NCBI RefSeq assembly: GCF_019393635.1
Contig: NC_057863.1
Coordinates: 643,905,306-643,969,305 of the forward strand
DNA: 64,000 nucleotides
Reading direction: 5' to 3'
DNA from: Dromiciops gliroides
Taxonomy: Eukaryota > Chordata > Mammalia > Microbiotheria > Microbiotheriidae
Translations under genes and position numbers: made by a program
In this document: piece after piece, positions 1 to 64,000 of the stretch
Numbering within the stretch: position 1 is the stretch's first letter
Layout: each line of letters starts with the position of its first letter
Notes under the pieces: model-generated
What the model was told of the DNA's origin: nothing
Seen by the model: the letters and a program-made list of their open reading frames with translations, nothing else
The model's database searches: none

Positions 1-317
1 GGGACCACTGGGAGGGGGTCAACAGGAGCTGGAGAAGGGGGTTCTGGGACAGAGGGCTCCAGAGCCATGGAGGACTGAATTCGCCTCAGAGTATTGACCA
101 CCAAGACAAGGTGCCGGAGATCTGGCTCGCCCCTCCGGAGGCCATGGTGGAGTTTGAATATAGAGAGGTTGAAGAGAGAGCTGGGGGGCAGGGGTGCTGG
201 GCTGGCCCCCTCCTCAGGGCTTGGGCTAGGGCTGGCCTCTTCTAGCCACCAGGCCTGAGAGGTCAGGTCTTCCTCCTCTTCCTCCTCGCGTTTACGTTTC
301 ACACCTTTGCACAACAT
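1..317 (-). CDS. SERTAD1: SERTAD1 (SERTA domain-containing protein 1), 5' coding part
   Basis: Reading down from the ATG at 317 gives 105 codons that run off the window start, so the C-terminal half is missing. Seen: start MLCKGVKRKREEEEEE (basic KRKR signal then an acidic run, residues 7-16), then a SERTA motif at about residues 46-84 containing SLFNLSIFKLHHGL and DLRHLVLVVNTLRRIQ. Known of the family: SERTAD1 (p34SEI-1/TRIP-Br1) is a nuclear co-regulator that binds CDK4/cyclin D and PHD-bromodomain proteins and stimulates E2F/DP1 transcription. The start codon is fixed by homology and by a splice acceptor (ctttctccacag, AG at 323-322) four bases upstream, so the coding sequence lies in the second exon, as in human. 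Its neighbour on the same strand is the paralogue SERTAD3, about 4 kb away. Confidence 0.95.
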   Translation of the reverse strand, partial: MLCKGVKRKREEEEEEDLTSQAWWLEEASPSPSPEEGASPAPLPPSSLFNLSIFKLHHGLRRGEPDLRHLVLVVNTLRRIQSSMALEPSVPEPPSPAPVDPLPVV

Positions 318-451
318 GGGTCTGTGGAGAAAGGAGTATGGATGCTGTCAGAAAAGAGGCTTCCCAGAGCCTCCTCACCCTGAAGACCCCTTTCCTGACC
401 TTGGGACAAAGAATCCCAGACAATTAGGGGTCTTGAGAGACGTTCTAGTGC

Positions 452-612
452 AGAGCGTCTTAACCTGGGGTCTGAACATTTAAAAAAAAATTAATAACTA
501 ACCCAATACTGATTAACTTTTAAATTCTGCATGATTTATTTTGTTCACTTTAATACATTATTCTGGAAAGGATCCGTGGGCTTCACCAGACCCTACACCA
601 AAAAGGTCGACC
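452..612. repeat. Degraded DNA-transposon-type (hAT-like) MITE
   Basis: Begins with a terminal-repeat-like GTCTTAACCTGGGGTC and contains an AT-rich body and the phrase GGGCTTCACCAGACCC. This layout resembles old mammalian hAT MITEs. A second, partial relative sits at 12415-12535. The family assignment is from memory of the pattern. Confidence 0.45.
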
Positions 613-679
613 CTCTACTCGAGTTTGATGGCCCCGGGGACCCTCCCAGCTCTGGGACCGTGATCCTAAATCACAACCC

Positions 680-1640
680 GGCCGGGCCTCAGTTTCCTCT
701 CTTGGCCTGGTGGGCGCCGGGGACCCCTCCTTTGATTTCACAGACCGGGGCAGAGGCGGTAGGGGCTCGGAGGCCGGGACTTGCCCAGGGCCAAGCAGGA
801 GTCAAGGGGAGGGGCCCGGGGCAGCACCCGGGGCCGGTCGGGGCAGCAGGGGGTGGGGGAGGGTCCAGCTGCGGCAGCCCCGGCCCGCGGGCGCCCCCGT
901 CCCGGCCCCGTTCGGCTTCCCTCCCGCCCCGGCCTCTGCTCCTGCCCCGCTTCCGGCCCGGCCCGAATCGGCGGCGGCGGCGGCGGCCGCGGGGGCGGGT
1001 GAGTCACGCAGCCGGAGCCAGGGAGCCGGCGCCCCCGCGCCCCGCCCCCTTCCCCTTCCCCTTCCCCAAGGCTGGGGCGTGATTCACCGGGGCCCGAGCA
1101 GGCGCCAGCGGCAGCGGCATCAGCCCGGGCCGGGCCCGGCGCTCGGGGACCGTGGCGCGATCATCGGACTCCGCCCGGGCTTCGGACGCGCCCGGGACGG
1201 CGATCCCCCCTCCGGCCCCCAAACCCTGCCCCCTCCCCCCTTCCCCTTGGCCTCATTTACATACCCGGCTCGTCTGCTGCCAATCAGAGGGTCCGCGACG
1301 CCACCCGCAGCCAATCAGGAAGCGCCAGTGGCGACCACATCGCTCGCGCTCTCGCTCCTCCCGCAGCCGGCCCCTGGGTCGCTAGAAGCTGCACTGGCCC
1401 CGGCGCGCGGTCGGGGGTTGCTACTTTCCTCTGCTTCTGCCCCGCCCCAAAGAGGCTCCGCCCCTGAATTTCGGGATTGGTTCTCTTGCGGAAGGGGGCG
1501 GGGTGAGGAGGGGAGGCGGGGACATCCTTGGGGCAGGGCGCCCGGAGCTGGATTCTGGAGGCCAGGAGGCCCGTGACGGGGGCACTCACTGGTTGGCCTG
1601 TGGGTCGGTGCTCGGTCTCAGCTGTCGCCTTCCGGGCTAG
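680..1640. promoter_or_regulatory. SERTAD1: CpG island, presumed SERTAD1 promoter and first exon
   Basis: A dense GC/CpG block directly upstream of minus-strand SERTAD1. It contains GC boxes, a CGG run at 970-988, an AP-1 consensus TGAGTCA at 1000-1006, CCAAT boxes at about 1281 and 1311, and an ATTGG (inverted CCAAT) at about 1475. The non-coding first exon of SERTAD1 should lie here, but its donor cannot be placed with confidence; a minus-strand gtatgt near 1265 is one candidate. The long open frames in this block (for example 710-1576) reflect GC richness. Confidence 0.7.
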
Positions 1641-3500
1641 GGAGGGCGAGGGCGGGGGTACGTTCTTGGGCATTTGGGAAGAATTGGATGAAGGAGCTGG
1701 AGAAAAGGATTCCCCCATCACTCCCCAGAAAAGGGGGCTGGGTCCTTCTTTGGGTTGACATGCACCTGTCTAGCTAAAACCTTCCCCTCCACCCCAGACA
1801 TCTTCCCTCCCCCCCCTTCTGTGCCGCCGAGACTGGCCCCCGGAATCTGGGCAGAAAGGGCCTGGAGGAAATCGTGGAACCCTACCTCCCTTCCTCATCC
1901 CCTCGCTCCAAACCAGCCTCCTTAAAAAGCCGGCTAGACGGAGTGCTGGGGGCGGGGATGGGAAACCCTGGCGGGGGAGTCTAGGACAATTGATTTCCAA
2001 ACCCTGGCTCTGTCCAAGTGGGTGGTCCAGTACCCAGGTGAAATGGGCTCCGAGGACCCGGGCTTGAATTTAGGCTCCTAGCGGGGCAGACCTGTGTGAC
2101 CTTGAACAAATCACTTTCCTTTTCGGGGCCTCAGCTGTCAAATGAGGGAGCTGCACTCGATGGCTTCCAAGGTTTTTGGAGGCCCGTAATCCTAGGCCCT
2201 TCCCTCCTGGGGACCCGTTTCCCTGCTCTGTGTGATGAGAGGTTTGGAATTGAGCTCTTGAGGTCTTTGGGACTCTGCCGTTGGGTGATTCTAAGCAGCT
2301 GAGCCGAGCCCTGTCTGTCCCTAACTTCTTGGCAGCTGGGGAGCAGATGAGAGGCCCAGACAGAGGGGAACAGCACCGGGGTGGGGGGAAGGAGAGGAAG
2401 GCCTGTCCTCAGCGCAGAAACGAAAGTTAAAAGAAAATGAGCCAGGCCGACCCGTGTTTCAGAAGCTGGGGCACCTCAGGGCTTTATTAGGGTAAGAAAA
2501 CGGAGTCTTGGGGCCAGGAAGGGAGGAGTGAGGGTGGGTGGGGCCGGTGGAAGGGACTCAGCCAGCCAGCTTTCTCAGGACTCCATCCAGAAGAGTCCAG
2601 ACTGTATCCTGAACCACACACACACAAATGGACACAGAGACAGATACACACACAGAGACACAGACATACACACACACCCCTTCTCTTTCCCCAAATTCAA
2701 GTCTGGAGGAGGGTGAGAATCCTGCAGAACTCTCCATCTGGTCCAGCCCAGTCGGGAAGGGAGCCCCAATCACCCTGTAGCTGAGCAAACTCTCCTTGGC
2801 AGACCCTGCCTTGAGGGATGGGAGCTCCTGTCCTGTGTCTGAGGCCTGGGTAGAGCTCAGCCAGCCCTGTACACCCCACCCCTCCTCCTAAAAAAAAATG
2901 GGATATTTAGGAAAAGGGAGGCACTAAGAGCCGGTCACAACCCTCCCCCACAAAGCCCCTCTCCCCTCCCCCAGCAGAGGAAGAGAATTTCCTCCTATGT
3001 TTACTCCACCCTGGTAGGGCCAACTTCTTGGTCCCAGGAGCCTTTTCCATTTTACAAAATGATTAAGGAGATTCCTTTCCCCGCCCAAGAGCTTTTGTTT
3101 GTCGAATATCAATCTTGCTTTACCATGTTAGAAATTCAAACATCTTCATATTATTATGAAAATAGCTTTCATCTTGCAGACCTCCAGAAAGGGTGTCAGG
3201 GGCTCCCCAGGGGTCCACTCCTTGAGAACAGATGACTTGTCTCTCCCCTTTCCAGGCCTAAATGTCCCCCTCTCTAAGACGCTGAGGTGGGACAAGATGG
3301 AGTCTAACTCTCAACTCCGGCCTTCTGAGATTAAGTCTAAACTGACCACTCCACCCCCTCCCTCCCACCCAGGAGTAGCCCTAAAGGCAGGGAGGGACTG
3401 GTGGAGAAAGGAGAAACACCTGACCCCTGGCCCTATATGGCAGGCCACCTGTTCCTATCCACCAGAGGCTCCAGACCAAAAGCATGATGGGAAGAAGAAA
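1641..3500. other. Intergenic stretch between SERTAD1 promoter and SERTAD3 3' end
   Basis: No supported gene. It holds a CA-rich simple repeat at 2616-2682, MIR-like scraps (about 2090-2170), and a minus-strand AATAAA (TTTATT at 2483-2488) that could serve a long SERTAD3 3' UTR. Confidence 0.5.
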
Positions 3501-3530
3501 GGATTAAAGGGACATCATGGAATTTGAAAT

Positions 3531-3536
3531 TTTATT
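3531..3536 (-). terminator. SERTAD3: Candidate polyadenylation signal of SERTAD3
   Basis: AATAAA on the minus strand about 800 bp downstream of the SERTAD3 stop codon. That distance fits a compact 3' UTR. No cleavage-site evidence is available. Confidence 0.5.
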
Positions 3537-4337
3537 CACAAAAACCAGGTGAAATAGGCCTTTTTAAAATAGAAAAAAAATGTGACCACGGATAAAGATT
3601 CTTTTATCCCTTATTGCACTTCATTAAGGCCACTTTGGGTAGGGAAAGGGGTGAACAAGGACAAAGGGGGGGATTCACAGTTATGGCCAGGCACTAGGTT
3701 GGGGAGGGGGCAAGAAGATGTGAATTTGTACTCTTCCATACCTGTCAACCTTGGGTGGTGGTGGTGGGGGGGGTTCTAGAGCCCCTCCTCCTGGCAATCT
3801 GGACTTTGTCTCCCCAGAGGCCTCCTGCCCAGCCCTGCCCCCTTCCTCTTCCAGGCAGTTACTCAACCCTGAGGCTAGCTTCTTAATGCAATCTGAAGCC
3901 AAATCAAAGGGGACAACCTGGGAATACCTGGGGACCAGGCTCATAGGAGACAGAAAAGGCTAACTGGAATGGGAGCAGCAGCCCCCAAATGCTTGCCCCC
4001 CTCCCACACCTTAGGCCAGTCAGGGTGATAGGGTGGAGAGGAGAGATTCAGGGACAGCAGCCCCAGTGTGGGAGGATGAAGGCAGGGGACCATCAAGCCA
4101 TTAGGAAAGAGAAATACATTCAGTTGCTCTGTCTGCCATCAGCAGGCACTGAGACCAGGGCAGAAGCCCAAGGGACAAGGCTTTCCCATTTCCCTAGGAA
4201 GCTTCACCCCAGGTTCCTGAGATATGGGATCTTTGGAGGTCACTTTCTTGAAACTCTCCAGAGGTAAGCAAGTATCTGAAAGGAAGGGTTCAGGGTCCTA
4301 GCTGGGGGAGTTGGGGCCCTGCCCCCCACAGACAATC

Positions 4338-5036
4338 TTATGACCCCTTGATGATTTCCAAGATTTGGTCCAGTTCGGTCCAGTCCCATTCAGTCCCAGG
4401 CTGCCCTGGGGACCAGGCTGCCCCAGAGGAGGAGGAGGCAAGGGCAGAAGCTGAGGACCAAGGCTCCCTTTCCACATCTGAGGTGTCAATGTCAGGGAAG
4501 AAGTCATCAGGAACCAGATCTCCAAGGTAGCTGTTGCTTAAGACCTCAAAGCTGCCCAGAGTAGGCTCTTCAACTCTGACAGATGGGGAAATCGAGGCCC
4601 CAAGAGGGGAAGATATTTGTGTGCAGTCATCCCACAGGTCAGAGACAGAGGTAGGGCTCCAACTCAGATGTGGGGGCTCCCAGCAGCCTTGTGCGGCTCT
4701 TAAGCCCAGGACGGCCTCCAGCTCCTTGAGGAAGTTGTCTGAAGCCTGGGCAGTTAAGGGTAAAAGCAGCTCCAATCCAGGTCCCTGGGCTGGGGCTGGG
4801 ACTGGGCCCCTTTCCAGGCTCATTCTTTTCCTGATGTGGTTCAGGGTATTTGTGATGAGCACTTGCCGAAGGAGGCTAGGAGAGCCTAGCTGGAATTTGT
4901 CCATTGAAAGGCGAAGTAGGGTCTGGCATAGGTTGGACTGGCAGGAGGGGGCCTGTTCCTGGGACTCCTTACCAGCCTCCACCTCTTCTGGATCTCCATG
5001 ATCATCTGGATGCTTTCGCTTCACACCGACCACCAT
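4338..5036 (-). CDS. SERTAD3: SERTAD3 (SERTA domain-containing protein 3), complete coding exon
   Basis: 232-residue single-exon frame. Seen: MVVGVKRKHPDD at the N-terminus (basic nuclear signal), SERTA motif at about residues 33-75 (SNLCQTLLRLSMDKF, LLRQVLITNTLNHIRKRM), a conserved LGDLVPDDFFPDIDTSDVE block at 171-189, and an acidic C-terminus EWDWTELDQILEIIKGS. The last two match the SERTAD3 signature rather than SERTAD1. Known role: nuclear transcriptional co-activator (RBT1) that binds RPA2 and influences E2F-dependent transcription. Human SERTAD3 is 196 residues; the extra length lies mostly between the SERTA motif and the DFF block. The ATG has a strong context (A at -3, G at +4) and lies six bases inside the exon, after acceptor cccatcag (exon starts at 5042). 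The first exon is proposed near 7239. Confidence 0.95.
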   Translation of the reverse strand: MVVGVKRKHPDDHGDPEEVEAGKESQEQAPSCQSNLCQTLLRLSMDKFQLGSPSLLRQVLITNTLNHIRKRMSLERGPVPAPAQGPGLELLLPLTAQASDNFLKELEAVLGLRAAQGCWEPPHLSWSPTSVSDLWDDCTQISSPLGASISPSVRVEEPTLGSFEVLSNSYLGDLVPDDFFPDIDTSDVEREPWSSASALASSSSGAAWSPGQPGTEWDWTELDQILEIIKGS

Positions 5037-5340
5037 TGTCCCCTGATGGGAGAGGGAACAGGAGTTAGGAGACCCTGGGTTAGATCACCTCTGGTTGGAC
5101 CCCCTACTGCAAAGGGTCCCCAGGGAGCCCCGGGCCCTGGTCTGGCCTCTGCCACTGACTTGTTATCTTGGCTAAGTCTCTTACCGACTCCAAGCCTCCT
5201 TTCTGTCCCTCTGAGGGGCAGAGTGAGAGTTGCCAAGAGCATTAAAAAATTAAGTTGCTCTTGGTGATTCTCAGACTATACATTGCTGAGGAGGTGCTGA
5301 CCTGCATTGGTAGAGAGAGTAGCCTCACTTGGGATCATGC

Positions 5341-5500
5341 GTTCATTTAGAGCTGGAAAGGGCCTAGGAGACTGGAGGCCAACCAGTCTAAGCATTTTCC
5401 ATTTTACAGAGGAGGAAACTGAAGCTGAGAGGGACAATAACATTTGTCCACAGAGACTTGTCTAAATCAGGATTTGAACGCCGGTCTCTCTGACACCCAG
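5341..5500 (-). repeat. MIR-class SINE fragment
   Basis: Reverse-oriented CORE-SINE relict with TTTTACAGAGGAGGAAACTG and a following block related to TTGTCCACAGAGACTTG. It lies in the SERTAD3 5' intron and is old and diverged. Confidence 0.55.
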
Positions 5501-5814
5501 TCCAGCATGATAGTGACTGGGCCTTGTAGGAGTTCCCTTTACCAATAAGATCATAGGCCCCTATCCTTTTAATATTTCAGAAGAGTCCCCCTGGCCACCG
5601 CAACTCTTTGCTTGGACCTTCATTTCAATACCCACTCTGTCACTATTCATAAGTAGTAAAGTACTTGTAAATAGAGCTTTCTGGGTCTGTTTGCTCATTT
5701 CTACGATGATTTTTTTTAAAGGTCCCTCTTAGGTCCTATGATTCTCATATTCCAGGACCGTGATCGCCATGGCGAGGGGGAGAGGGGGGGAGGCGGGGCG
5801 GAATCATTTTGTAT

Positions 5815-5920
5815 GAGGGAGATAGATACAACAAGGAAGATCATATAGACCAGGAAATTAAAACAGGGGAGAGGCGGGACACAAAAGGCAGACCAGAGAG
5901 AAGAGACAGGGGAGTTTGAG
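5815..5920 (+). repeat. Direct repeat A, copy 1
   Basis: About 105 bp sharing roughly 90% identity with 8125-8226, including the exact run ATATAGACCAGGAAATTAAA. Not part of a recognised SINE. The two copies flank the SERTAD3 promoter region. Confidence 0.8.
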
Positions 5921-6311
5921 GGGGAAACTGAGGGATAGATAGGGAAGGAACTTGCCAAGTCATTCACTGACAATTCAAGACTAGAAACCAGTTCTGAAGA
6001 TTTTCCCAGGACAAGCCTCGAAGATGGAACAGACCCAGTTAAGCACAGATATGCAAAGGACTCCTACGTGCCCCAGGGGCTGCCCCACCCTCGAGGCTAA
6101 GCACCTACTTGAGTGTACTACTTTGCCCCTCCCCTGCCATTTTAGAAAAGGACCGACAACGCCCACTTTGGCTCATCCTCCAATCAGAGTGTCTCATCCT
6201 TTCTAAGCCACGCCCAGGGAGGAGCGGACCCTTTCCCTTCCCGGAGGCTACTAGAGAATGGAGTGCAGTTTCTGTTTCTGGGTAGGAAGACTGGAACCAC
6301 TCAGGTGGTGG

Positions 6312-6330
6312 ACTACAACTCCCAGAAAGC
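6312..6330 (+). promoter_or_regulatory. ZNF143/SBS-type promoter motif
   Basis: ACTACAACTCCCAGAAAGC closely matches the ZNF143 (Staf) binding consensus ACTACAATTCCCAGAATGC, which is typical of CpG promoters and chromatin-loop anchors. It sits in the GC-rich block between SERTAD3 and its presumed first exon, 130 bp from a CCAAT box at about 6180. Confidence 0.6.
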
Positions 6331-6636
6331 CACTCCATTTTTTTTCAGCCTTCAGGGGCCCCAAGCTGCTCCGCCCCTCTCTAAACTGTTTTTAAGAAAA
6401 CACACAGACACTTGCATAAAAATGTAGCAGGAGCTCTTCCCCACTCCCCGAAATTCCCCAGTCACCCACCCGCACTCCAGATTACTGCTACAGAGAAATT
6501 TCGAGGTCCTTTTGGGTGAGAACTGGTGGGGGCTTAAGCAGAGACACAAGTATCTGGGTCCTTAAGAGATGGGGATAGGAGAAAGGGGCCCCTTCACTTC
6601 CTCCTCCTTTCTCCCAGATAAAGCCACTTTCTAAAT

Positions 6637-6743
6637 CCTGGTCTGATTCTCCCAAATCTCCAGTCTTCTCCTCGACACTCTCTCCCCCCCCCCCCCCCCC
6701 CCCGCCAGTCCCCGAGGTCTCCCTGCCTCCTCCTGGCTGCTCT
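6637..6743 (+). repeat. Direct repeat B, copy 1, with poly-C tract
   Basis: Shares CCTGGTCTGATTCTCCCA, ATCTCCAGTCTTCT and CCCTGCCTCCTCCTGGC blocks with 7073-7155. Copy 1 is expanded by an uninterrupted run of about 20 C at 6684-6703, so the poly-C grew after duplication. Confidence 0.75.
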
Positions 6744-7072
6744 AGTTGATTAGCGCCGTCAATTTCGCAGGAAAAATGGAGATTCATAGCTAGTTAAGTA
6801 TCGGAGAAGAAAACTGGAATTTGAACCCAGGTCTCCTTAATCCCAATCTCAACACTGGGATCTACTACATCACGCTGCCCCTTAAAAAGAGCTGTTATAT
6901 ACAGTTTCCCCATCGGCGCCCAAAGTTAGATCACCACACCTCCCGGAGCTTGAACTTATATCAGTACCACAAACACCACCGTCCCCTCTCCCCGGGCCAT
7001 CTACCCCATTCCCCGACCCCCTTTCTCCCTCTCCTTCCCTTTCCCTTTCTGACTGATTTCCCAGGGCTAAGA

Positions 7073-7155
7073 CCTGGTCTGATTCTCCCATATCTCCAGT
7101 CTTCTTCCCAATCCCTCCAGTCTCTGAAGTTTCCCTGCCTCCTCCTGGCAGCTCT
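7073..7155 (+). repeat. Direct repeat B, copy 2
   Basis: Second copy of the 6637-6743 segment in direct orientation, without the poly-C expansion. It lies just downstream (on the minus strand) of the presumed SERTAD3 exon 1. Confidence 0.75.
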
Positions 7156-7238
7156 GGTCCGCCGGATCTCCCTGCCGTCTCCTCCTTCTCTTCTTCCTCC
7201 TTATTCTCCTGCCCCTTCCACCCTCTACCCCAGCTCAC

Positions 7239-7400
7239 CGATCCGGGCTCCATGGCTCCGGACTGGGGGCGGGGCAGGGGCCCGGAGCCTGTCCTTGTCA
7301 CACCCAGACAGCCAACTGCTCGGCCGCCCACAGCGACTGGCTAAAGCCTCACCCGCGCCTTGCGCTGATTGGCTGGGTGAGGTTACCGTTCCGACTACAG
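7239..7400 (-). promoter_or_regulatory. SERTAD3: Presumed SERTAD3 promoter and first exon
   Basis: On the minus strand the order is a CCAAT box (7372-7368), a GC box (GGGGCGGGGC-type, about 7264-7275), then GCCATGG (ATG at 7253) and a good donor ATCG/gtgagc with the last exon base at 7239. Joining this donor to the acceptor at 5042 gives a normal GT-AG intron of about 2.2 kb. The exact transcription start is not determined. Confidence 0.6.
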
Positions 7401-7512
7401 GTGATGCTAGTCTCCACTCTTTTCTTCTCATCCCTTCCACCGCCCCGGGCCATTTAAAGACCAGAGTCGCGTGACTGCCAGACTAATTAGCTTCCCGGGG
7501 TAGGTGCGGGCC

Positions 7513-7551
7513 CCTCCTCTCTGGGCTGTCTAAAAGCCCAGAGGGAGGAGG
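7513..7551. repeat. Short GC-rich inverted repeat
   Basis: CCTCCTCTCTGGGCT and AGCCCAGAGGGAGGAGG are complementary apart from a two-base bulge, around a seven-base loop GTCTAAA. It could form a cruciform or RNA hairpin in the CpG-rich region between SERTAD3 and BLVRB. Confidence 0.7.
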
Positions 7552-7699
7552 TGAGGTGAGAAGGAGAAAAGAGGTTTTTGGGGTTTTTTTCCGCTAGGGC
7601 CCGCAGAAAAGGGACCCCGCCCGACCCCGCCCACTCGCACTTGCTGGTGTAGACAGCGCAGGCGTAAAGAGGAGGCTAACGCAGCTGTCCAAAGCCCTG

Positions 7700-7756
7700 C
7701 CTGCAGCCAATCAGACTGGCCAGTGGCGGGGGAGAGGGAGGAAGCGTGAAGTCGCC
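7700..7756 (+). promoter_or_regulatory. CCAAT/GC promoter-like patch
   Basis: A CCAAT box (7707-7711) lies 46 bases ahead of a strong-context GCCATGG in a GC-rich block with nearby GC boxes. It faces away from SERTAD3, so a divergent plus-strand transcript is possible. Confidence 0.4.
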
Positions 7757-7876
7757 ATGGCTACCAGGATCCTGCCCTTTCGGACTCCCCGAAGCCCCGC
7801 CCTCGAGGCATTAGAGGTTGGGGAAGGGATGGATGTGTCCTGGGCGGGGCGGGGCTGGGCTGGGCTCCTTCTCTAA
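7757..7876 (+). CDS. Possible 39-residue micro-ORF of unknown function
   Basis: ATG in a strong context (GCCATGG) opens a 39-codon frame starting MATRILPFRTPRSPALEALE and ending in TAA. No family is recognised, there are no membrane or signal features, and the C-terminus is Gly/Trp-rich because of GC boxes. It could be the start of a longer spliced product, an upstream ORF of a divergent non-coding RNA, or chance. Supported only by context. Confidence 0.2.
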   Translation: MATRILPFRTPRSPALEALEVGEGMDVSWAGRGWAGLLL

Positions 7877-7881
7877 GTCAA

Positions 7882-7953
7882 ACACACAGGCACACACACG
7901 CGCACACGCGTGCACGCACACCTCACACGTGTACGCACACGTGCACGCACACA
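7882..7953. repeat. Alternating purine-pyrimidine (CA/CG) tract
   Basis: About 70 bp of nearly unbroken CA, CG and TG dinucleotides, including CACACGCGCACACGCGTGCA. The mix of CA and CG steps is a Z-DNA-prone composition. It lies immediately after the GC-rich promoter patch. Confidence 0.85.
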
Positions 7954-8124
7954 GCCAGGGATCCGAGGGGATGGAGACTGATAAAGAGAGGGAAGGCAAG
8001 GCATACTGGAGAGGAAAGACAGACAGGGAAGGAGAAATAGAAGAGGAGAAACAGGCAAGCAGAGAGGGAGATAGACGGGAGAGGAAAGGAGAGGGAGAGA
8101 CATTGAGAAGGGGAGACAGAGCGA

Positions 8125-8226
8125 AAGAGAGATAGATACCAACAAGGGAGGTGATATAGACCAGGAAATTAAAACGGGAGGAGAGGCGGAATACAAAAGA
8201 CAGACCAGAGAGGACAGGGGAGTTGA
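8125..8226 (+). repeat. Direct repeat A, copy 2
   Basis: Second copy of the 5815-5920 segment in the same orientation, 2.3 kb downstream. Both copies contain GAGATAGATAC, GACCAGGAAATTAAAAC and ACAGACCAGAGAG-like blocks with small indels. Confidence 0.8.
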
Positions 8227-9242
8227 GTTAGAAAAGGAAGGAAAATCAGATGAAGAGAAACAAACCCAGGGAAGGAGCCAGATGTAAGGGAGGGAGAAAG
8301 TTAATTTGTTATTCTTCCCCACCCCCACAACTAGACTGAGTCTACAAAGGCTCCAGGTAGATTCTCAAGGCATTAATGAGGTGTTAAACTGATTGTAGAG
8401 ATAACCCCACTTCTCTGAGGGAGTCCAGGAGAGAACAATGGGGTTTTGACAAGAAAACAAATTAGCCAGCCTCCGGGTACTTGAAAAGGGAAACCTTAAG
8501 GAGTTGTTGTGGCTTGAGACCCCAGCTGGGGGCAGAAATTGGTTTCTCTGTCCAGGCTCTATCAGCCACTTCTCTCCTCTGCATCTGCCCAAAGGGAGAC
8601 AAGTTTGAGAGTTCCTTGAAGCACAATCGAGGGACCAAGGTCACACGTTCCATCCGGGCAGACATGGATACTGAGAGAATCACTTAAGGAAAGAAAGCAG
8701 CTTCAAGGTCCTAGCGACAGAAAGCAGCAGACCCTAGGAGCTTGGAATATGAAGACTCCACTAAGAAAGGACTTGCAGGCTCTTCACTACAGGGAGCCTT
8801 GTGTGTCTGCCACAGGAACAATCCTGCAGACTCTGAAATCGGAGCGTACTCTTCCCATAGACTGTATGTGTATTTGTGGGAGAGTGAGCCCTAAGCCTAG
8901 GGGGAAAATGTTATATACTTACTGTTCTTACCACAAGATCTTTATCAATGCCTTCAAAAAAAAAAAAGCCTAATTAAGCCTCCTGATGGTTACTGGGAGC
9001 TTGTGGGTTATATATAGTGTTAGGAGTGAGATGCACAGGGTTACCCCTAGAACCTGAGGTAAACCCTCTGAGAACCCAGCCCTGGAAAACAAATATTAGA
9101 AATAAACCAGATGGGATGCTACATGGACAGAGGGAGAGAAAGAGACAGACAGATGGGGGTGGGGAGAGAGACAGAGAGACAGAGAAGGAAGGTAGGGAAG
9201 TGCAGGAGTCTGTATCACTCAGCACTTGGTGCCACACTGTCT

Positions 9243-9248
9243 TTTATT
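9243..9248 (-). terminator. BLVRB: Polyadenylation signal of BLVRB
   Basis: AATAAA on the minus strand, about 120 bases past the BLVRB stop codon at 9364. This is the expected position for a short 3' UTR. Confidence 0.75.
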
Positions 9249-9363
9249 ATTCTGTTTGCCGCCTTCCTCTCATAGCCCCAGTCAGCAATGGGCCATCCTT
9301 GCTTCCCAAGGACAGGACCAAGCTGGGTGGGGGCTGGGCACATGGGGCAGATGCCACATTCTC

Positions 9364-13880
<4,517 letters not shown>

Positions 13881-14309
13881 GCTTCCGGCGGCCGGGGATC
13901 CTGCGTGGAGGGGTGGGAACAGAGACCACAGAAAATTGTGCGCCTCGCAGCGAAACGCTAGACCCGGATCTAGAGCCCCGAACTCTGGCCGCCCGCTCCC
14001 CAGCCTCAGCCAAGCCCCACCCCTGGAGAGGCGGGCCAGCAAGGAGACCCCGCCTCCGGACACGCCCCCTCCTCCCAGACCATCGAGCTGGTCTGTGGAA
14101 AGCCGTCCGCGTTAGCCCTGGCGTTTTCATTTAAAGGTCCATGGGATAGACACAGCCTTCGCCTCCACAGAGCTGGTAGCGGACTCAGAGATATCTTCAT
14201 CGCTTTCATCTTACAGGTGAGGAAGCTGGGGCAAAGAAATGATTTCAGTTTCATGTAAGTCAATGCAGAGTAAGTGCAAGGCACAGAGAGTACAACACTA
14301 AGGAAACAT

Positions 14310-14690
14310 TTCTGGCTTTCAAGGAGCTTTGTTTTTCCAGAAAAAACCCAAACCCAAACCAAACAACAACTGTGGAATCTGAATGCAGAGTTAACCATAC
14401 TGTTCCTCCTTTTTTGTTGTTTTTTGTTTTCTTTTTTTGAGGTTTTCCCCTTTTCTTCTGATTTTTCTTTCCCAACATGACTAATGCAGAAATATGTTTA
14501 ATGTGAGTGTACATATATAACCTATTGCTTTCTGTCGTCGGGAGCAGGGAGGGAAGGAGAAAAATTTGGAACTAGAAATCTTATAAAAACAAATGTTGAA
14601 TACTATCTTTACGTGTAACTGGAAAATAGTGCAATGTTTTATTATAAAAATAAAAAATAACTTTTAAATAATTTTTAATTAAAAAATAAA
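14310..14690 (+). repeat. Marsupial L1-type LINE 3' end
   Basis: Carries the 3'-UTR phrases CATGACTAATGCAGAAATAT, AAAAATTTGGAACTAGAAAT and ACTATCTTTACGTGTAACTG, then an A/T-rich tail. The same family is antisense at 24177-25050 and 33655-33850, and sense at 15878-16063. A 5'-truncated copy in intergenic DNA. Confidence 0.65.
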
Positions 14691-14759
14691 AACAAACAAA
14701 CAAGCCAAAGAGCTGTTTCCGTCAAGCCCAGGACAAGAGGTGGAGGAATATATGTATTG

Positions 14760-15095
14760 TCCTCAATCTCTCCTCTCTCCAGTCCATGCTTCCAAATAAA
14801 TATTCCTAAAGCAGTAAGTCTGACCTTGCTACTCCCCTGCTCAATAATTCCAAGTGACTCCCTCTTACTTCTAGAATTAAATGCAAAATTCTCTGTTTGC
14901 CTTTTAAAGCCCTTCACAATTTGGCTCCCGACCCATCTTTCTGGCCTTACACATTACTTTCCTTTCCCTCACTCTACAGCCCAGTAGGATATAAGCTCTG
15001 ACAACAGGACTCGTTCTCATTTTGTCTTTTTATCTCTAGCAACCAGAACAGTACATTGCACATAGGAGATCCTTGGTAAACCCTTTTTGTATTGG
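14760..15095 (+). repeat. L2/CR1-type LINE 3' fragment
   Basis: Contains TTTAAAGCCCTTCACAATTT, GGCTCCCGACCCATCTTTCT and a closing ACAGTACATTGCACATAGGA, a pattern of mammalian L2-like LINE 3' regions. Confidence 0.5.
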
Positions 15096-15190
15096 CTTGG
15101 TTTGGAACTGATTGGATGTGGGGGTGGGGAGGCGGGGAGGGAGAGGAAAGAATCAAAGAGGACCCGAAGGAAAGTTTGTTTTTTTTCTTG

Positions 15191-15340
15191 TTTTTTTTTT
15201 TGGGGGGGGCGCAATGGGGGTTAAGTGATTTGCCCAGGGTCACACAGCTAGTGAGCGTCAAGTGTCTGAGGCCGGATTTGAACTCAGGTACTCCTGAATC
15301 CAGGGCCAGTGCTTTAACCACTGCGCCACCTAGCTGCCCC
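15191..15340 (-). repeat. CORE-SINE (WSINE1-type), antisense
   Basis: Full-length antisense copy from the T-rich tail to GCGCCACCTAGCTGCCCC, separating an L2-like fragment from a long ancient repeat. Confidence 0.9.
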
Positions 15341-15877
15341 TGGACCCAAAGGTTTTTAACCTAGGTGACAAGAAGAATGGCGGTGCCCTGGATAGAAACG
15401 GGCAAGTTTGTTGGAGGGACATATTTAGATAGCAAGAGGTGCATTCTCTTTGGGGACTCTAGGGCTTGAAGGAATGAATGCACAGATAGAGCTGTCCAGC
15501 AGATAACCAGCACTGTGGAGTTCAGGAGAGCAAGTGGGGTTGGATATTGAGAATCATCTATGTAGAGATAATCATTGAACCGCTGGGAGCAAGTGAGATC
15601 AGTAAGAAGGAGCATGTGGATGGGGAAGGAGAGGAAGAATAAGTCCCAGGACATATCCATGGGGAATTCCTACAGTTAGTGTGGTAGAATATCATGAAGA
15701 TCTAGCAGTGGAGACAGTTCTGACAAGTAGGAGGAAAACCGGGAGAGGGCAGTGTTGGGAAAGTCAAGGAAAGTATCCTCGAGGAAGGGGATGGTTGATG
15801 GTGTCATAAGTTGCAAGGAGGTCAAGAGGGATAAGGGCAGGGAGGGGGCTGGGGGTGGAGAAGGCCCTTGCAATCAA

Positions 15878-16063
15878 CAATAACAAGTTTAAGTGTAATG
15901 TGATTGTACAAATATAACCTATATCAGATTGCTTTCTGAATTGGGGAGGGAGAGGGAAGGGAGGGAGAAAAATTTGGAGCTCAAAATCTTATGAACACAA
16001 ATGTTGAAAACTATCTTTATATGTAACTGGAAAATAATAAAATACCTTTATGATAAAAAAAAC
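15878..16063 (+). repeat. Marsupial L1-type LINE 3' end, nested
   Basis: Contains CAAATATAACCTATATCAGA, GAGAAAAATTTGGAGCTCAA and AACTATCTTTATATGTAACT with an A-rich end. Inserted in the long ancient repeat. Confidence 0.65.
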
Positions 16064-16496
16064 CCCAATTACAAGTTCATTGGTAACCTTGGAAAGAATG
16101 ACTTCAGTCAAGTGATAAGATTCAAGGTCAAGATGCAACAGGTCTGAGAAATGAGATGTTGAAGAAATGGAGGGATGACAAGTTTTACTAAGCTAGAAAG
16201 GGGAAAAGAGATGTAACACAATAGCTTGAGGGGAAGGCAGAGTTAAGTGAAGGTTTTTCCAAGGATGGGGAGTCTTGGGAATGTTTGTAGGTTGGTGAGG
16301 AAGAGAGGCAGGGGATAAAGAAGACACAGAGAATGAGAGGGAGGTGAGAGGGGCAAAGGGACAAAACTCCCGGACATAGGAGAGGTAGGAATTAAGGAAT
16401 ATGTGGAGAGGTTGGCCTTGGCTAGGAGTCAGGCAGGAGTGGGGGAGTGAGAAGAGAGAGTTTGAGGAGAGAAAACTCTACTGGGAATGTATTATT

Positions 16497-16643
16497 ATTT
16501 TTTTTTTAGTGAGGCAATTGGGGTTAAGTGACTTGCCCAGGGTCACACAGCTAGTAAGTGTTAAGTGTCTGAGGCTGGATTTGAACTCAGGTACTCCTGA
16601 CTCCAGGGCCGGTGCTCTATCCACTGCCCCACCTAGCTGCCCC
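16497..16643 (-). repeat. CORE-SINE (WSINE1-type), antisense
   Basis: Full antisense copy; the variant with GAGGCAATTGGGGTTAAGTG (AATTGCCTCAC subfamily). First of three SINE units in 400 bp. Confidence 0.9.
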
Positions 16644-16670
16644 TCGCTGAATTTTTTAAAAATTACATTC

Positions 16671-16745
16671 CCCACTTAACACTTACTAGCTGTGTGACCC
16701 TGGGCAAGTCACTTAACCCCAATTGCCTCACTTAAAAAAAAATTA
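16671..16745 (+). repeat. 5'-truncated CORE-SINE fragment
   Basis: Only the 3' half (CTTACTAGCTGTGTGACCCT to the A-tail). It is bracketed by repeated AAAAATTACATTCCC on both sides, which looks like its target-site duplication. Confidence 0.85.
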
Positions 16746-16752
16746 CATTCCC

Positions 16753-16897
16753 GGGGCAGCTAGGTGGCGCAGTGGATAGAGCACAGGCCCTGGAGTTAGG
16801 AGGACCTGAGTTCAAATCCGGCCTCAGACACTTAACACTTACTAGCTGTGTGACCCTGGGCAAGTCACTTAACCCCAATTGCCTAAAAAAAAAAAAT
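16753..16897 (+). repeat. CORE-SINE (WSINE1-type), sense
   Basis: Full copy with head GGGGCAGCTAGGTGGCGCAG and AATTGCCTAAAAAAA tail. It is in inverse orientation to the copy at 16497. Confidence 0.9.
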
Positions 16898-18215
16898 TCA
16901 GTGAGACAATAAAAGGATAATAAAATGAACAACAGGGGTGGTCAGTCCTGATCAGACATCATGAGGGTTTCCAGCCAGCACTTGAGGAGTGGAAGAGGGG
17001 GATGGAAGGGGTGAACCAAGTTCAGCAAAGCATGACAAAGGTGTAAGGGATTCAAAGGTAGAGGAAAGTGTGAAATTTAACTGGTCAATCATAGGGTACA
17101 AGACTGAAGGGAAGGAAAGTGGAACTAAAGAAGGGGCAGTGGAGGCTATGATGAGCTTGAAAAGTAGGCCTGGGAAGGTCACAGAAGGACATGATCAGAG
17201 AGAAGAATGTCAGTGTTGAAGGTTATGGAGATAATCACTATGTAGTGGTGGGTGATTGTGAACCCTCAACTGGAGGTGACCACCCTGTGGGTCCCTAAGT
17301 GAGTGAAGATGTAAGTTATGGGAAGTGGGGAGGTTGAGGACCTGAGAGTCCAAGATATTTGAGGGGACACCAACATGTATATTGATATCCCTGAGTATGG
17401 GGTCAGGAGTTGGAGAGGAGAGGAAGACTGTAAGCCGGACATTGAACTCCTCAGATAAGAAAGGCTAAAGGCCTGGAGTCCCAAGAGATGAGTAGCACAA
17501 GGATCTGGACCCTGTGACAGACTGACGGAGTGAATCTCAGAGGATGATGGGGGCAAAAGGATGGTTTGGAAGTGGCAGTGAAGAGCAACAACCATGTTTA
17601 CTTCTCCCTTAACCTAGTGTCACCTAGTGGGGGCATGAGGGAAACACTCATTGCTGGAGATAGAATACCTTGTCATTCCAAGAGAGCCAGGTTGCTCTGT
17701 GAGGAGGGGAGTTTCAGAGGTTGCATAGGGCATGGTAGAACTGGGAGGGTAGAAAACAGAGACTGGGGAGGGAAAGATGAGCTATCTGGGAATGAGGGAG
17801 AATAGGGAAAGATGAGTTTCTCCCCAAATCATGCTTAAAGTTAGTCATGACAAAGCAAGGTTTTCAAAATCCAAGTCCAGCTCTGCCTTATGTAGTAGCT
17901 TGTGTCTGTTTCTAGATTTGCATTCCCATTGCTTCTCCTTTTGCTTCTGAGTGTTAACTTCATGTGTCTGTTAGTTAGTCTGTCTGTGTGTGCTCGTTGT
18001 CTCTGTCACCTGGTCTCCGGGTGTCTGCTCCCGTGTTTGTGTATCTCTGTTTTTGCATGTGTCTGTTAGAATCTGTCTCCCTATGCCTGTTTCCCTGTCT
18101 TTCCAGCTCTCTGCAGGCCCTTGAGAGATAAGCTCTGGAGATTAATACCAGTGGAGGAGAGAGCCTTACAATAAGGGGGATCTGGTATGCTGAAGCCCAT
18201 TCCCTTTCTTTCTTC

Positions 18216-18422
18216 CTTCTTCTTCTTCTTCTTCTTCTTCTTCTTCTTCTTCTTCTTCTTCTTCTTCTTCTTCTTCTTCTTTTTTGGTGAAGCAATTGGA
18301 GTTAAGTGACTTGCCCAGGGTCACACAACTAGTAAGTGTCAAGTGTCTGAGGTCGGATTTGAACTCAGGTCCTCCTGACTCCAGGGCTGATGCTCTATCC
18401 ACTGCCCCACCTAGCTGCCCCT
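18216..18422 (-). repeat. CORE-SINE, antisense, with (TTC)n expansion in its tail
   Basis: An antisense SINE (18286-18422) whose A-rich tail has become a GAA/TTC array of roughly 22 units (18216-18284). The array gives an artefactual poly-acidic/poly-basic open frame. Confidence 0.9.
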
Positions 18423-18496
18423 CCCCTTATTTCTTTTGGGCCATGGTTGTGCAGAGGCACAGGCTATCTCTACCCCTCTCTTAGCCTCACTTTCTC

Positions 18497-18726
18497 CTTC
18501 TGTTGTTGTTCAATTGTGTCCAACACGTTGTACTCCTACGGACCATATTACCCCAGTACTGGGCATGTGATTTTCTTGGCAAAAGATTGTGGAGTGGTTA
18601 AAGCAAATAGGTTAGGTGACTTGCCCAGGGTTGCACGGCTAGTAAGAGGTATCTGAGGGCAGATTTGAATTCAAGTCTTCCTGACTCCAGGCCCAGCTCT
18701 CTATCTGCTCAGCCACCTAGCTGCCT
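18497..18726 (-). repeat. Long-tailed CORE-SINE (MAR1-type), antisense
   Basis: Contains TTGTTGTTCAATTGTGTCCA, GTGATTTTCTTGGCAAAAGA, CTTGCCCAGGGTTGCACGGC and AGCCACCTAGCTGCCT. Relatives in the window: 44490-44656 (antisense) and 59045-59300 (sense). Confidence 0.75.
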
Positions 18727-18899
18727 CTATCCTTCAGCGCTATGGCCAAAATCAAGCCCCGCCCATTCCCTTCCCTTGGGGGTGGGGGCTGCAGAGGGGA
18801 TGGACCTAGGAGCTGGGAGTTAGGATTTCCAGTTAGGAAGTTAGTGGTCCCAGCCAGGTGGTGGGAGGTGGTACTTAAAATGGGGGTGGTGGTGTTTGA

Positions 18900-19540
18900 A
18901 GCTAAGTTGGGAGCGAGCTGGCAGGGCTGTGTCACAGGCTGGACTTAGGGAGACTTTAGCAGGTAAAGGTGAGAGTGAGGGTCTCCTGCTGGGTGTTCGG
19001 TGGGGGAAGAAGCTCAAATCTTATGTGAGTTGAGGGGGTCATGGTGGGGAAGGGATGAGAGGGTCTTGATGGTGGGGAGAGATGGATAGGATAAAAGGGG
19101 TTCAGTCTGAGCTTGGGGATCCAGGCTAGTGAAGGGAGGGGAGGGGGGGGGAAGGGGCTGAAAACAAGAGGAATGTGGGGGACAAAGTTATGGGAGCTCC
19201 AGGTCACACGTGGTTGAGGTGGTCAAGCTGGAGGGAAGCCGAGGGTTTCACATAGTGGGGGGAGGGCTGGAAAAAGGGGCCCCAGTGTTAGCTTGGGGCA
19301 TTCAAGTTAGTGGGAGTGGAGGAGTGAGAGGGAAGCCTATGGGCGCCTGGAGAGGGGAGGCAGCTGAGGGGGGTCAGGATGGTGAAGAGAGAGGGGCCTC
19401 AGGCGGAGTTTGGGGGAATCTAGGCCAGTGCGAGTTGATGCACAAGGGGCACAAGGAGGGGCGGGGGTCCCCGATCACGTTCCGACGAGGGAGTCAGTGG
19501 TGGTGGGGAGCTGAGCAGCTCCCAGGGTCACACGTCAGGC
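18900..19540 (+). repeat. Degenerate G-rich tandem array upstream of SPTBN4
   Basis: A unit resembling CAGTCTGAGCTTGGGGATCC, AGGCTAGTGAAGGG, GGGTCATGGTGGGG recurs near 18900, 19103, 19283 and 19397 with drift and unequal spacing (about 110-180 bp). It ends at the SPTBN4 CpG island. Confidence 0.5.
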
Positions 19541-20110
19541 TGAGTAGGGCATGAGGGGGTCCCTGGCCAAGTGGACGTTGGGGGACATGGGGGGGCCTAG
19601 GGGCCGATCGGAGGCGAGGAGTGAGGGGGCAGGCCGCTGCCGTGGATCCGGGCGGGCGGAGGGGAGCGCGCGGAGCTGGGGGCGGGGGGCCAGCGGCGCA
19701 TCGGCGGTGGCTGCTGCGGCGGCGGCGCATGCGGCCCAGGCCCAAGCCCGGCGACGGCGGCGGCGGCGGCAGCGGCGGCGGCCGGAGGACCCGGGGCCAG
19801 CCCGAGCTCAAGCAGCGGCTGCTGCAGCAACTGCGGCGGCATCCGAGAAAGAGGAGGAGGAGGTGGGGCGGCCGGACCACGGAGGCAGCGGCCGGGGCCG
19901 GGCAGGCGCAGGTGAGACCCTGGGGCATCAGGCCCTGTTCCTGGGGAAGGAAGGGATGGGGGACGGGGCCGGGACCCTGCGTGTCCTCCCTTTCCCTCCA
20001 CTGCCCTGTGGCCCCCACCCCGCCCTGGACCGCCCGCACCTGCGAAAGGGAGGGGGGGGGAGCGAGGCGGAGGGCATCTTCCCACGGGCGCCCGCATCTC
20101 CAGTGCTCAC
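19440..20110 (+). promoter_or_regulatory. SPTBN4: SPTBN4 CpG island and presumed non-coding exon 1
   Basis: CpG-dense block with CGG/GGC runs (19720-19790). It contains a strong donor GCGCAG/gtgaga with the last exon base at 19911, about 10.2 kb ahead of the first coding exon. Joining 19911 to 30104 keeps the 30120 ATG as the first methionine matching betaIV-spectrin; the long open frame through the island (19551 onward) is not in phase with it. The transcription start is not resolved. Confidence 0.65.
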
Positions 20111-21546
20111 TACCCTAGGCTCCGCGGGCCTGGTACCTCACTCCCTGTCCCCTCACCCTGTGGTACGGGGGCAGCTCGCCTGGGGCGTGCTTGTGTATGC
20201 AGGGATGCAGGGACACATGTGTGCTAATTGGACCAGTTCCCATGGGGCCTCAGTCTCTGGAGGACTGTGGGACAGGACAGGGTCAGAATGCCCTCCCGAA
20301 CCCTTGGAATCTGGCTCCCTCCTTTCTCATTCTATGTGCATCCCCTGCTCATCCTGGTGTTGCAGAACTGCGAGGAGGTGGGGGGGAGGGGGTAAGTGTA
20401 GGACTGGCAATTCTGGGGCCTGCCTGGGAGGGCCGGTCTGGAACGTAGAGACCAGAAGAGTCACTTCCCCGCATTCACACACCCAACCCCAGGCTCCCTC
20501 CAACCCACTACTGGCTCCCTATAACCACGTGGTGCTTCAAACATTCCCCAGGATCTCCCAGTCCTTGCCCAGTACCTGCCTTTGTATGATCACCATAGGT
20601 CCTGGAGACCCTTTGCCATATCTCCCTGGTCCAGCTTCTTCCCTCCCCACTGCCTTCTCTTGATCTTCAGAGAAGAGTGACTTGCCCCCCTCTCACCACT
20701 TATTCTTCTGTCCTCCTCCAGAGGTGAGTGTGTGAGAGCCAGAGACATAAGAAAGGATGTATCATGTGCCCAGAGGGCATATACCACAGGATTCTGTCTC
20801 ACTCACTTCACCCCTATCAGCCCCAAACCTAACAGAAAGAACTTCCTACTCTCATTGGAGTATAGGATTTAGAATTGTGAGGGAGCTTAGAAATCATCTG
20901 GTCTGTAACCCATTTTACAGATGAGGAAACCTAGATGAAACAACCCTCTCCCCTACCCCTCAGGCCTACCCTGTGAGTCTGATATCAAGCTCCCTTTATT
21001 GTTTCTCCTGACCTCCCTTCTGTAACTCAGTCTCTGAATGACCCTTCCCCTGAAACTCAGAATCAGAGAATTTAGCAGGAAGAAGCCTAAGAACATAGCT
21101 TCTGTCCCCTTTGATCACTTTCTGTCCCTTCCCAGCATTCTTAGGAATCATCTAGTCACATCTTCTGGTTACATTCCCTGACCCCATTCCCTCACTACCC
21201 ACTTCCTAACCTATAGTAGCTCCAGCTTCCAGCCCTTTTCCTGTCCTGAAACTAGCCTCTCAAAGGTGACTGATAATCTCTTGCTAAACCCCAAGCTCCT
21301 TTCTCAGCCCTCTTCCTTCTAAATCTTTGGGTAGCTTTGGACACAGTGGCCAGTATCTTCCTTCCGGACACTCCCTTGGCTTGGATGACATTGATCTTTC
21401 CTGGTTCTTGGGCTCCTTGCCTATCCACTCTTCTTTGTGGGGGTCATCATACATTTTCTTTCTTTTTTTAACTATTACAGCCTTGCTTTGTGGCTAGACA
21501 TCTTCTACATCTTCCTCACATGTTCCTCACGATTTAGACAATCACC

Positions 21547-21690
21547 CGGGGGCAGCTAGGTGGCGCAGTGGACAAAGCACCTGCCCTGGATTTAGGAGGA
21601 CCAGAGTTCAAATCTGGCCTCAGACACTTGACACTTACTAGCTGTGTGACCCTGGGCAAGTCACTTAACCCTTATTGCCACCACCCCCCC
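21547..21690 (+). repeat. CORE-SINE (WSINE1-type), sense
   Basis: Full-length copy, head at 21548, TTATTGCCACC end and short C/A tail. Confidence 0.9.
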
Positions 21691-21899
21691 AAAAGAGAGA
21701 ATCACCAGCTGCCATCTGGAAAACCATCTCTTGACCCTGTCCTGTCATCTCTGTCTACCTGTCTTATCCTTTCCCAGCTACACCCTCCTTTTGCATGGTA
21801 CTCTCTGGAATGCTTGTTCTGTAATTGGTCAGGCACATAATAGGTTCTGTGGTTGATTAACAAATCATCCTTCAGCCTAGACCTTCTCTGTTGGTGCAT

Positions 21900-23030
21900 T
21901 TTCCTTTTGTTACTTGGAAAACTGGTTCCCCAAGGAGATAGTGCCTCCTAGGGCATTCTATCCAGTACTGGATGATCTATCCCCCTTTCCAGATCTGGGC
22001 AGGAGTTATCTACCAGCCTCCTCCTTTGTCAAGGAATTAGCTACCTTGTTCACAATCTTCTTCAGAACTCCAACTTCTGCCCTTATACTTGGAGACTTCA
22101 ATACATATTCATTCCTTATCAACTCCCTTGACTTATGCCTTTACTCACAGCTACCCACAAAGATGGTCACACCTGTGATCTCACCATCACCCATGAATGT
22201 TCCACTCCCATGACAAGAACTATGAAATCCCTTTACCTGGTCCACAATCTCCTATCCTTCCATCTCTCACTGAGTCTCACTCCTTCCAATTCTATTCTTT
22301 GCCCTCACTATCACTTCTAGTCCTTCCATCCTTTCTCCAAGGCCATCCTTTCCCTGTCTTGGTCCCAGAGTTAACCAGGTCAACCATATATCATCCTCTA
22401 CTTTCTTGGCCTCCTGTTCTGTCACCACATATGCCTTTCTTTTTTGTTTTTTGTTTGTTTTTGTTTGGTTTGGTTTTTTGAAGGGCAATGAGGGTTAAGT
22501 GACTTGCCCAGGGTAACACAGCTAGTTAAGTGTCAAGTGTCTGAGGCTGGATTTGAACTCAGGTCCTCCTGAATCCAAGGCCAGTGCTTTATCCACTGTG
22601 CCACCTAGCTGCCCCCACCACATATGCCTTTCTAAACCCTAACCACACATGGATTTCTCCCACCCTCTGTCTTCTCCACTCATTCATTTCAGTGGTGCTG
22701 AAATAGTCACATAACCCTCCGGACTGGGTCCACCACAAATGTATATTATCCAATCTCCATTTGGTTTTCATTGCCACAAAGCAATCCAGTTTACTCTCCC
22801 TTTAATGGACTCTGTGTCAGTAACTGCTCCAAACTTTTCTTCTCCTCTGTAATCCTCCCATACTAGCCTGTCCACTCTTACTCCCAGCAAAGGACCTCAT
22901 CTCAGACTTTACTGAGAAGATCCCTCTCCTGTCCTCCTCTATATCTCAACATCCCTTCACACCCTTTGTTCTCTCTTTTTCTGCCCCAGTTTATTCTCCT
23001 CACTAAGGCTAACCCCTCAATTTGTGCCCT
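21900..23030 (+). repeat. CR1/L2-clade LINE fragment with endonuclease domain remnant
   Basis: Translated pieces show the apurinic-endonuclease signature ILGDFN (near 22090) and, further on, THKDGHTCDLTITHECST (about 22155-22205), the familiar C-terminal motif of CR1/L2 endonucleases. The two motifs are in different frames, so the copy is decayed. A SINE (22441-22615) splits it. Downstream, about 22640-22980 continues in the same style. Confidence 0.65.
22441..22615 (-). repeat. CORE-SINE, antisense, inserted in a LINE, with perfect target-site duplication
   Basis: Flanked by the 18-bp direct repeat CACCACATATGCCTTTCT at 22423-22440 and 22616-22633. The insertion post-dates the LINE. Confidence 0.95.
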
Positions 23031-23451
23031 TCATCCCATCCCTTCCCTTTTCCTCCAGTAGCTCACACAAGGATCATTTATTAAGCCCTAAGCACGGGGG
23101 ATGTGGAGAAAGGCAAAAACAGTTCCTGCCCTCAAGGAGCTTACATTCTAATGGAAGAGCTGAGGAGCTGAACATGTGGTTTCTGTGGCTCACTGAAGTC
23201 CTGGGTGGTGAAGTTCCTTTGTCCTAATGCACCTTCCTGCTACATAGAGTCTTAGAAAGCGATCTAGAGAACTAAGGGCTTAAGTGGCCTGTTCAGTGTC
23301 ACATAGGACATGTCAGAGGCAGGATTGGAAGCAAGGTCTTCCTGGCTTTGATATCAGCTTTCTCTCCACCACGCCATGCTGCTTCTCATAAACAAAAAGG
23401 TACATGTGCAGTAGATGGGAGGTAACTAAGGAGAAAAGGCCCCCAGCATAG

Positions 23452-23720
23452 GGGCAGTTAAGTAGTTGAAGTGGATAAAGTGCTGGGCCTGGAGTTAGGA
23501 AGACTTGAATTTGAATCTAGCCTTGGACACTTATTAGCCATGTGACCCTGGGCAAGTCACTTAACTTCTTTCTGCCTCAGTTTCCTCAACTGTGAAATGG
23601 GCATAGCAATAACACTTACCTCTTGGGGTTTTTGTGAGGAGCAAATGAGATAACATTTGTTAGCACAGTCACATAGTAGGCACTATATAAATGTTAGCTA
23701 TTATTATTGTGATCATTATT
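23452..23720 (+). repeat. Long-tailed CORE-SINE (MIR/MAR1-type), sense
   Basis: Head GGGGCAGTTAAGTAGTTGAA, core TGTGACCCTGGGCAAGTCAC, then GCCTCAGTTTCCTCAACTGT and an ATTATTATT end. Confidence 0.8.
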
Positions 23721-23974
23721 ATTCAAGTACTTTGCAAAAGTTAAAGTGGCACTCTATACATTCTAGTTATTATTATTATCTTCCAATTTGTCCCAATCTA
23801 CTGGTTCTTTCCTTGCGTCATGTCTGTCTCATCCCTAAAAAACCATGTTCCCATAAGCTATCATACTATATCCCTCCATTCTTTCATAAACACCTAGAGA
23901 GAGTTGTCCACTCTCATTGAGGTCATCTCCAATCTTCTCACTTACTTTTCTTATTTTTTTTAAAACATATTTCT

Positions 23975-24128
23975 GGGGCAGCTAGGTGGTGCAGTGGATA
24001 AAGCACCAGACCTGGATTCAGGAGGACCTGAGTTCAAATCTGGCCTCAAACACTTGACTCTTACTAGCTGTGTGACCCTGGGCAAGTCACTTAACCCTCC
24101 TTGCCTCACCAAAAAAAAAAAAAAAACC
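23975..24128 (+). repeat. CORE-SINE (WSINE1-type), sense
   Basis: Full copy with an extended A-rich tail. Flanks AAAACATATTTCT and AAAACAGATTTCT look like a 13-bp target duplication with one change. Confidence 0.9.
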
Positions 24129-24164
24129 AAACCCAAAAAACCTAAAAAACAAACAAAACAAAAA

Positions 24165-25050
24165 ACAGATTTCTACATTAGTCATGTTGTAAGAGAAGGA
24201 TCAGAACAAAAAGAAAAACCACAAGAAAGAATAAACAAGAACAATAACAAAAAAGCAACAACAAAAGTGAAAATAGTCTGCTTCAATCTGCATTCAGATT
24301 CCACAGTTCTTTTTCTGGATGTGGAGGGCATTTTCCACCATAAATCTTTTGGCATTGTCTTATATTGCTGAGAAGAGTTAAGTGTATCACAGTTGATCAT
24401 CCCATAATGTTGTTTGTTTGTTTGTTTGTTTTTAAGTGAGGCAGTTGGGGTTAAGTGACTTGCCCAGGGTCATACAGCTAGTAAGTGTCAAGTGTCTGAG
24501 GTCGGATTTGAACTCAGGTCCTCCTGACTCCAGGGCCAGTGCTCTATCCACTGCACCACCTAGCTGCCCCATCCCATAATGTTGTTAATACTGTGTACAG
24601 TGTTCTCTTGGTTCTGCTCATTTCACTCAGCATCAATTCATATAAGTCTCCAGATTTTTCTGAACTCCACCTGCTCATTGTTTCTTACAGCACAATAGAA
24701 TTCCATTACATTCATATACCACAACTTGTTTAGCCATTCCCCAAATGATGGACATCCCCTGAATTTCCAATTTTTTGCTACCACAAAGAGAGCAGCTATA
24801 AAAATTTTTGTAAACGTGGATCCTTTTCCTTTTTAATGATCTCTTTGGGATATAGGCCTAGTAGGGGTATTGCTGTGTCAAAGGGTATACACAGTTTTAA
24901 AGTCTTTTGGGCATGGTTCCAAATTGCTCTCCAGAATGATTGGATCAGTTCACAGCTCCACCAGCAGTGCATTACTCACTTTTTAACCCTTTTTGGTCTA
25001 ATTTCCAACCTTATCACTCAGCCAATATTCTTTCTTCAAGGTTAGCAAGG
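24165..25050 (-). repeat. Marsupial L1-type LINE 3' region, antisense, split by a SINE
   Basis: Antisense L1 text including CATTTCACTCAGCATCAATT, TTAGCCATTCCCCAAATGAT and CCAAATTGCTCTCCAGAATG. The reverse complement of its start matches 14310-14520. A SINE sits at 24415-24570. Confidence 0.7.
24415..24570 (-). repeat. CORE-SINE, antisense, nested in L1, with perfect target-site duplication
   Basis: Flanked by the 16-bp direct repeat ATCCCATAATGTTGTT at 24399-24414 and 24571-24586. Confidence 0.95.
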
Positions 25051-25675
25051 TTCTCTATTAATTTTTTTTTTTGCTAGCTTTTATATCACCTAGGTTTCCT
25101 ATTGCATCTCTCCCTTCCCTACTCCCTTCCAGAGGGGTATCTCTTATAGCCAAGAAGGAAAAAAAAACTTCAGCAAAACCAACCAAAGTGTAATGAAAGT
25201 CTGAAGTTATATGCAGTGTCTCATACCTGTGGCCTCCCACTTCTGTTAAATGGGAAGAGGCATCTCTCCTCATGGGGCTTCTTTGGGACCAAACTTAGTC
25301 ATTATAATTCTGGGCATTGAGTTTGTATTACTTTGTGGTTCTTGGCTTTCCATTTTCTTTCCATTTCCATTGTTACAGCCATAGTATGAACTGGTTTTGC
25401 CTCTTTTTTTATTCCTGGCACATTTTAGGCATTTAATGAATGCTTATTGATAAATTGTACATTATTTTGCTGACTCTGCATCAGTTCATATACGTCTTCC
25501 AAGGCTTTAATATCTGCACATGATCGGATTCGATTCCACTTCATGTCTTCAAATGATTCTAGGAGGAGCCATACCATACCTGGGGTATATGACCCCAGGA
25601 CTGAGCATGCAGAGTGATGTGCCAGCCAGAAAAATGAATGAGCTCTGGGGCTTCATTAAGAAAGGCTGAACTGCA

Positions 25676-25945
25676 GGGCAGCTAGGTGGCACAGTGGATA
25701 AAGCATTGACTCTGGATTCAGGAAGACCTGAGTTCAAATCCAGCCTCAGACACTTGACACTTACTAGCTGTGTGACCTTGGGCAAGTCACTTAACCCTCA
25801 TTGCCCCACCAAAAAAAAAAAAAAAAGAGAGAGAGAGAGGCCGAACTGGAGGTGGCTAGGTGGCGCAGTGGATAAAGCACTGGCCCTGGATTCAGGAGGA
25901 CCTGGGCAAGTCACATAACCCCCCATTGCCCCACAGAAAAAACCC
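25676..25945 (+). repeat. Two tandem CORE-SINEs, second internally deleted
   Basis: 25676-25827 is a full sense copy. 25850-25945 is another sense copy that has lost the central segment, jumping from GGACCTG to GGCAAGTCAC. Confidence 0.85.
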
Positions 25946-26624
25946 CAAAACCAAGAGAGGCTGAACTTCTAGAAATAAGGAGGTGAGGATTCTAATGCAG
26001 TCTGCTCTAGTCAGACCACAGCAGGACTGTCGTGTCCAAATTCAGTGGCCACAGTTTAAGAGGGCATCAATAAGCGGGATTGTCCAGAGGGGGAGCAGTG
26101 AGTATGATGGAAGCCTTTTAGCCCATGCCATGAGCAGCAGGAAGCATGGTGCCTATCTTCAAAGGTGTGAAGGATTATCTTGTGGAATAAGGGTCAGATT
26201 TGTTTAACCTCAGAGGAAAGAACGAGGAGCAATGTTGGAGGGAAATGGGATGGGATATGGAATTGCAAAGGGGTTAATTTAGGTTTGGTTTCAGGAGAAA
26301 CTTCCCAACAATTAGAGCTGTCCCCAAGTGCAGTGGGCTGCCTTGGGGGACAATGGGTTTCCTCTTGGTGGATTTCTTCAGACAGAATCTAGATGATCAC
26401 TTGCTAAGGATGTTATAATAGGGATTCCTTTTAGGTCTGGGTTAGACTGGACTCCACTGAGGACACACCTAACTCCAAAATTCCATGGTTCTTTGACCTT
26501 TCTTTGGCCATTTTCCAGTGGATGCCCCATATTACCTCCACATATTGCCTCATTCCTTACCTAGCCTCAATCACTGAATGTGTTGCCTCAGTCAAACTGA
26601 GACCTGGGAAGGACCCCAGCTTAA

Positions 26625-26820
26625 AAAGGCCAGGGTCTTCCATTGCATCCTGGGCCATCTCCAGTAGTCCTGATCTATATCTTGCCACTGGACCCAGGTA
26701 GCTCCAGAGGAGAGAGTGAAGTTGGTGACCCTACATAGTCCTTCATCACTTAAATCCAATTCACTGTAAGTCATGACAGCACCTCCCAATGTCTTGGTCC
26801 TCTTCAAGAACGAAGGACAA
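26625..26820 (+). repeat. Unclassified interspersed repeat, copy 1
   Basis: Shares CTGATCTATATCTTGCCACT, GGACCCAG and GGTCCTCTTCAAGAA with 32121-32290 over about 170 bp. Not one of the CORE-SINE types. Confidence 0.7.
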
Positions 26821-27084
26821 ACAAATAATGAACAAGTGATTCAAAGCAGAACTCTATCTCTGCCACGTCAAATGTACCTCATTTTCTAACATCTCTCTTT
26901 TTGTTAAAGGTACCATCATTCTTCCAATTACTTAGATTCACAAGTGGAGTCTCATCCTCTATTTTCCTCTCTCCCTCAGTCCCCACGTCTAATCAATTTT
27001 TAAGTCTTGCCATATCTCCCAGCTGGCTCCTCTCCACTCACATGGCCACTATTCTCTCTCACTTAACTATTGTAGAAGCCTTGG

Positions 27085-27450
27085 ACTGAGTTCAAATCCT
27101 TCCTCAGACACTTACTAGTTATGTGACCCTGGGCAAGTCATTTAAACTCTGTGAGTCTCAATTTCTCATCTGGAAAATAATAAGAGACTCTATTCCACAG
27201 GATGGTTGTGAGGACCTAATGAGATAATAAATGTAAAGCTCTTTGAGGACCTTAAAGTACTATATAAATGCTAGCTATTCTTTTTTTTTTTGAGGGCAAT
27301 GAGGGTTAAGTGACTTGCCCAGGGTCACACAGCTAGTGTCAAGTGTCTAAGGCCGGATTTGAACTCCGGTCCTCCTGAATCCAGGGCCGGCGCTTTATCC
27401 ACTGTGCCATCTATTTGCCCCCAATGCTAGCTAATATTATTCTTTCCCTG
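27085..27450 (+). repeat. MAR1/MIR-type SINE interrupted by an antisense WSINE1-type SINE
   Basis: The older sense SINE (27085-27280, resuming at 27434) is broken near its 3' end by an antisense SINE. The 11-bp direct repeat AATGCTAGCTA flanks the younger element (27267-27277 and 27423-27433). Confidence 0.9.
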
Positions 27451-27454
27451 CCTC

Positions 27455-28010
27455 CTTTTGCTGTTCCTAAAGCAGAGATCCAACTATGTTATTCACCTGC
27501 TAAAGAAACCGCAATGGTTCCCTATCACCTTTAGGATCAAACCCAAGCGTCTCTTTTTGACATTTAGGGCCCTTCACAGACTGGCTCTCGTCTCCCTCCT
27601 TCCCAGGCTTATTACACCTTATTTCCTTTCACATACTTCATTGTCACTGCCCTGACCTACTTGCTGTTCCCTGGTTGTCACCTTCCATCTCCTCATCTCC
27701 TCGTCCTGTACCTGTGCACAAGCTGACTGTCCCCTGAGTCTGCAAAGCTCTTCTTCCTCCCCCCCCCCAGTTTTTTAGGGTCTCTTGCTTCCTTCAGAGG
27801 TCAGCAGACGGGGCAGCCTCTTGTACGAAGTTCTTCCTGATACACATTGGCAATTGTATCTTCCCCTCCAAATATCATTCTTCACTTTGTAAATATTTCA
27901 TATTCATGTGTCTATTGTGTCCCCCACCCCCAATAGAATGTTGTCTTTGAAAGCAGGAATTATATTGGATTGTTTTGGGGTTTGTTTCCCAGTTACTGGC
28001 TTATAGGGAG
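27455..28010 (+). repeat. L2-type LINE 3' fragment
   Basis: Contains GGTTCCCTATCACCTTTAGG, GGGCCCTTCACAGACTGGCT and a closing GAAAGCAGGAATTATATTGG, as in mammalian L2-like 3' ends. Confidence 0.5.
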
Positions 28011-28229
28011 AGGAAGTAGACTTGAGATTTCAATGGTAATTGAAACGACTGATCTATTCATTCAGGCCAGCACCTCCTCTGTAGGCTTGTAGTGATGGAT
28101 GATCGCCTGGAGTTCTTCTAGGTTAAATGACTTTCCCAGGATCACACAGCCAGCATGTGTTAGGGGAAGGACCCAAGTCTTCCTGGCTTTGAGGCCACAA
28201 TGCCTCCCATCTAGTGCATAATAAATGTT

Positions 28230-28960
28230 TAATAAATGACTGGATTAGCCAGGACTCTTCTTGGTTTCCTCTCCCTTGGTAAGCTCATTTGCTCCCATGA
28301 GCTCATTGATCACCTATGCCAAAATGATTCCCAAATCACATACCCAGTCCCAAACTCATTCCTGAGCTCTAGTTTTGTATCTTTAATTGCTTGTTGGACA
28401 TCTTTGCTTAGCTTTCCCACCAGCACTGCAGACTAAACGTGTCCGAAACAGAACACCTTTGCTTTCTTCCCTAAACCCCATTCCCCTCTCCGTTTCCCAT
28501 TTCTCTAGAGGGCATTGCCATCTGCCATCCCACTCAACCCGGCATATCATCTACAGGTTATCATCAACTTTACATCCTCTGACTCTCCTCAAATCGAATC
28601 AGTCACCAAGTCTTGTCCATTCTATCCCTGTAACATCTCTGGAAATTGCTCTCTTCCTCCTATTTGGATGGCCACCACTGTAGTTCAGACCCACATCACC
28701 TCTTGCTTAGACTATTGCCCTAACTGGATGCCTCTTTAGCTTTCAGTTTTTTCCCCCTTTCCAACCCATCTTCCATGAAGCTGTCAATAGAATCCATCTA
28801 AAGACAAGTTGGACCATGTCGATCCCTTGCCTAAGAATATTCAGTGGCTCCCTGTTGTCTCTAGGATAAAATAAAAAATCCTCAACCTGGCATTCCTGGT
28901 CAAGCTCCAGCTGACTTTTCCAGGCTTGCATGTAATTCCCCTTTGCACACTCTGTGTTCC
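28230..28960 (+). repeat. Old unclassified interspersed repeat
   Basis: Includes ATCACCTCTTGCTTAGACTA, TTGCCCTAACTGGATGCCTC and TCAGTGGCTCCCTGTTGTCT, phrases of an abundant mammalian repeat that I cannot name safely. Non-coding. Confidence 0.4.
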
Positions 28961-28962
28961 AG

Positions 28963-29245
28963 TAGCTAGGTGGTCCAGTGGATAGAGCTCTTAGACTTGA
29001 AGCTAGAAGGACTTGAGTTCAAATCCAGCCTCAGATACTTACTTGCTGGAAATGACCCTAGGCAAGTCATTTAACCCCTCTTTGCCTCAGTTTCCTCATC
29101 TTTAAAATGGGGATAATAATAGCATCTACTTCCCAGGGTTGTTGAAAGAATCAAATGAGATCATGATTGCAAGATGCTTAGCACAGTGCCTGGCACCTAG
29201 TAAATGCTATATAAACCTTAGCTATTATTATTACTACTCATTGCC
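28963..29245 (+). repeat. Long-tailed CORE-SINE (MIR/MAR1-type), sense
   Basis: AGCTAGGTGGTCCAGTGGAT head, GCCTCAGTTTCCTCATCTTT middle and TTAGCTATTATTATTAC end. Confidence 0.8.
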
Positions 29246-30103
29246 TGACTCTTATAAGGCATTTCAAAAATATTCGTTGGATTGGACCATATGAGATTTG
29301 ATGGGATGGGATAGGCATGACCCTAACTTTCCAGCCATATCTGCATGGCTGCCCTTCATGGGCTCTCCTCTACAGCCAGACCACCCAAATCTCTGTTCCC
29401 CAGACGCGCTCTGAGCTCGCCTATCTGCATGCTGTTGCTCAGGCTGGGCCCTGGGTGCAGTGTCCTCCCTTCTGTCTCAGGGGATGGAGGGTGGTCCGGT
29501 GGGAAGAGAGTGCTGGCTCTGGCCAGGTCAGAGGGGTTGGGTTCTGAGCAGTTCCCTATCTCTGGCATCCAGACTTAGTCACTAAAGATCTCTGAGCCCC
29601 AAGCGCCTAATCTGTAAAACAGATAGCCCTTCTGCAGCTCCGAATCTGGGTGCTCATCATCTGCATCATTGGGCTTCAGTTTTCTCCTCTGTAAAATGGG
29701 AAGATTGGACCAGATGATAGCTGCAGTCCCTTCTAGTCCTGTGACCTCCCAGTCAGTAACAGACATCTCCCTTGGATGACACTTAGCACTTTTTTTCTGT
29801 CCCTCTCTAATGAATAGATAACAGAATAACTGCATTATAGTTATCTGTGTGTACATATTATGATTTACTGAGCTCTCTGCCCCAGGGCTTTGCACATGGT
29901 GTCAACATCATGTTTTACTGAATGAATAGATGAGTGAATGGGGAGAATCAAGATAGGAGCAGGGATATCGTAGGCTGTTTGGGTGAATTGATTTCAGGGA
30001 TGCTTGGGGCCTGTGTCTGGGCTGTGAAGGGGCTGGGGGGGGGCGGTAGTGCTGACCCTGGATTGAGACATTTCTGACGAGCCTCCTTGTCTCTCTCCCA
30101 CAG

Positions 30104-30318
30104 CCCTGCACATTCCCTGATGGCCCACATGCTGGGAGGCCCCGGGGAACTGGACAACATGGAGGGTCCTCCCTCAATCAACAACAACAACCCCACCCGA
30201 TGGGAGAGCCCTGAGCGGGCCTGGGATCGGGAACCCACAGCAGCCCCAACAGCAGCTTCTGGGTCAGCCAACGCAGCTGCCTCACTTTTCGAGTGTTCTC
30301 GGATCAAGGCCTTGGCAG
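30104..30318 (+). CDS. SPTBN4: SPTBN4 exon 2 (first coding; ATG at 30120)
   Basis: Acceptor ctctctcccacag, donor GCAG/gtggac. Sixteen untranslated bases precede the ATG. Codes for residues 1-66, the variable N-terminal tail ending [12 protein letters not shown]. The start is chosen by match to human MAQVPGEVDNMEG; an upstream near-cognate in the same frame lies in the intron. Confidence 0.92.
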
Positions 30319-32947
30319 GTGGACAATGGGAGACGGAGGAGCTGGGGCAAGTGGGGACTGGAGGCAGTAGGGGTAGAAGGTCAGGTAGCTGGAGTCAGGT
30401 AGGGAGCAGAGGTCAGGTAGAGGGGCAGGAGAGGACCAGAAGCCAGGGAATTGGGGCATGGGGAACTAGAGGTCATGACTGTGGGGGCGGGGTGGGCTGA
30501 GAGGTCTGACCAGGCTGGGGAAGAAGCAGGTTGGCTTTGCTTCATAGATGAGCGGGAGGCGGTGCAGAAGAAGACCTTCACCAAATGGGTGAACTCTCAC
30601 CTGGGGCGTGTGGGCTGCCGCATCAACGACCTGTACGGAGACCTGCGTGATGGTTATGTGCTCACCAGACTTCTGGAGGTGCTATCAGGGGAGCAGCTGG
30701 TAAGGAGAGGCTGGGCTGGGGCTGGCTGGGGAGCAGGAGGCAGGGGGGACCTGGACTATTGCAGGTGGAGGGATGGGATGAGAAAGGACTGTCTCTGCAT
30801 GCTGTCTCCCTCTGTTTCCTCCCCAGCCGAGACCCACACGGGGCCGGATGAGGATCCACTCCCTGGAGAATGTGGACAAGGCACTGCAGTTCCTGAAGGA
30901 GCAGCGTGTACACCTGGAGAACGTGGGCTCCCATGATATTGTGGATGGGAACCACCGGCTTACCCTGGGGTTGGTCTGGACCATCATTCTCCGCTTCCAG
31001 GTACTAATGACCCAGAATCCTGTCCCCCCCCGCCCCAGGGAAGTGTGGAAGCACTGCCCCAAATACAGAACCTTGTCTCTGGAGCTATCCTTCTTCCCCT
31101 CTTCCTTGTTCTAACCTTGAAATTCCTCTCTGAAAGTCAACACGGGAGCCTGTCTTCCCTGACCTATAGCCCCAAACCAGTTCCCCACAGAGGAGTCTCA
31201 GACACTTATTCTGACCTCAAAACTCAATTCTCAAGTCTTGATTCATGAACCTGGGATGCTTAGGCTGTCTCAGAACTCAATCCTAGAACCCTTATCTAGA
31301 CCTCTGCAGCTCTTGTCTTGACCTAGAACTCAGTCTTGAAACACCCTTTCACAGTCAGGAATCTGGAACAATCACTGTGACCTAGACCTCAGTCCTGAAA
31401 CACCTTCTCTGACTCAAGAATCTGGAACACTCACTGTAACCTAGAACTCCTAACTAACAGTCTGGAACTCTTAATATGACCCCTTAGTACCCCTATCTAG
31501 GAGCTTGAATCTTTCACTCTGACTTAGGACTCAATCTTAGAACCTTTGCCTGTGAATTTGCAACTCTTACCTGGACCCAGAATTCTACTAAAATTCCCAA
31601 CTGGAAATAGAACCCAACACCAGAATCTCCCCTTCCCCAGGACTTTGAAATACTTGCCCTGACCTAGAACCACCATCAGGGAGTCTTTAAAAAGATCTCA
31701 CTTTGACCTAGAACATCTTCCTTGCTGGGGGCCTGGAATTCTTACTGTGACCCAGATTCTAAAACTCCCCATGCCCAGGAGGCTACAGTTTTCACCCTGA
31801 CTCAGAACCCATTTCTGGAACCTGAAGACCCTGAGAATATGAAACTTTCATCCTGACCCAGATATGATTCTGTAACTTCCCTTTCTTTTAAACTATAGTC
31901 ATAATGGTGGTATCCCAGCCTAAACTCTCACCTCTGGCTCCCCAGGAGGCTGAACGCTTATCCTAACCTAGAATCCATACCTGGGCATCTAAGTGGTGCA
32001 GTAGAGAGGGCACTGGCCTTGGAGTCAGGAGGACCTGAATTCAAATCGAGCCTTAGATACTTGACAGTACTAGCTGTGTGACCCTGGACAAGTCACTTAA
32101 CCCTGATTGCCTCAAACATCCAGGGCCATATCCAGTCATCCTGATCTATATCTTGCCACTGGACCCAGATGGTTCTGGAGGAGAGAGCGAGGCTGGTGAC
32201 TTTGCACAACCCTCCCCCACTTAAATCTGATTCGCCGCAAGTCATGACCTCACTCTGATGTCATGGTCCTCTTCAAGAATGAAGAACAAACCTGGCCATC
32301 TGAAAGACTCACTCTGACCTAGAACATTTCCCCACATGGTAGTCTAGTACTCTCATCCTGTCCCAGAAGCAAACTCAGAATTGTCCCCTGGGAGCCTTCA
32401 TTCTTTTTCCTCCCAATAGCAATCAAGTATTTCCCCCTTCCCATATGCATCCACCCTAATTATATGATGCTGGGAAAGTCACTTAACTTCTGTCTGCCTC
32501 AGTTTCTTCAAATACAAAATAGGGATATTAATAGTCCTTACCTCCCAAGGTTATTGTGAGGGTCAAATAAAATATTTGTGAAGTGCTTAGCACAGTGACT
32601 GGTGCCCTCCCAAATATCCATAGTCAAGCAAAAGAAAATTATCCTTATTGGTCATGTCCAAAGCCGTGTGTGTCTCATTCTGTATATTTGGTTCTTTAGC
32701 TCTCTGTCAGGAGGTGGGGACCATTCTTTAACGTTGGTTCTTAGGAATCCTGGTTGGTCATTGGTCAGAGTGCTTAAGTCATTCAAAACAGCTTGATTTT
32801 ACAATGCTGATGATACAGTATAAATTGTTCTCCTGGTGCTGCTCACTTTACTTTGTTTCAGTTCATACAGATCTTGCCAGGTTTTTCTGGAGCCATTCCC
32901 TTCATCATTTCTTACAGCACAAGAGCATTCTATCACCTTCACATACC

Positions 32948-32985
<38 letters not shown>

Positions 32986-35045
32986 CATACACATACCATA
33001 CCTTGTTCTGCCATTCCCCAATAGGAAGATCTTTTAGTTCCCAATTTTTGGCTACTATGAAAAGAGCTGCCATAAATAATTTTGTATATACGGGATTTTT
33101 TCTATTTAGGTATTATTATTTTAGTTATTATTTAGCTACTTTTTTCTATAGATATAATAGTGGTATCCCAGCCTTAATTCTTACTTCTATCTCAGGTCCA
33201 AATCATAGTCCCCTCCCTATCTGTATTACACCCTCTCTGATGTAGAACCCATTTTCCTGATGGAGCCTGGAACTTTTAAAAAATAGATTTTATTGATATG
33301 TTTTGTTATATATATTGAAATCTTCCACTCTATCTATTCCCCAATTCCTCCCCCAAAGCCATCTTTTATGATAAGGAATTTTTTTAAAAAGTATTTATTT
33401 TTTTCTAATTACCTATAAGGACAATTTTCAATATTCATTTTTTAAAATTATTTATTTGTGGGGCAATGAGGGTTAAGTGACTTGCCCAGGGTCACACAGC
33501 TAGTAAGTGTCAAGTGACTGAGGCTGGATTTGAACTCGGGTCCTCCTGGATCCAAGGCCAGTGCTTTATCTACTGCACCACCTAGCTGCCCCCTTTTATA
33601 GGATTTTGAGTTCCAAATTTTCCTCCCTCCCAAGATGGCAAGCAATCTAATCTAGGTTATACATGTGCAATCATGTGAAACATATTTCCATATTAGTCAT
33701 GTTGTTAAAGAAGAAATAGAACAAGAGAAAAAACTATGCATAAAAAAAGAAAGAAAATGAAAATAGTATGTTTTGATCTGCATTCAGACTCCATTAGTTC
33801 TTCTTTGGCTGTGGACAGCATTGTCTATTTGATAAGGAATTTTTAAAAGAGGAAGAAAAAAAATTCAATAAAATTAATCAATATATTGAAAGTCTGACAT
33901 TTCTATGCAGTATTCCCTGCCCGTGAACCCTCACCTCTTCAAAAAAGTGGGAGAAAGTCTTCTTTTGTTTCTTCTTTGAGGCCACGCTTAGAGGCTGGGA
34001 CTTGAAACCTGAGCCAGTCCCAACCTGAGGTCCTTCTCAGGAGCCTGGGGTGGAGAATCTGGGATCTAGAATGTCATATCCAGAAGAGCCTTGATCTAGA
34101 ACCCTGCTGTAATGCAGCATCCAATTCTAGTATGTTGGTCATCCCAGATTCTGGATCTCTGCTTTAGAACTTCTCTGAGATGCTCTAGAACAGCACTACC
34201 CCAAGAGTTTGGGCCTCCATCCTAACTCTGATTCAATTTAAGTGATTTTGACAAGCTCTTATCAAACATCTGCTGTTTGCAGAGTATTGTCCTGGGGGCT
34301 GAGTAATAGCTGACATTTCCATAGGATTTCAGGTTTATTAAATGCTTTATACATATTATTTCCTTTGGTCCTCACAGTGACTGAACATGCATGTATTACT
34401 ATGCCCATTTTAGAGGTGAGCAAACTGAGATTCAGAGAAAAGAAATTGCTTGCCCCATGATCACCAAGGTTGCCTCAGTTCCCCTTGATTCCACAATCCT
34501 TGCTGGTCCATGCTGGAAGCTCTGTCCAGGATCTAAAGCCAGGAACCCAGCCTCCCTGAACTGTCTATTGCCACATCGTCGTCTCCCAACTTACTCCTTC
34601 CTCCTTCGCCCCAGATTCAGGTAATCAAGATTGAGACAGAGGACAATCAGGAAACGCGGTCAGCCAAAGACGCCCTGTTGCTCTGGTGTCAGATGAAGAC
34701 AGCGGGGTAGGGGATCCCCTACCCTCTTCTGGGACCCCCTCCCCTTCTCAGAGTATGGAAAAGTCTTCCGGTGGGGAGAAAGGGAGGGAGCTCTGGGCTG
34801 GGAAGCAGACTGTAGAGGGAGGGTGGATGTGGATCGGTGGGCAGAAGGTGCCTGGTGGGTGAAGTGGCCTCTCTCTCTTTCTGACTCTCATTTTTCTGTC
34901 TCTCTCCCTCTCCCTCTCTCTGCATCTCCTGTCTATTTCTTTCACTTTGTGTGCTTTTCTGTCTAATGGTCTTTTTTTCCTTCCCTTTCTCCATGGCTCT
35001 TGGATCTTGGTCTTTCTTGGGGTCTTTCTGAGTCTTCTTTTATTT

Positions 35046-35105
<60 letters not shown>

Positions 35106-38100
35106 AATCTCTCCCCCCCCCATCTATCTCTCCCCCTCTTCTGTCTTTCCCCTCTATGGGTGTATCTCTTTCTGTCTCTCTATTTCTGTGTGTCTCTGAC
35201 TCTCTCTCGGCTCCCTTCCATCTCCTCCCCCCCCCCCCAATCTCTGTCTTTCTCCTTTATGTTGGCATTAATCTCTGCCTTGGTCTTTCCCTGAATCTCT
35301 ATCTTTCCTTGGATTTTCATTTCCATCTTTCCATCTATCTGCCCATTTGCTTCTTGGTCACCTGTGTCTGTGCATCCCCCCTACCCTTTTCCTACCCATC
35401 CTCAGTTACCCTGAGGTGAACATTCAGAATTTCACCACTAGCTGGAGGGATGGCCTGGCCTTCAATGCTCTCATCCACCGACACAGGTAGATGACCTGTC
35501 CTTGTTCCTGCCTCTGTATCCACAGATATGTGGAGAAATCACTCTTTCTTACCTACCACACCCCCCTGCCCTTTCTGGCACTGGTTCAGTGTTCTGTCCC
35601 CCTTGGGCTAGGGGCTTTTCTGGGTCTGGGGCTTCTCTGCCCACACATCTCCGCTTTCACTGCCCTCCCCTCTCACTGCCCTCCCCTCTCTGTTCCCATC
35701 CCCAGGCCAGACCTAGTGGACTTCAGCAAACTCACCAAATCCAATGCCACCTACAATTTACAGCGGGCATTTCACACTGCTGAGCAGCAGCTGGGGCTGG
35801 CCCGTCTACTTGACCCAGAAGGTGAAGTTTGTTCTCTCCCCAGAATCCTCAGAATCCTCACTCCAAGCCCCCTCTATCCTAGCTGGAGCCCCCAGGAAAT
35901 TAAAACACACACTGTCAGAGCTAGAAGAGATGTTAGTGCATATAGAATGTTGGTGCTAAAATGGACCTTAGGCCTGGAAAGGATTGTTCAGATAGGACAA
36001 TCGAGGGCCAAAGAAGGGACAAGCCGTTCCCGAAGTCAGGAAGCCAGGGCAAGAGATACAGCCTAGGCTGATGGGCAGATAACCAGCCTCAAAGCCAGGA
36101 AGACTGAGCCAGGGGAACTCTTTAAGACACTGAAGTCCTCCAGAGAAAGAACTGATCAATAGAAGTATGCATAATATGATTTTACACACGTGTGTACGTG
36201 TATCTATACACCTATGTATACATGTATGTATGCATATATCCATAAACTTTTGAGTCCAATGGTAGACATTTCTAGGGTAAGGAGTGGGGAAGGAAGGAAA
36301 AATATACAAAGTGCACAGCAAAGAACAAAAGGAAATGTAGAAGGAAGCACAGAGAGCAGAGTAGCTTTGAAAACGATGAGTGGGGGCAGCTAGGTAGAGC
36401 AGTGGATAAAGTACCAGCCCTGGATTCAGGAGGACCTGAGTTCAAATCCAGCCTCAGATATTTGACATTTATTAGTTGTGTCACCCTGGGCAAGTCACTT
36501 AACCCCCATTGCCCTGCAAAAAGAAAAAAGAAAATAAAAAAAGAAAATGAGTGGTATTTATATAGGTTTTGTTTTGTTTTGTTTTGTTACAAAAGGTAAT
36601 TGGTGAAAAATGTAATTTCATGGTTTTATAGTGAATCCTCTTTTTAGGTTGTACTGCATGCATGGAAATGTTCTTTTTGTCTTTGTGTATTTAAGTTCAA
36701 AATGAATAAAAAAAAATTTTAAGACCCTAAAGTCCAGGAAAGGTGCTGACCTGCATTGGTAGAAGGAGTTTGTTACAAGGAACTCCCCTAAAATCACAGG
36801 TCTAGTTAAAACAAACAAAAAGAGTGGAGGTGACTACAACCCAAGTCCTTAGGCTCCACACTTAGGACTGGAACAAGACCATTGATTTGATTGATACAAG
36901 AAACTCCCAGGTCAGGAAAACTCCTTCCACTAATACATTTTACCTTATTGTCTTAGAATGTTGCCTAGAAGGGGCAGCTAGGTGGCGCAGTGGATAAAGC
37001 ACCGGCCCTGGATTTAGGAGTGCCTGAGTTCAAATCCGGCCTCAGACACTTGACACATACTAGCTATGTGACCCTGGGCAAGTCACTTAACCCCCATTGC
37101 CCCACAAAAACAAAAAAACAAAAACAAACAAACAAACAAATCCAGCCTCAGACACTTAACACTTACTAGCTGTGTGACCCTAGGCAAGTCACTTAACCCC
37201 AATTGCCTCACAAAAAAAAAATGTTGCCTAGAGTATTGAGAGATTAGACTTGCCACGGTTCTTGCAGCTGGTTTGTGTCAGAAGAGGGACTCGAATCCAA
37301 GTCCTCCTGGCTTTGGGGCCAGCCCTCTATCTACTACTATTTGGGGGGGGGGGAGAGGGGATTAAGTGACTTGCCCAGAGTCACACAGCTAGTAAGTGTC
37401 AAGTGTCTGAGGTCAGATTTGAACTCAGGTACTCCTTAATCCAGGGCTGGTGCTTTATCCACTGCACCACCTAGCTGCCCCCTTCTATGTACTACTATGC
37501 CTTATTCTCCTCCCTTTCTCCAAAAATAATTCTTTAGCATTTTCCCAATATCTGATTGCCAACTTGCCTTCTCTTCTCCAAGGGTCTTGTTGTTCCCTGG
37601 CCCCCCAGAGTCCCCTGCTTTGCTGCTGCCTTTCTTCTCCCTCTTGTTCCCAGGAGGCTCTCTCATCTCAGACCCCATTTCTCTCCCCACCCTCCAGATG
37701 TCAATATGGAAGCTCCAGATGAGAAATCCATAATCACTTATGTGGTCTCCTACTATCACTACTTCTCCAAGATGAAGGCCCTGGCGGTGGAGGGGAAGCG
37801 GATAGGAAAGGTATCCAGGCTTGAGCAGAAAGAGCAGTGATGTCCTGGGGTAGCCCTGTCAGCTCCCTTGCTGATCTTGCTGATCTTGTCCCCTTGCCAC
37901 TGCCGGGGTTAGGTACTGGAGCAGGTGATGGAGATTGGGAAGATCATGGAGCGTTATGAGGAGCTGGCCTCGGAGCTCCTGGCCTGGATTGAACGGACGG
38001 TGGCCCTCATCAGCAACCAGAGGTTCGCCAACTCTCTCAGTGGTGTCCAGCAGCAGCTGCAGGCTTTCACCGCCTACTGCACCCTGGAGAAGCCCATCAA

Positions 38101-38238
38101 GTGAGGAGCACCCAGAACTGGAGAGGGCTGGGGTGGCGTCATCGGGAGAGACCTGAGAAAGTGTAGGGATAGGGTGGGGGTGGAGAATGTTGGTGGTCCT
38201 TGTGTAAGGGGCACGGCAAACTATCAGGAGGATGTGAC

Positions 38239-38311
<73 letters not shown>

Positions 38312-41300
38312 GCAGACAAAGAGACTCAACTCACTTCCCCCTTTCCTGTATTTTAGGTTCCAGGAGAAAGGGAACCTGGAAGTTCTGCTCTTCAGTATTC
38401 AGAGCAAACTTAGGGCCAGCAACCGGCGCCTCTATGTGCCCCGAGAGGGCTGCAGCATCTCTGACATCAACAAGGTTCTGAGACATGGGCAAGGCTTGGG
38501 GTGGCATTTGGTGGGACTAACAGCTGGGTGTATGAGGTGGTTGGGTGGCTGGATTTAGAAAGGCAGTGATTGGATTTTAGGTAAATGGAGAAGAAAAGTT
38601 GGGGGAGATGGAAGCTTCAGGTTGAGGGTGATGGTGATGGGAGAAGCTAGCTCATTTGGGGGATGAGTGGGAAGAGGGCAGAGGAGCCGGGGTCTGGGTG
38701 ATTAAAAAGTTGGGTTTAGAGGGTTAAAAGAATCCGGGTTTGAAGGGGATAGAGGGACAGGGTTTGGGAAGGGAAGGGAAGCTGGGTTTGAGGAAGACTG
38801 GCTCCTCAGCTCCTCAGCTCCTCAGAGAGCTGGGGTTGCAGTGATGGAGGTTGATTTGCGGGATGGAGTGGTGAGGTTTAGAGAATGGTGGGGCTGAATT
38901 TAGGCAACGCAGGGGCTGGGGCTGGCCACAGATGGGGTTGAGATCCTGCCTCACTCCCCTCAATCCCTAGGCATGGACACAACTAGAAAAGGCAGAGCAT
39001 GAGCGGGAGGTTGCTCTTCGAGGGGAGCTCATCCGGCAAGAGAAGCTAGAACTCCTGGCTCAGAGGTTTGACCACAAGGCAGCCATGAGGGAGAGCTGGC
39101 TTAGTGAGAACCAGCGCCTCGTGTCTCAGGTAATCAGGCAGGACGGGGCAGGTTTCTGGGGGGTAACCCAGAAGGGTGGGGTTGGTGGATTCCCAGCCCC
39201 CTCAACCCATGTCATCCCTCCCTCCTTCCTTATATCCTTCTCTGTGCCCAGGACAACTTTGGGTATGACTTACCAGCGGTGGAGGCAGCCATGAAGAAAC
39301 ATGAAGCTATCGAAGCTGATATCTCATCCTATGAAGAGAGGATCCAGGCCGTGGCTGACCTGGCCCAGGCGCTGGCTGCGGAGGGTTACTATGACACACG
39401 GCGGGTTGCTGCCCAGCGAGACAGTGTCCTGCGTCAGTGGGAGCTGCTGACTGGGCTCGTGGGAGCCCGGAGGACTCGGCTTGAACAGAACTTGGCCCTA
39501 CAAAAAGTCTTTCAGGAGATGGTCTACATGGTGGACTGGATGGAGGAGATGCAGGTGCTCGTGAGCTGGGGGCCAGTGGAGAACAGTCAGTCTACAGAGG
39601 CAGAGATGTAGAGAGAGGGGAGGGAGAGATGCAGAGAAAGACAGAGAGAGACACAGAGAGAAAGGGGTGGGTGGGGAAGAGAGGGAGGAGGGAGAAAGAG
39701 AATGAGAGGATGAGAGAGAATGAGAGAGAGATGGGAGGGTGGAGGAGATGGGGAGGGAGAAAGGGAAGGAGAGAGGGAAGGAGAGAGACAGAGATTAAAA
39801 ATATTTTTTTAAAAAGAGAGACATACAGGTGGGGACCAGGTTCAAGAGGTAGAAGTAGAGAGGACAAGAATTGGGGATTTAAGGAAATGGAGATGTTTCT
39901 CCTGGAGAATAAAAAGGCTTGGGGAGAGCCTCTTCACTCTCTTTAAGTGTTTGGGGTATGGGAGAGAGGTATGTCATGACTGGGGATTAAGCCTTTTTCA
40001 CTTGACCCCAAAGGACACAACTAGGATTATGGCGAATTTAGGTCTGAAGAAAGGAAGACTTCCTAACAATGAGAGCTATCCAAAAGTAGATTGGGCTGTT
40101 TTGGGAGGTAGGGAGTTCCCCAAGACCAGCAATCTTCGAGTAGAACCTGGATGAGCATTTATTGAGGGAGCTGTAGTGAGACCCTTCAGGTTGACTTGGT
40201 TCTTTCGTTAAGTACCCTTTGAGGTTCATATGACCTCTTGGTGTTTTTTGGGTTTTTTTAGTGAGGCAATTGGGGTTAAGTGACTTGCCCAGGGTCACAC
40301 AGCTAGTAAGTGTTAAGTGTCTGAGGCCAGATTTGAACTCAGGTACTCCTGACTCCAGGGCTGGTGCTCTATCCACTGCACCACCTAGCTGCCCCCCCCC
40401 CCCATATGACCTCTTGGAATCTATGCAAGACCAAGGGACAGTAAGTTAGAGAGGCAACTACAAGAAAGGTGAAAGATAACTGAGCTCATGCTCTGCCCTG
40501 TGTCCTTCCCTCTATCTCTTCCCAGGCCCAGCTTCTGTCCAAAGAGTGTGGCCAGCATCTCTTGGAGGTAGAAGACCTGCTGCAGAAACACGGGTTGTTA
40601 GAAGGGGATATCACAGCCCAGAGCGAGCGTGTGGAGGCACTCAATGCCACAGCACTGAGATTCTCCCAGTTACAGGGTACAGAGGAAAGGGATGGCTGGT
40701 AGCTTCCCCTTGGGCAGGGGAAGGCAGGAAGGTCCTCCCAAGGGTGGAATCAGAGGGACTCCCAGGGGTGGCAAGACTGCTGGGTGAGTTGGGGGTGAGG
40801 ACTAGTAGAGCCTCCTGTACTTTGAGTGAATCACAAATAAGGCGGGCAGGTAGGTAACCATTATTTGGAAGTTCTTTCACTGTGGAATACACGGCCAGGA
40901 GAGGTAGTGAGCTCCCCATTCCTGGGTAACATGGGATCATAAGATCTTCAGGGCTGGAAGGGGCCTTAGAGATGTAATTTGGTCCAATCCCCTCATTTTA
41001 CAGATGGGGAAACTGAGGCCCAGAGATGGGAAGTCACTTACCCAAGGTCACACAGCTAGTAAGTGGCAGAGCTGAGTTTTGAACCCAGGTCTTCTGACTT
41101 CAAATCCAGTTTTCTTTTCTCTGCATCACTGTCGCGGAGCAGAGGCTGGATGCCACGCCCCCTCCCCACCCCTTCACCCCATGACCATTTCAGTGTAACA
41201 AGCATTTATTAAGTGCTTACTTCAGTATGTACAAGACACTGTGATAGGACCTTGAAGAGAACCAGGAGATTCTGCAATCTCCTATTTTGAATGCTGTAAG

Positions 41301-44300
41301 CTTCTCTGATTCTCTCATTCTACAACATCCGGGGGTTGGGCGGTTAGGCCCAGGGCTCCTAGGGGCCCCGCCCGACTGCTGAGCTGGGACTAGCCCTGAC
41401 AGGGCTCTCAAGGTCCAGATGTGAGGCGCAGGGACACACGCGATGGGCTCAGCCCAAGGCCTAAATGCCCTGTCCCCCTCTGCCCACAGGTTACCAACCC
41501 TGTGACCCACAGATCATCCGAAACCGCGTGAGCCACGTGCACGGCTGCCTGACAGAGCTTCAGGACCTGGCGGGGAGGCGGCGGGCCGAGCTGGAGGCAT
41601 CCCGGACCCTGTGGACGCTGTTGCAGGAGCTGGAGGAAGCAGAGGCCTGGGCACGGGAGAAGGAGCACCTCCTGGAGAGCAGGGCTAGCAGTGGAGGTGG
41701 AGGCCCCCATGACCTCCCGAGCGCTGCCCGCCTCTTGGCGCAGCACCGGATCCTACAGGGAGAGCTAGGTGGGCGGCGGGCGCTGCTGCAGCAGGCCCTG
41801 CAGCGGGGTGAGGCGCTAACAGCTAGTGGCAGCGGCGATGCTGCAGCGCTGGGCTTGATGGAGCGGGCAGCAGGTGCCCGGCGGCGCTGGCAGCGGCTGG
41901 AGGAGGCAGCCGCACGGCGGGAGAGACGACTGCAGGAGGCACGGGCCCTCCATCAGTTTGGGACAGAGTTGGATGGGCTCTTGGCCTGGCTGAGGGATGC
42001 CTACCGACTGGCGGCCAGTGGGGACTTCGGGCACGATGAGGCATCCAGCCGTCGGCTGGCCCGGCAGCACCGGGCTCTGTCTGGGGAAGTGGAGGCACAC
42101 CGGGGCGTGGTGGCGGGCTTGCGACGGCAGCTGGCCGGGCTGGGCGGGACCGGGCGTGAAGCAGCGGCGGGTGCAGCAGCCGGTGGGGTCATGGCGCTGC
42201 AGGTCCGCGTGGTGGAAGTGGAGCAGCTGTTTGCGGAGGTGGCAGAGGTGGCGGGCCTGCGGCGCCAGTGGCTGCGGGATGCCTTGGCCGTGTACCGCAT
42301 GTTCAGTGAAGTTCATGCGTGCGAACTCTGGATTGGCGAAAAGGAGAAATGGCTGCTCGCCATGCGTGTTCCTGATGACCTGGATGAAGTGGAGGTTGTG
42401 CAACACAGGTACCGGCCCGGGTGGCGGGATCCTGGGGTGGGGGGAGAGGGAAGGACCGGGCGCAGGGCTCCCTCGGAAGGACACAGGTAACTTCCCGGCC
42501 CCCCCTCCCTCACCGCAGGTTTGAGAGTCTGGACCAGGAAATGAACAGTCTGATGGGTCGCGTGCTCGATGTGAATCACACGGTCCAGCAGCTGGTGGAA
42601 GGCGGACACCCCAGTTCCGATGAGGTGCGCTCTTGCCAAGACCACCTCAACAGCAGGTGAGCTCTTCCGGTCTGACCTCCAGCCTTCCTTCCATGTGAAC
42701 TGAATCAAACCGTAGTAGGCATTAAGTGCCTACTGTGTGCCAGGCTGTGGGCGAGGCACTAGGATACAGAGACAAAAACGAAGCGATCCGTGCTTGGCAG
42801 GAGTTTCCATTCTTCTGAGAAGAGGGTCTATTACGTTATACAGTTCCTTTCCAGTTCTGTGATTCCATGTTCTAAGCTCCCATTATAGTTCGTGGTCTTT
42901 GTTCTAAGCTCCCTTCTAGCTCTGACATTTTCTGCTTTGAGTTCTCTTTCAACTCTAACATCCTGGGTTCCAAGCTCCTGTTGACCCCTGACATTCTATG
43001 GTCTAAGTTACCTTCCAACCCTGACATTCTGTGCTCTAAGCTCCCTTGCGGTCCTTCACATTCCTTGTTCTAAGCTCTCTTCCATCCCCAATGTTCTGCA
43101 GCTCTGATATCTGTTCCAAGGTCACTTCAGTCCCCAATGACTTCTTTGTTCAGTTTCATACTAGCCCCTGACATACTTTGTTCTAAGCCCCTTTTGAGTC
43201 CTTGCTGTTCTGAATTCTAAGTTCTCTTCCAACTCTGACATTCTTTGTTCTAAGTCTCCTTTGAGCTCCTGCTGTTCTGTCTTCTAACCTTCCTTCCGTC
43301 TGACATTGTGTTCTCTGAGCAACCTCAGAGTCCTTCCTTCCAGCCCTTCTTTGTTCTAAGCTCCCTTTCAGCTAGGACATTTCTGGGTTCTGAGCTCCCT
43401 AATAGCTTGATTGTTTTATGATTCGGTGACTTAGGTGGAACAGCATTGTCGAGCTCGTGGAACATCGGAAGGAGGAGGTGAACTTGGTTCTCTCTGTCCA
43501 GAATCACCTGCTGGAGTGTTCGGAGGTGAAGAGCCAGGTTCGAGAGCGGCGGCTGGCCGTAGAGAGTGCGCCCCGGGCCGGCGGGGCCCTGCAGCGGCTC
43601 CTCAGCTCCCTGGAAGCAGCTCTCCTTGCTCTGGAGCCCAGACTTCAGGCCCTGAGAGAGGAGGGGGAGGCTCTGGTTGCCCGTTACCCAGCCCAGGCCC
43701 CTCGGCTGCAGCCAGAACTAGAAGAGCTGGACAGTGAGTGGGCAGCCCTGGGCCACGCAGCTCGGAACTGTGGCGAGGCACTGGCCACTGCCAGCCGGCT
43801 CCAGGGATTCCTGCATGACCTTGACTCCTTCCTTGACTGGCTGGTGCATGCCCAGGAGTCAGCAAGTGGTGGAGGGCAGCTGCCAGGCTGCCTGGAGGAG
43901 GCGGATAGCTTGCTGACCCAGCATGCCGCCCTAAAGGAAGAGATGGACCGGCGAGAGGAGGACTTTGGGCGGATCCAGGCAGCGGGAGATGCTCTGGCAG
44001 CAGAGGGGGCCGAGCTGGGGCCTGAGCTGGCCCTGGAGGACTGGCTGCCCCACTTGGAACTGGGCTGGCAGAAGCTGCTGAGTCTGTGGGAGGCCCGCAG
44101 AGAAGCACTGGCCCAAGCTCACGTCTACCAGCTCTTCCTCCGAGATGTGCGACAGGCCCACACTGTACTCCACAATCAGGTGGGGCCGATGCTCGTCTGC
44201 ATGTGTGTGGAAGGCTGGCACGGGGCAAGCGCTCCCTGAAATTGGGCTTTGTCTGGATAAGCTGGCGAGATTTGTGGATTATCTGGGGAGGATAATGTGG

Positions 44301-47300
44301 ATAATGGGGAGGATAATGCTAAACAGCAGGGGAGCAGTTCTTGTGGATTCCCTTGGAGGGATCTGGTAGACCATGCACTATTGGGGCAGGCAGTGTGCAT
44401 GTTGTGCTTAGCTGGGGATGTTCAGTTATCGGACTATTGGATTGATGGTCTGTGGATTATTCAGGGTCCCAGGGTTGGGTTTTCTTAGCAAAGATACTGG
44501 AGTGGTTTGCCATTTTCTTCTCCAGTGGATTAAGGCAAACAGAGGTTAAGTGACTTGTTGAGGGTCATACAGCTACTAAGCGTCTGACGCTGGATTCAAA
44601 CTCAGGTCTTCCTGATTCCAGGCCCAGGGCTCTATTCACTAAGCAACTAGCTGCCTAACTTCCTTCCTACTTGGCACGTAGTGTGCACTTAAATCTTTCC
44701 TTCCATTCTTCCTTCCTCCCTCCCTCCCTTCCTTCCTTCTTTGCTTGCTTCCTTCCTTCCTTCTTTCCTTCCTTCCTTCCTTCCTTCCATTCTTCCTTCC
44801 TTCCTCCCTCCCTCCCTTCCTTCCTTCTTTGCTTGCTTGCTTCCTTCCTTCCTTCTTCCTTTCCTCCCTCCCTCCCTTCCTGAATTCCTTCTTTCCCTCT
44901 TTCCTTTTTCCTTCCTTCTTACCTTCCCGCCTTTTTTCCATCCATCCTTCTTTCTGTTCTTCCTTCCCTCCCTCATTCCTTCCTTCCTGCATTCCTTTTT
45001 TCATTTTTTCCTTCCTTTTCTTCCTTCCCTCCCTCTTTCCTTTCTTCCCTCCATCCCTCCTTCTTTCCTTCCTTCTTTTCCCTGCTCCACCAGGAGACAG
45101 TGTTGTCAAGCCTGGAGCTACCTGGGACAGTGGAGACAGTAGTGGAGGCCATCAAGCGTCACCGGGACTTTCTGACTACCCTGGAGCTGAACCTGCAGAA
45201 GATTCAGGTGGCCGCGCAGGCTGGAGACATCCTGCGTAGGCAGGGAAATGTCTATGCTGATAAGGCCCAGGAGCATGGGGCCCAGCTACTGCAAAAGTAG
45301 GGGCTCCTGGCGCCTCACTGAACCCCAAACTCCCCTGCACACGACCCCTTGGGCTGGGGAGGGAGACCCCACTGGCACCTCCGACACCCCAGAGCTTGCC
45401 TGGGAGGGATGTTAGGGTGACACCAGGCTCCACCTCCCTGGCCTTGGCAGGACAGGCCCCAGCTCTGTCTCTCTGCCATGTCTCATGGTTCTTGTGTGTC
45501 TCGGTGCCTTGTCTTTCTGTCTCTGCCTCTTGGTTCTCTTTCTCCCCATCCCCTCTTCTTCTCTCCATCTCTGTCTCTGTCTCTTTCCCCTCCCCCTTCT
45601 GTCTGTCTCTCTTCCTCTCTCCTTCTCTGTCTCTGTCTTTCTGTCTCTGCCTCTCCCTCTCTCCCCTCTCCTCTCCCTTCCTCATCTTCCCCCATGTTAC
45701 TGTTTCTGTCTATTTTTTTCTTTACCAATCTCTTCTCCACCCTAATATCTTTCATCCTATCTCTCTGATGTCTCTTTTTCTGCCTTTGATGTCACATTTT
45801 TGTCTCTCTTGATCTCTCTCCTGTATGTGTCTCCCTCTCCTTCTGAAGTGTCCTCCTTTCTCTCTTTCCCCCTTCTCTCCCTCTTAGTCTGTCACCTTGG
45901 CTTTCTTTTTTCTGTCTCTCAGTCCTCTTCTCTCGATGACTTTTTCTCTTTCCTTCTTGTTCACTGACCCTTCCTTTTTTCCTCTGTCTCCCTCTCTCTC
46001 AGGGGGATCTTTTCTGTCTTATACTAAACGTTTCTCTCGCTTTCTCTACCTCTGATATCTTGTTTGTCTCTCTGTTTCCCCTCTGTGTTTTCCTGTCTCT
46101 GACCATGGGAGAGAAAACAAATGAGGGGTTCTTCACATGTGAGATGATGTGCCTGGAACTGCCAGCCATGCCCCCATTGGGGTTGACCTGGGCTTCAGCT
46201 GTCCCTGTCCAGGCCTAGGGGTTCACTTTGGGTCTGTGCCAAGTCAGATGGGGGAGGGGAGTGGGGATGAGCAGCCTTGGCCCCTCATGTCTTCATTGCC
46301 ATCAATGGGCTCTTGCCTCCACCTCTCTGGAGTGTCCAGAATTCCTGGTTTTGATCCCAGCCTCAGCCTCCTTCCCTCTTGCTCTGCATTCCTCCATCCA
46401 TGACCACCTTTTCCTATCTACCAGTAGGGCTCTCTCCCCCTTACCCTCTCTCTGTCTCTGTCTCTCCTGCTTCTTGTCTTTGTCTCTCCCTCAATCTTCT
46501 GTCTCTAGTCAGTCTGCCTGTCCATCTCTTTTCTTTTCTGTCTCTTCTGCTTTTCTTTCCTTTGCTTAACTCCCTAGGACTCACTCTGCCTCTCCAGCTG
46601 TTGCTTTCAGTCTCCCTCAGTCTCTCCTGCTTCTGGTCTATCTCCTGTTTGCTATGATCTCTCACTATCCCTTTCTCTGCCCATCTCTGCCTAACCATTT
46701 GGCTTTCCGGCTGTTTTGTCTTTCCTCTCCATTTCCCTCTTTGTCTTATTTCTATTCTCTCCCCCCCACCCCCATTCCTCCCTGTCTCTTCCACATCTCT
46801 TGTCGTCTCTTACATTTCTCCTGTATTGGGCTCTATCCTTTCTTGATCTCTGCCCCTCTTCTCTGTCTCTGTCTGCCTCTCCTCTCACTCTTTTCTGTCT
46901 CTTTCCTCTCTCTGTCTCTCCCTCTCTGCCTCTACCTGTCTCCCTTCTCTCTCTCTGTCTCTTTCTCTCTGTCTCTCCTCTCTCTCCATCTGCCCCCCCC
47001 CACATACTTCTCTTTTTCTATTTCTGATTCTTGGTCGCTTTCTCTTTCATTACTTTAAGTCCTCCTCTGACTCCATGGTTTGTTTCTCTCCTCTCTTTCT
47101 CTGCTCCTTCCACTTTTCTGTCTTCTTTATCTGACTCATTCTTTAGTCTTTGCACCTACTCTTGTTTCACCATCTCTACCCCTTTTGTTCCTGTCTCTGT
47201 CTCTTCCATTTCTTTCATCTCCAAAGGCAGTCCACAGTGCTTTGTCACCCAGCCCCCCTTTCCTCTCCCCTTCCTCTGCTTGCCAATCCCTGCCCAATCC

Positions 47301-50300
47301 CCTGACGGTCCCCCTGGTCCATGGGGCACCGAGCACCCCCTCCCCCGCCCCCCAGGAGCCAAGAAACTCAGCTTCGGGCCCAGGAGTGGATGCAGTGTCT
47401 CTATGATCAGCTGGAGCTGCAGCATTTCCTAAGGGACTGTCAGGAGGTAAGGAGAAGGGGAAGGAGGGGGACACACTGGCTGAGAACCTTGGCTGACTCC
47501 TTCCCTGAGGGCCCACTCACATCCTCAGTGTGAGAAAAAGGACTTGGCCAAGTTGGGATGAGAGGAAGGGGAGGGAGATCCCAAACTGCAGCTGGAAAAA
47601 TCGTTCGACTCAAGGAATTCTTTCCCCGGAGTAGTCTGCAAAAAGCCAGAAGGGGTCTGGGATTCGGGTCTCCTGAGTCTCTGTTGGAAGCTCAGCCTCA
47701 CCCCCTTCCCCACGCCTCCTCGTATTTCCTGGGGGGGTTGGGGGGGGAAGGGTAGAGAATTGACTAGAACCACCAGAAGGCGCCATCATCCCATGCTTCT
47801 TCGATGATTACTGTGAGGCGGGGCTAGGCCCTGGCAACCTTGTTTCCTAGCAACGTAGACCCCGCCTGCGCCTGTGGCAGAGGAGGCACGTGAAGGGGGG
47901 GGTTGGGAGGGATTTGGGCCGGTGAGCTGGAGCAGACTTTCCGCAGCTGGGGGGTGGGATGTGTAGGGTACACAAGTTGAGGACCGCTGTGACCTCGTGG
48001 CGGTGGGGGCATGAGCTCGGGGAGAAGCATTCCACCCCCCCACCCCCGCCCCACCTCCCCTAGCATCCCATTCCCCCCTCCTTGTGCTCAGCCCCCACCG
48101 TAGGAAAAGACTTAGATTTGAAATCAGAGGACTTTGGTTCATATTCTACCTGCGTGACCTTGGGCAACTCACTTAACCTCTTTAGGCCTCAGTGTAAAAG
48201 GAAAAGGGTGGACGAGATGAACTCGAAGGTCCCTTCCAACCCTAAAGGGATGATCCACCCTCCAGCTCCTTGTCCCCATCTCCTGCCCTTCCCCCACCTC
48301 TACCTTTTCCTAGCTCTATGACCTTGGGTAAGTCTCTTGACCTTTGTGAGCCTGTTTCCTCATCTGTAAAATGGGGTTAATCATATCTCCCAGGCTTGTA
48401 GTGAGGCTCATTAGATGACGCACATCAAACGCTTTGCAAACCTTGGGGCGCTACCTAAATGTCAGCTCTTACTGGGAGGACCCTCGTTCCTGCTTCTCAG
48501 TTATCTGATGCTTCTCCCTTCCCCATCTCCGCTTGGCTTGCTCTGCTTCCTGTCTTGGTCCCTCCATCCTCAGCCTCCTCTCCTGATCCCCTCTCTCTAT
48601 TTATTCCCAACCTCTGTCCGCGTTCTAAACCCTTCTCCTCCCGATACCTGTCCCCCTGCTACCTCTTCCCCCGCACCCTCCCCCCTTCCCCGACTGTCTC
48701 CTCGAGGACTCCTTCCACCTCTCTCCGCTGGGTCTCCCCTGTGCGCGCACCCCTAGAGACATGAAAGGTGGGGGGAAGGGGGAGACTCTAGCCAGTGCAC
48801 TTGCGGGACCGCGGTTGGGGGGTGGGGAGGGGAGGGGCGGCGCGGGCGCGCGCGCGCGCGCCGCGGTTATCTGTGCCCATTGCTGCAGTGGCCCAGGGAG
48901 CGCCGCCCGCCGCAGGTACTGCGCGCCGCCTCTGGGCTGGGGGCGCGTAGAGGAGGGGGCTGGAGCGCGCCCCCGTGATGGACGGTGGGGGTAGGGGAGG
49001 AGAGAGAGCGCGTGCGCCCCAAGAGGGCGGGAAGGGGGGTACCCCCCAGGAGAGGATGCTGTCCTTGGTGCTGAACCTGAGGGGGGGGGCAGGACTCGTG
49101 ACTGCACTGGTCCCTAGAGGAGGGGGAGGGCAGCTCTCGCTGGGATAGGCCCCTAGGGAGGGGGCAGTTTCTGATTCAATTGGCCCCCCCAGGGTGGGGG
49201 TGGGGGTCAGCTGGCTATCTGATTGGCCCCTGGGAACTATCCGTGGTTCTGAAGCTTCCCCAGGGGTGGGGAAATGCAGGGTCCTTTAATCTTGGGGACA
49301 TGTGGGGTTTATGGGGGGGGCTGTGAACTGTCTTTGGTGCGTATGACGTTCATAACTGGCCCAGACTGGGGAGAGACCTAGACCTGGCCTTGACAGTGGT
49401 GTGGTGTTTGGGGGGAGGGAAGGGGAGCTGTGACTTATTTTCCCTGAGAGTGATGAACTGGATTTGTTTCTGTGTTGTGGTTGCCTTTTGGGGGGAGGGG
49501 GTGTCTGTATGTCTTTGTCTGAGGGATGTGGCTCTGGTTAGGGGCTGTGATTGATTGGGGGGGGGTAACAGGGACTGAATCTTTCTTTCCTTTATTTTTT
49601 TTTAAGTGGAGCATTATGACTCGTTTTCCCTTGATAGTGGTGGTGGGAGAAATGGAGGAGGCTGACCTAAATTTGGCCATAGTTTGGGGGAAGACTGGCT
49701 TTTGTGTGACTGGCTTTGCCTGGAGTGGCAACCTAAGTCTGGCTGTGATTGAGGAGCAGTTTGCTTGGGGGTCCTGGAACAGGACTTAGCTTTGGGTGGG
49801 GCCTGTAACAGATTTTGCCTTGAAAGGGATGGGTTGTATGTGCTCCTATTTTTTGTGGGGTATCTCTGCTTGGAGAGGGCTTATGGCCACTTTGGCTAGG
49901 AAAGGACCTGGACTTCACTGACTTGTTTCAGTTTGGGGGGAGGGGTCGGGTGGAGACCTAGATCTCTTTTTGCTCTAGGTTTTTTGGAGAGAGGACTCGA
50001 ACTGATTTTACCCAGGTGGGAGGTCTGGATCTGAGAGCTTTTTAACTGGCTTTGATCCTAGGGCATTTGGGGGAGAGCAGCTGACTGATACCAAATTTGC
50101 CTAGAGACTTGGGTGCTTTCTTGTTGGTGGGGTGGCCTTGGTTGCAGGATGTGAGGGAATGTGTATGCAGGCAGGGCTGGGGGGGGTGCTGGAGTTGGTT
50201 TGTTCCTGGAAGGGCAGTCTTCTGTCAGCTGCCTCCTTCAGGGTTAGTAAGAATGGAGGTGCCTTTACCACTACCGTCCCCCTCTGGGGAAGGAGGAGAT

Positions 50301-53300
50301 GGGCCCAGAGGGCCTCCTCCAATCTCTTCTAGAAAGCAACCTTGCAAATCCTACAACATCCCTCTGCATCCTCATTCCCTTGAGTTGGGGGGAAGGGGAG
50401 AGAGCAAGATTTGTGGGGGTCCCTGGGATTTAAGTGCTCACAGACCTCAGTTCAGGGCCTGGTGTGAGGGACTGGAAGTGATCAGGGTCAAGGGCTTTTG
50501 GACAGATGGATAGGGAGTGGGGGGCTAGGTTTGGCTGCTTCACCAAGGACTCCCCATCCCCCACCCCGCCTGTGTGCAGCTGGATGGCTGGCTTCATGAA
50601 AAGATGCTGATGGCTCGGGACAGTACTCGGGAGGAAGGTCACAAGCTGAGGAAACGATGGCTCCGGCACCAGGCTTTCATGGCCGAGCTGGCCCAGAATA
50701 AGGAATGGCTGGAGAAGATCGAAAAGGTGAGTGGGGGGAAGGGCCTCCTCCTAGTCCCAGAGCATCTGTTGTTTTGCCCCCTCCCTCCCCGAGCTCTTGG
50801 CCTTAACTAGAGAAATGCTGAAAAGGAGCCTCGTGCAGTGGAAAGAACACCAGAGTGAGAGGACCTGGGTGTGAATCCTGGCTCTGCTTCCTGTTACATG
50901 GGTGACACTGGATAAGTCACTGTCTCTTTTTGGGTCTCATATGTAAAATGATCAATGATGTCTGAGAGCCCTTTCAGCTCTAAATCTGATAAATCCTTCC
51001 CAGCCTGAGCTTTGGGATGAAATCCACCAGCAGAGGGCCTGGGGGAAACAACTCAGCAGAGCTTGTCTCAGCTCTCCTCTCCTCTCCTCTCCTTCCCTGG
51101 AGGGCCCTGGGGCATGAGGGAGGGTGGCACATGGCTCCCAGGAGTAGGGCTCAAGGATGGGAAGGCCTTGGCTCTGCTGAACTCTCTCCGCCCCCCCACT
51201 TCTCTAGCCCCAGTGATGTAGGATGGAAAAGAGGGCAGTAAATAGCCCCCATTGCCTTCTGTACTCAACCCCAGATCCAGGGGTTCAGGTTACTTCCAGA
51301 AGATATTCTGAGTTCTGGGGCTTCCTTCAGAATCTGTTCACCCCTGGCAGGACCCCAACATGATCCTTGGATACGGACCTCAGACTCTGCTCTCATGAGC
51401 CCATGGTCAGCCCCAAATTGAGCTGGTATCTAGTAGAGTTAGGAACCCTCAGACCAGGTCTTTGACTTTCCTGAATTGGGCCCTTTGACCAACCTTGATG
51501 CCCACACATTAATTGTCTCTTGACCAGTGTGTCTGTCTTTTCCCATGTTATTTGCTCTCTTTCCTTGTGTATATGTATGATTCTACCAGGGGACTGTTTT
51601 TCTGTGTGAATCTCTCCTTATGTGTCTGGTTTTTTCCCCTGTGTCTTTTCCCCAATGTGTCTCTGCCTCTTTGCCTGTGTGTTTCTGATCTTCTTTCCAT
51701 GTCTTTCTTCCATCTCTTCTTCTGTGTCTTTGCCCAGGTATGTTTCATCTTCCGTATGTATTTCCCATTGTGCATGTGTCACTGTCTCTTTCATTTCCTG
51801 TGTATCTCCCTGGGTGTGTGACTGCCCCTCCAAACATCTGAGTCTGTGTTTATCTCTTATTACATGTATCCCCCTTTCATTATTATCATCTCTCTCTTCT
51901 CCACTTTTGTGTGTCTGTCCTTTTTTCACTGTTGTTTTTCTTGTGTTCGTGTATGCCTGGCTCTGACCTTGATTCCCACTCCTACTTTGTATACCGCTGT
52001 CTCTGTCTCTTACTGTGTGTCTCTCCTTCACCCCCTGCTTGTCTTCTGTGACAGGAGGGTCAGCAGCTGATGCAGGAGAAGCCTGAACTGGCAAGCTCTG
52101 TCCAGAAGAAACTGGGGGAGATTCGGCAGTGCTGGGCTGAGTTGGAGAGCACCACCCAGGCCAAGGCTCGGCAGCTGTTTGAGGCCAGCCAGGCAGATCA
52201 ACTGGTCCAGAGCTTTGCTGAGCTAGACAAGCGGCTCATGCACATGGAGAGCCAGCTGCAGGGGGTAGACCCTGGGGGAGACCTGGCCACCGTCAACAGC
52301 CAACTGAAGAAGTTGCAGGTAGGCTGGGCTAGGCAGCCTGAGGTAGGGGGATTGCAAGTGATGACAAGGGTTGGTGGAAGGTTACTTTGTCAGTTTGGGG
52401 GGATTCCTGCACAATCACAAGCAGTGGAAAGAGCTCCCAGTTCTCTGAAGAGTGGGAAACTATGAATGTGAAGCACTTCCTATAACATCAGACTTTTCCA
52501 ATATGTGGTTTAATTTTGCTGAATTTTTTCCCTTCTTGATCATTTTTCCTTCTTTATTTGTGGGATGGCTTTCTGCTAGGGAGAGAGGTCCTTTGAATAA
52601 AGGGAGGAGATATAAAATCAGATATCAAGAAAAATTATTGTAAATAATAATTAGAATTTATTTGGCATTTTAATGTTAGCAAAACACTTTATATGTATTA
52701 TCTCATTTAATATTCATCATAACTCTTTGAGGTTGGTCCTATTAGGCCTACTTTACAAATGCAGAAACTGAGGCTAAGAGAGATTCAGTGAAACTTGTTC
52801 AGGGTCATGCAGCTCATAAGTGTTGGAGGCAGGACTCAACTCAGCTCTTCTTCACTTTAAATCCAATGCTCTATCCTAGCTATCTTTTGGGGGGGGAGGG
52901 GCAGGGCAATGAGGGTTAAGTGACTTGCCCTAGTAAGTGTCAAGTGTCTGAGGCTGGATTTGAACTCAGCTCCTCCTGAATCCAGGGCCAGTGCTTTATC
53001 CACTGGGCCACCTAGCTGCCCCCTATCCTAGCTATCTTTAAAAAACATAATGGGACAGTGGAGCCTCTCCTGTCCCCCATCCCCTTCACCTGGAAGAGAC
53101 CAGGGCATGGTCCTGTTATCAAGAGTACTAGCAGGGCAGCTAGGTGGTGCAGTGGATAAATCACTGGCCCTGGATTCAGGAGGATCTGAGTTCAAATCCA
53201 GCCTCAGACACTTGATACTTACTATCTGTGTGGCCCTGGGCAAGTCACTTAACCCTCATTGCCCCCCCCCAAAAGAGTACTAGGGCTCATGTCAGGTGAT

Positions 53301-54146
53301 CTGGATTGGGAATTCATTGCTGAGTGTTCCATTCTACATGCTGGTGTATCAGGATGGGTCAGGCCAGCAGGAAGGTGTTGGAATTGTGAATGGTGGGGCA
53401 AGAGGGTAAGCAGAAGCTTTCCAGACAGCCAGGGGTTCAGGGGTAGAGAGTAGGAGATGAGGCTGGGGAGTTTGCTGTTCCATCCATCCATCCATCCATC
53501 CATCCATCCATTTATTCACCTATATATTCTGTTCATTCACCATTTATTAAGTGCCTACTGTGTGCCAGGTAGTGTGCCAAATGCTGAGGATCCTGAAATG
53601 AAAATGAGATCATCCCTGGCCCCAAGATGCTTGCATTCTAGTGGGGTGAGACAATATATAGGCATACAAATTGGAGAGACTCACACACATATACACTCCC
53701 ATAAATGTATATATACTATTTAATCTGTGTATATACATATATATATCAGATAGATGGATCTAGAAGTCATTTGCATAGATAAGATGATTGTTAAAGCCAT
53801 AGGATCTTATGAGTTCAACAAGAAAGGGTATATAGAGAGAAGAGGCCCCAGAATCTTGGGGGACACCCATAGTTAGCAGCATGGTATGGATAGTAATCAA
53901 CTGAGATTGAAAAGAATTAGCCCAACAGATGGTAGAACCAAGAGAGAAACAGCACAAAATCCCAGATAGGAGAGAGAAGGAAAGATGGGCAAGAATGTAA
54001 AATGTCAAGGTGTGCATATGCATGTACATATATGTATATGTATGTATAGTGATATACACATGGGGAGGGGGGAAAGGGGAGGAGAGAAAGAGGAAAGAGA
54101 GAGAGAGATAGAGAGAGACAGAGAAAAGGAGAGAGAGAAAGGAGAG

Positions 54147-54200
<54 letters not shown>

Positions 54201-57200
54201 AAATGAATATAGGGGAAACCAATGTCCAGAGAAGATGAGAGAAAGAGAATGAAATTCTCACTTATGTGTTGGGCAGGGATGGAGAAAGAGGGAAACAGAG
54301 ACACACTCATGCTATAAAGACTGAGACAGAATGGCCAAATTATGCCTTGTCCCCTTCATTGAGGCTTGCAGTGAGTTGTGGCTTTCTGATACCATGTCTA
54401 TCATGCAGTATGTAAATCACTGGCCCTGGAATCAGGAGGACCTGAGTTCAAATCTCACCACAGACATGTACTAGCAGTGTGACCCTGGGAAAGTCACTTA
54501 ACCCCAATTGCTTAAAAAACCCCACAAAACCCCACAAAATAGATATAAAATGACAGGTGCAGAGAGATTATGAGTGGTTGGTGAGATCAGAAAAGGTTCC
54601 ATCAAGTCAGTGATGCTTGATCTGAATCTCTAAGAAGGGTCAGTATTCGGAGGAGCACAGATAAAGGAAGAGGCATCCCAGGAATGAGGGACAGCCTATG
54701 CAAGAGCCCGGAGATGGGCAGTGGGGGACTTTGTAAGAGGAACTTGGGTAATAAGGCCATTTGGAGTCAGCCATAGAGTATGCGGAAGAAACCAAAACCA
54801 AAATCTAAGGGTATGTTATAGGAAGAGAGCATGTAAGAAGGCTGAAGAAATAGATTTTTAAAATGCCAAACACAGGCATTTGTGTTTTATTCTAGGGGCA
54901 ATAGGGAGCCACAGGAATTTACTGAGAAGGGGCCTGATAAGGTCAGATCTGTGCTTTGGAAACATGGCTTTTGGCAGCTATATGGAGGATGGATCAGAGG
55001 GGAGCTACTTCAAGCAAGGAGGATAATTTAAGGGGCTGGTGTGTTGAGGCCAGCAGGGATGGGAGCCTAAATCAGGGTGTTAGTTGTGTGGGTGGATTTG
55101 GGAACAGATGCGAGATGCCGTTAAAATGTTGACAGCAGATTGGATATGTGAGGTGAGAGATAGAGAAGAGTTGAGAATAATGCTGAGGTTGTGAACCTGG
55201 GATGGTGGAGGCCTCAACAGTGCTAGGAAATTTCAGAAGATGGAAGGGTTTAGGGGAAAAGACACAGAGTTTTGTTTTGGACAAGTTGATGCTGATATGC
55301 CCAATAGGCAGTTAGTTGGTGATGGCTCACTGGAGCTCAGGAGAGAGTCAAGGGCTAGATATATAGATATAGGAGAAATCTGTATGGGGATGATCCTTAA
55401 ACCCTTGGGAGCTGGTGAGGGGAGAGAGAAAAGAAGAGGGTCTGGGAGAGAGTCATCAGGGATACCCACAGCTGGGGACACCCACATTTGGGGGCACAAT
55501 CTGGTTAATGATCAATCACAGGAAGCCAGGCTAAAAAAGATCACACAAGAAGGTTAAGGACCAAGAGAGAGGAATGTCCCAGCATCTCAGAGGGGAGAGA
55601 GAATACTCAGTAGCAGTGACTAGTTAACCTATTCAAAACTCCCTTTCTGCCTGTGTCTTTGTGACACTGTGTCCATCTTTTCTTGTTTCTTGTTTCTTGC
55701 CCCACCCCCTCTCTCTCTTTCTGATACTGTGTCCTTCTTTTCTTGCCTCTCTCTGTGTGATATTCTCTCCATTTTTTTTTTCCTTGTTGGTCGGCCTCTG
55801 TCTCTGTTTCCAGTAGGGGTCGTGGGTTTCCCAGATTACAGAAGGTAACATTATATCCCTCCACAATCTGGGAAAATCATTAGTCTGGTTTTATTTCAGT
55901 GTCTATTTCAGGCCTCTTTTTATCCAGGGCTGCAAGAAAGAGACAGATGGATAAGGTGAATTTTCTGCCCTCAAGCAGCTCCTAGTCTAAGGAAGGAAAG
56001 AAACGTGAGGCCCTAATTGAGGCCCTCTGTGTTAGCTGCTTTCTGCATGAAACAGAAGTCAAGGGCTGGAGGAATTAAGAGGTGAAATGGGAGAGGGTAC
56101 TGGCCATGAGGCTGGTGGGCTGGCTTCTTAGAGAGGGTGGTCTTTGAGGCAAAATCCTGGGATGAGTGAGAGTGAAGCATCTGGGTGTTTAGGAGGAGAG
56201 AGGCTGGGCACCTCAGAACCACACATTCTGTCTTATCAGGGGAAAGAAAAAGGGGGCTGGTTCCCCCCAAGACTAAAGTTTCAGCCTACCTACAGATATT
56301 TGCCCTGCCTATTCTGACTCCAGAAGTCCCAACACCTCTCCCCGCCTCTGCCCTGTGTGCCTCCTCATCAAGAACAGAGGACAGTCTCCCAACCAGTCCA
56401 GGGAGTCCAGAGGAGGGAGAGCCTCCTCCCACCTTCCTCCGTAATTATGTGGCTATTGAGGGCCTGGGCTCCAGGGCTGCAGGGTACCAAAGACCACTTC
56501 TTCAGCTATCAAAAGAGCTTTGGAACAGATGGGTGGTGCCTTGTAGGCACCTCCTCTTGTCTCCGGATGGCCCCCAGGTCACCACAAAGAGAGTGTAGTC
56601 TCTGGGGAAGCCTGGAGTCTGCTGGTCTACCACCCCCAGCAGAGCTGACTGGCAACTCAACCAGCCTCAGAGCCAGAGCTCCACTTCAACTACCCCCAGC
56701 AAGGTACCCCTGGCTTGGCCACCTCCCAGCTCCAGCTCTGGGCCAGTTCTGGGTGAGGTTATTTAATCTGAGGAACCTCCAGAGAGCCGAGTCACCAGGT
56801 TCAGTCCTTGGGTGAACTCAGGCAGCTGAGGGGACCCCAGGGTGGGAGAAGCATGTCCTACAACCGCCCTCGGTCCCTGAGGCCCAGGTGTCTGCTGGCC
56901 TGTCTGCTTTCACTGTCCCATTGTGTTCCCATTGCCCATCAGCCTCATTCACTATCCCGGTCTCAGCTTGAGGAGATGAGCTGTCCCTGGTCTCCCCCTT
57001 TATGTTATTGTATCCAGCTGCGCGTGTCATTTTACGTGCATCTTTCTCTTTTTCCCTGTCTCTATGCAACACTGTATGTAACTCAGCCGGCTTCCCTTGC
57101 CTCTGGGTTTCGCTGTGTGACTCTACATCTTTTGTCTCTTTGAGATGGTGCCTCCGTCTCTCTCTCTCTTTCTCTGTGTGTGTCTCTGTGTTTCTGATGC

Positions 57201-60200
57201 AGCCTTCCTCTCTCTGTCCCTCTTTCTAGGTACCATTGTGGATGTCAGTGTCTCTATTGCTTTGTCAGTGTGTCTTTGTCCCTATGACACTACCCACTGA
57301 AAAACGAGGGACCTAGCGAGGACTCCATGGGTACCTTTGAGGTCCCTCCCAGGTCTAGATTTTATGATCCTAAGTCCCTTAACTCCCCTGAGCCTCAGTT
57401 TTCTCATCTGTAAAATGGGACCAGACTGTCTTTTGATACTTATCTGCTCCTCTCTCATGCATATACTTTATGTCTTTTGGTCTGTCTCTGTCCCTTTGTT
57501 CATTTGTTCATTCGTTCGTTCATTCGTTCATTCATTCATTCATTCATTCATTTGACAAACACCTACTCAGTAAAACAAGCAGCGTGAAGAAGAATGTATT
57601 TGGAGGTAGAGAAGAAGGGAAGGGAATAAGCACTTATCTAGTACCTACTGGGTACCAGACACCGTGCTTGGTGCTCTTAATCTCATTTGATCATCCCAAC
57701 AACCCTGGGAGGTGGGTGCAATTATCATCCCCAGGTGAGGAAACAGAGGCAAACAGATTCAGTGACTTACCCAAGGTTACATGACTAGTCAGTGTCCAAG
57801 CTCAGGCTTCTGGACTCTAGGCCCGGGGCTCTGTCTGCCATGCACTGGCTGCCTGCAGTTACTTCTCTCTGGCCCTCTGTGAACTCCCATGTTCAGGGCA
57901 TCTGCTTTTTTGTCAGCCTGCTCTTTTTTTTGGTCAGCCTGCTCTTTTTTCCTCTCTGTTGCCAGCACCCTAAGGCCCAGGAACATTGAGGGTAGTGTTC
58001 CTGAGGGGGCAATGAGGCCCAGGGCACTGCCGACAGGCTGAGAGGACCAGAAATGACACCCCTAGGACCCCCGGGGCCATTGGCCGTCCCTGCCCCCATC
58101 ACTACCAATGGTCCCTTCCCCCGGGGGTGGTGGGAAGAGAGGAAGCCATATGGTAGAGGCAGGCCCAGAATCCAGGTCTTCTGCCTCCCCTCCAGGACCC
58201 AGCCAGCTGGTCTGGCGGCGGCTGCTGCTGCTGCGGGGGAGGTGGCCTGTTTTCCTGCTTTGGAGGAGGCTAGTAGGAGGGGGGGGCGGAGGGAGGGAGG
58301 GAGATGAAGGGCAGAGACAATGGAAAATGCCTTGAAGAATCTGCAGCTGGTAGGAATTCTTCCTGGGTCTGAATTCTTCCACCCCCACCCCCACCCCACC
58401 CCCCATCAGGGGGCTCAGTCGCCAATAATTTAGTTCTGTCTAGATCCTCTCTTCTCTCCCATCCCCCACCCCTCCCATCCTCAGCTTGGCTGCATCCACT
58501 GCCTCCCTCTCTCTTTCTGTCTCTGTTTTTTCCATTTCCACCTTTCCAAGTGGCTGACGTTTCCCCTTGGTTCCCGCTGCTCAGGCCTCCCTTAACACAC
58601 CTTCCTTCTGTCTCTCCTCTTCCCCAGCCCTTAGTCCAAAGCTTCTCTGTCTGAGGAAGGGGGGAAAAGTCCCAGTCATGCGGTTGTAAGAGGTGGGAGA
58701 GATGAGAGGGGACTCTTGTGCATCAGAGTCGGCTGTCCCCCTTAACTCCCAGTAGCAATGGGGGTGATATAATGGGAAAGCACTAGACTAGAATCACCCA
58801 ATCAAAACACGTTCCTTTAGGACCTACTATGTACTCAGTGCTGGGGATACCGAGGCAGAAATGAAACATCCCCTGTCCTCAAGGAGATTCCACTCTAATA
58901 GGGGGAGGGGCAATGTGTACACATATATGTAGATACCAAGAACCTTTGAGGAAAGTATGAGGTAATTTCAGGGAGAAAGGCACCATTGGCTAGGGAAGAC
59001 TAGTCTTGACTCTGACACTAAAATTAGCTTCGTGACCTTGGACAGGGCAACTAGGTGGCACCATAGTGGATGGAGTGCTGGGGCCTGAAGCCAGGAGACT
59101 CATTTTTGTGAGTTCAGATCTGGCCGCAGACACTTACTAGCTGTGCAACCCCGGACAGTCACTAAACCCCTGTTTGCCTCAGTTTCCTCTACTGGAAAAT
59201 GACCTGGAGAGGGAAATGGCCTGCCTCTCCAGTATCTCTGCCAAGAAAACCCCAAATGGGGTCACAATGAGAGGATATGACGAAAAACAACTGAACGGCA
59301 CCTTGGGCAGGTCACTTCCCTTTCCTCCTCTAAAATGGCAGTGAGGAGGGGCAGCTAGATGGCGAAGTGGTTAAAGCACCGGCCCTGGATTCAGGAGTAC
59401 CTGAGTTCAAATCCGGTCTCAGATACTTGACACTTACTAGCTGTGTGACCTTGGGCAAGTCACTTAACCCCCATTGCCTAAAAACAAACAAAAAAAATGG
59501 AAGTGTGTGTGTGGGGGAAATGTACTAGCATTGATTGGAGCCCTGAGGCTTAGTCTAACTGCTGCAGCTTTCTTGATCTTCTTGAGCCTCAGTTTTCTTA
59601 TCTGTAAAACAGGATCGCTGCATGGAATAGTGGATATATAGATACAGAATAGTGAATAGAATCATGGCCTTGGAGTGACAAAGACCCAGGTTCATGTCCT
59701 ACCTCTGATAGTACTTGTCTGTAAGACCCTGGGCGAGTCACTTAACCTCTAAGTGTCCCAGACAATCCTCTGAGGCAGTAGGTTACAGAGGTGTGGGAGC
59801 TTCTGTACCCAGGCATTCCAAACATTGATAAAGTCACAAGTCTGGACCAACCCTCTCCTTCTTCTCCTTCCCAAGAGCTTGGTAAGCTTTTTTTTTTTTT
59901 TGTGAGGCAATTGGGGTTAAGTGACTTGCCCAGGGTCACACAGCTAGTAAGTGTCTAGTGTCTGATGTCAGATTTGAACTCAGGTCCTCCTGAATCCAGA
60001 GCTGGTGCTTTATCCACTGCGCCACCTAGCTGCCCCAGCTTGGTAAGCCTTAAAGGATTCTCGAAATGGGAGCTATGGTTATTAATAATTAGAACGACAT
60101 TGAGTCCAACCCCTTCGTTCATTCTGTCAGCTAGCATTCACTAACCATGAGCTTCCTGGAGGGGGTGGTATTTAACTCAGGCTCTCAAGGTTGCTGGAGA

Positions 60201-63200
60201 TCAAAGGGGAGGGTGTTCCAGGAATAGAGACTGTTGTGATCAAAGGTCATGAAGTGATAAAGTGTGAAGCTCTGGAGGGTTCGCTGGCCTTGATGCCGAA
60301 GAATCCGATTCTCAGGAGAAGAGGGGAAAGCCAGGAGACTGACAGAAGCAGTTACCAACCCAGGCATTAATAAGGATCAGCCCTTGTTTGTTGGCCCAGG
60401 GCAGAACTCTGGATTGGGCTCTGGGTTTGAATCCAGCCTTGATATGTACTTTTTGGATCCCCAACTTTGGACTAAGTACTTGATTTTTCTAGGCCTCAGT
60501 TTCTTTATCTGGAGAAATCGGGCATTATACTAGATAATCTCTAGTCTATCCTTTTCATCTCTTCCTGTCCTCCTGGTAAATGATAGACTAAGCCGGGACT
60601 TGCCTGGTTGGGTCCTGGGGGCAAAGGGGTATGCCCTGAAGGAGGCAGCTTGCACCAGTAGTTAGCAGAGGACCTGCCTTTGGGGCTCACCTAAAAGGAA
60701 AGGGTCAGATTCGATGGCCTTGCAGGTTTCTCCCGCTCTGTATCTAGAATCCAATGATGAATCTCTCCTTTCCTCCACTGAGCTGCTGCCCCTGAATCTG
60801 CCCACAGACCATGGAGTCTCAAGTAGAGGAGTGGTGCCGAGAAGTGGGGGAGCTTCAAGCCCAGACTGCAGCCCTACCTCTGGAACCTGCGAGCAAGGAG
60901 CTGGTAGGGGAGCGGCAGACGGCGGTGGGCACACGCATCGTGCGTCTTATCGAACCCTTGAAGGAGCGGCGACGCCTTTTGCTGGCCTCCAAGGAGCTGC
61001 ATCAAGTAGCCCATGACCTAGAAGATGAAATCGTAAGTGGGTGTCCCCAGGGAGGGAAGTGGTGACATTGTCATGGGGAATAGAAGAGACTCCAAGCATA
61101 AAATAGTGTTGAGCTTTTTTTTGGCTTTCAGATCACACCGTGATCACGATGTGATCTGGAAGCCAAAAGAAAAAAAAAAAGCTCAACACTATTTTATGCT
61201 TCATTAAGAGAGGCATAGCAGGCAGAAGTCCACCACCACACTCCTTCCTCCCCCCTTTCCCCGCCATAATCAGACCACGTCTAGAATACTGTGTTCAGTT
61301 GTGGGTAAGCCACGTGTCAACACTGACATGGTAGCCGTCATGAAGTATTTGAAGGGCTATATCATGTGGAAGAAGCATCAGACTTGTTCTCTTTGGCCCC
61401 ACAACATAGAACGGGAAGCCTGGGGTAGAGAGACAGATCTGAGATTGATGTAAGGAAGAACTTCCTAGTGCTTAGATCTAAAGTGGAAGGGGCTGCCTTG
61501 AGAGGTAGTGGCCTCTCTCTGCCCTGGAAGTCTTCAAGCAGAGGCTAGATCATCACCCTTTGGTGAAGGTCTTGGGTGGACTAGCTGACCTGTGAGGCTC
61601 CTTTCAGCTTGGGGATTCATTGAGGGGGGGAGGTTAGGGAGGTAGACTGCCTCCTACCTTCCTTACCCTGCTTCCTTCCTCCTATACCAGGCATGGGTGC
61701 AGGAACGATTGCCTTTGGCGACTCAGACGGACAAGGGGAACAGCTTGCAATCGGTGCAGCAGCTGATTAAAAAAAACCAGGTGGGGAAGGGGTCTTGATA
61801 GATTGGGAAAAAAGATTAAGGGCACTTCTGGGGATCGGGGTGATGATTGATAGAGGAGGAGAGGAGTGGTGTGGGACTTAGATATGGAAACCACCTGACT
61901 GTATGTAAGGATCACTATCAGTCCACAATTGACTTAGAAAACCACATATTGGGGGCAGCTAGGTGGCACAGTGGATAAAGCACCAGCCCTGGATTCAGGA
62001 GGACCTGAGTTCAAATCCGGCCTCAGACACTTGACACTTACTAGCTGTGTGACCCTGGGCAAGTCACTTAACCCCCATTGCCCTGCCCCCCCCCCAAAAG
62101 AAAAGAAAACCACATATTGATGTTATCTATGTTCTATTTTATTTTTATTTAATTTTGTTAAATATTTCCCCAAAACATGCATTTGCTCTCAGGAATGCTG
62201 TCCTGCTGCCCATTGGCTGTGCGTTTGAACACCTCTGTGAGGATAGGATAGGTGAGGGGAGACTCGAAGGGACAGGAACACAAGTGCGCTCCTGACGGAT
62301 AGTGCAGCTCTATCCATCCTTCAGTCTCCCCTTTTATAAACTAGAGAAGACATCGTAGACTATCCTGGATTCGCAATCAGAAGAATTTAGAATCCCAGTT
62401 TTGACCCTGGATAACCTCCTGGGGCCTTGTTTCCCCTTCCGAAAAATAGAGGAGGCATCAGGGTTTAGTGGAAAGTCTATTGTTCTGGATTTGGAACCAG
62501 GGGAGCTATTACAATCCCACCTCTGACTTTGGGCATTCTCTGGGCCTCAGTTTCCTCATCTGTAAAATGGGAAAGTCGCACCAGATGACTCCCAGTTTTA
62601 AATCTATACTTTTTCTGCTCTGAAGTGCATGGGACCTGGAGGCCCTACCTCACAGTCCTGTGGGGGTTTCCCTCCCCCTTGCTCCAGGCAGGGCCCCCTT
62701 TCATTAACCCAGAGGGATTATGGGAGCTAGGGTAGTTCTCTTGTGCTAAATCATTTTCAGGACAGGAGGTTCCCACACCTCTGCTCATCCTTCCCCATCC
62801 ACCCAAGCCTGACCCATCCTGGCATTTAACCATAGCCCATCATGCTGCAAAACGTGCTGTTAACAACAGCAGCAGTATTTTGTGACTGCAAAGCACATTA
62901 AGAAACAGCTTTCGGGGGCAGCTAGGTGGTGCAGTGGATAGAGCACCCTGGATTCAGGAGGACCTGAGTTCAAATCCGACCTCAGACTCTGGACACTTAC
63001 TAGCTGTGTGACCCTGGGCAAGTCACTTAACCCCAATTGCCTCACCAAAAAAAATAGGTATACTAGTGTGTGACCTTGGGCAAAATCTCTTCCCTTTTCT
63101 GGGACTCAGTTTCACTCTTTGTAAAGGAGAGTATAATAATCTTTAAGGTTTCATCCACTTTGGGGGGCAGAGGCAATCAAGGTTAAGTGACTTGCCCAGG

Positions 63201-63717
63201 GTCACACAGCTACTGTGTCTTAGGTCAGATTTGAACTCAGGCCCTCCTGCCTTCGGGCTGGTGCTCTCTCCACTATCCAGTGCCACCTAGCTGCCCTGGG
63301 CTCTTCTATTTTTACATCCTCTCATGTTATATTCTCTTTCCAAGCCTCAGTTTCTTCATCTGTAAAGATTAGCCAACCTGGAGCAGGCTCTGCACCCAGG
63401 CTGTGTTTTCACTTGGCCCTCTTCTCTCTCCACACCAGAGCCTCCGTCGGGAGATCCAGGGGCACCGAGGCCGAGTGGAGGAGGTGCTGGAGCGAGCTGG
63501 GGCCTTGGCCTCCCTGCGCAGCCCTGAGGCTGAGGTGGTGAGCCAGGGCTTGGAGCGGCTCCAGGGCCTGTGGAGCTCCTTGCAGGAGGAGGCTGAGCGG
63601 AGGCAGCAGGTGCTGGATGCTGCCTTCCAGGTGGAGCAGTATTACTTTGATATGTCCGAGGTGGAGGCCTGGTTGGGGGAGCAGGAGCTGCTGCTGATGA
63701 GTGAAGAGACCGGCAAG
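30120..63717 (+). CDS. SPTBN4: SPTBN4 (betaIV-spectrin), N-terminal 1649 codons, 22 coding exons, 3' end beyond the window
   Basis: Known role: betaIV-spectrin crosslinks actin and, through repeats 14-15, ankyrin-G at axon initial segments and nodes of Ranvier, clustering sodium and KCNQ channels. Joined exons give one frame of 4947 bases matching human betaIV-spectrin (2564 residues) throughout. Seen: N-terminus [18 protein letters not shown]1 at about 68-170 ([16 protein letters not shown]), CH2 at about 183-287 ([16 protein letters not shown]), then spectrin repeats from about 310 to the window end, roughly 12 of the family's 17. The N-terminus before DEREAVQ is about ten residues longer than human. 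The Gly/Ala linker in exon 14 is shorter than human. All 21 internal junctions are GT-AG and keep phase. No stop or frameshift is seen. The window ends 283 bp into intron 23. Confidence 0.97.
30548..30699 (+). CDS. SPTBN4: SPTBN4 exon 3
   Basis: Acceptor tgcttcatag, donor CTG/gtaagg. Residues 67-117 ([20 protein letters not shown] to VLSGEQL), first half of CH1. Confidence 0.97.
30827..31000 (+). CDS. SPTBN4: SPTBN4 exon 4
   Basis: Acceptor cctccccag, donor CAG/gtacta. Residues 118-175, second half of CH1 ([33 protein letters not shown]). Confidence 0.97.
32121..32290 (+). repeat. Unclassified interspersed repeat, copy 2
   Basis: Second copy of the 26625-26820 family, here directly after a SINE body. 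Confidence 0.7.
33449..33593 (-). repeat. CORE-SINE (WSINE1-type), antisense
   Basis: Full antisense copy with GGGGCAATGAGGGTTAAGTG and CACCACCTAGCTGCCCCC. It sits between antisense L1 fragments. Confidence 0.9.
34615..34706 (+). CDS. SPTBN4: SPTBN4 exon 5
   Basis: Acceptor cttcgccccag, donor GCGGG/gtaggg. Residues 176-206, [20 protein letters not shown] and the start of CH2. Read-through into the intron meets TAG at once. Confidence 0.97.
35048..35100 (+). repeat. (CT)n microsatellite in SPTBN4 intron 5
   Basis: Pure CT run of about 53 bp within a longer pyrimidine-rich stretch (34870-35400). Confidence 0.95.
35406..35486 (+). CDS. SPTBN4: SPTBN4 exon 6
   Basis: Acceptor cccatcctcag, donor ACAG/gtagat. 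Codes for [20 protein letters not shown] to HRHR in CH2. Confidence 0.97.
35706..35821 (+). CDS. SPTBN4: SPTBN4 exon 7
   Basis: Acceptor catccccag, donor GAAG/gtgaag. Codes for [20 protein letters not shown] to LLDPE in CH2. Confidence 0.97.
36385..37498. repeat. SINE cluster in SPTBN4 intron 7
   Basis: Sense copy at 36385-36535. A composite at 36970-37219: full sense SINE plus A-rich linker plus 3' half-SINE, flanked by the 13-bp repeat AATGTTGCCTAGA at 36957-36969 and 37220-37232. Antisense copy at 37341-37484 between CTATCTACTACTAT (37327-37340) and CTATGTACTACTAT (37485-37498). Confidence 0.9.
37698..37810 (+). CDS. SPTBN4: SPTBN4 exon 8
   Basis: Acceptor caccctccag, donor AAAG/gtatcc. 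Codes for [20 protein letters not shown] to GKRIGK, end of CH2 and linker to repeat 1. Confidence 0.97.
37913..38100 (+). CDS. SPTBN4: SPTBN4 exon 9
   Basis: Acceptor gccggggttag, donor TCAA/gtgagg. Codes for [20 protein letters not shown] to LEKPIK, start of spectrin repeat 1. Confidence 0.97.
38243..38306 (+). repeat. (GA)n microsatellite in SPTBN4 intron 9
   Basis: Pure GA run of about 64 bp, 50 bp upstream of exon 10. Complementary to the (CT)n run of intron 5. Confidence 0.95.
38357..38474 (+). CDS. SPTBN4: SPTBN4 exon 10
   Basis: Acceptor tgtattttag, donor CAAG/gttctg. Codes for [20 protein letters not shown] to SDINK. The intron just upstream ends 50 bases after a long (GA)n array. 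Confidence 0.96.
38475..38970 (+). other. SPTBN4: SPTBN4 intron 10: G-rich degenerate repeat
   Basis: Re-uses GTTTGAGG, GGGTTTAGAGGG and GATGGTGATGGG-like words without a fixed period. No exon seen. Confidence 0.5.
38971..39129 (+). CDS. SPTBN4: SPTBN4 exon 11
   Basis: Acceptor caatccctag, donor TCAG/gtaatc. Codes for [20 protein letters not shown] to ENQRLVSQ. Confidence 0.97.
39252..39554 (+). CDS. SPTBN4: SPTBN4 exon 12
   Basis: Acceptor ctgtgcccag, donor GCAG/gtgctc. Residues 465-565, [20 protein letters not shown] to DWMEEMQ, a classic spectrin-repeat helix pattern. Confidence 0.97.
39555..40525 (+). other. SPTBN4: SPTBN4 intron 12: GA-rich tract and an antisense SINE
   Basis: 39600-39800 is purine-rich (GAGAGA/GGGAGG). 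An antisense SINE lies at 40243-40402 with the perfect 15-bp target duplication CATATGACCTCTTGG at 40228-40242 and 40403-40417. Confidence 0.9.
40526..40676 (+). CDS. SPTBN4: SPTBN4 exon 13
   Basis: Acceptor tcttcccag, donor ACAGG/gtacag. Codes for [20 protein letters not shown] to LRFSQLQ. Confidence 0.97.
40936..41125 (-). repeat. MIR-class SINE, antisense
   Basis: CCCCTCATTTTACAGATGGG, GAAACTGAGGCCCAGAGATG and AAGGTCACACAGCTAGTAAG in order. In intron 13, ahead of another repeat scrap at 41195-41240. Confidence 0.7.
41490..42408 (+). CDS. SPTBN4: SPTBN4 exon 14 (919 bp, largest here)
   Basis: Acceptor tgcccacag, donor ACAG/gtaccg. Residues about 616-921, [20 protein letters not shown] to [13 protein letters not shown]-rich and Arg/Ala/Leu-rich with several spectrin repeats. 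The glycine linker [10 protein letters not shown] is shorter than the Gly/Ala stretch in human betaIV-spectrin. Confidence 0.97.
42519..42656 (+). CDS. SPTBN4: SPTBN4 exon 15
   Basis: Acceptor cctcaccgcag, donor GCAG/gtgagc. Codes for [20 protein letters not shown] to CQDHLNS; nearly identical to human. Confidence 0.97.
42657..43434 (+). repeat. SPTBN4: SPTBN4 intron 15: degenerate minisatellite
   Basis: From about 42840 to 43410 a unit like GTTCTAAGCTCCCTTCCAAC + TCTGACATTCTGTG (about 35-45 bp) recurs some dozen times with drift. It looks like tandem growth from the end of a MIR-type SINE. A TGTGTGCCAGGCTGTGGGCG-type repeat occupies 42710-42830. Confidence 0.75.
43435..44179 (+). CDS. SPTBN4: SPTBN4 exon 16 (745 bp)
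   Basis: Acceptor gattcggtgacttag is weak in pyrimidines for this gene; donor TCAG/gtgggg. Residues 968-1216, [20 protein letters not shown] to QAHTVLHNQ, two to three spectrin repeats. Confidence 0.96.
44490..44656 (-). repeat. Long-tailed CORE-SINE (MAR1-type), antisense
   Basis: TTAGCAAAGATACTGGAGTG, TTTGCCATTTTCTTCTCCAG and AGCAACTAGCTGCCT in order. In SPTBN4 intron 16. Confidence 0.75.
44697..45085 (+). repeat. (TTCC)n-type microsatellite array abutting exon 17
   Basis: About 390 bp of TTCC/TTCT/TCCC units with internal reduplication (the block around 44714-44760 recurs at 44800-44850). It runs to within ten bases of the exon 17 acceptor and supplies its pyrimidine tract. Confidence 0.9.
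45094..45296 (+). CDS. SPTBN4: SPTBN4 exon 17
   Basis: Acceptor ctgctccaccag, donor CAAAA/gtaggg. Codes for [20 protein letters not shown] to GAQLLQ. The pyrimidine tract of the acceptor is the end of a (TCCT)n array. Read-through into the intron meets TAG at once. Confidence 0.96.
45297..47355 (+). repeat. SPTBN4: SPTBN4 intron 17: 2-kb pyrimidine-rich (TCTCTGTCTCTC)-type sequence
   Basis: Apart from a mixed window at about 46100-46350, nearly the whole intron is C/T-rich with TCTCTGTCTC words. It behaves as an extreme polypyrimidine intron and yields many spurious Ser/Leu or Arg/Glu open frames. Confidence 0.85.
47356..47446 (+). CDS. SPTBN4: SPTBN4 exon 18
   Basis: Acceptor ccgccccccag, donor GGAG/gtaagg. 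Codes for [20 protein letters not shown] to LRDCQE. Confidence 0.96.
47800..48010 (+). promoter_or_regulatory. GC-rich patch with RFX X-box-like and E-box motifs in intron 18
   Basis: GTTTCCTAGCAAC at 47842-47854 is close to the RFX X-box (GTNRCC-N-RGYAAC form), 33 bases ahead of CACGTG at 47887-47892, in a locally GC/CpG-enriched patch. It may be an enhancer or minor promoter. Confidence 0.35.
48750..49050 (+). promoter_or_regulatory. SPTBN4: Intragenic CpG island in SPTBN4 intron 18, candidate internal promoter
   Basis: CpG-dense block with a (CG)n run at about 48840-48865, no TATA box, and a good donor CGCCGCAG/gtactg (last exon base 48915). It lies 1.7 kb upstream of exon 19. Known: betaIV-spectrin has a short Sigma6 isoform of about 140 kDa lacking the actin-binding half. 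Starting at exon 19 would leave about 1250 residues, which fits that size. Confidence 0.55.
49051..50579 (+). other. SPTBN4: SPTBN4 intron 18, G-rich degenerate stretch
   Basis: Long runs of G (for example near 49080, 49310, 49555, 49935) separated by themes like CTGGCTTTGCCTGGAGTGG and TGACTTGTTTCAGTTT. Looks like drifted tandem repeats with G-quadruplex potential. No exon seen. Confidence 0.5.
50580..50726 (+). CDS. SPTBN4: SPTBN4 exon 19
   Basis: Acceptor cctgtgtgcag, donor AAAG/gtgagt. Residues 1315-1363, [20 protein letters not shown] to EWLEKIEK. First exon downstream of the intragenic CpG island; its first methionine (residue 1323) would start a protein of about 1.24 kb codons if the rest matches human. 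Confidence 0.97.
50727..52054 (+). other. SPTBN4: SPTBN4 intron 19
   Basis: Contains a MIR-class SINE (50825-50990) and a T-rich stretch of TGTGTCT/TCTTTTCC words (51500-52040). No exon seen. Confidence 0.6.
52055..52318 (+). CDS. SPTBN4: SPTBN4 exon 20
   Basis: Acceptor cttctgtgacag, donor GCAG/gtaggc. Residues 1364-1451, [20 protein letters not shown] to [10 protein letters not shown]. Confidence 0.97.
52888..53272. repeat. Inverted pair of CORE-SINEs, each with its own target-site duplication
   Basis: Antisense copy 52888-53022 (lacking part of the CORE) between 17-bp repeats CTATCCTAGCTATCTTT (52871-52887, 53023-53039). Sense copy 53132-53272 between AAGAGTACTAG (53121-53131, 53273-53283). 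They could pair as an RNA hairpin. Confidence 0.92.
54413..54520 (+). repeat. 5'-truncated CORE-SINE, sense
   Basis: Starts within the A-box region (AATCACTGGCCCTGGAATCA) and runs to AACCCCAATTGCTTAAAAAA. Confidence 0.8.
59045..59300 (+). repeat. Long-tailed CORE-SINE (MAR1-type), sense
   Basis: GGGCAACTAGGTGGCACCAT head, then GCCTCAGTTTCCTCTACTGG and CCAAGAAAACCCCAAATGGG and an AAACAACTGAACGGC end. Confidence 0.8.
59349..59500 (+). repeat. CORE-SINE (WSINE1-type), sense
   Basis: Head GGGGCAGCTAGATGGCGAAG, tail CCCCCATTGCCTAAAAAC. Confidence 0.9.
59888..60036 (-). repeat. CORE-SINE, antisense, with target-site duplication
   Basis: Flanked by the 12-bp repeat AGCTTGGTAAGC at 59876-59887 and 60037-60048. 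Confidence 0.93.
60808..61032 (+). CDS. SPTBN4: SPTBN4 exon 21
   Basis: Acceptor ctgcccacag, donor AATC/gtaagt. Residues 1452-1526, [20 protein letters not shown] to HDLEDEI. It follows the longest internal intron (8.5 kb). Confidence 0.97.
61094..61201. repeat. Near-perfect long palindrome in SPTBN4 intron 21
   Basis: Left arm AAGCATAAAATAGTGTTGAG continues through a T-run, GGCTTTC and AGATCAC. The right arm repeats this as its reverse complement with one base change and a longer A-run. The centre is a second palindrome CGTGATCACG. Arms are about 45-50 bp each, 62 bp downstream of exon 21. It could be a palindromic MITE or a fresh inverted duplication. Confidence 0.9.
61691..61780 (+). CDS. 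SPTBN4: SPTBN4 exon 22
   Basis: Acceptor cctataccag, donor CCAG/gtgggg. Residues 1527-1556, [20 protein letters not shown] to IKKNQ. Too short to show as an independent open frame. Confidence 0.96.
61952..62104 (+). repeat. CORE-SINE, sense, with perfect target-site duplication
   Basis: Flanked by the 15-bp repeat GAAAACCACATATTG, left copy at 61937-61951 (final G shared with the head) and right copy at 62105-62119. In intron 22. Confidence 0.93.
62450..62605 (+). repeat. MIR-class SINE
   Basis: GGGCCTCAGTTTCCTCATCT and TGTAAAATGGGAAAGTCGCA in order; intron 22. Confidence 0.6.
62914..63055 (+). repeat. CORE-SINE (WSINE1-type), sense
   Basis: Head GGGGGCAGCTAGGTGGTGCA, with a short deletion in the tRNA-related part; ends AATTGCCTCACCAAAAAAA. 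Confidence 0.9.
63163..63297 (-). repeat. CORE-SINE, antisense, 140 bp upstream of exon 23
   Basis: GAGGCAATCAAGGTTAAGTG to TGCCACCTAGCTGCCCT. Inverted relative to the copy at 62914. Confidence 0.88.
63439..63717 (+). CDS. SPTBN4: SPTBN4 exon 23 (last in window)
   Basis: Acceptor ctccacaccag, donor CAAG/gtttgc. Residues 1557-1649, [20 protein letters not shown] to [10 protein letters not shown], about the 12th-13th spectrin repeat. Confidence 0.96.
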
Positions 63718-64000
63718 GTTTGCCTGGGATCCTGGGGCTGGCCAGAGAGAGGGGATTTCTGGGGCCCTGGAGAAGAGGAGGGAGCAGGGAGGCCAGTGAG
63801 CCTTCCCCTTCACCCTCATTATAGCCCTTTCACAGCCACAAAAAGGAAGGGAGAAAGCTATGCATGGCAGAGGGGTCAGAGTTCAGGACTTGGAGTCAGG
63901 AAGACCTGGGTTCAAATTCTGCCTTTGACTCTCCCTAGCTGCATGCCCCTGGACAAGGTCCTTGTTCTCTCTGACCCTCAGCTTCCTTCTCTGTCCATTA
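63718..64000 (+). other. SPTBN4: Start of SPTBN4 intron 23
   Basis: Opens with gtttgc. 63870-63990 is a MIR-type SINE (TCAGGACTTGGAGTCAGGAA, TTCAAATTCTGCC). The next exon lies outside the window. Confidence 0.8.

What the first reader, a model, noticed from the sequence alone, without database searches (positions are those of the whole stretch)
48750..49050. Intragenic CpG island ahead of SPTBN4 exon 19 looks like the promoter of a short (Sigma6-like) betaIV-spectrin
The island is one of only a few CpG-dense blocks in the window and sits mid-gene in intron 18. It has a TATA-less GC-rich core and a donor (48915/48916) that could splice to exon 19. The residues left from exon 19 onward (about 1250 if the rest matches human) fit the known 140 kDa isoform lacking the actin-binding half. 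It would place the switch between long and short betaIV-spectrin at this element.
Basis: partly seen in the sequence, partly recalled or inferred. Interest (0 to 1): 0.7.

Follow-up and report, generated by a model that had tools for sequence, protein, structure and literature searches.

The report
Likely REST-gated promoter for short betaIV-spectrin
Inside a marsupial gene for an axon skeleton protein lies a CpG island that is likely the start point of the short form of the protein; in it and just beyond it sit two sequences resembling the binding site of the neuronal-gene repressor REST, which would make the known developmental switch from long to short form a matter of turning on this promoter.

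Summary
The window carries marsupial SPTBN4; its intron 18 (47447-50579) holds a CpG island (48493-49121) off all SPTBN4 coding exons, with the third CpG-richest 300 bases of the window. From exon 19 on the gene encodes about 141 kDa, and 31 of 120 listed SPTBN4-like proteins start exactly at exon 19's Met (window 50604), so the short isoform needs only a non-coding leader. Mouse primers agree: Sigma1 maps to exon 18, the shared one to exon 19, and the Sigma6-specific one, CpG-rich, to neither; it does not align to the island. Predicted mechanism: a REST-silenced internal promoter that opens as REST falls, making the Sigma1-to-Sigma6 switch transcriptional, not a splicing choice. No transcript, chromatin or ChIP data were available, and conservation of the island could not be tested.

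The parts
48493..49121 (.). CpG island in SPTBN4 intron 18 (core 48750-49050)
   Evidence: 629 bp, GC 0.67, o/e 0.61; core GC 0.75, o/e 0.83; no coding overlap; holds the third CpG-richest 300-bp peak of the window
48753..48763 (+). strand-asymmetry switch (C-rich before, G-rich after), near the predicted zone of transcription start on the + strand
   Evidence: minimum of cumulative G-C of the 64 kb at 48753; strongest skew jump for 500/500 and 500/1000 windows, level to two decimals with 15046 for 1000/1500, second for 300/300; after masking purine/pyrimidine runs first (500/1000) or third (500/500), at 48802-48805
48834..48840 (+). GC box (SP/KLF-type) GGGGCGG; others at 49024-49030 (+) and 48903-48908 (-)
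   Evidence: motif recalled
48876..48881 (+). initiator-like CCCATT (BBCABW), one of 5 on the + strand in 48600-49121; weak evidence
   Evidence: motif recalled
48765..48773 (+). best-scoring donor candidate: AAG|GTGGGG after 48767
   Evidence: 8.6 bits, 1st of 122 GTs in 48400-50560
   Evidence: 4.3 bits, 22nd of 122
48982..48990 (+). alternative donor ACG|GTGGGG after 48984
   Evidence: 6.4 bits
49055..49075 (-). RE1/NRSE (REST site) TTCAGCACCAAGGACAGCATC, both half-sites perfect over 16 fixed bases; inside the island
   Evidence: expected number of perfect cores in the window 6e-5
49233..49253 (-). second, weaker RE1-like site TTCAGAACCACGGATAGTTCC, same strand, 178 bp away, 112 bp beyond the island's border
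   Evidence: 4 of 21 mismatches, second best of the window
47356..47446 (+). SPTBN4 exon 18 (last exon private to the long form); mouse Sigma1 forward primer maps here at 47373 with 3 of 21 mismatches
50580..50726 (+). SPTBN4 exon 19 (first exon shared by long and short forms); mouse common reverse primer maps at 50650-50670 with 4 of 21 mismatches
50604..50606 (+). predicted start codon of the short form (MLMARD...), A at -3; second Met codon at 50610-50612
   Evidence: 31 of 120 listed proteins begin at the homologous Met, 3 more at the next one
50584..50610 (+). small upstream ORF in exon 19 (MAGFMKRC*), its stop overlapping the second Met codon
19451..20002 (.). likely promoter island of the long (Sigma1) form; no RE1
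   Evidence: best RE1 match within 500 bp has 7 of 21 mismatches; promoter role inferred only from position between BLVRB and coding exon 2

Best explanation
The CpG island in intron 18 of this marsupial SPTBN4 gene is likely the promoter and non-coding first exon of the short (Sigma6-type) betaIV-spectrin, and the two tandem RE1-like sites in it and just beyond it are predicted to let REST keep it silent until neurons mature. Shown by sequence: the island, its lack of coding overlap, the C-rich to G-rich switch, the RE1-like sites, the exon 18/19 layout, and the in-frame Met in exon 19 at which annotated short isoforms of other vertebrates start. Inferred: transcription starts somewhere in 48.6-48.9 kb on the + strand; the first exon ends at 48767, 48915 or 48984 and splices to 50580; translation starts at 50604, giving a protein of about 141 kDa without the actin-binding half; REST occupies 49055-49075. 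If so, the known change from Sigma1 to Sigma6 would be a change of promoter, not of splicing.
For: Island properties. Skew jump among the strongest in 64 kb, at the island; elevated GC skew downstream of start sites is described for the FMR1 CpG-island promoter (PMC3990486, passages). Another non-coding island, 13707-14271, lies on BLVRB's first coding exon. Short isoforms: 31 of 120 listed proteins begin at exon 19's Met at 50604 and 3 at the next Met; the 31 are bat, pangolin, elephant, axolotl and fish (names). Remaining mass 141-142 kDa against the published 140 kDa and start midway through repeat 10 (PMC6546920, passages). Mouse primers (PMC5226651, passages): Sigma1 forward maps to exon 18, common reverse to exon 19; Sigma6 forward has 3 CpG in 18 bases and none of its three forward-frame peptides occurs in 7 SPTBN4 proteins checked, whereas peptides of the other two primers occur in 4 and 5 of the 7 (no mouse protein among them); 3 CpG in 18 bases is about 70 times likelier at the island core's density than at that of the rest of the intron. 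RE1; in the whole window no other 21-mer comes below 6 mismatches. Tandem RE1s near Snap25 and Celsr3, and derepressed genes often having sites within 1 kb of the start, are reported in PMC2573930 (passages). Sigma6 mRNA rises from newborn to adult mouse brain (PMC5226651, sections 3 and 14).
Against: No RNA, CAGE, chromatin or ChIP data for this species were available. The mouse Sigma6 primer does not align to the island above chance (core score 13 of 36; 20 at 48417 in the same intron and near 1.3-1.4 kb). Exon 19's acceptor ranks only 24th of 212 AGs in the intron. Short-isoform entries are gene models and some may reflect assembly gaps. RE1 was noticed in a scan of 21 recalled motifs; with a looser published-style RE1 pattern the one hit is expected 0.11 times and 11 of 100 shuffles had at least one. 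The second RE1-like site is of a quality expected 0.7 times per 64 kb. In PMC2573930 most genes with a REST site were not derepressed when REST was blocked. With 300/300 windows the skew jump is second, and masking weakens it. RE1 sites can also silence from a distance (recalled). Papers seen call Sigma6 a splice variant and the word promoter is absent from four of them.
Confidence: 0.72

Rival explanations
1. The island with its RE1-like sites is an intragenic silencer or enhancer of SPTBN4 (or an orphan CpG island) that makes no spectrin mRNA; short isoforms start elsewhere in intron 18 or upstream.
For: RE1 sites often work at a distance (recalled); donors in the island are weak except 48767; the mouse Sigma6 primer does not align to it.
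Against: The published Sigma6 primer from mouse is CpG-rich, and intron 18 outside the island has o/e 0.21; skew switch and GC boxes fit a promoter.
Confidence: 0.17
2. The island is a promoter, but of an antisense or unrelated non-coding RNA inside SPTBN4.
For: CpG-island promoters often fire in both directions (recalled).
Against: Skew is negative upstream and positive downstream, as expected for + strand transcription; short isoforms need a promoter in or before this intron (inferred).
Confidence: 0.05
3. CpG density here is a composition accident of a GC-repeat and a G-rich intron, without regulatory role.
For: A (GC)8 run lies in the core; without it the whole block's o/e falls to 0.54.
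Against: The core without the run still has o/e 0.72 against 0.21 for the rest of the intron; a perfect 16-base RE1 core within it is expected 6e-7 times.
Confidence: 0.06

Closest known systems
betaIV-spectrin Sigma6 (SPTBN4 short isoform, about 140 kDa, studied in mouse)
   Same: lacks actin-binding domain and repeats 1-9; begins in repeat 10; shares the exon homologous to exon 19; its published mouse 5' primer is CpG-rich (PMC5226651, PMC6546920)
   Different: described in the papers seen as a splice variant; here the 5' end is placed at a CpG-island promoter with RE1-like sites; no transcript seen for this species; 5' exon homology not shown
REST/NRSF-bound neuronal genes with RE1 near the start site (e.g. 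Snap25, Celsr3 with tandem RE1s, PMC2573930 passages)
   Same: canonical two-half-site RE1 with 2-base spacer; two sites 178 bases apart; both within about 650 bases of the predicted start zone
   Different: here the promoter is internal and would control one isoform only; occupancy untested
Dystrophin internal promoters (Dp260, Dp140, Dp71)
   Same: several internal promoters give shorter, N-terminally truncated forms (PMC7372313, start of abstract in listing); that these lack the actin-binding domain is recalled
   Different: different gene; REST control there was not looked at

Membership tests
CpG-island promoter | GC over 0.5, CpG o/e over 0.6, 200 bp or more | tested here: met
   soft borders without the GC run
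CpG-island promoter | transcription start sites, unmethylated, H3K4me3 | not testable with these tools
   no expression or chromatin data held
CpG-island promoter | positive GC skew downstream of the start (seen at many, not all, such promoters; recalled) | tested here: met
   (first to third in the window, by window size and masking)
Sigma6-type betaIV-spectrin transcript | open frame from a Met in exon 19 to the C terminus, about 140 kDa | tested here: met
   the window ends after exon 23, the rest is taken from Sarcophilus and baboon proteins
Sigma6-type betaIV-spectrin transcript | first exon homologous to mouse Sigma6 5' exon | tested here: inconclusive
   the 18-base mouse primer has no significant match
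Sigma6-type betaIV-spectrin transcript | junction from island to 50580 in RNA | not testable with these tools
   no reads held
RE1/NRSE element | left and right half-sites with 2-base spacer (TTCAGCACC NN GGACAGC) | tested here: met
   first site 0 of 16 mismatches; second site 3 of 16
RE1/NRSE element | REST occupancy and repression | not testable with these tools
   no ChIP data; paper searches (25 of 447 listed) gave no SPTBN4-REST link

The most novel reading that the evidence does not exclude
The developmental replacement of long by short betaIV-spectrin at axon initial segments is not a splicing switch but a REST-controlled promoter switch: two RE1 sites silence an internal CpG-island promoter that only the short isoform uses, and loss of REST in maturing neurons releases it, so that one repressor sets whether the axonal spectrin lattice carries its actin-binding half.
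Probability: 0.4. Interest if true: 0.7.

Novelty: new member of a known kind. Interest (0 to 1): 0.5.

Why it matters
A 2019 review says the functional differences between embryonic and adult betaIV-spectrin isoforms remain elusive and treats the change as alternative splicing (PMC6906172, passages). If the short form has its own REST-gated promoter, the switch has a named regulator that can be tested by REST removal or by editing one 21-base site, and conditions that raise REST or methylate SPTBN4 could act on one isoform only. SPTBN4 hypermethylation in Alzheimer's disease is reported (PMC5485512, PMC9800733, PMC4691177; frontal cortex according to PMC11989983; passages); which SPTBN4 CpGs were measured was not seen.

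Tried and rejected
Aligning the mouse Sigma6 primer to the island: no significant match; the best place in the intron (48417) lies in what looks like a SINE (recognised by eye) and is matched equally well near 1.3-1.4 kb. Accepting donor 48915 as given: rejected as sole candidate. Skew switch as unique: tempered, since 300/300 windows put it second, 1000/1500 level with 15046, and masking leaves it third with 500/500. A 37-base cassette at 49979-50015 with the intron's best acceptor and second-best donor was considered as a second leader exon; untestable here. Numbering of spectrin repeats by Pfam: only the best stretch of 16 is shown, so 'repeat 10' rests on the papers. Whole-genome search for the window's assembly: not answered five times. 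Four Sigma6-related papers and the 2013 Alzheimer methylation paper are not held, so whether an internal promoter or a REST site is already described there is unknown to me. Of the 20 papers listed for SPTBN4, CpG island and promoter (21 found) I looked at passages of four only.

Full report
What is there. The window holds a SERTAD-like reading frame and BLVRB on the minus strand (BLVRB coding exon 1 at 13800-13880, on the island 13707-14271) and SPTBN4 on the plus strand from coding exon 2 (30120) through exon 23, after which the window ends. The SPTBN4 and BLVRB queries were recalled human proteins, and the SERTAD label is recalled from the peptide. A hand-corrected translation of the joined exons matches Tasmanian devil and sugar glider SPTBN4 at 98% over the residues searched, so I take the species to be a marsupial. 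Exon 18 is 47356-47446 and exon 19 is 50580-50726; the intron between them is phase 0.

The island. Twelve blocks in the window meet a Gardiner-Garden-type rule. Five lie on SPTBN4 coding exons; 48493-49121 does not. Its best 300 bases hold 34 CpG, third in the window after peaks at 901 and 19601. The window's CpG o/e is 0.24, the intron outside the island 0.21, the core 0.83 and still 0.72 without its (GC)8 run, though the whole block then falls to 0.54. There is no TATA box in 48600-49121; GC boxes lie at 48834, 48903 (minus) and 49024.

Direction. The cumulative G minus C count of the whole 64 kb has its minimum at 48753. The jump from C-rich to G-rich at 48755-48763 is the largest in the window for 500/500 and 500/1000 windows, level to two decimals with 15046 for 1000/1500, and second for 300/300. 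After masking purine/pyrimidine runs it is first (500/1000) or third (500/500) and moves to 48802-48805. Elevated GC skew downstream of start sites is described for the FMR1 CpG-island promoter (PMC3990486, passages). This fits, and does not prove, + strand initiation at the island.

The short isoform. Mouse RT-qPCR primers (PMC5226651, passages) place the shared reverse primer in exon 19 (50650-50670, 4 of 21 mismatches) and the Sigma1 forward primer in exon 18 (47373, 3 of 21). The Sigma6 forward primer matches neither. None of its three forward-frame peptides occurs in 7 SPTBN4 proteins checked, while peptides of the other two primers occur in 4 and 5 of the 7; no mouse protein was among them. 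With 3 CpG in 18 bases it is about 70 times likelier at island-core density than at that of the rest of the intron. It does not align to the island, so homology of the first exon stays unproven. A search with the Sarcophilus sequence from exon 19's Met onward (best 120 of 922 hits shown) gave 31 of 120 entries that begin exactly at that Met and 3 at the next one; 52 carry more than 80 residues before exon 19, 19 lack a good exon 19 match, 12 have a short extension and 3 start elsewhere in exon 19. Of the 62 newly listed entries of 1450 aa or less, 31 have that start. Three of the 31 are mammals (bat, pangolin, elephant), one an axolotl, 27 fish; these are gene models. So a transcript whose first coding exon is exon 19 seems old and needs only a non-coding leader. 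The remaining protein weighs 141-142 kDa in baboon and Sarcophilus, as published for Sigma6 (PMC6546920, passages).

Splicing. I leave the first exon's end open. In exon 19 a small upstream frame (50584-50610, MAGFMKRC*) precedes the main Met at 50604 and its stop overlaps the second Met at 50610.

The RE1 sites. A scan with 21 recalled motifs showed a REST half-site in the island. The published canonical NRSE is TTCAGCACCACGGACAGCGCC (PMC3529185, passages). The two best matches of this 21-mer in the entire window are 49055-49075 (3 mismatches, all outside the 16 core bases; inside the island) and 49233-49253 (4 mismatches; 112 bases beyond the island), both on the minus strand, 178 bases apart; the next best have 6. 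A perfect 16-base core is expected 6e-5 times per window and 6e-7 per island; of 400 simulated island-length sequences none had fewer than 3 core mismatches and 5 had 3. The second site alone is unremarkable window-wide (0.7 expected at that stringency), though 1 of 400 simulated 400-base stretches had one as good. Against this, a looser RE1 pattern gives one hit, the same site, where 11 of 100 shuffles gave at least one. Of the 12 CpG blocks, eight were tested one by one with 500-bp flanks: the island at 19451-20002, the likely Sigma1 promoter, has 7 mismatches at best, and none but this one is below 6. In mouse stem cells tandem RE1s lie near Snap25 and Celsr3, and the most derepressed genes often have sites within 1 kb of the start; the same paper says that most genes with a REST site were not derepressed (PMC2573930, passages).

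Mechanism. I read the island as an internal promoter with a non-coding first exon, silenced by REST through the RE1 pair in non-neuronal and immature cells and opened as REST falls. That would account for Sigma6 rising from newborn to adult mouse brain while Sigma1 does not (PMC5226651, sections 3 and 14). The papers seen call this splicing (PMC5226651 sections and passages; PMC6546920 and PMC6906172 passages). Initiation, the splice junction, REST binding and isoform specificity are all inferred.

Literature limits. Searches for SPTBN4 with REST terms (25 of 447 listed, complete lists of 2, 2 and 1) showed no paper linking them; the two co-mentions are Alzheimer reviews citing SPTBN4 hypermethylation, and the SPTBN4 passages I saw in them do not mention REST control. 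Four Sigma6-related papers are not held, so I cannot say that an internal promoter or RE1 has never been described.

Verdict. Real feature, likely a promoter of a known isoform, with a specific and testable regulatory addition. New member of a known kind.

Noticed in passing
49979-50015: The best-scoring acceptor of the intron (10.4) and the second-best donor of 48400-50560 (8.3) flank a 37-base possible exon; not a multiple of three, so it could only serve as a second leader exon of a short transcript.
   Followed up: partly
50584-50610: An upstream ORF in exon 19 ends in TGATG, its stop sharing a base with the second in-frame Met of the short isoform; conservation not checked.
   Followed up: partly
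49056-49075: Read on the + strand the RE1 begins ATGCTGTCCTTGGTGCTGAA and opens a frame (MLSLVLNL...) that would join exon 19 in frame if donor 49193 were used.
   Followed up: no
517-1716: This block holds the 300 bases richest in CpG of the window (109 CpG in all, o/e 0.75); its gene was not identified.
   Followed up: no
7158-8127: A CpG-containing block (52 CpG) with a CA/CG repeat inside and no assigned gene.
   Followed up: no
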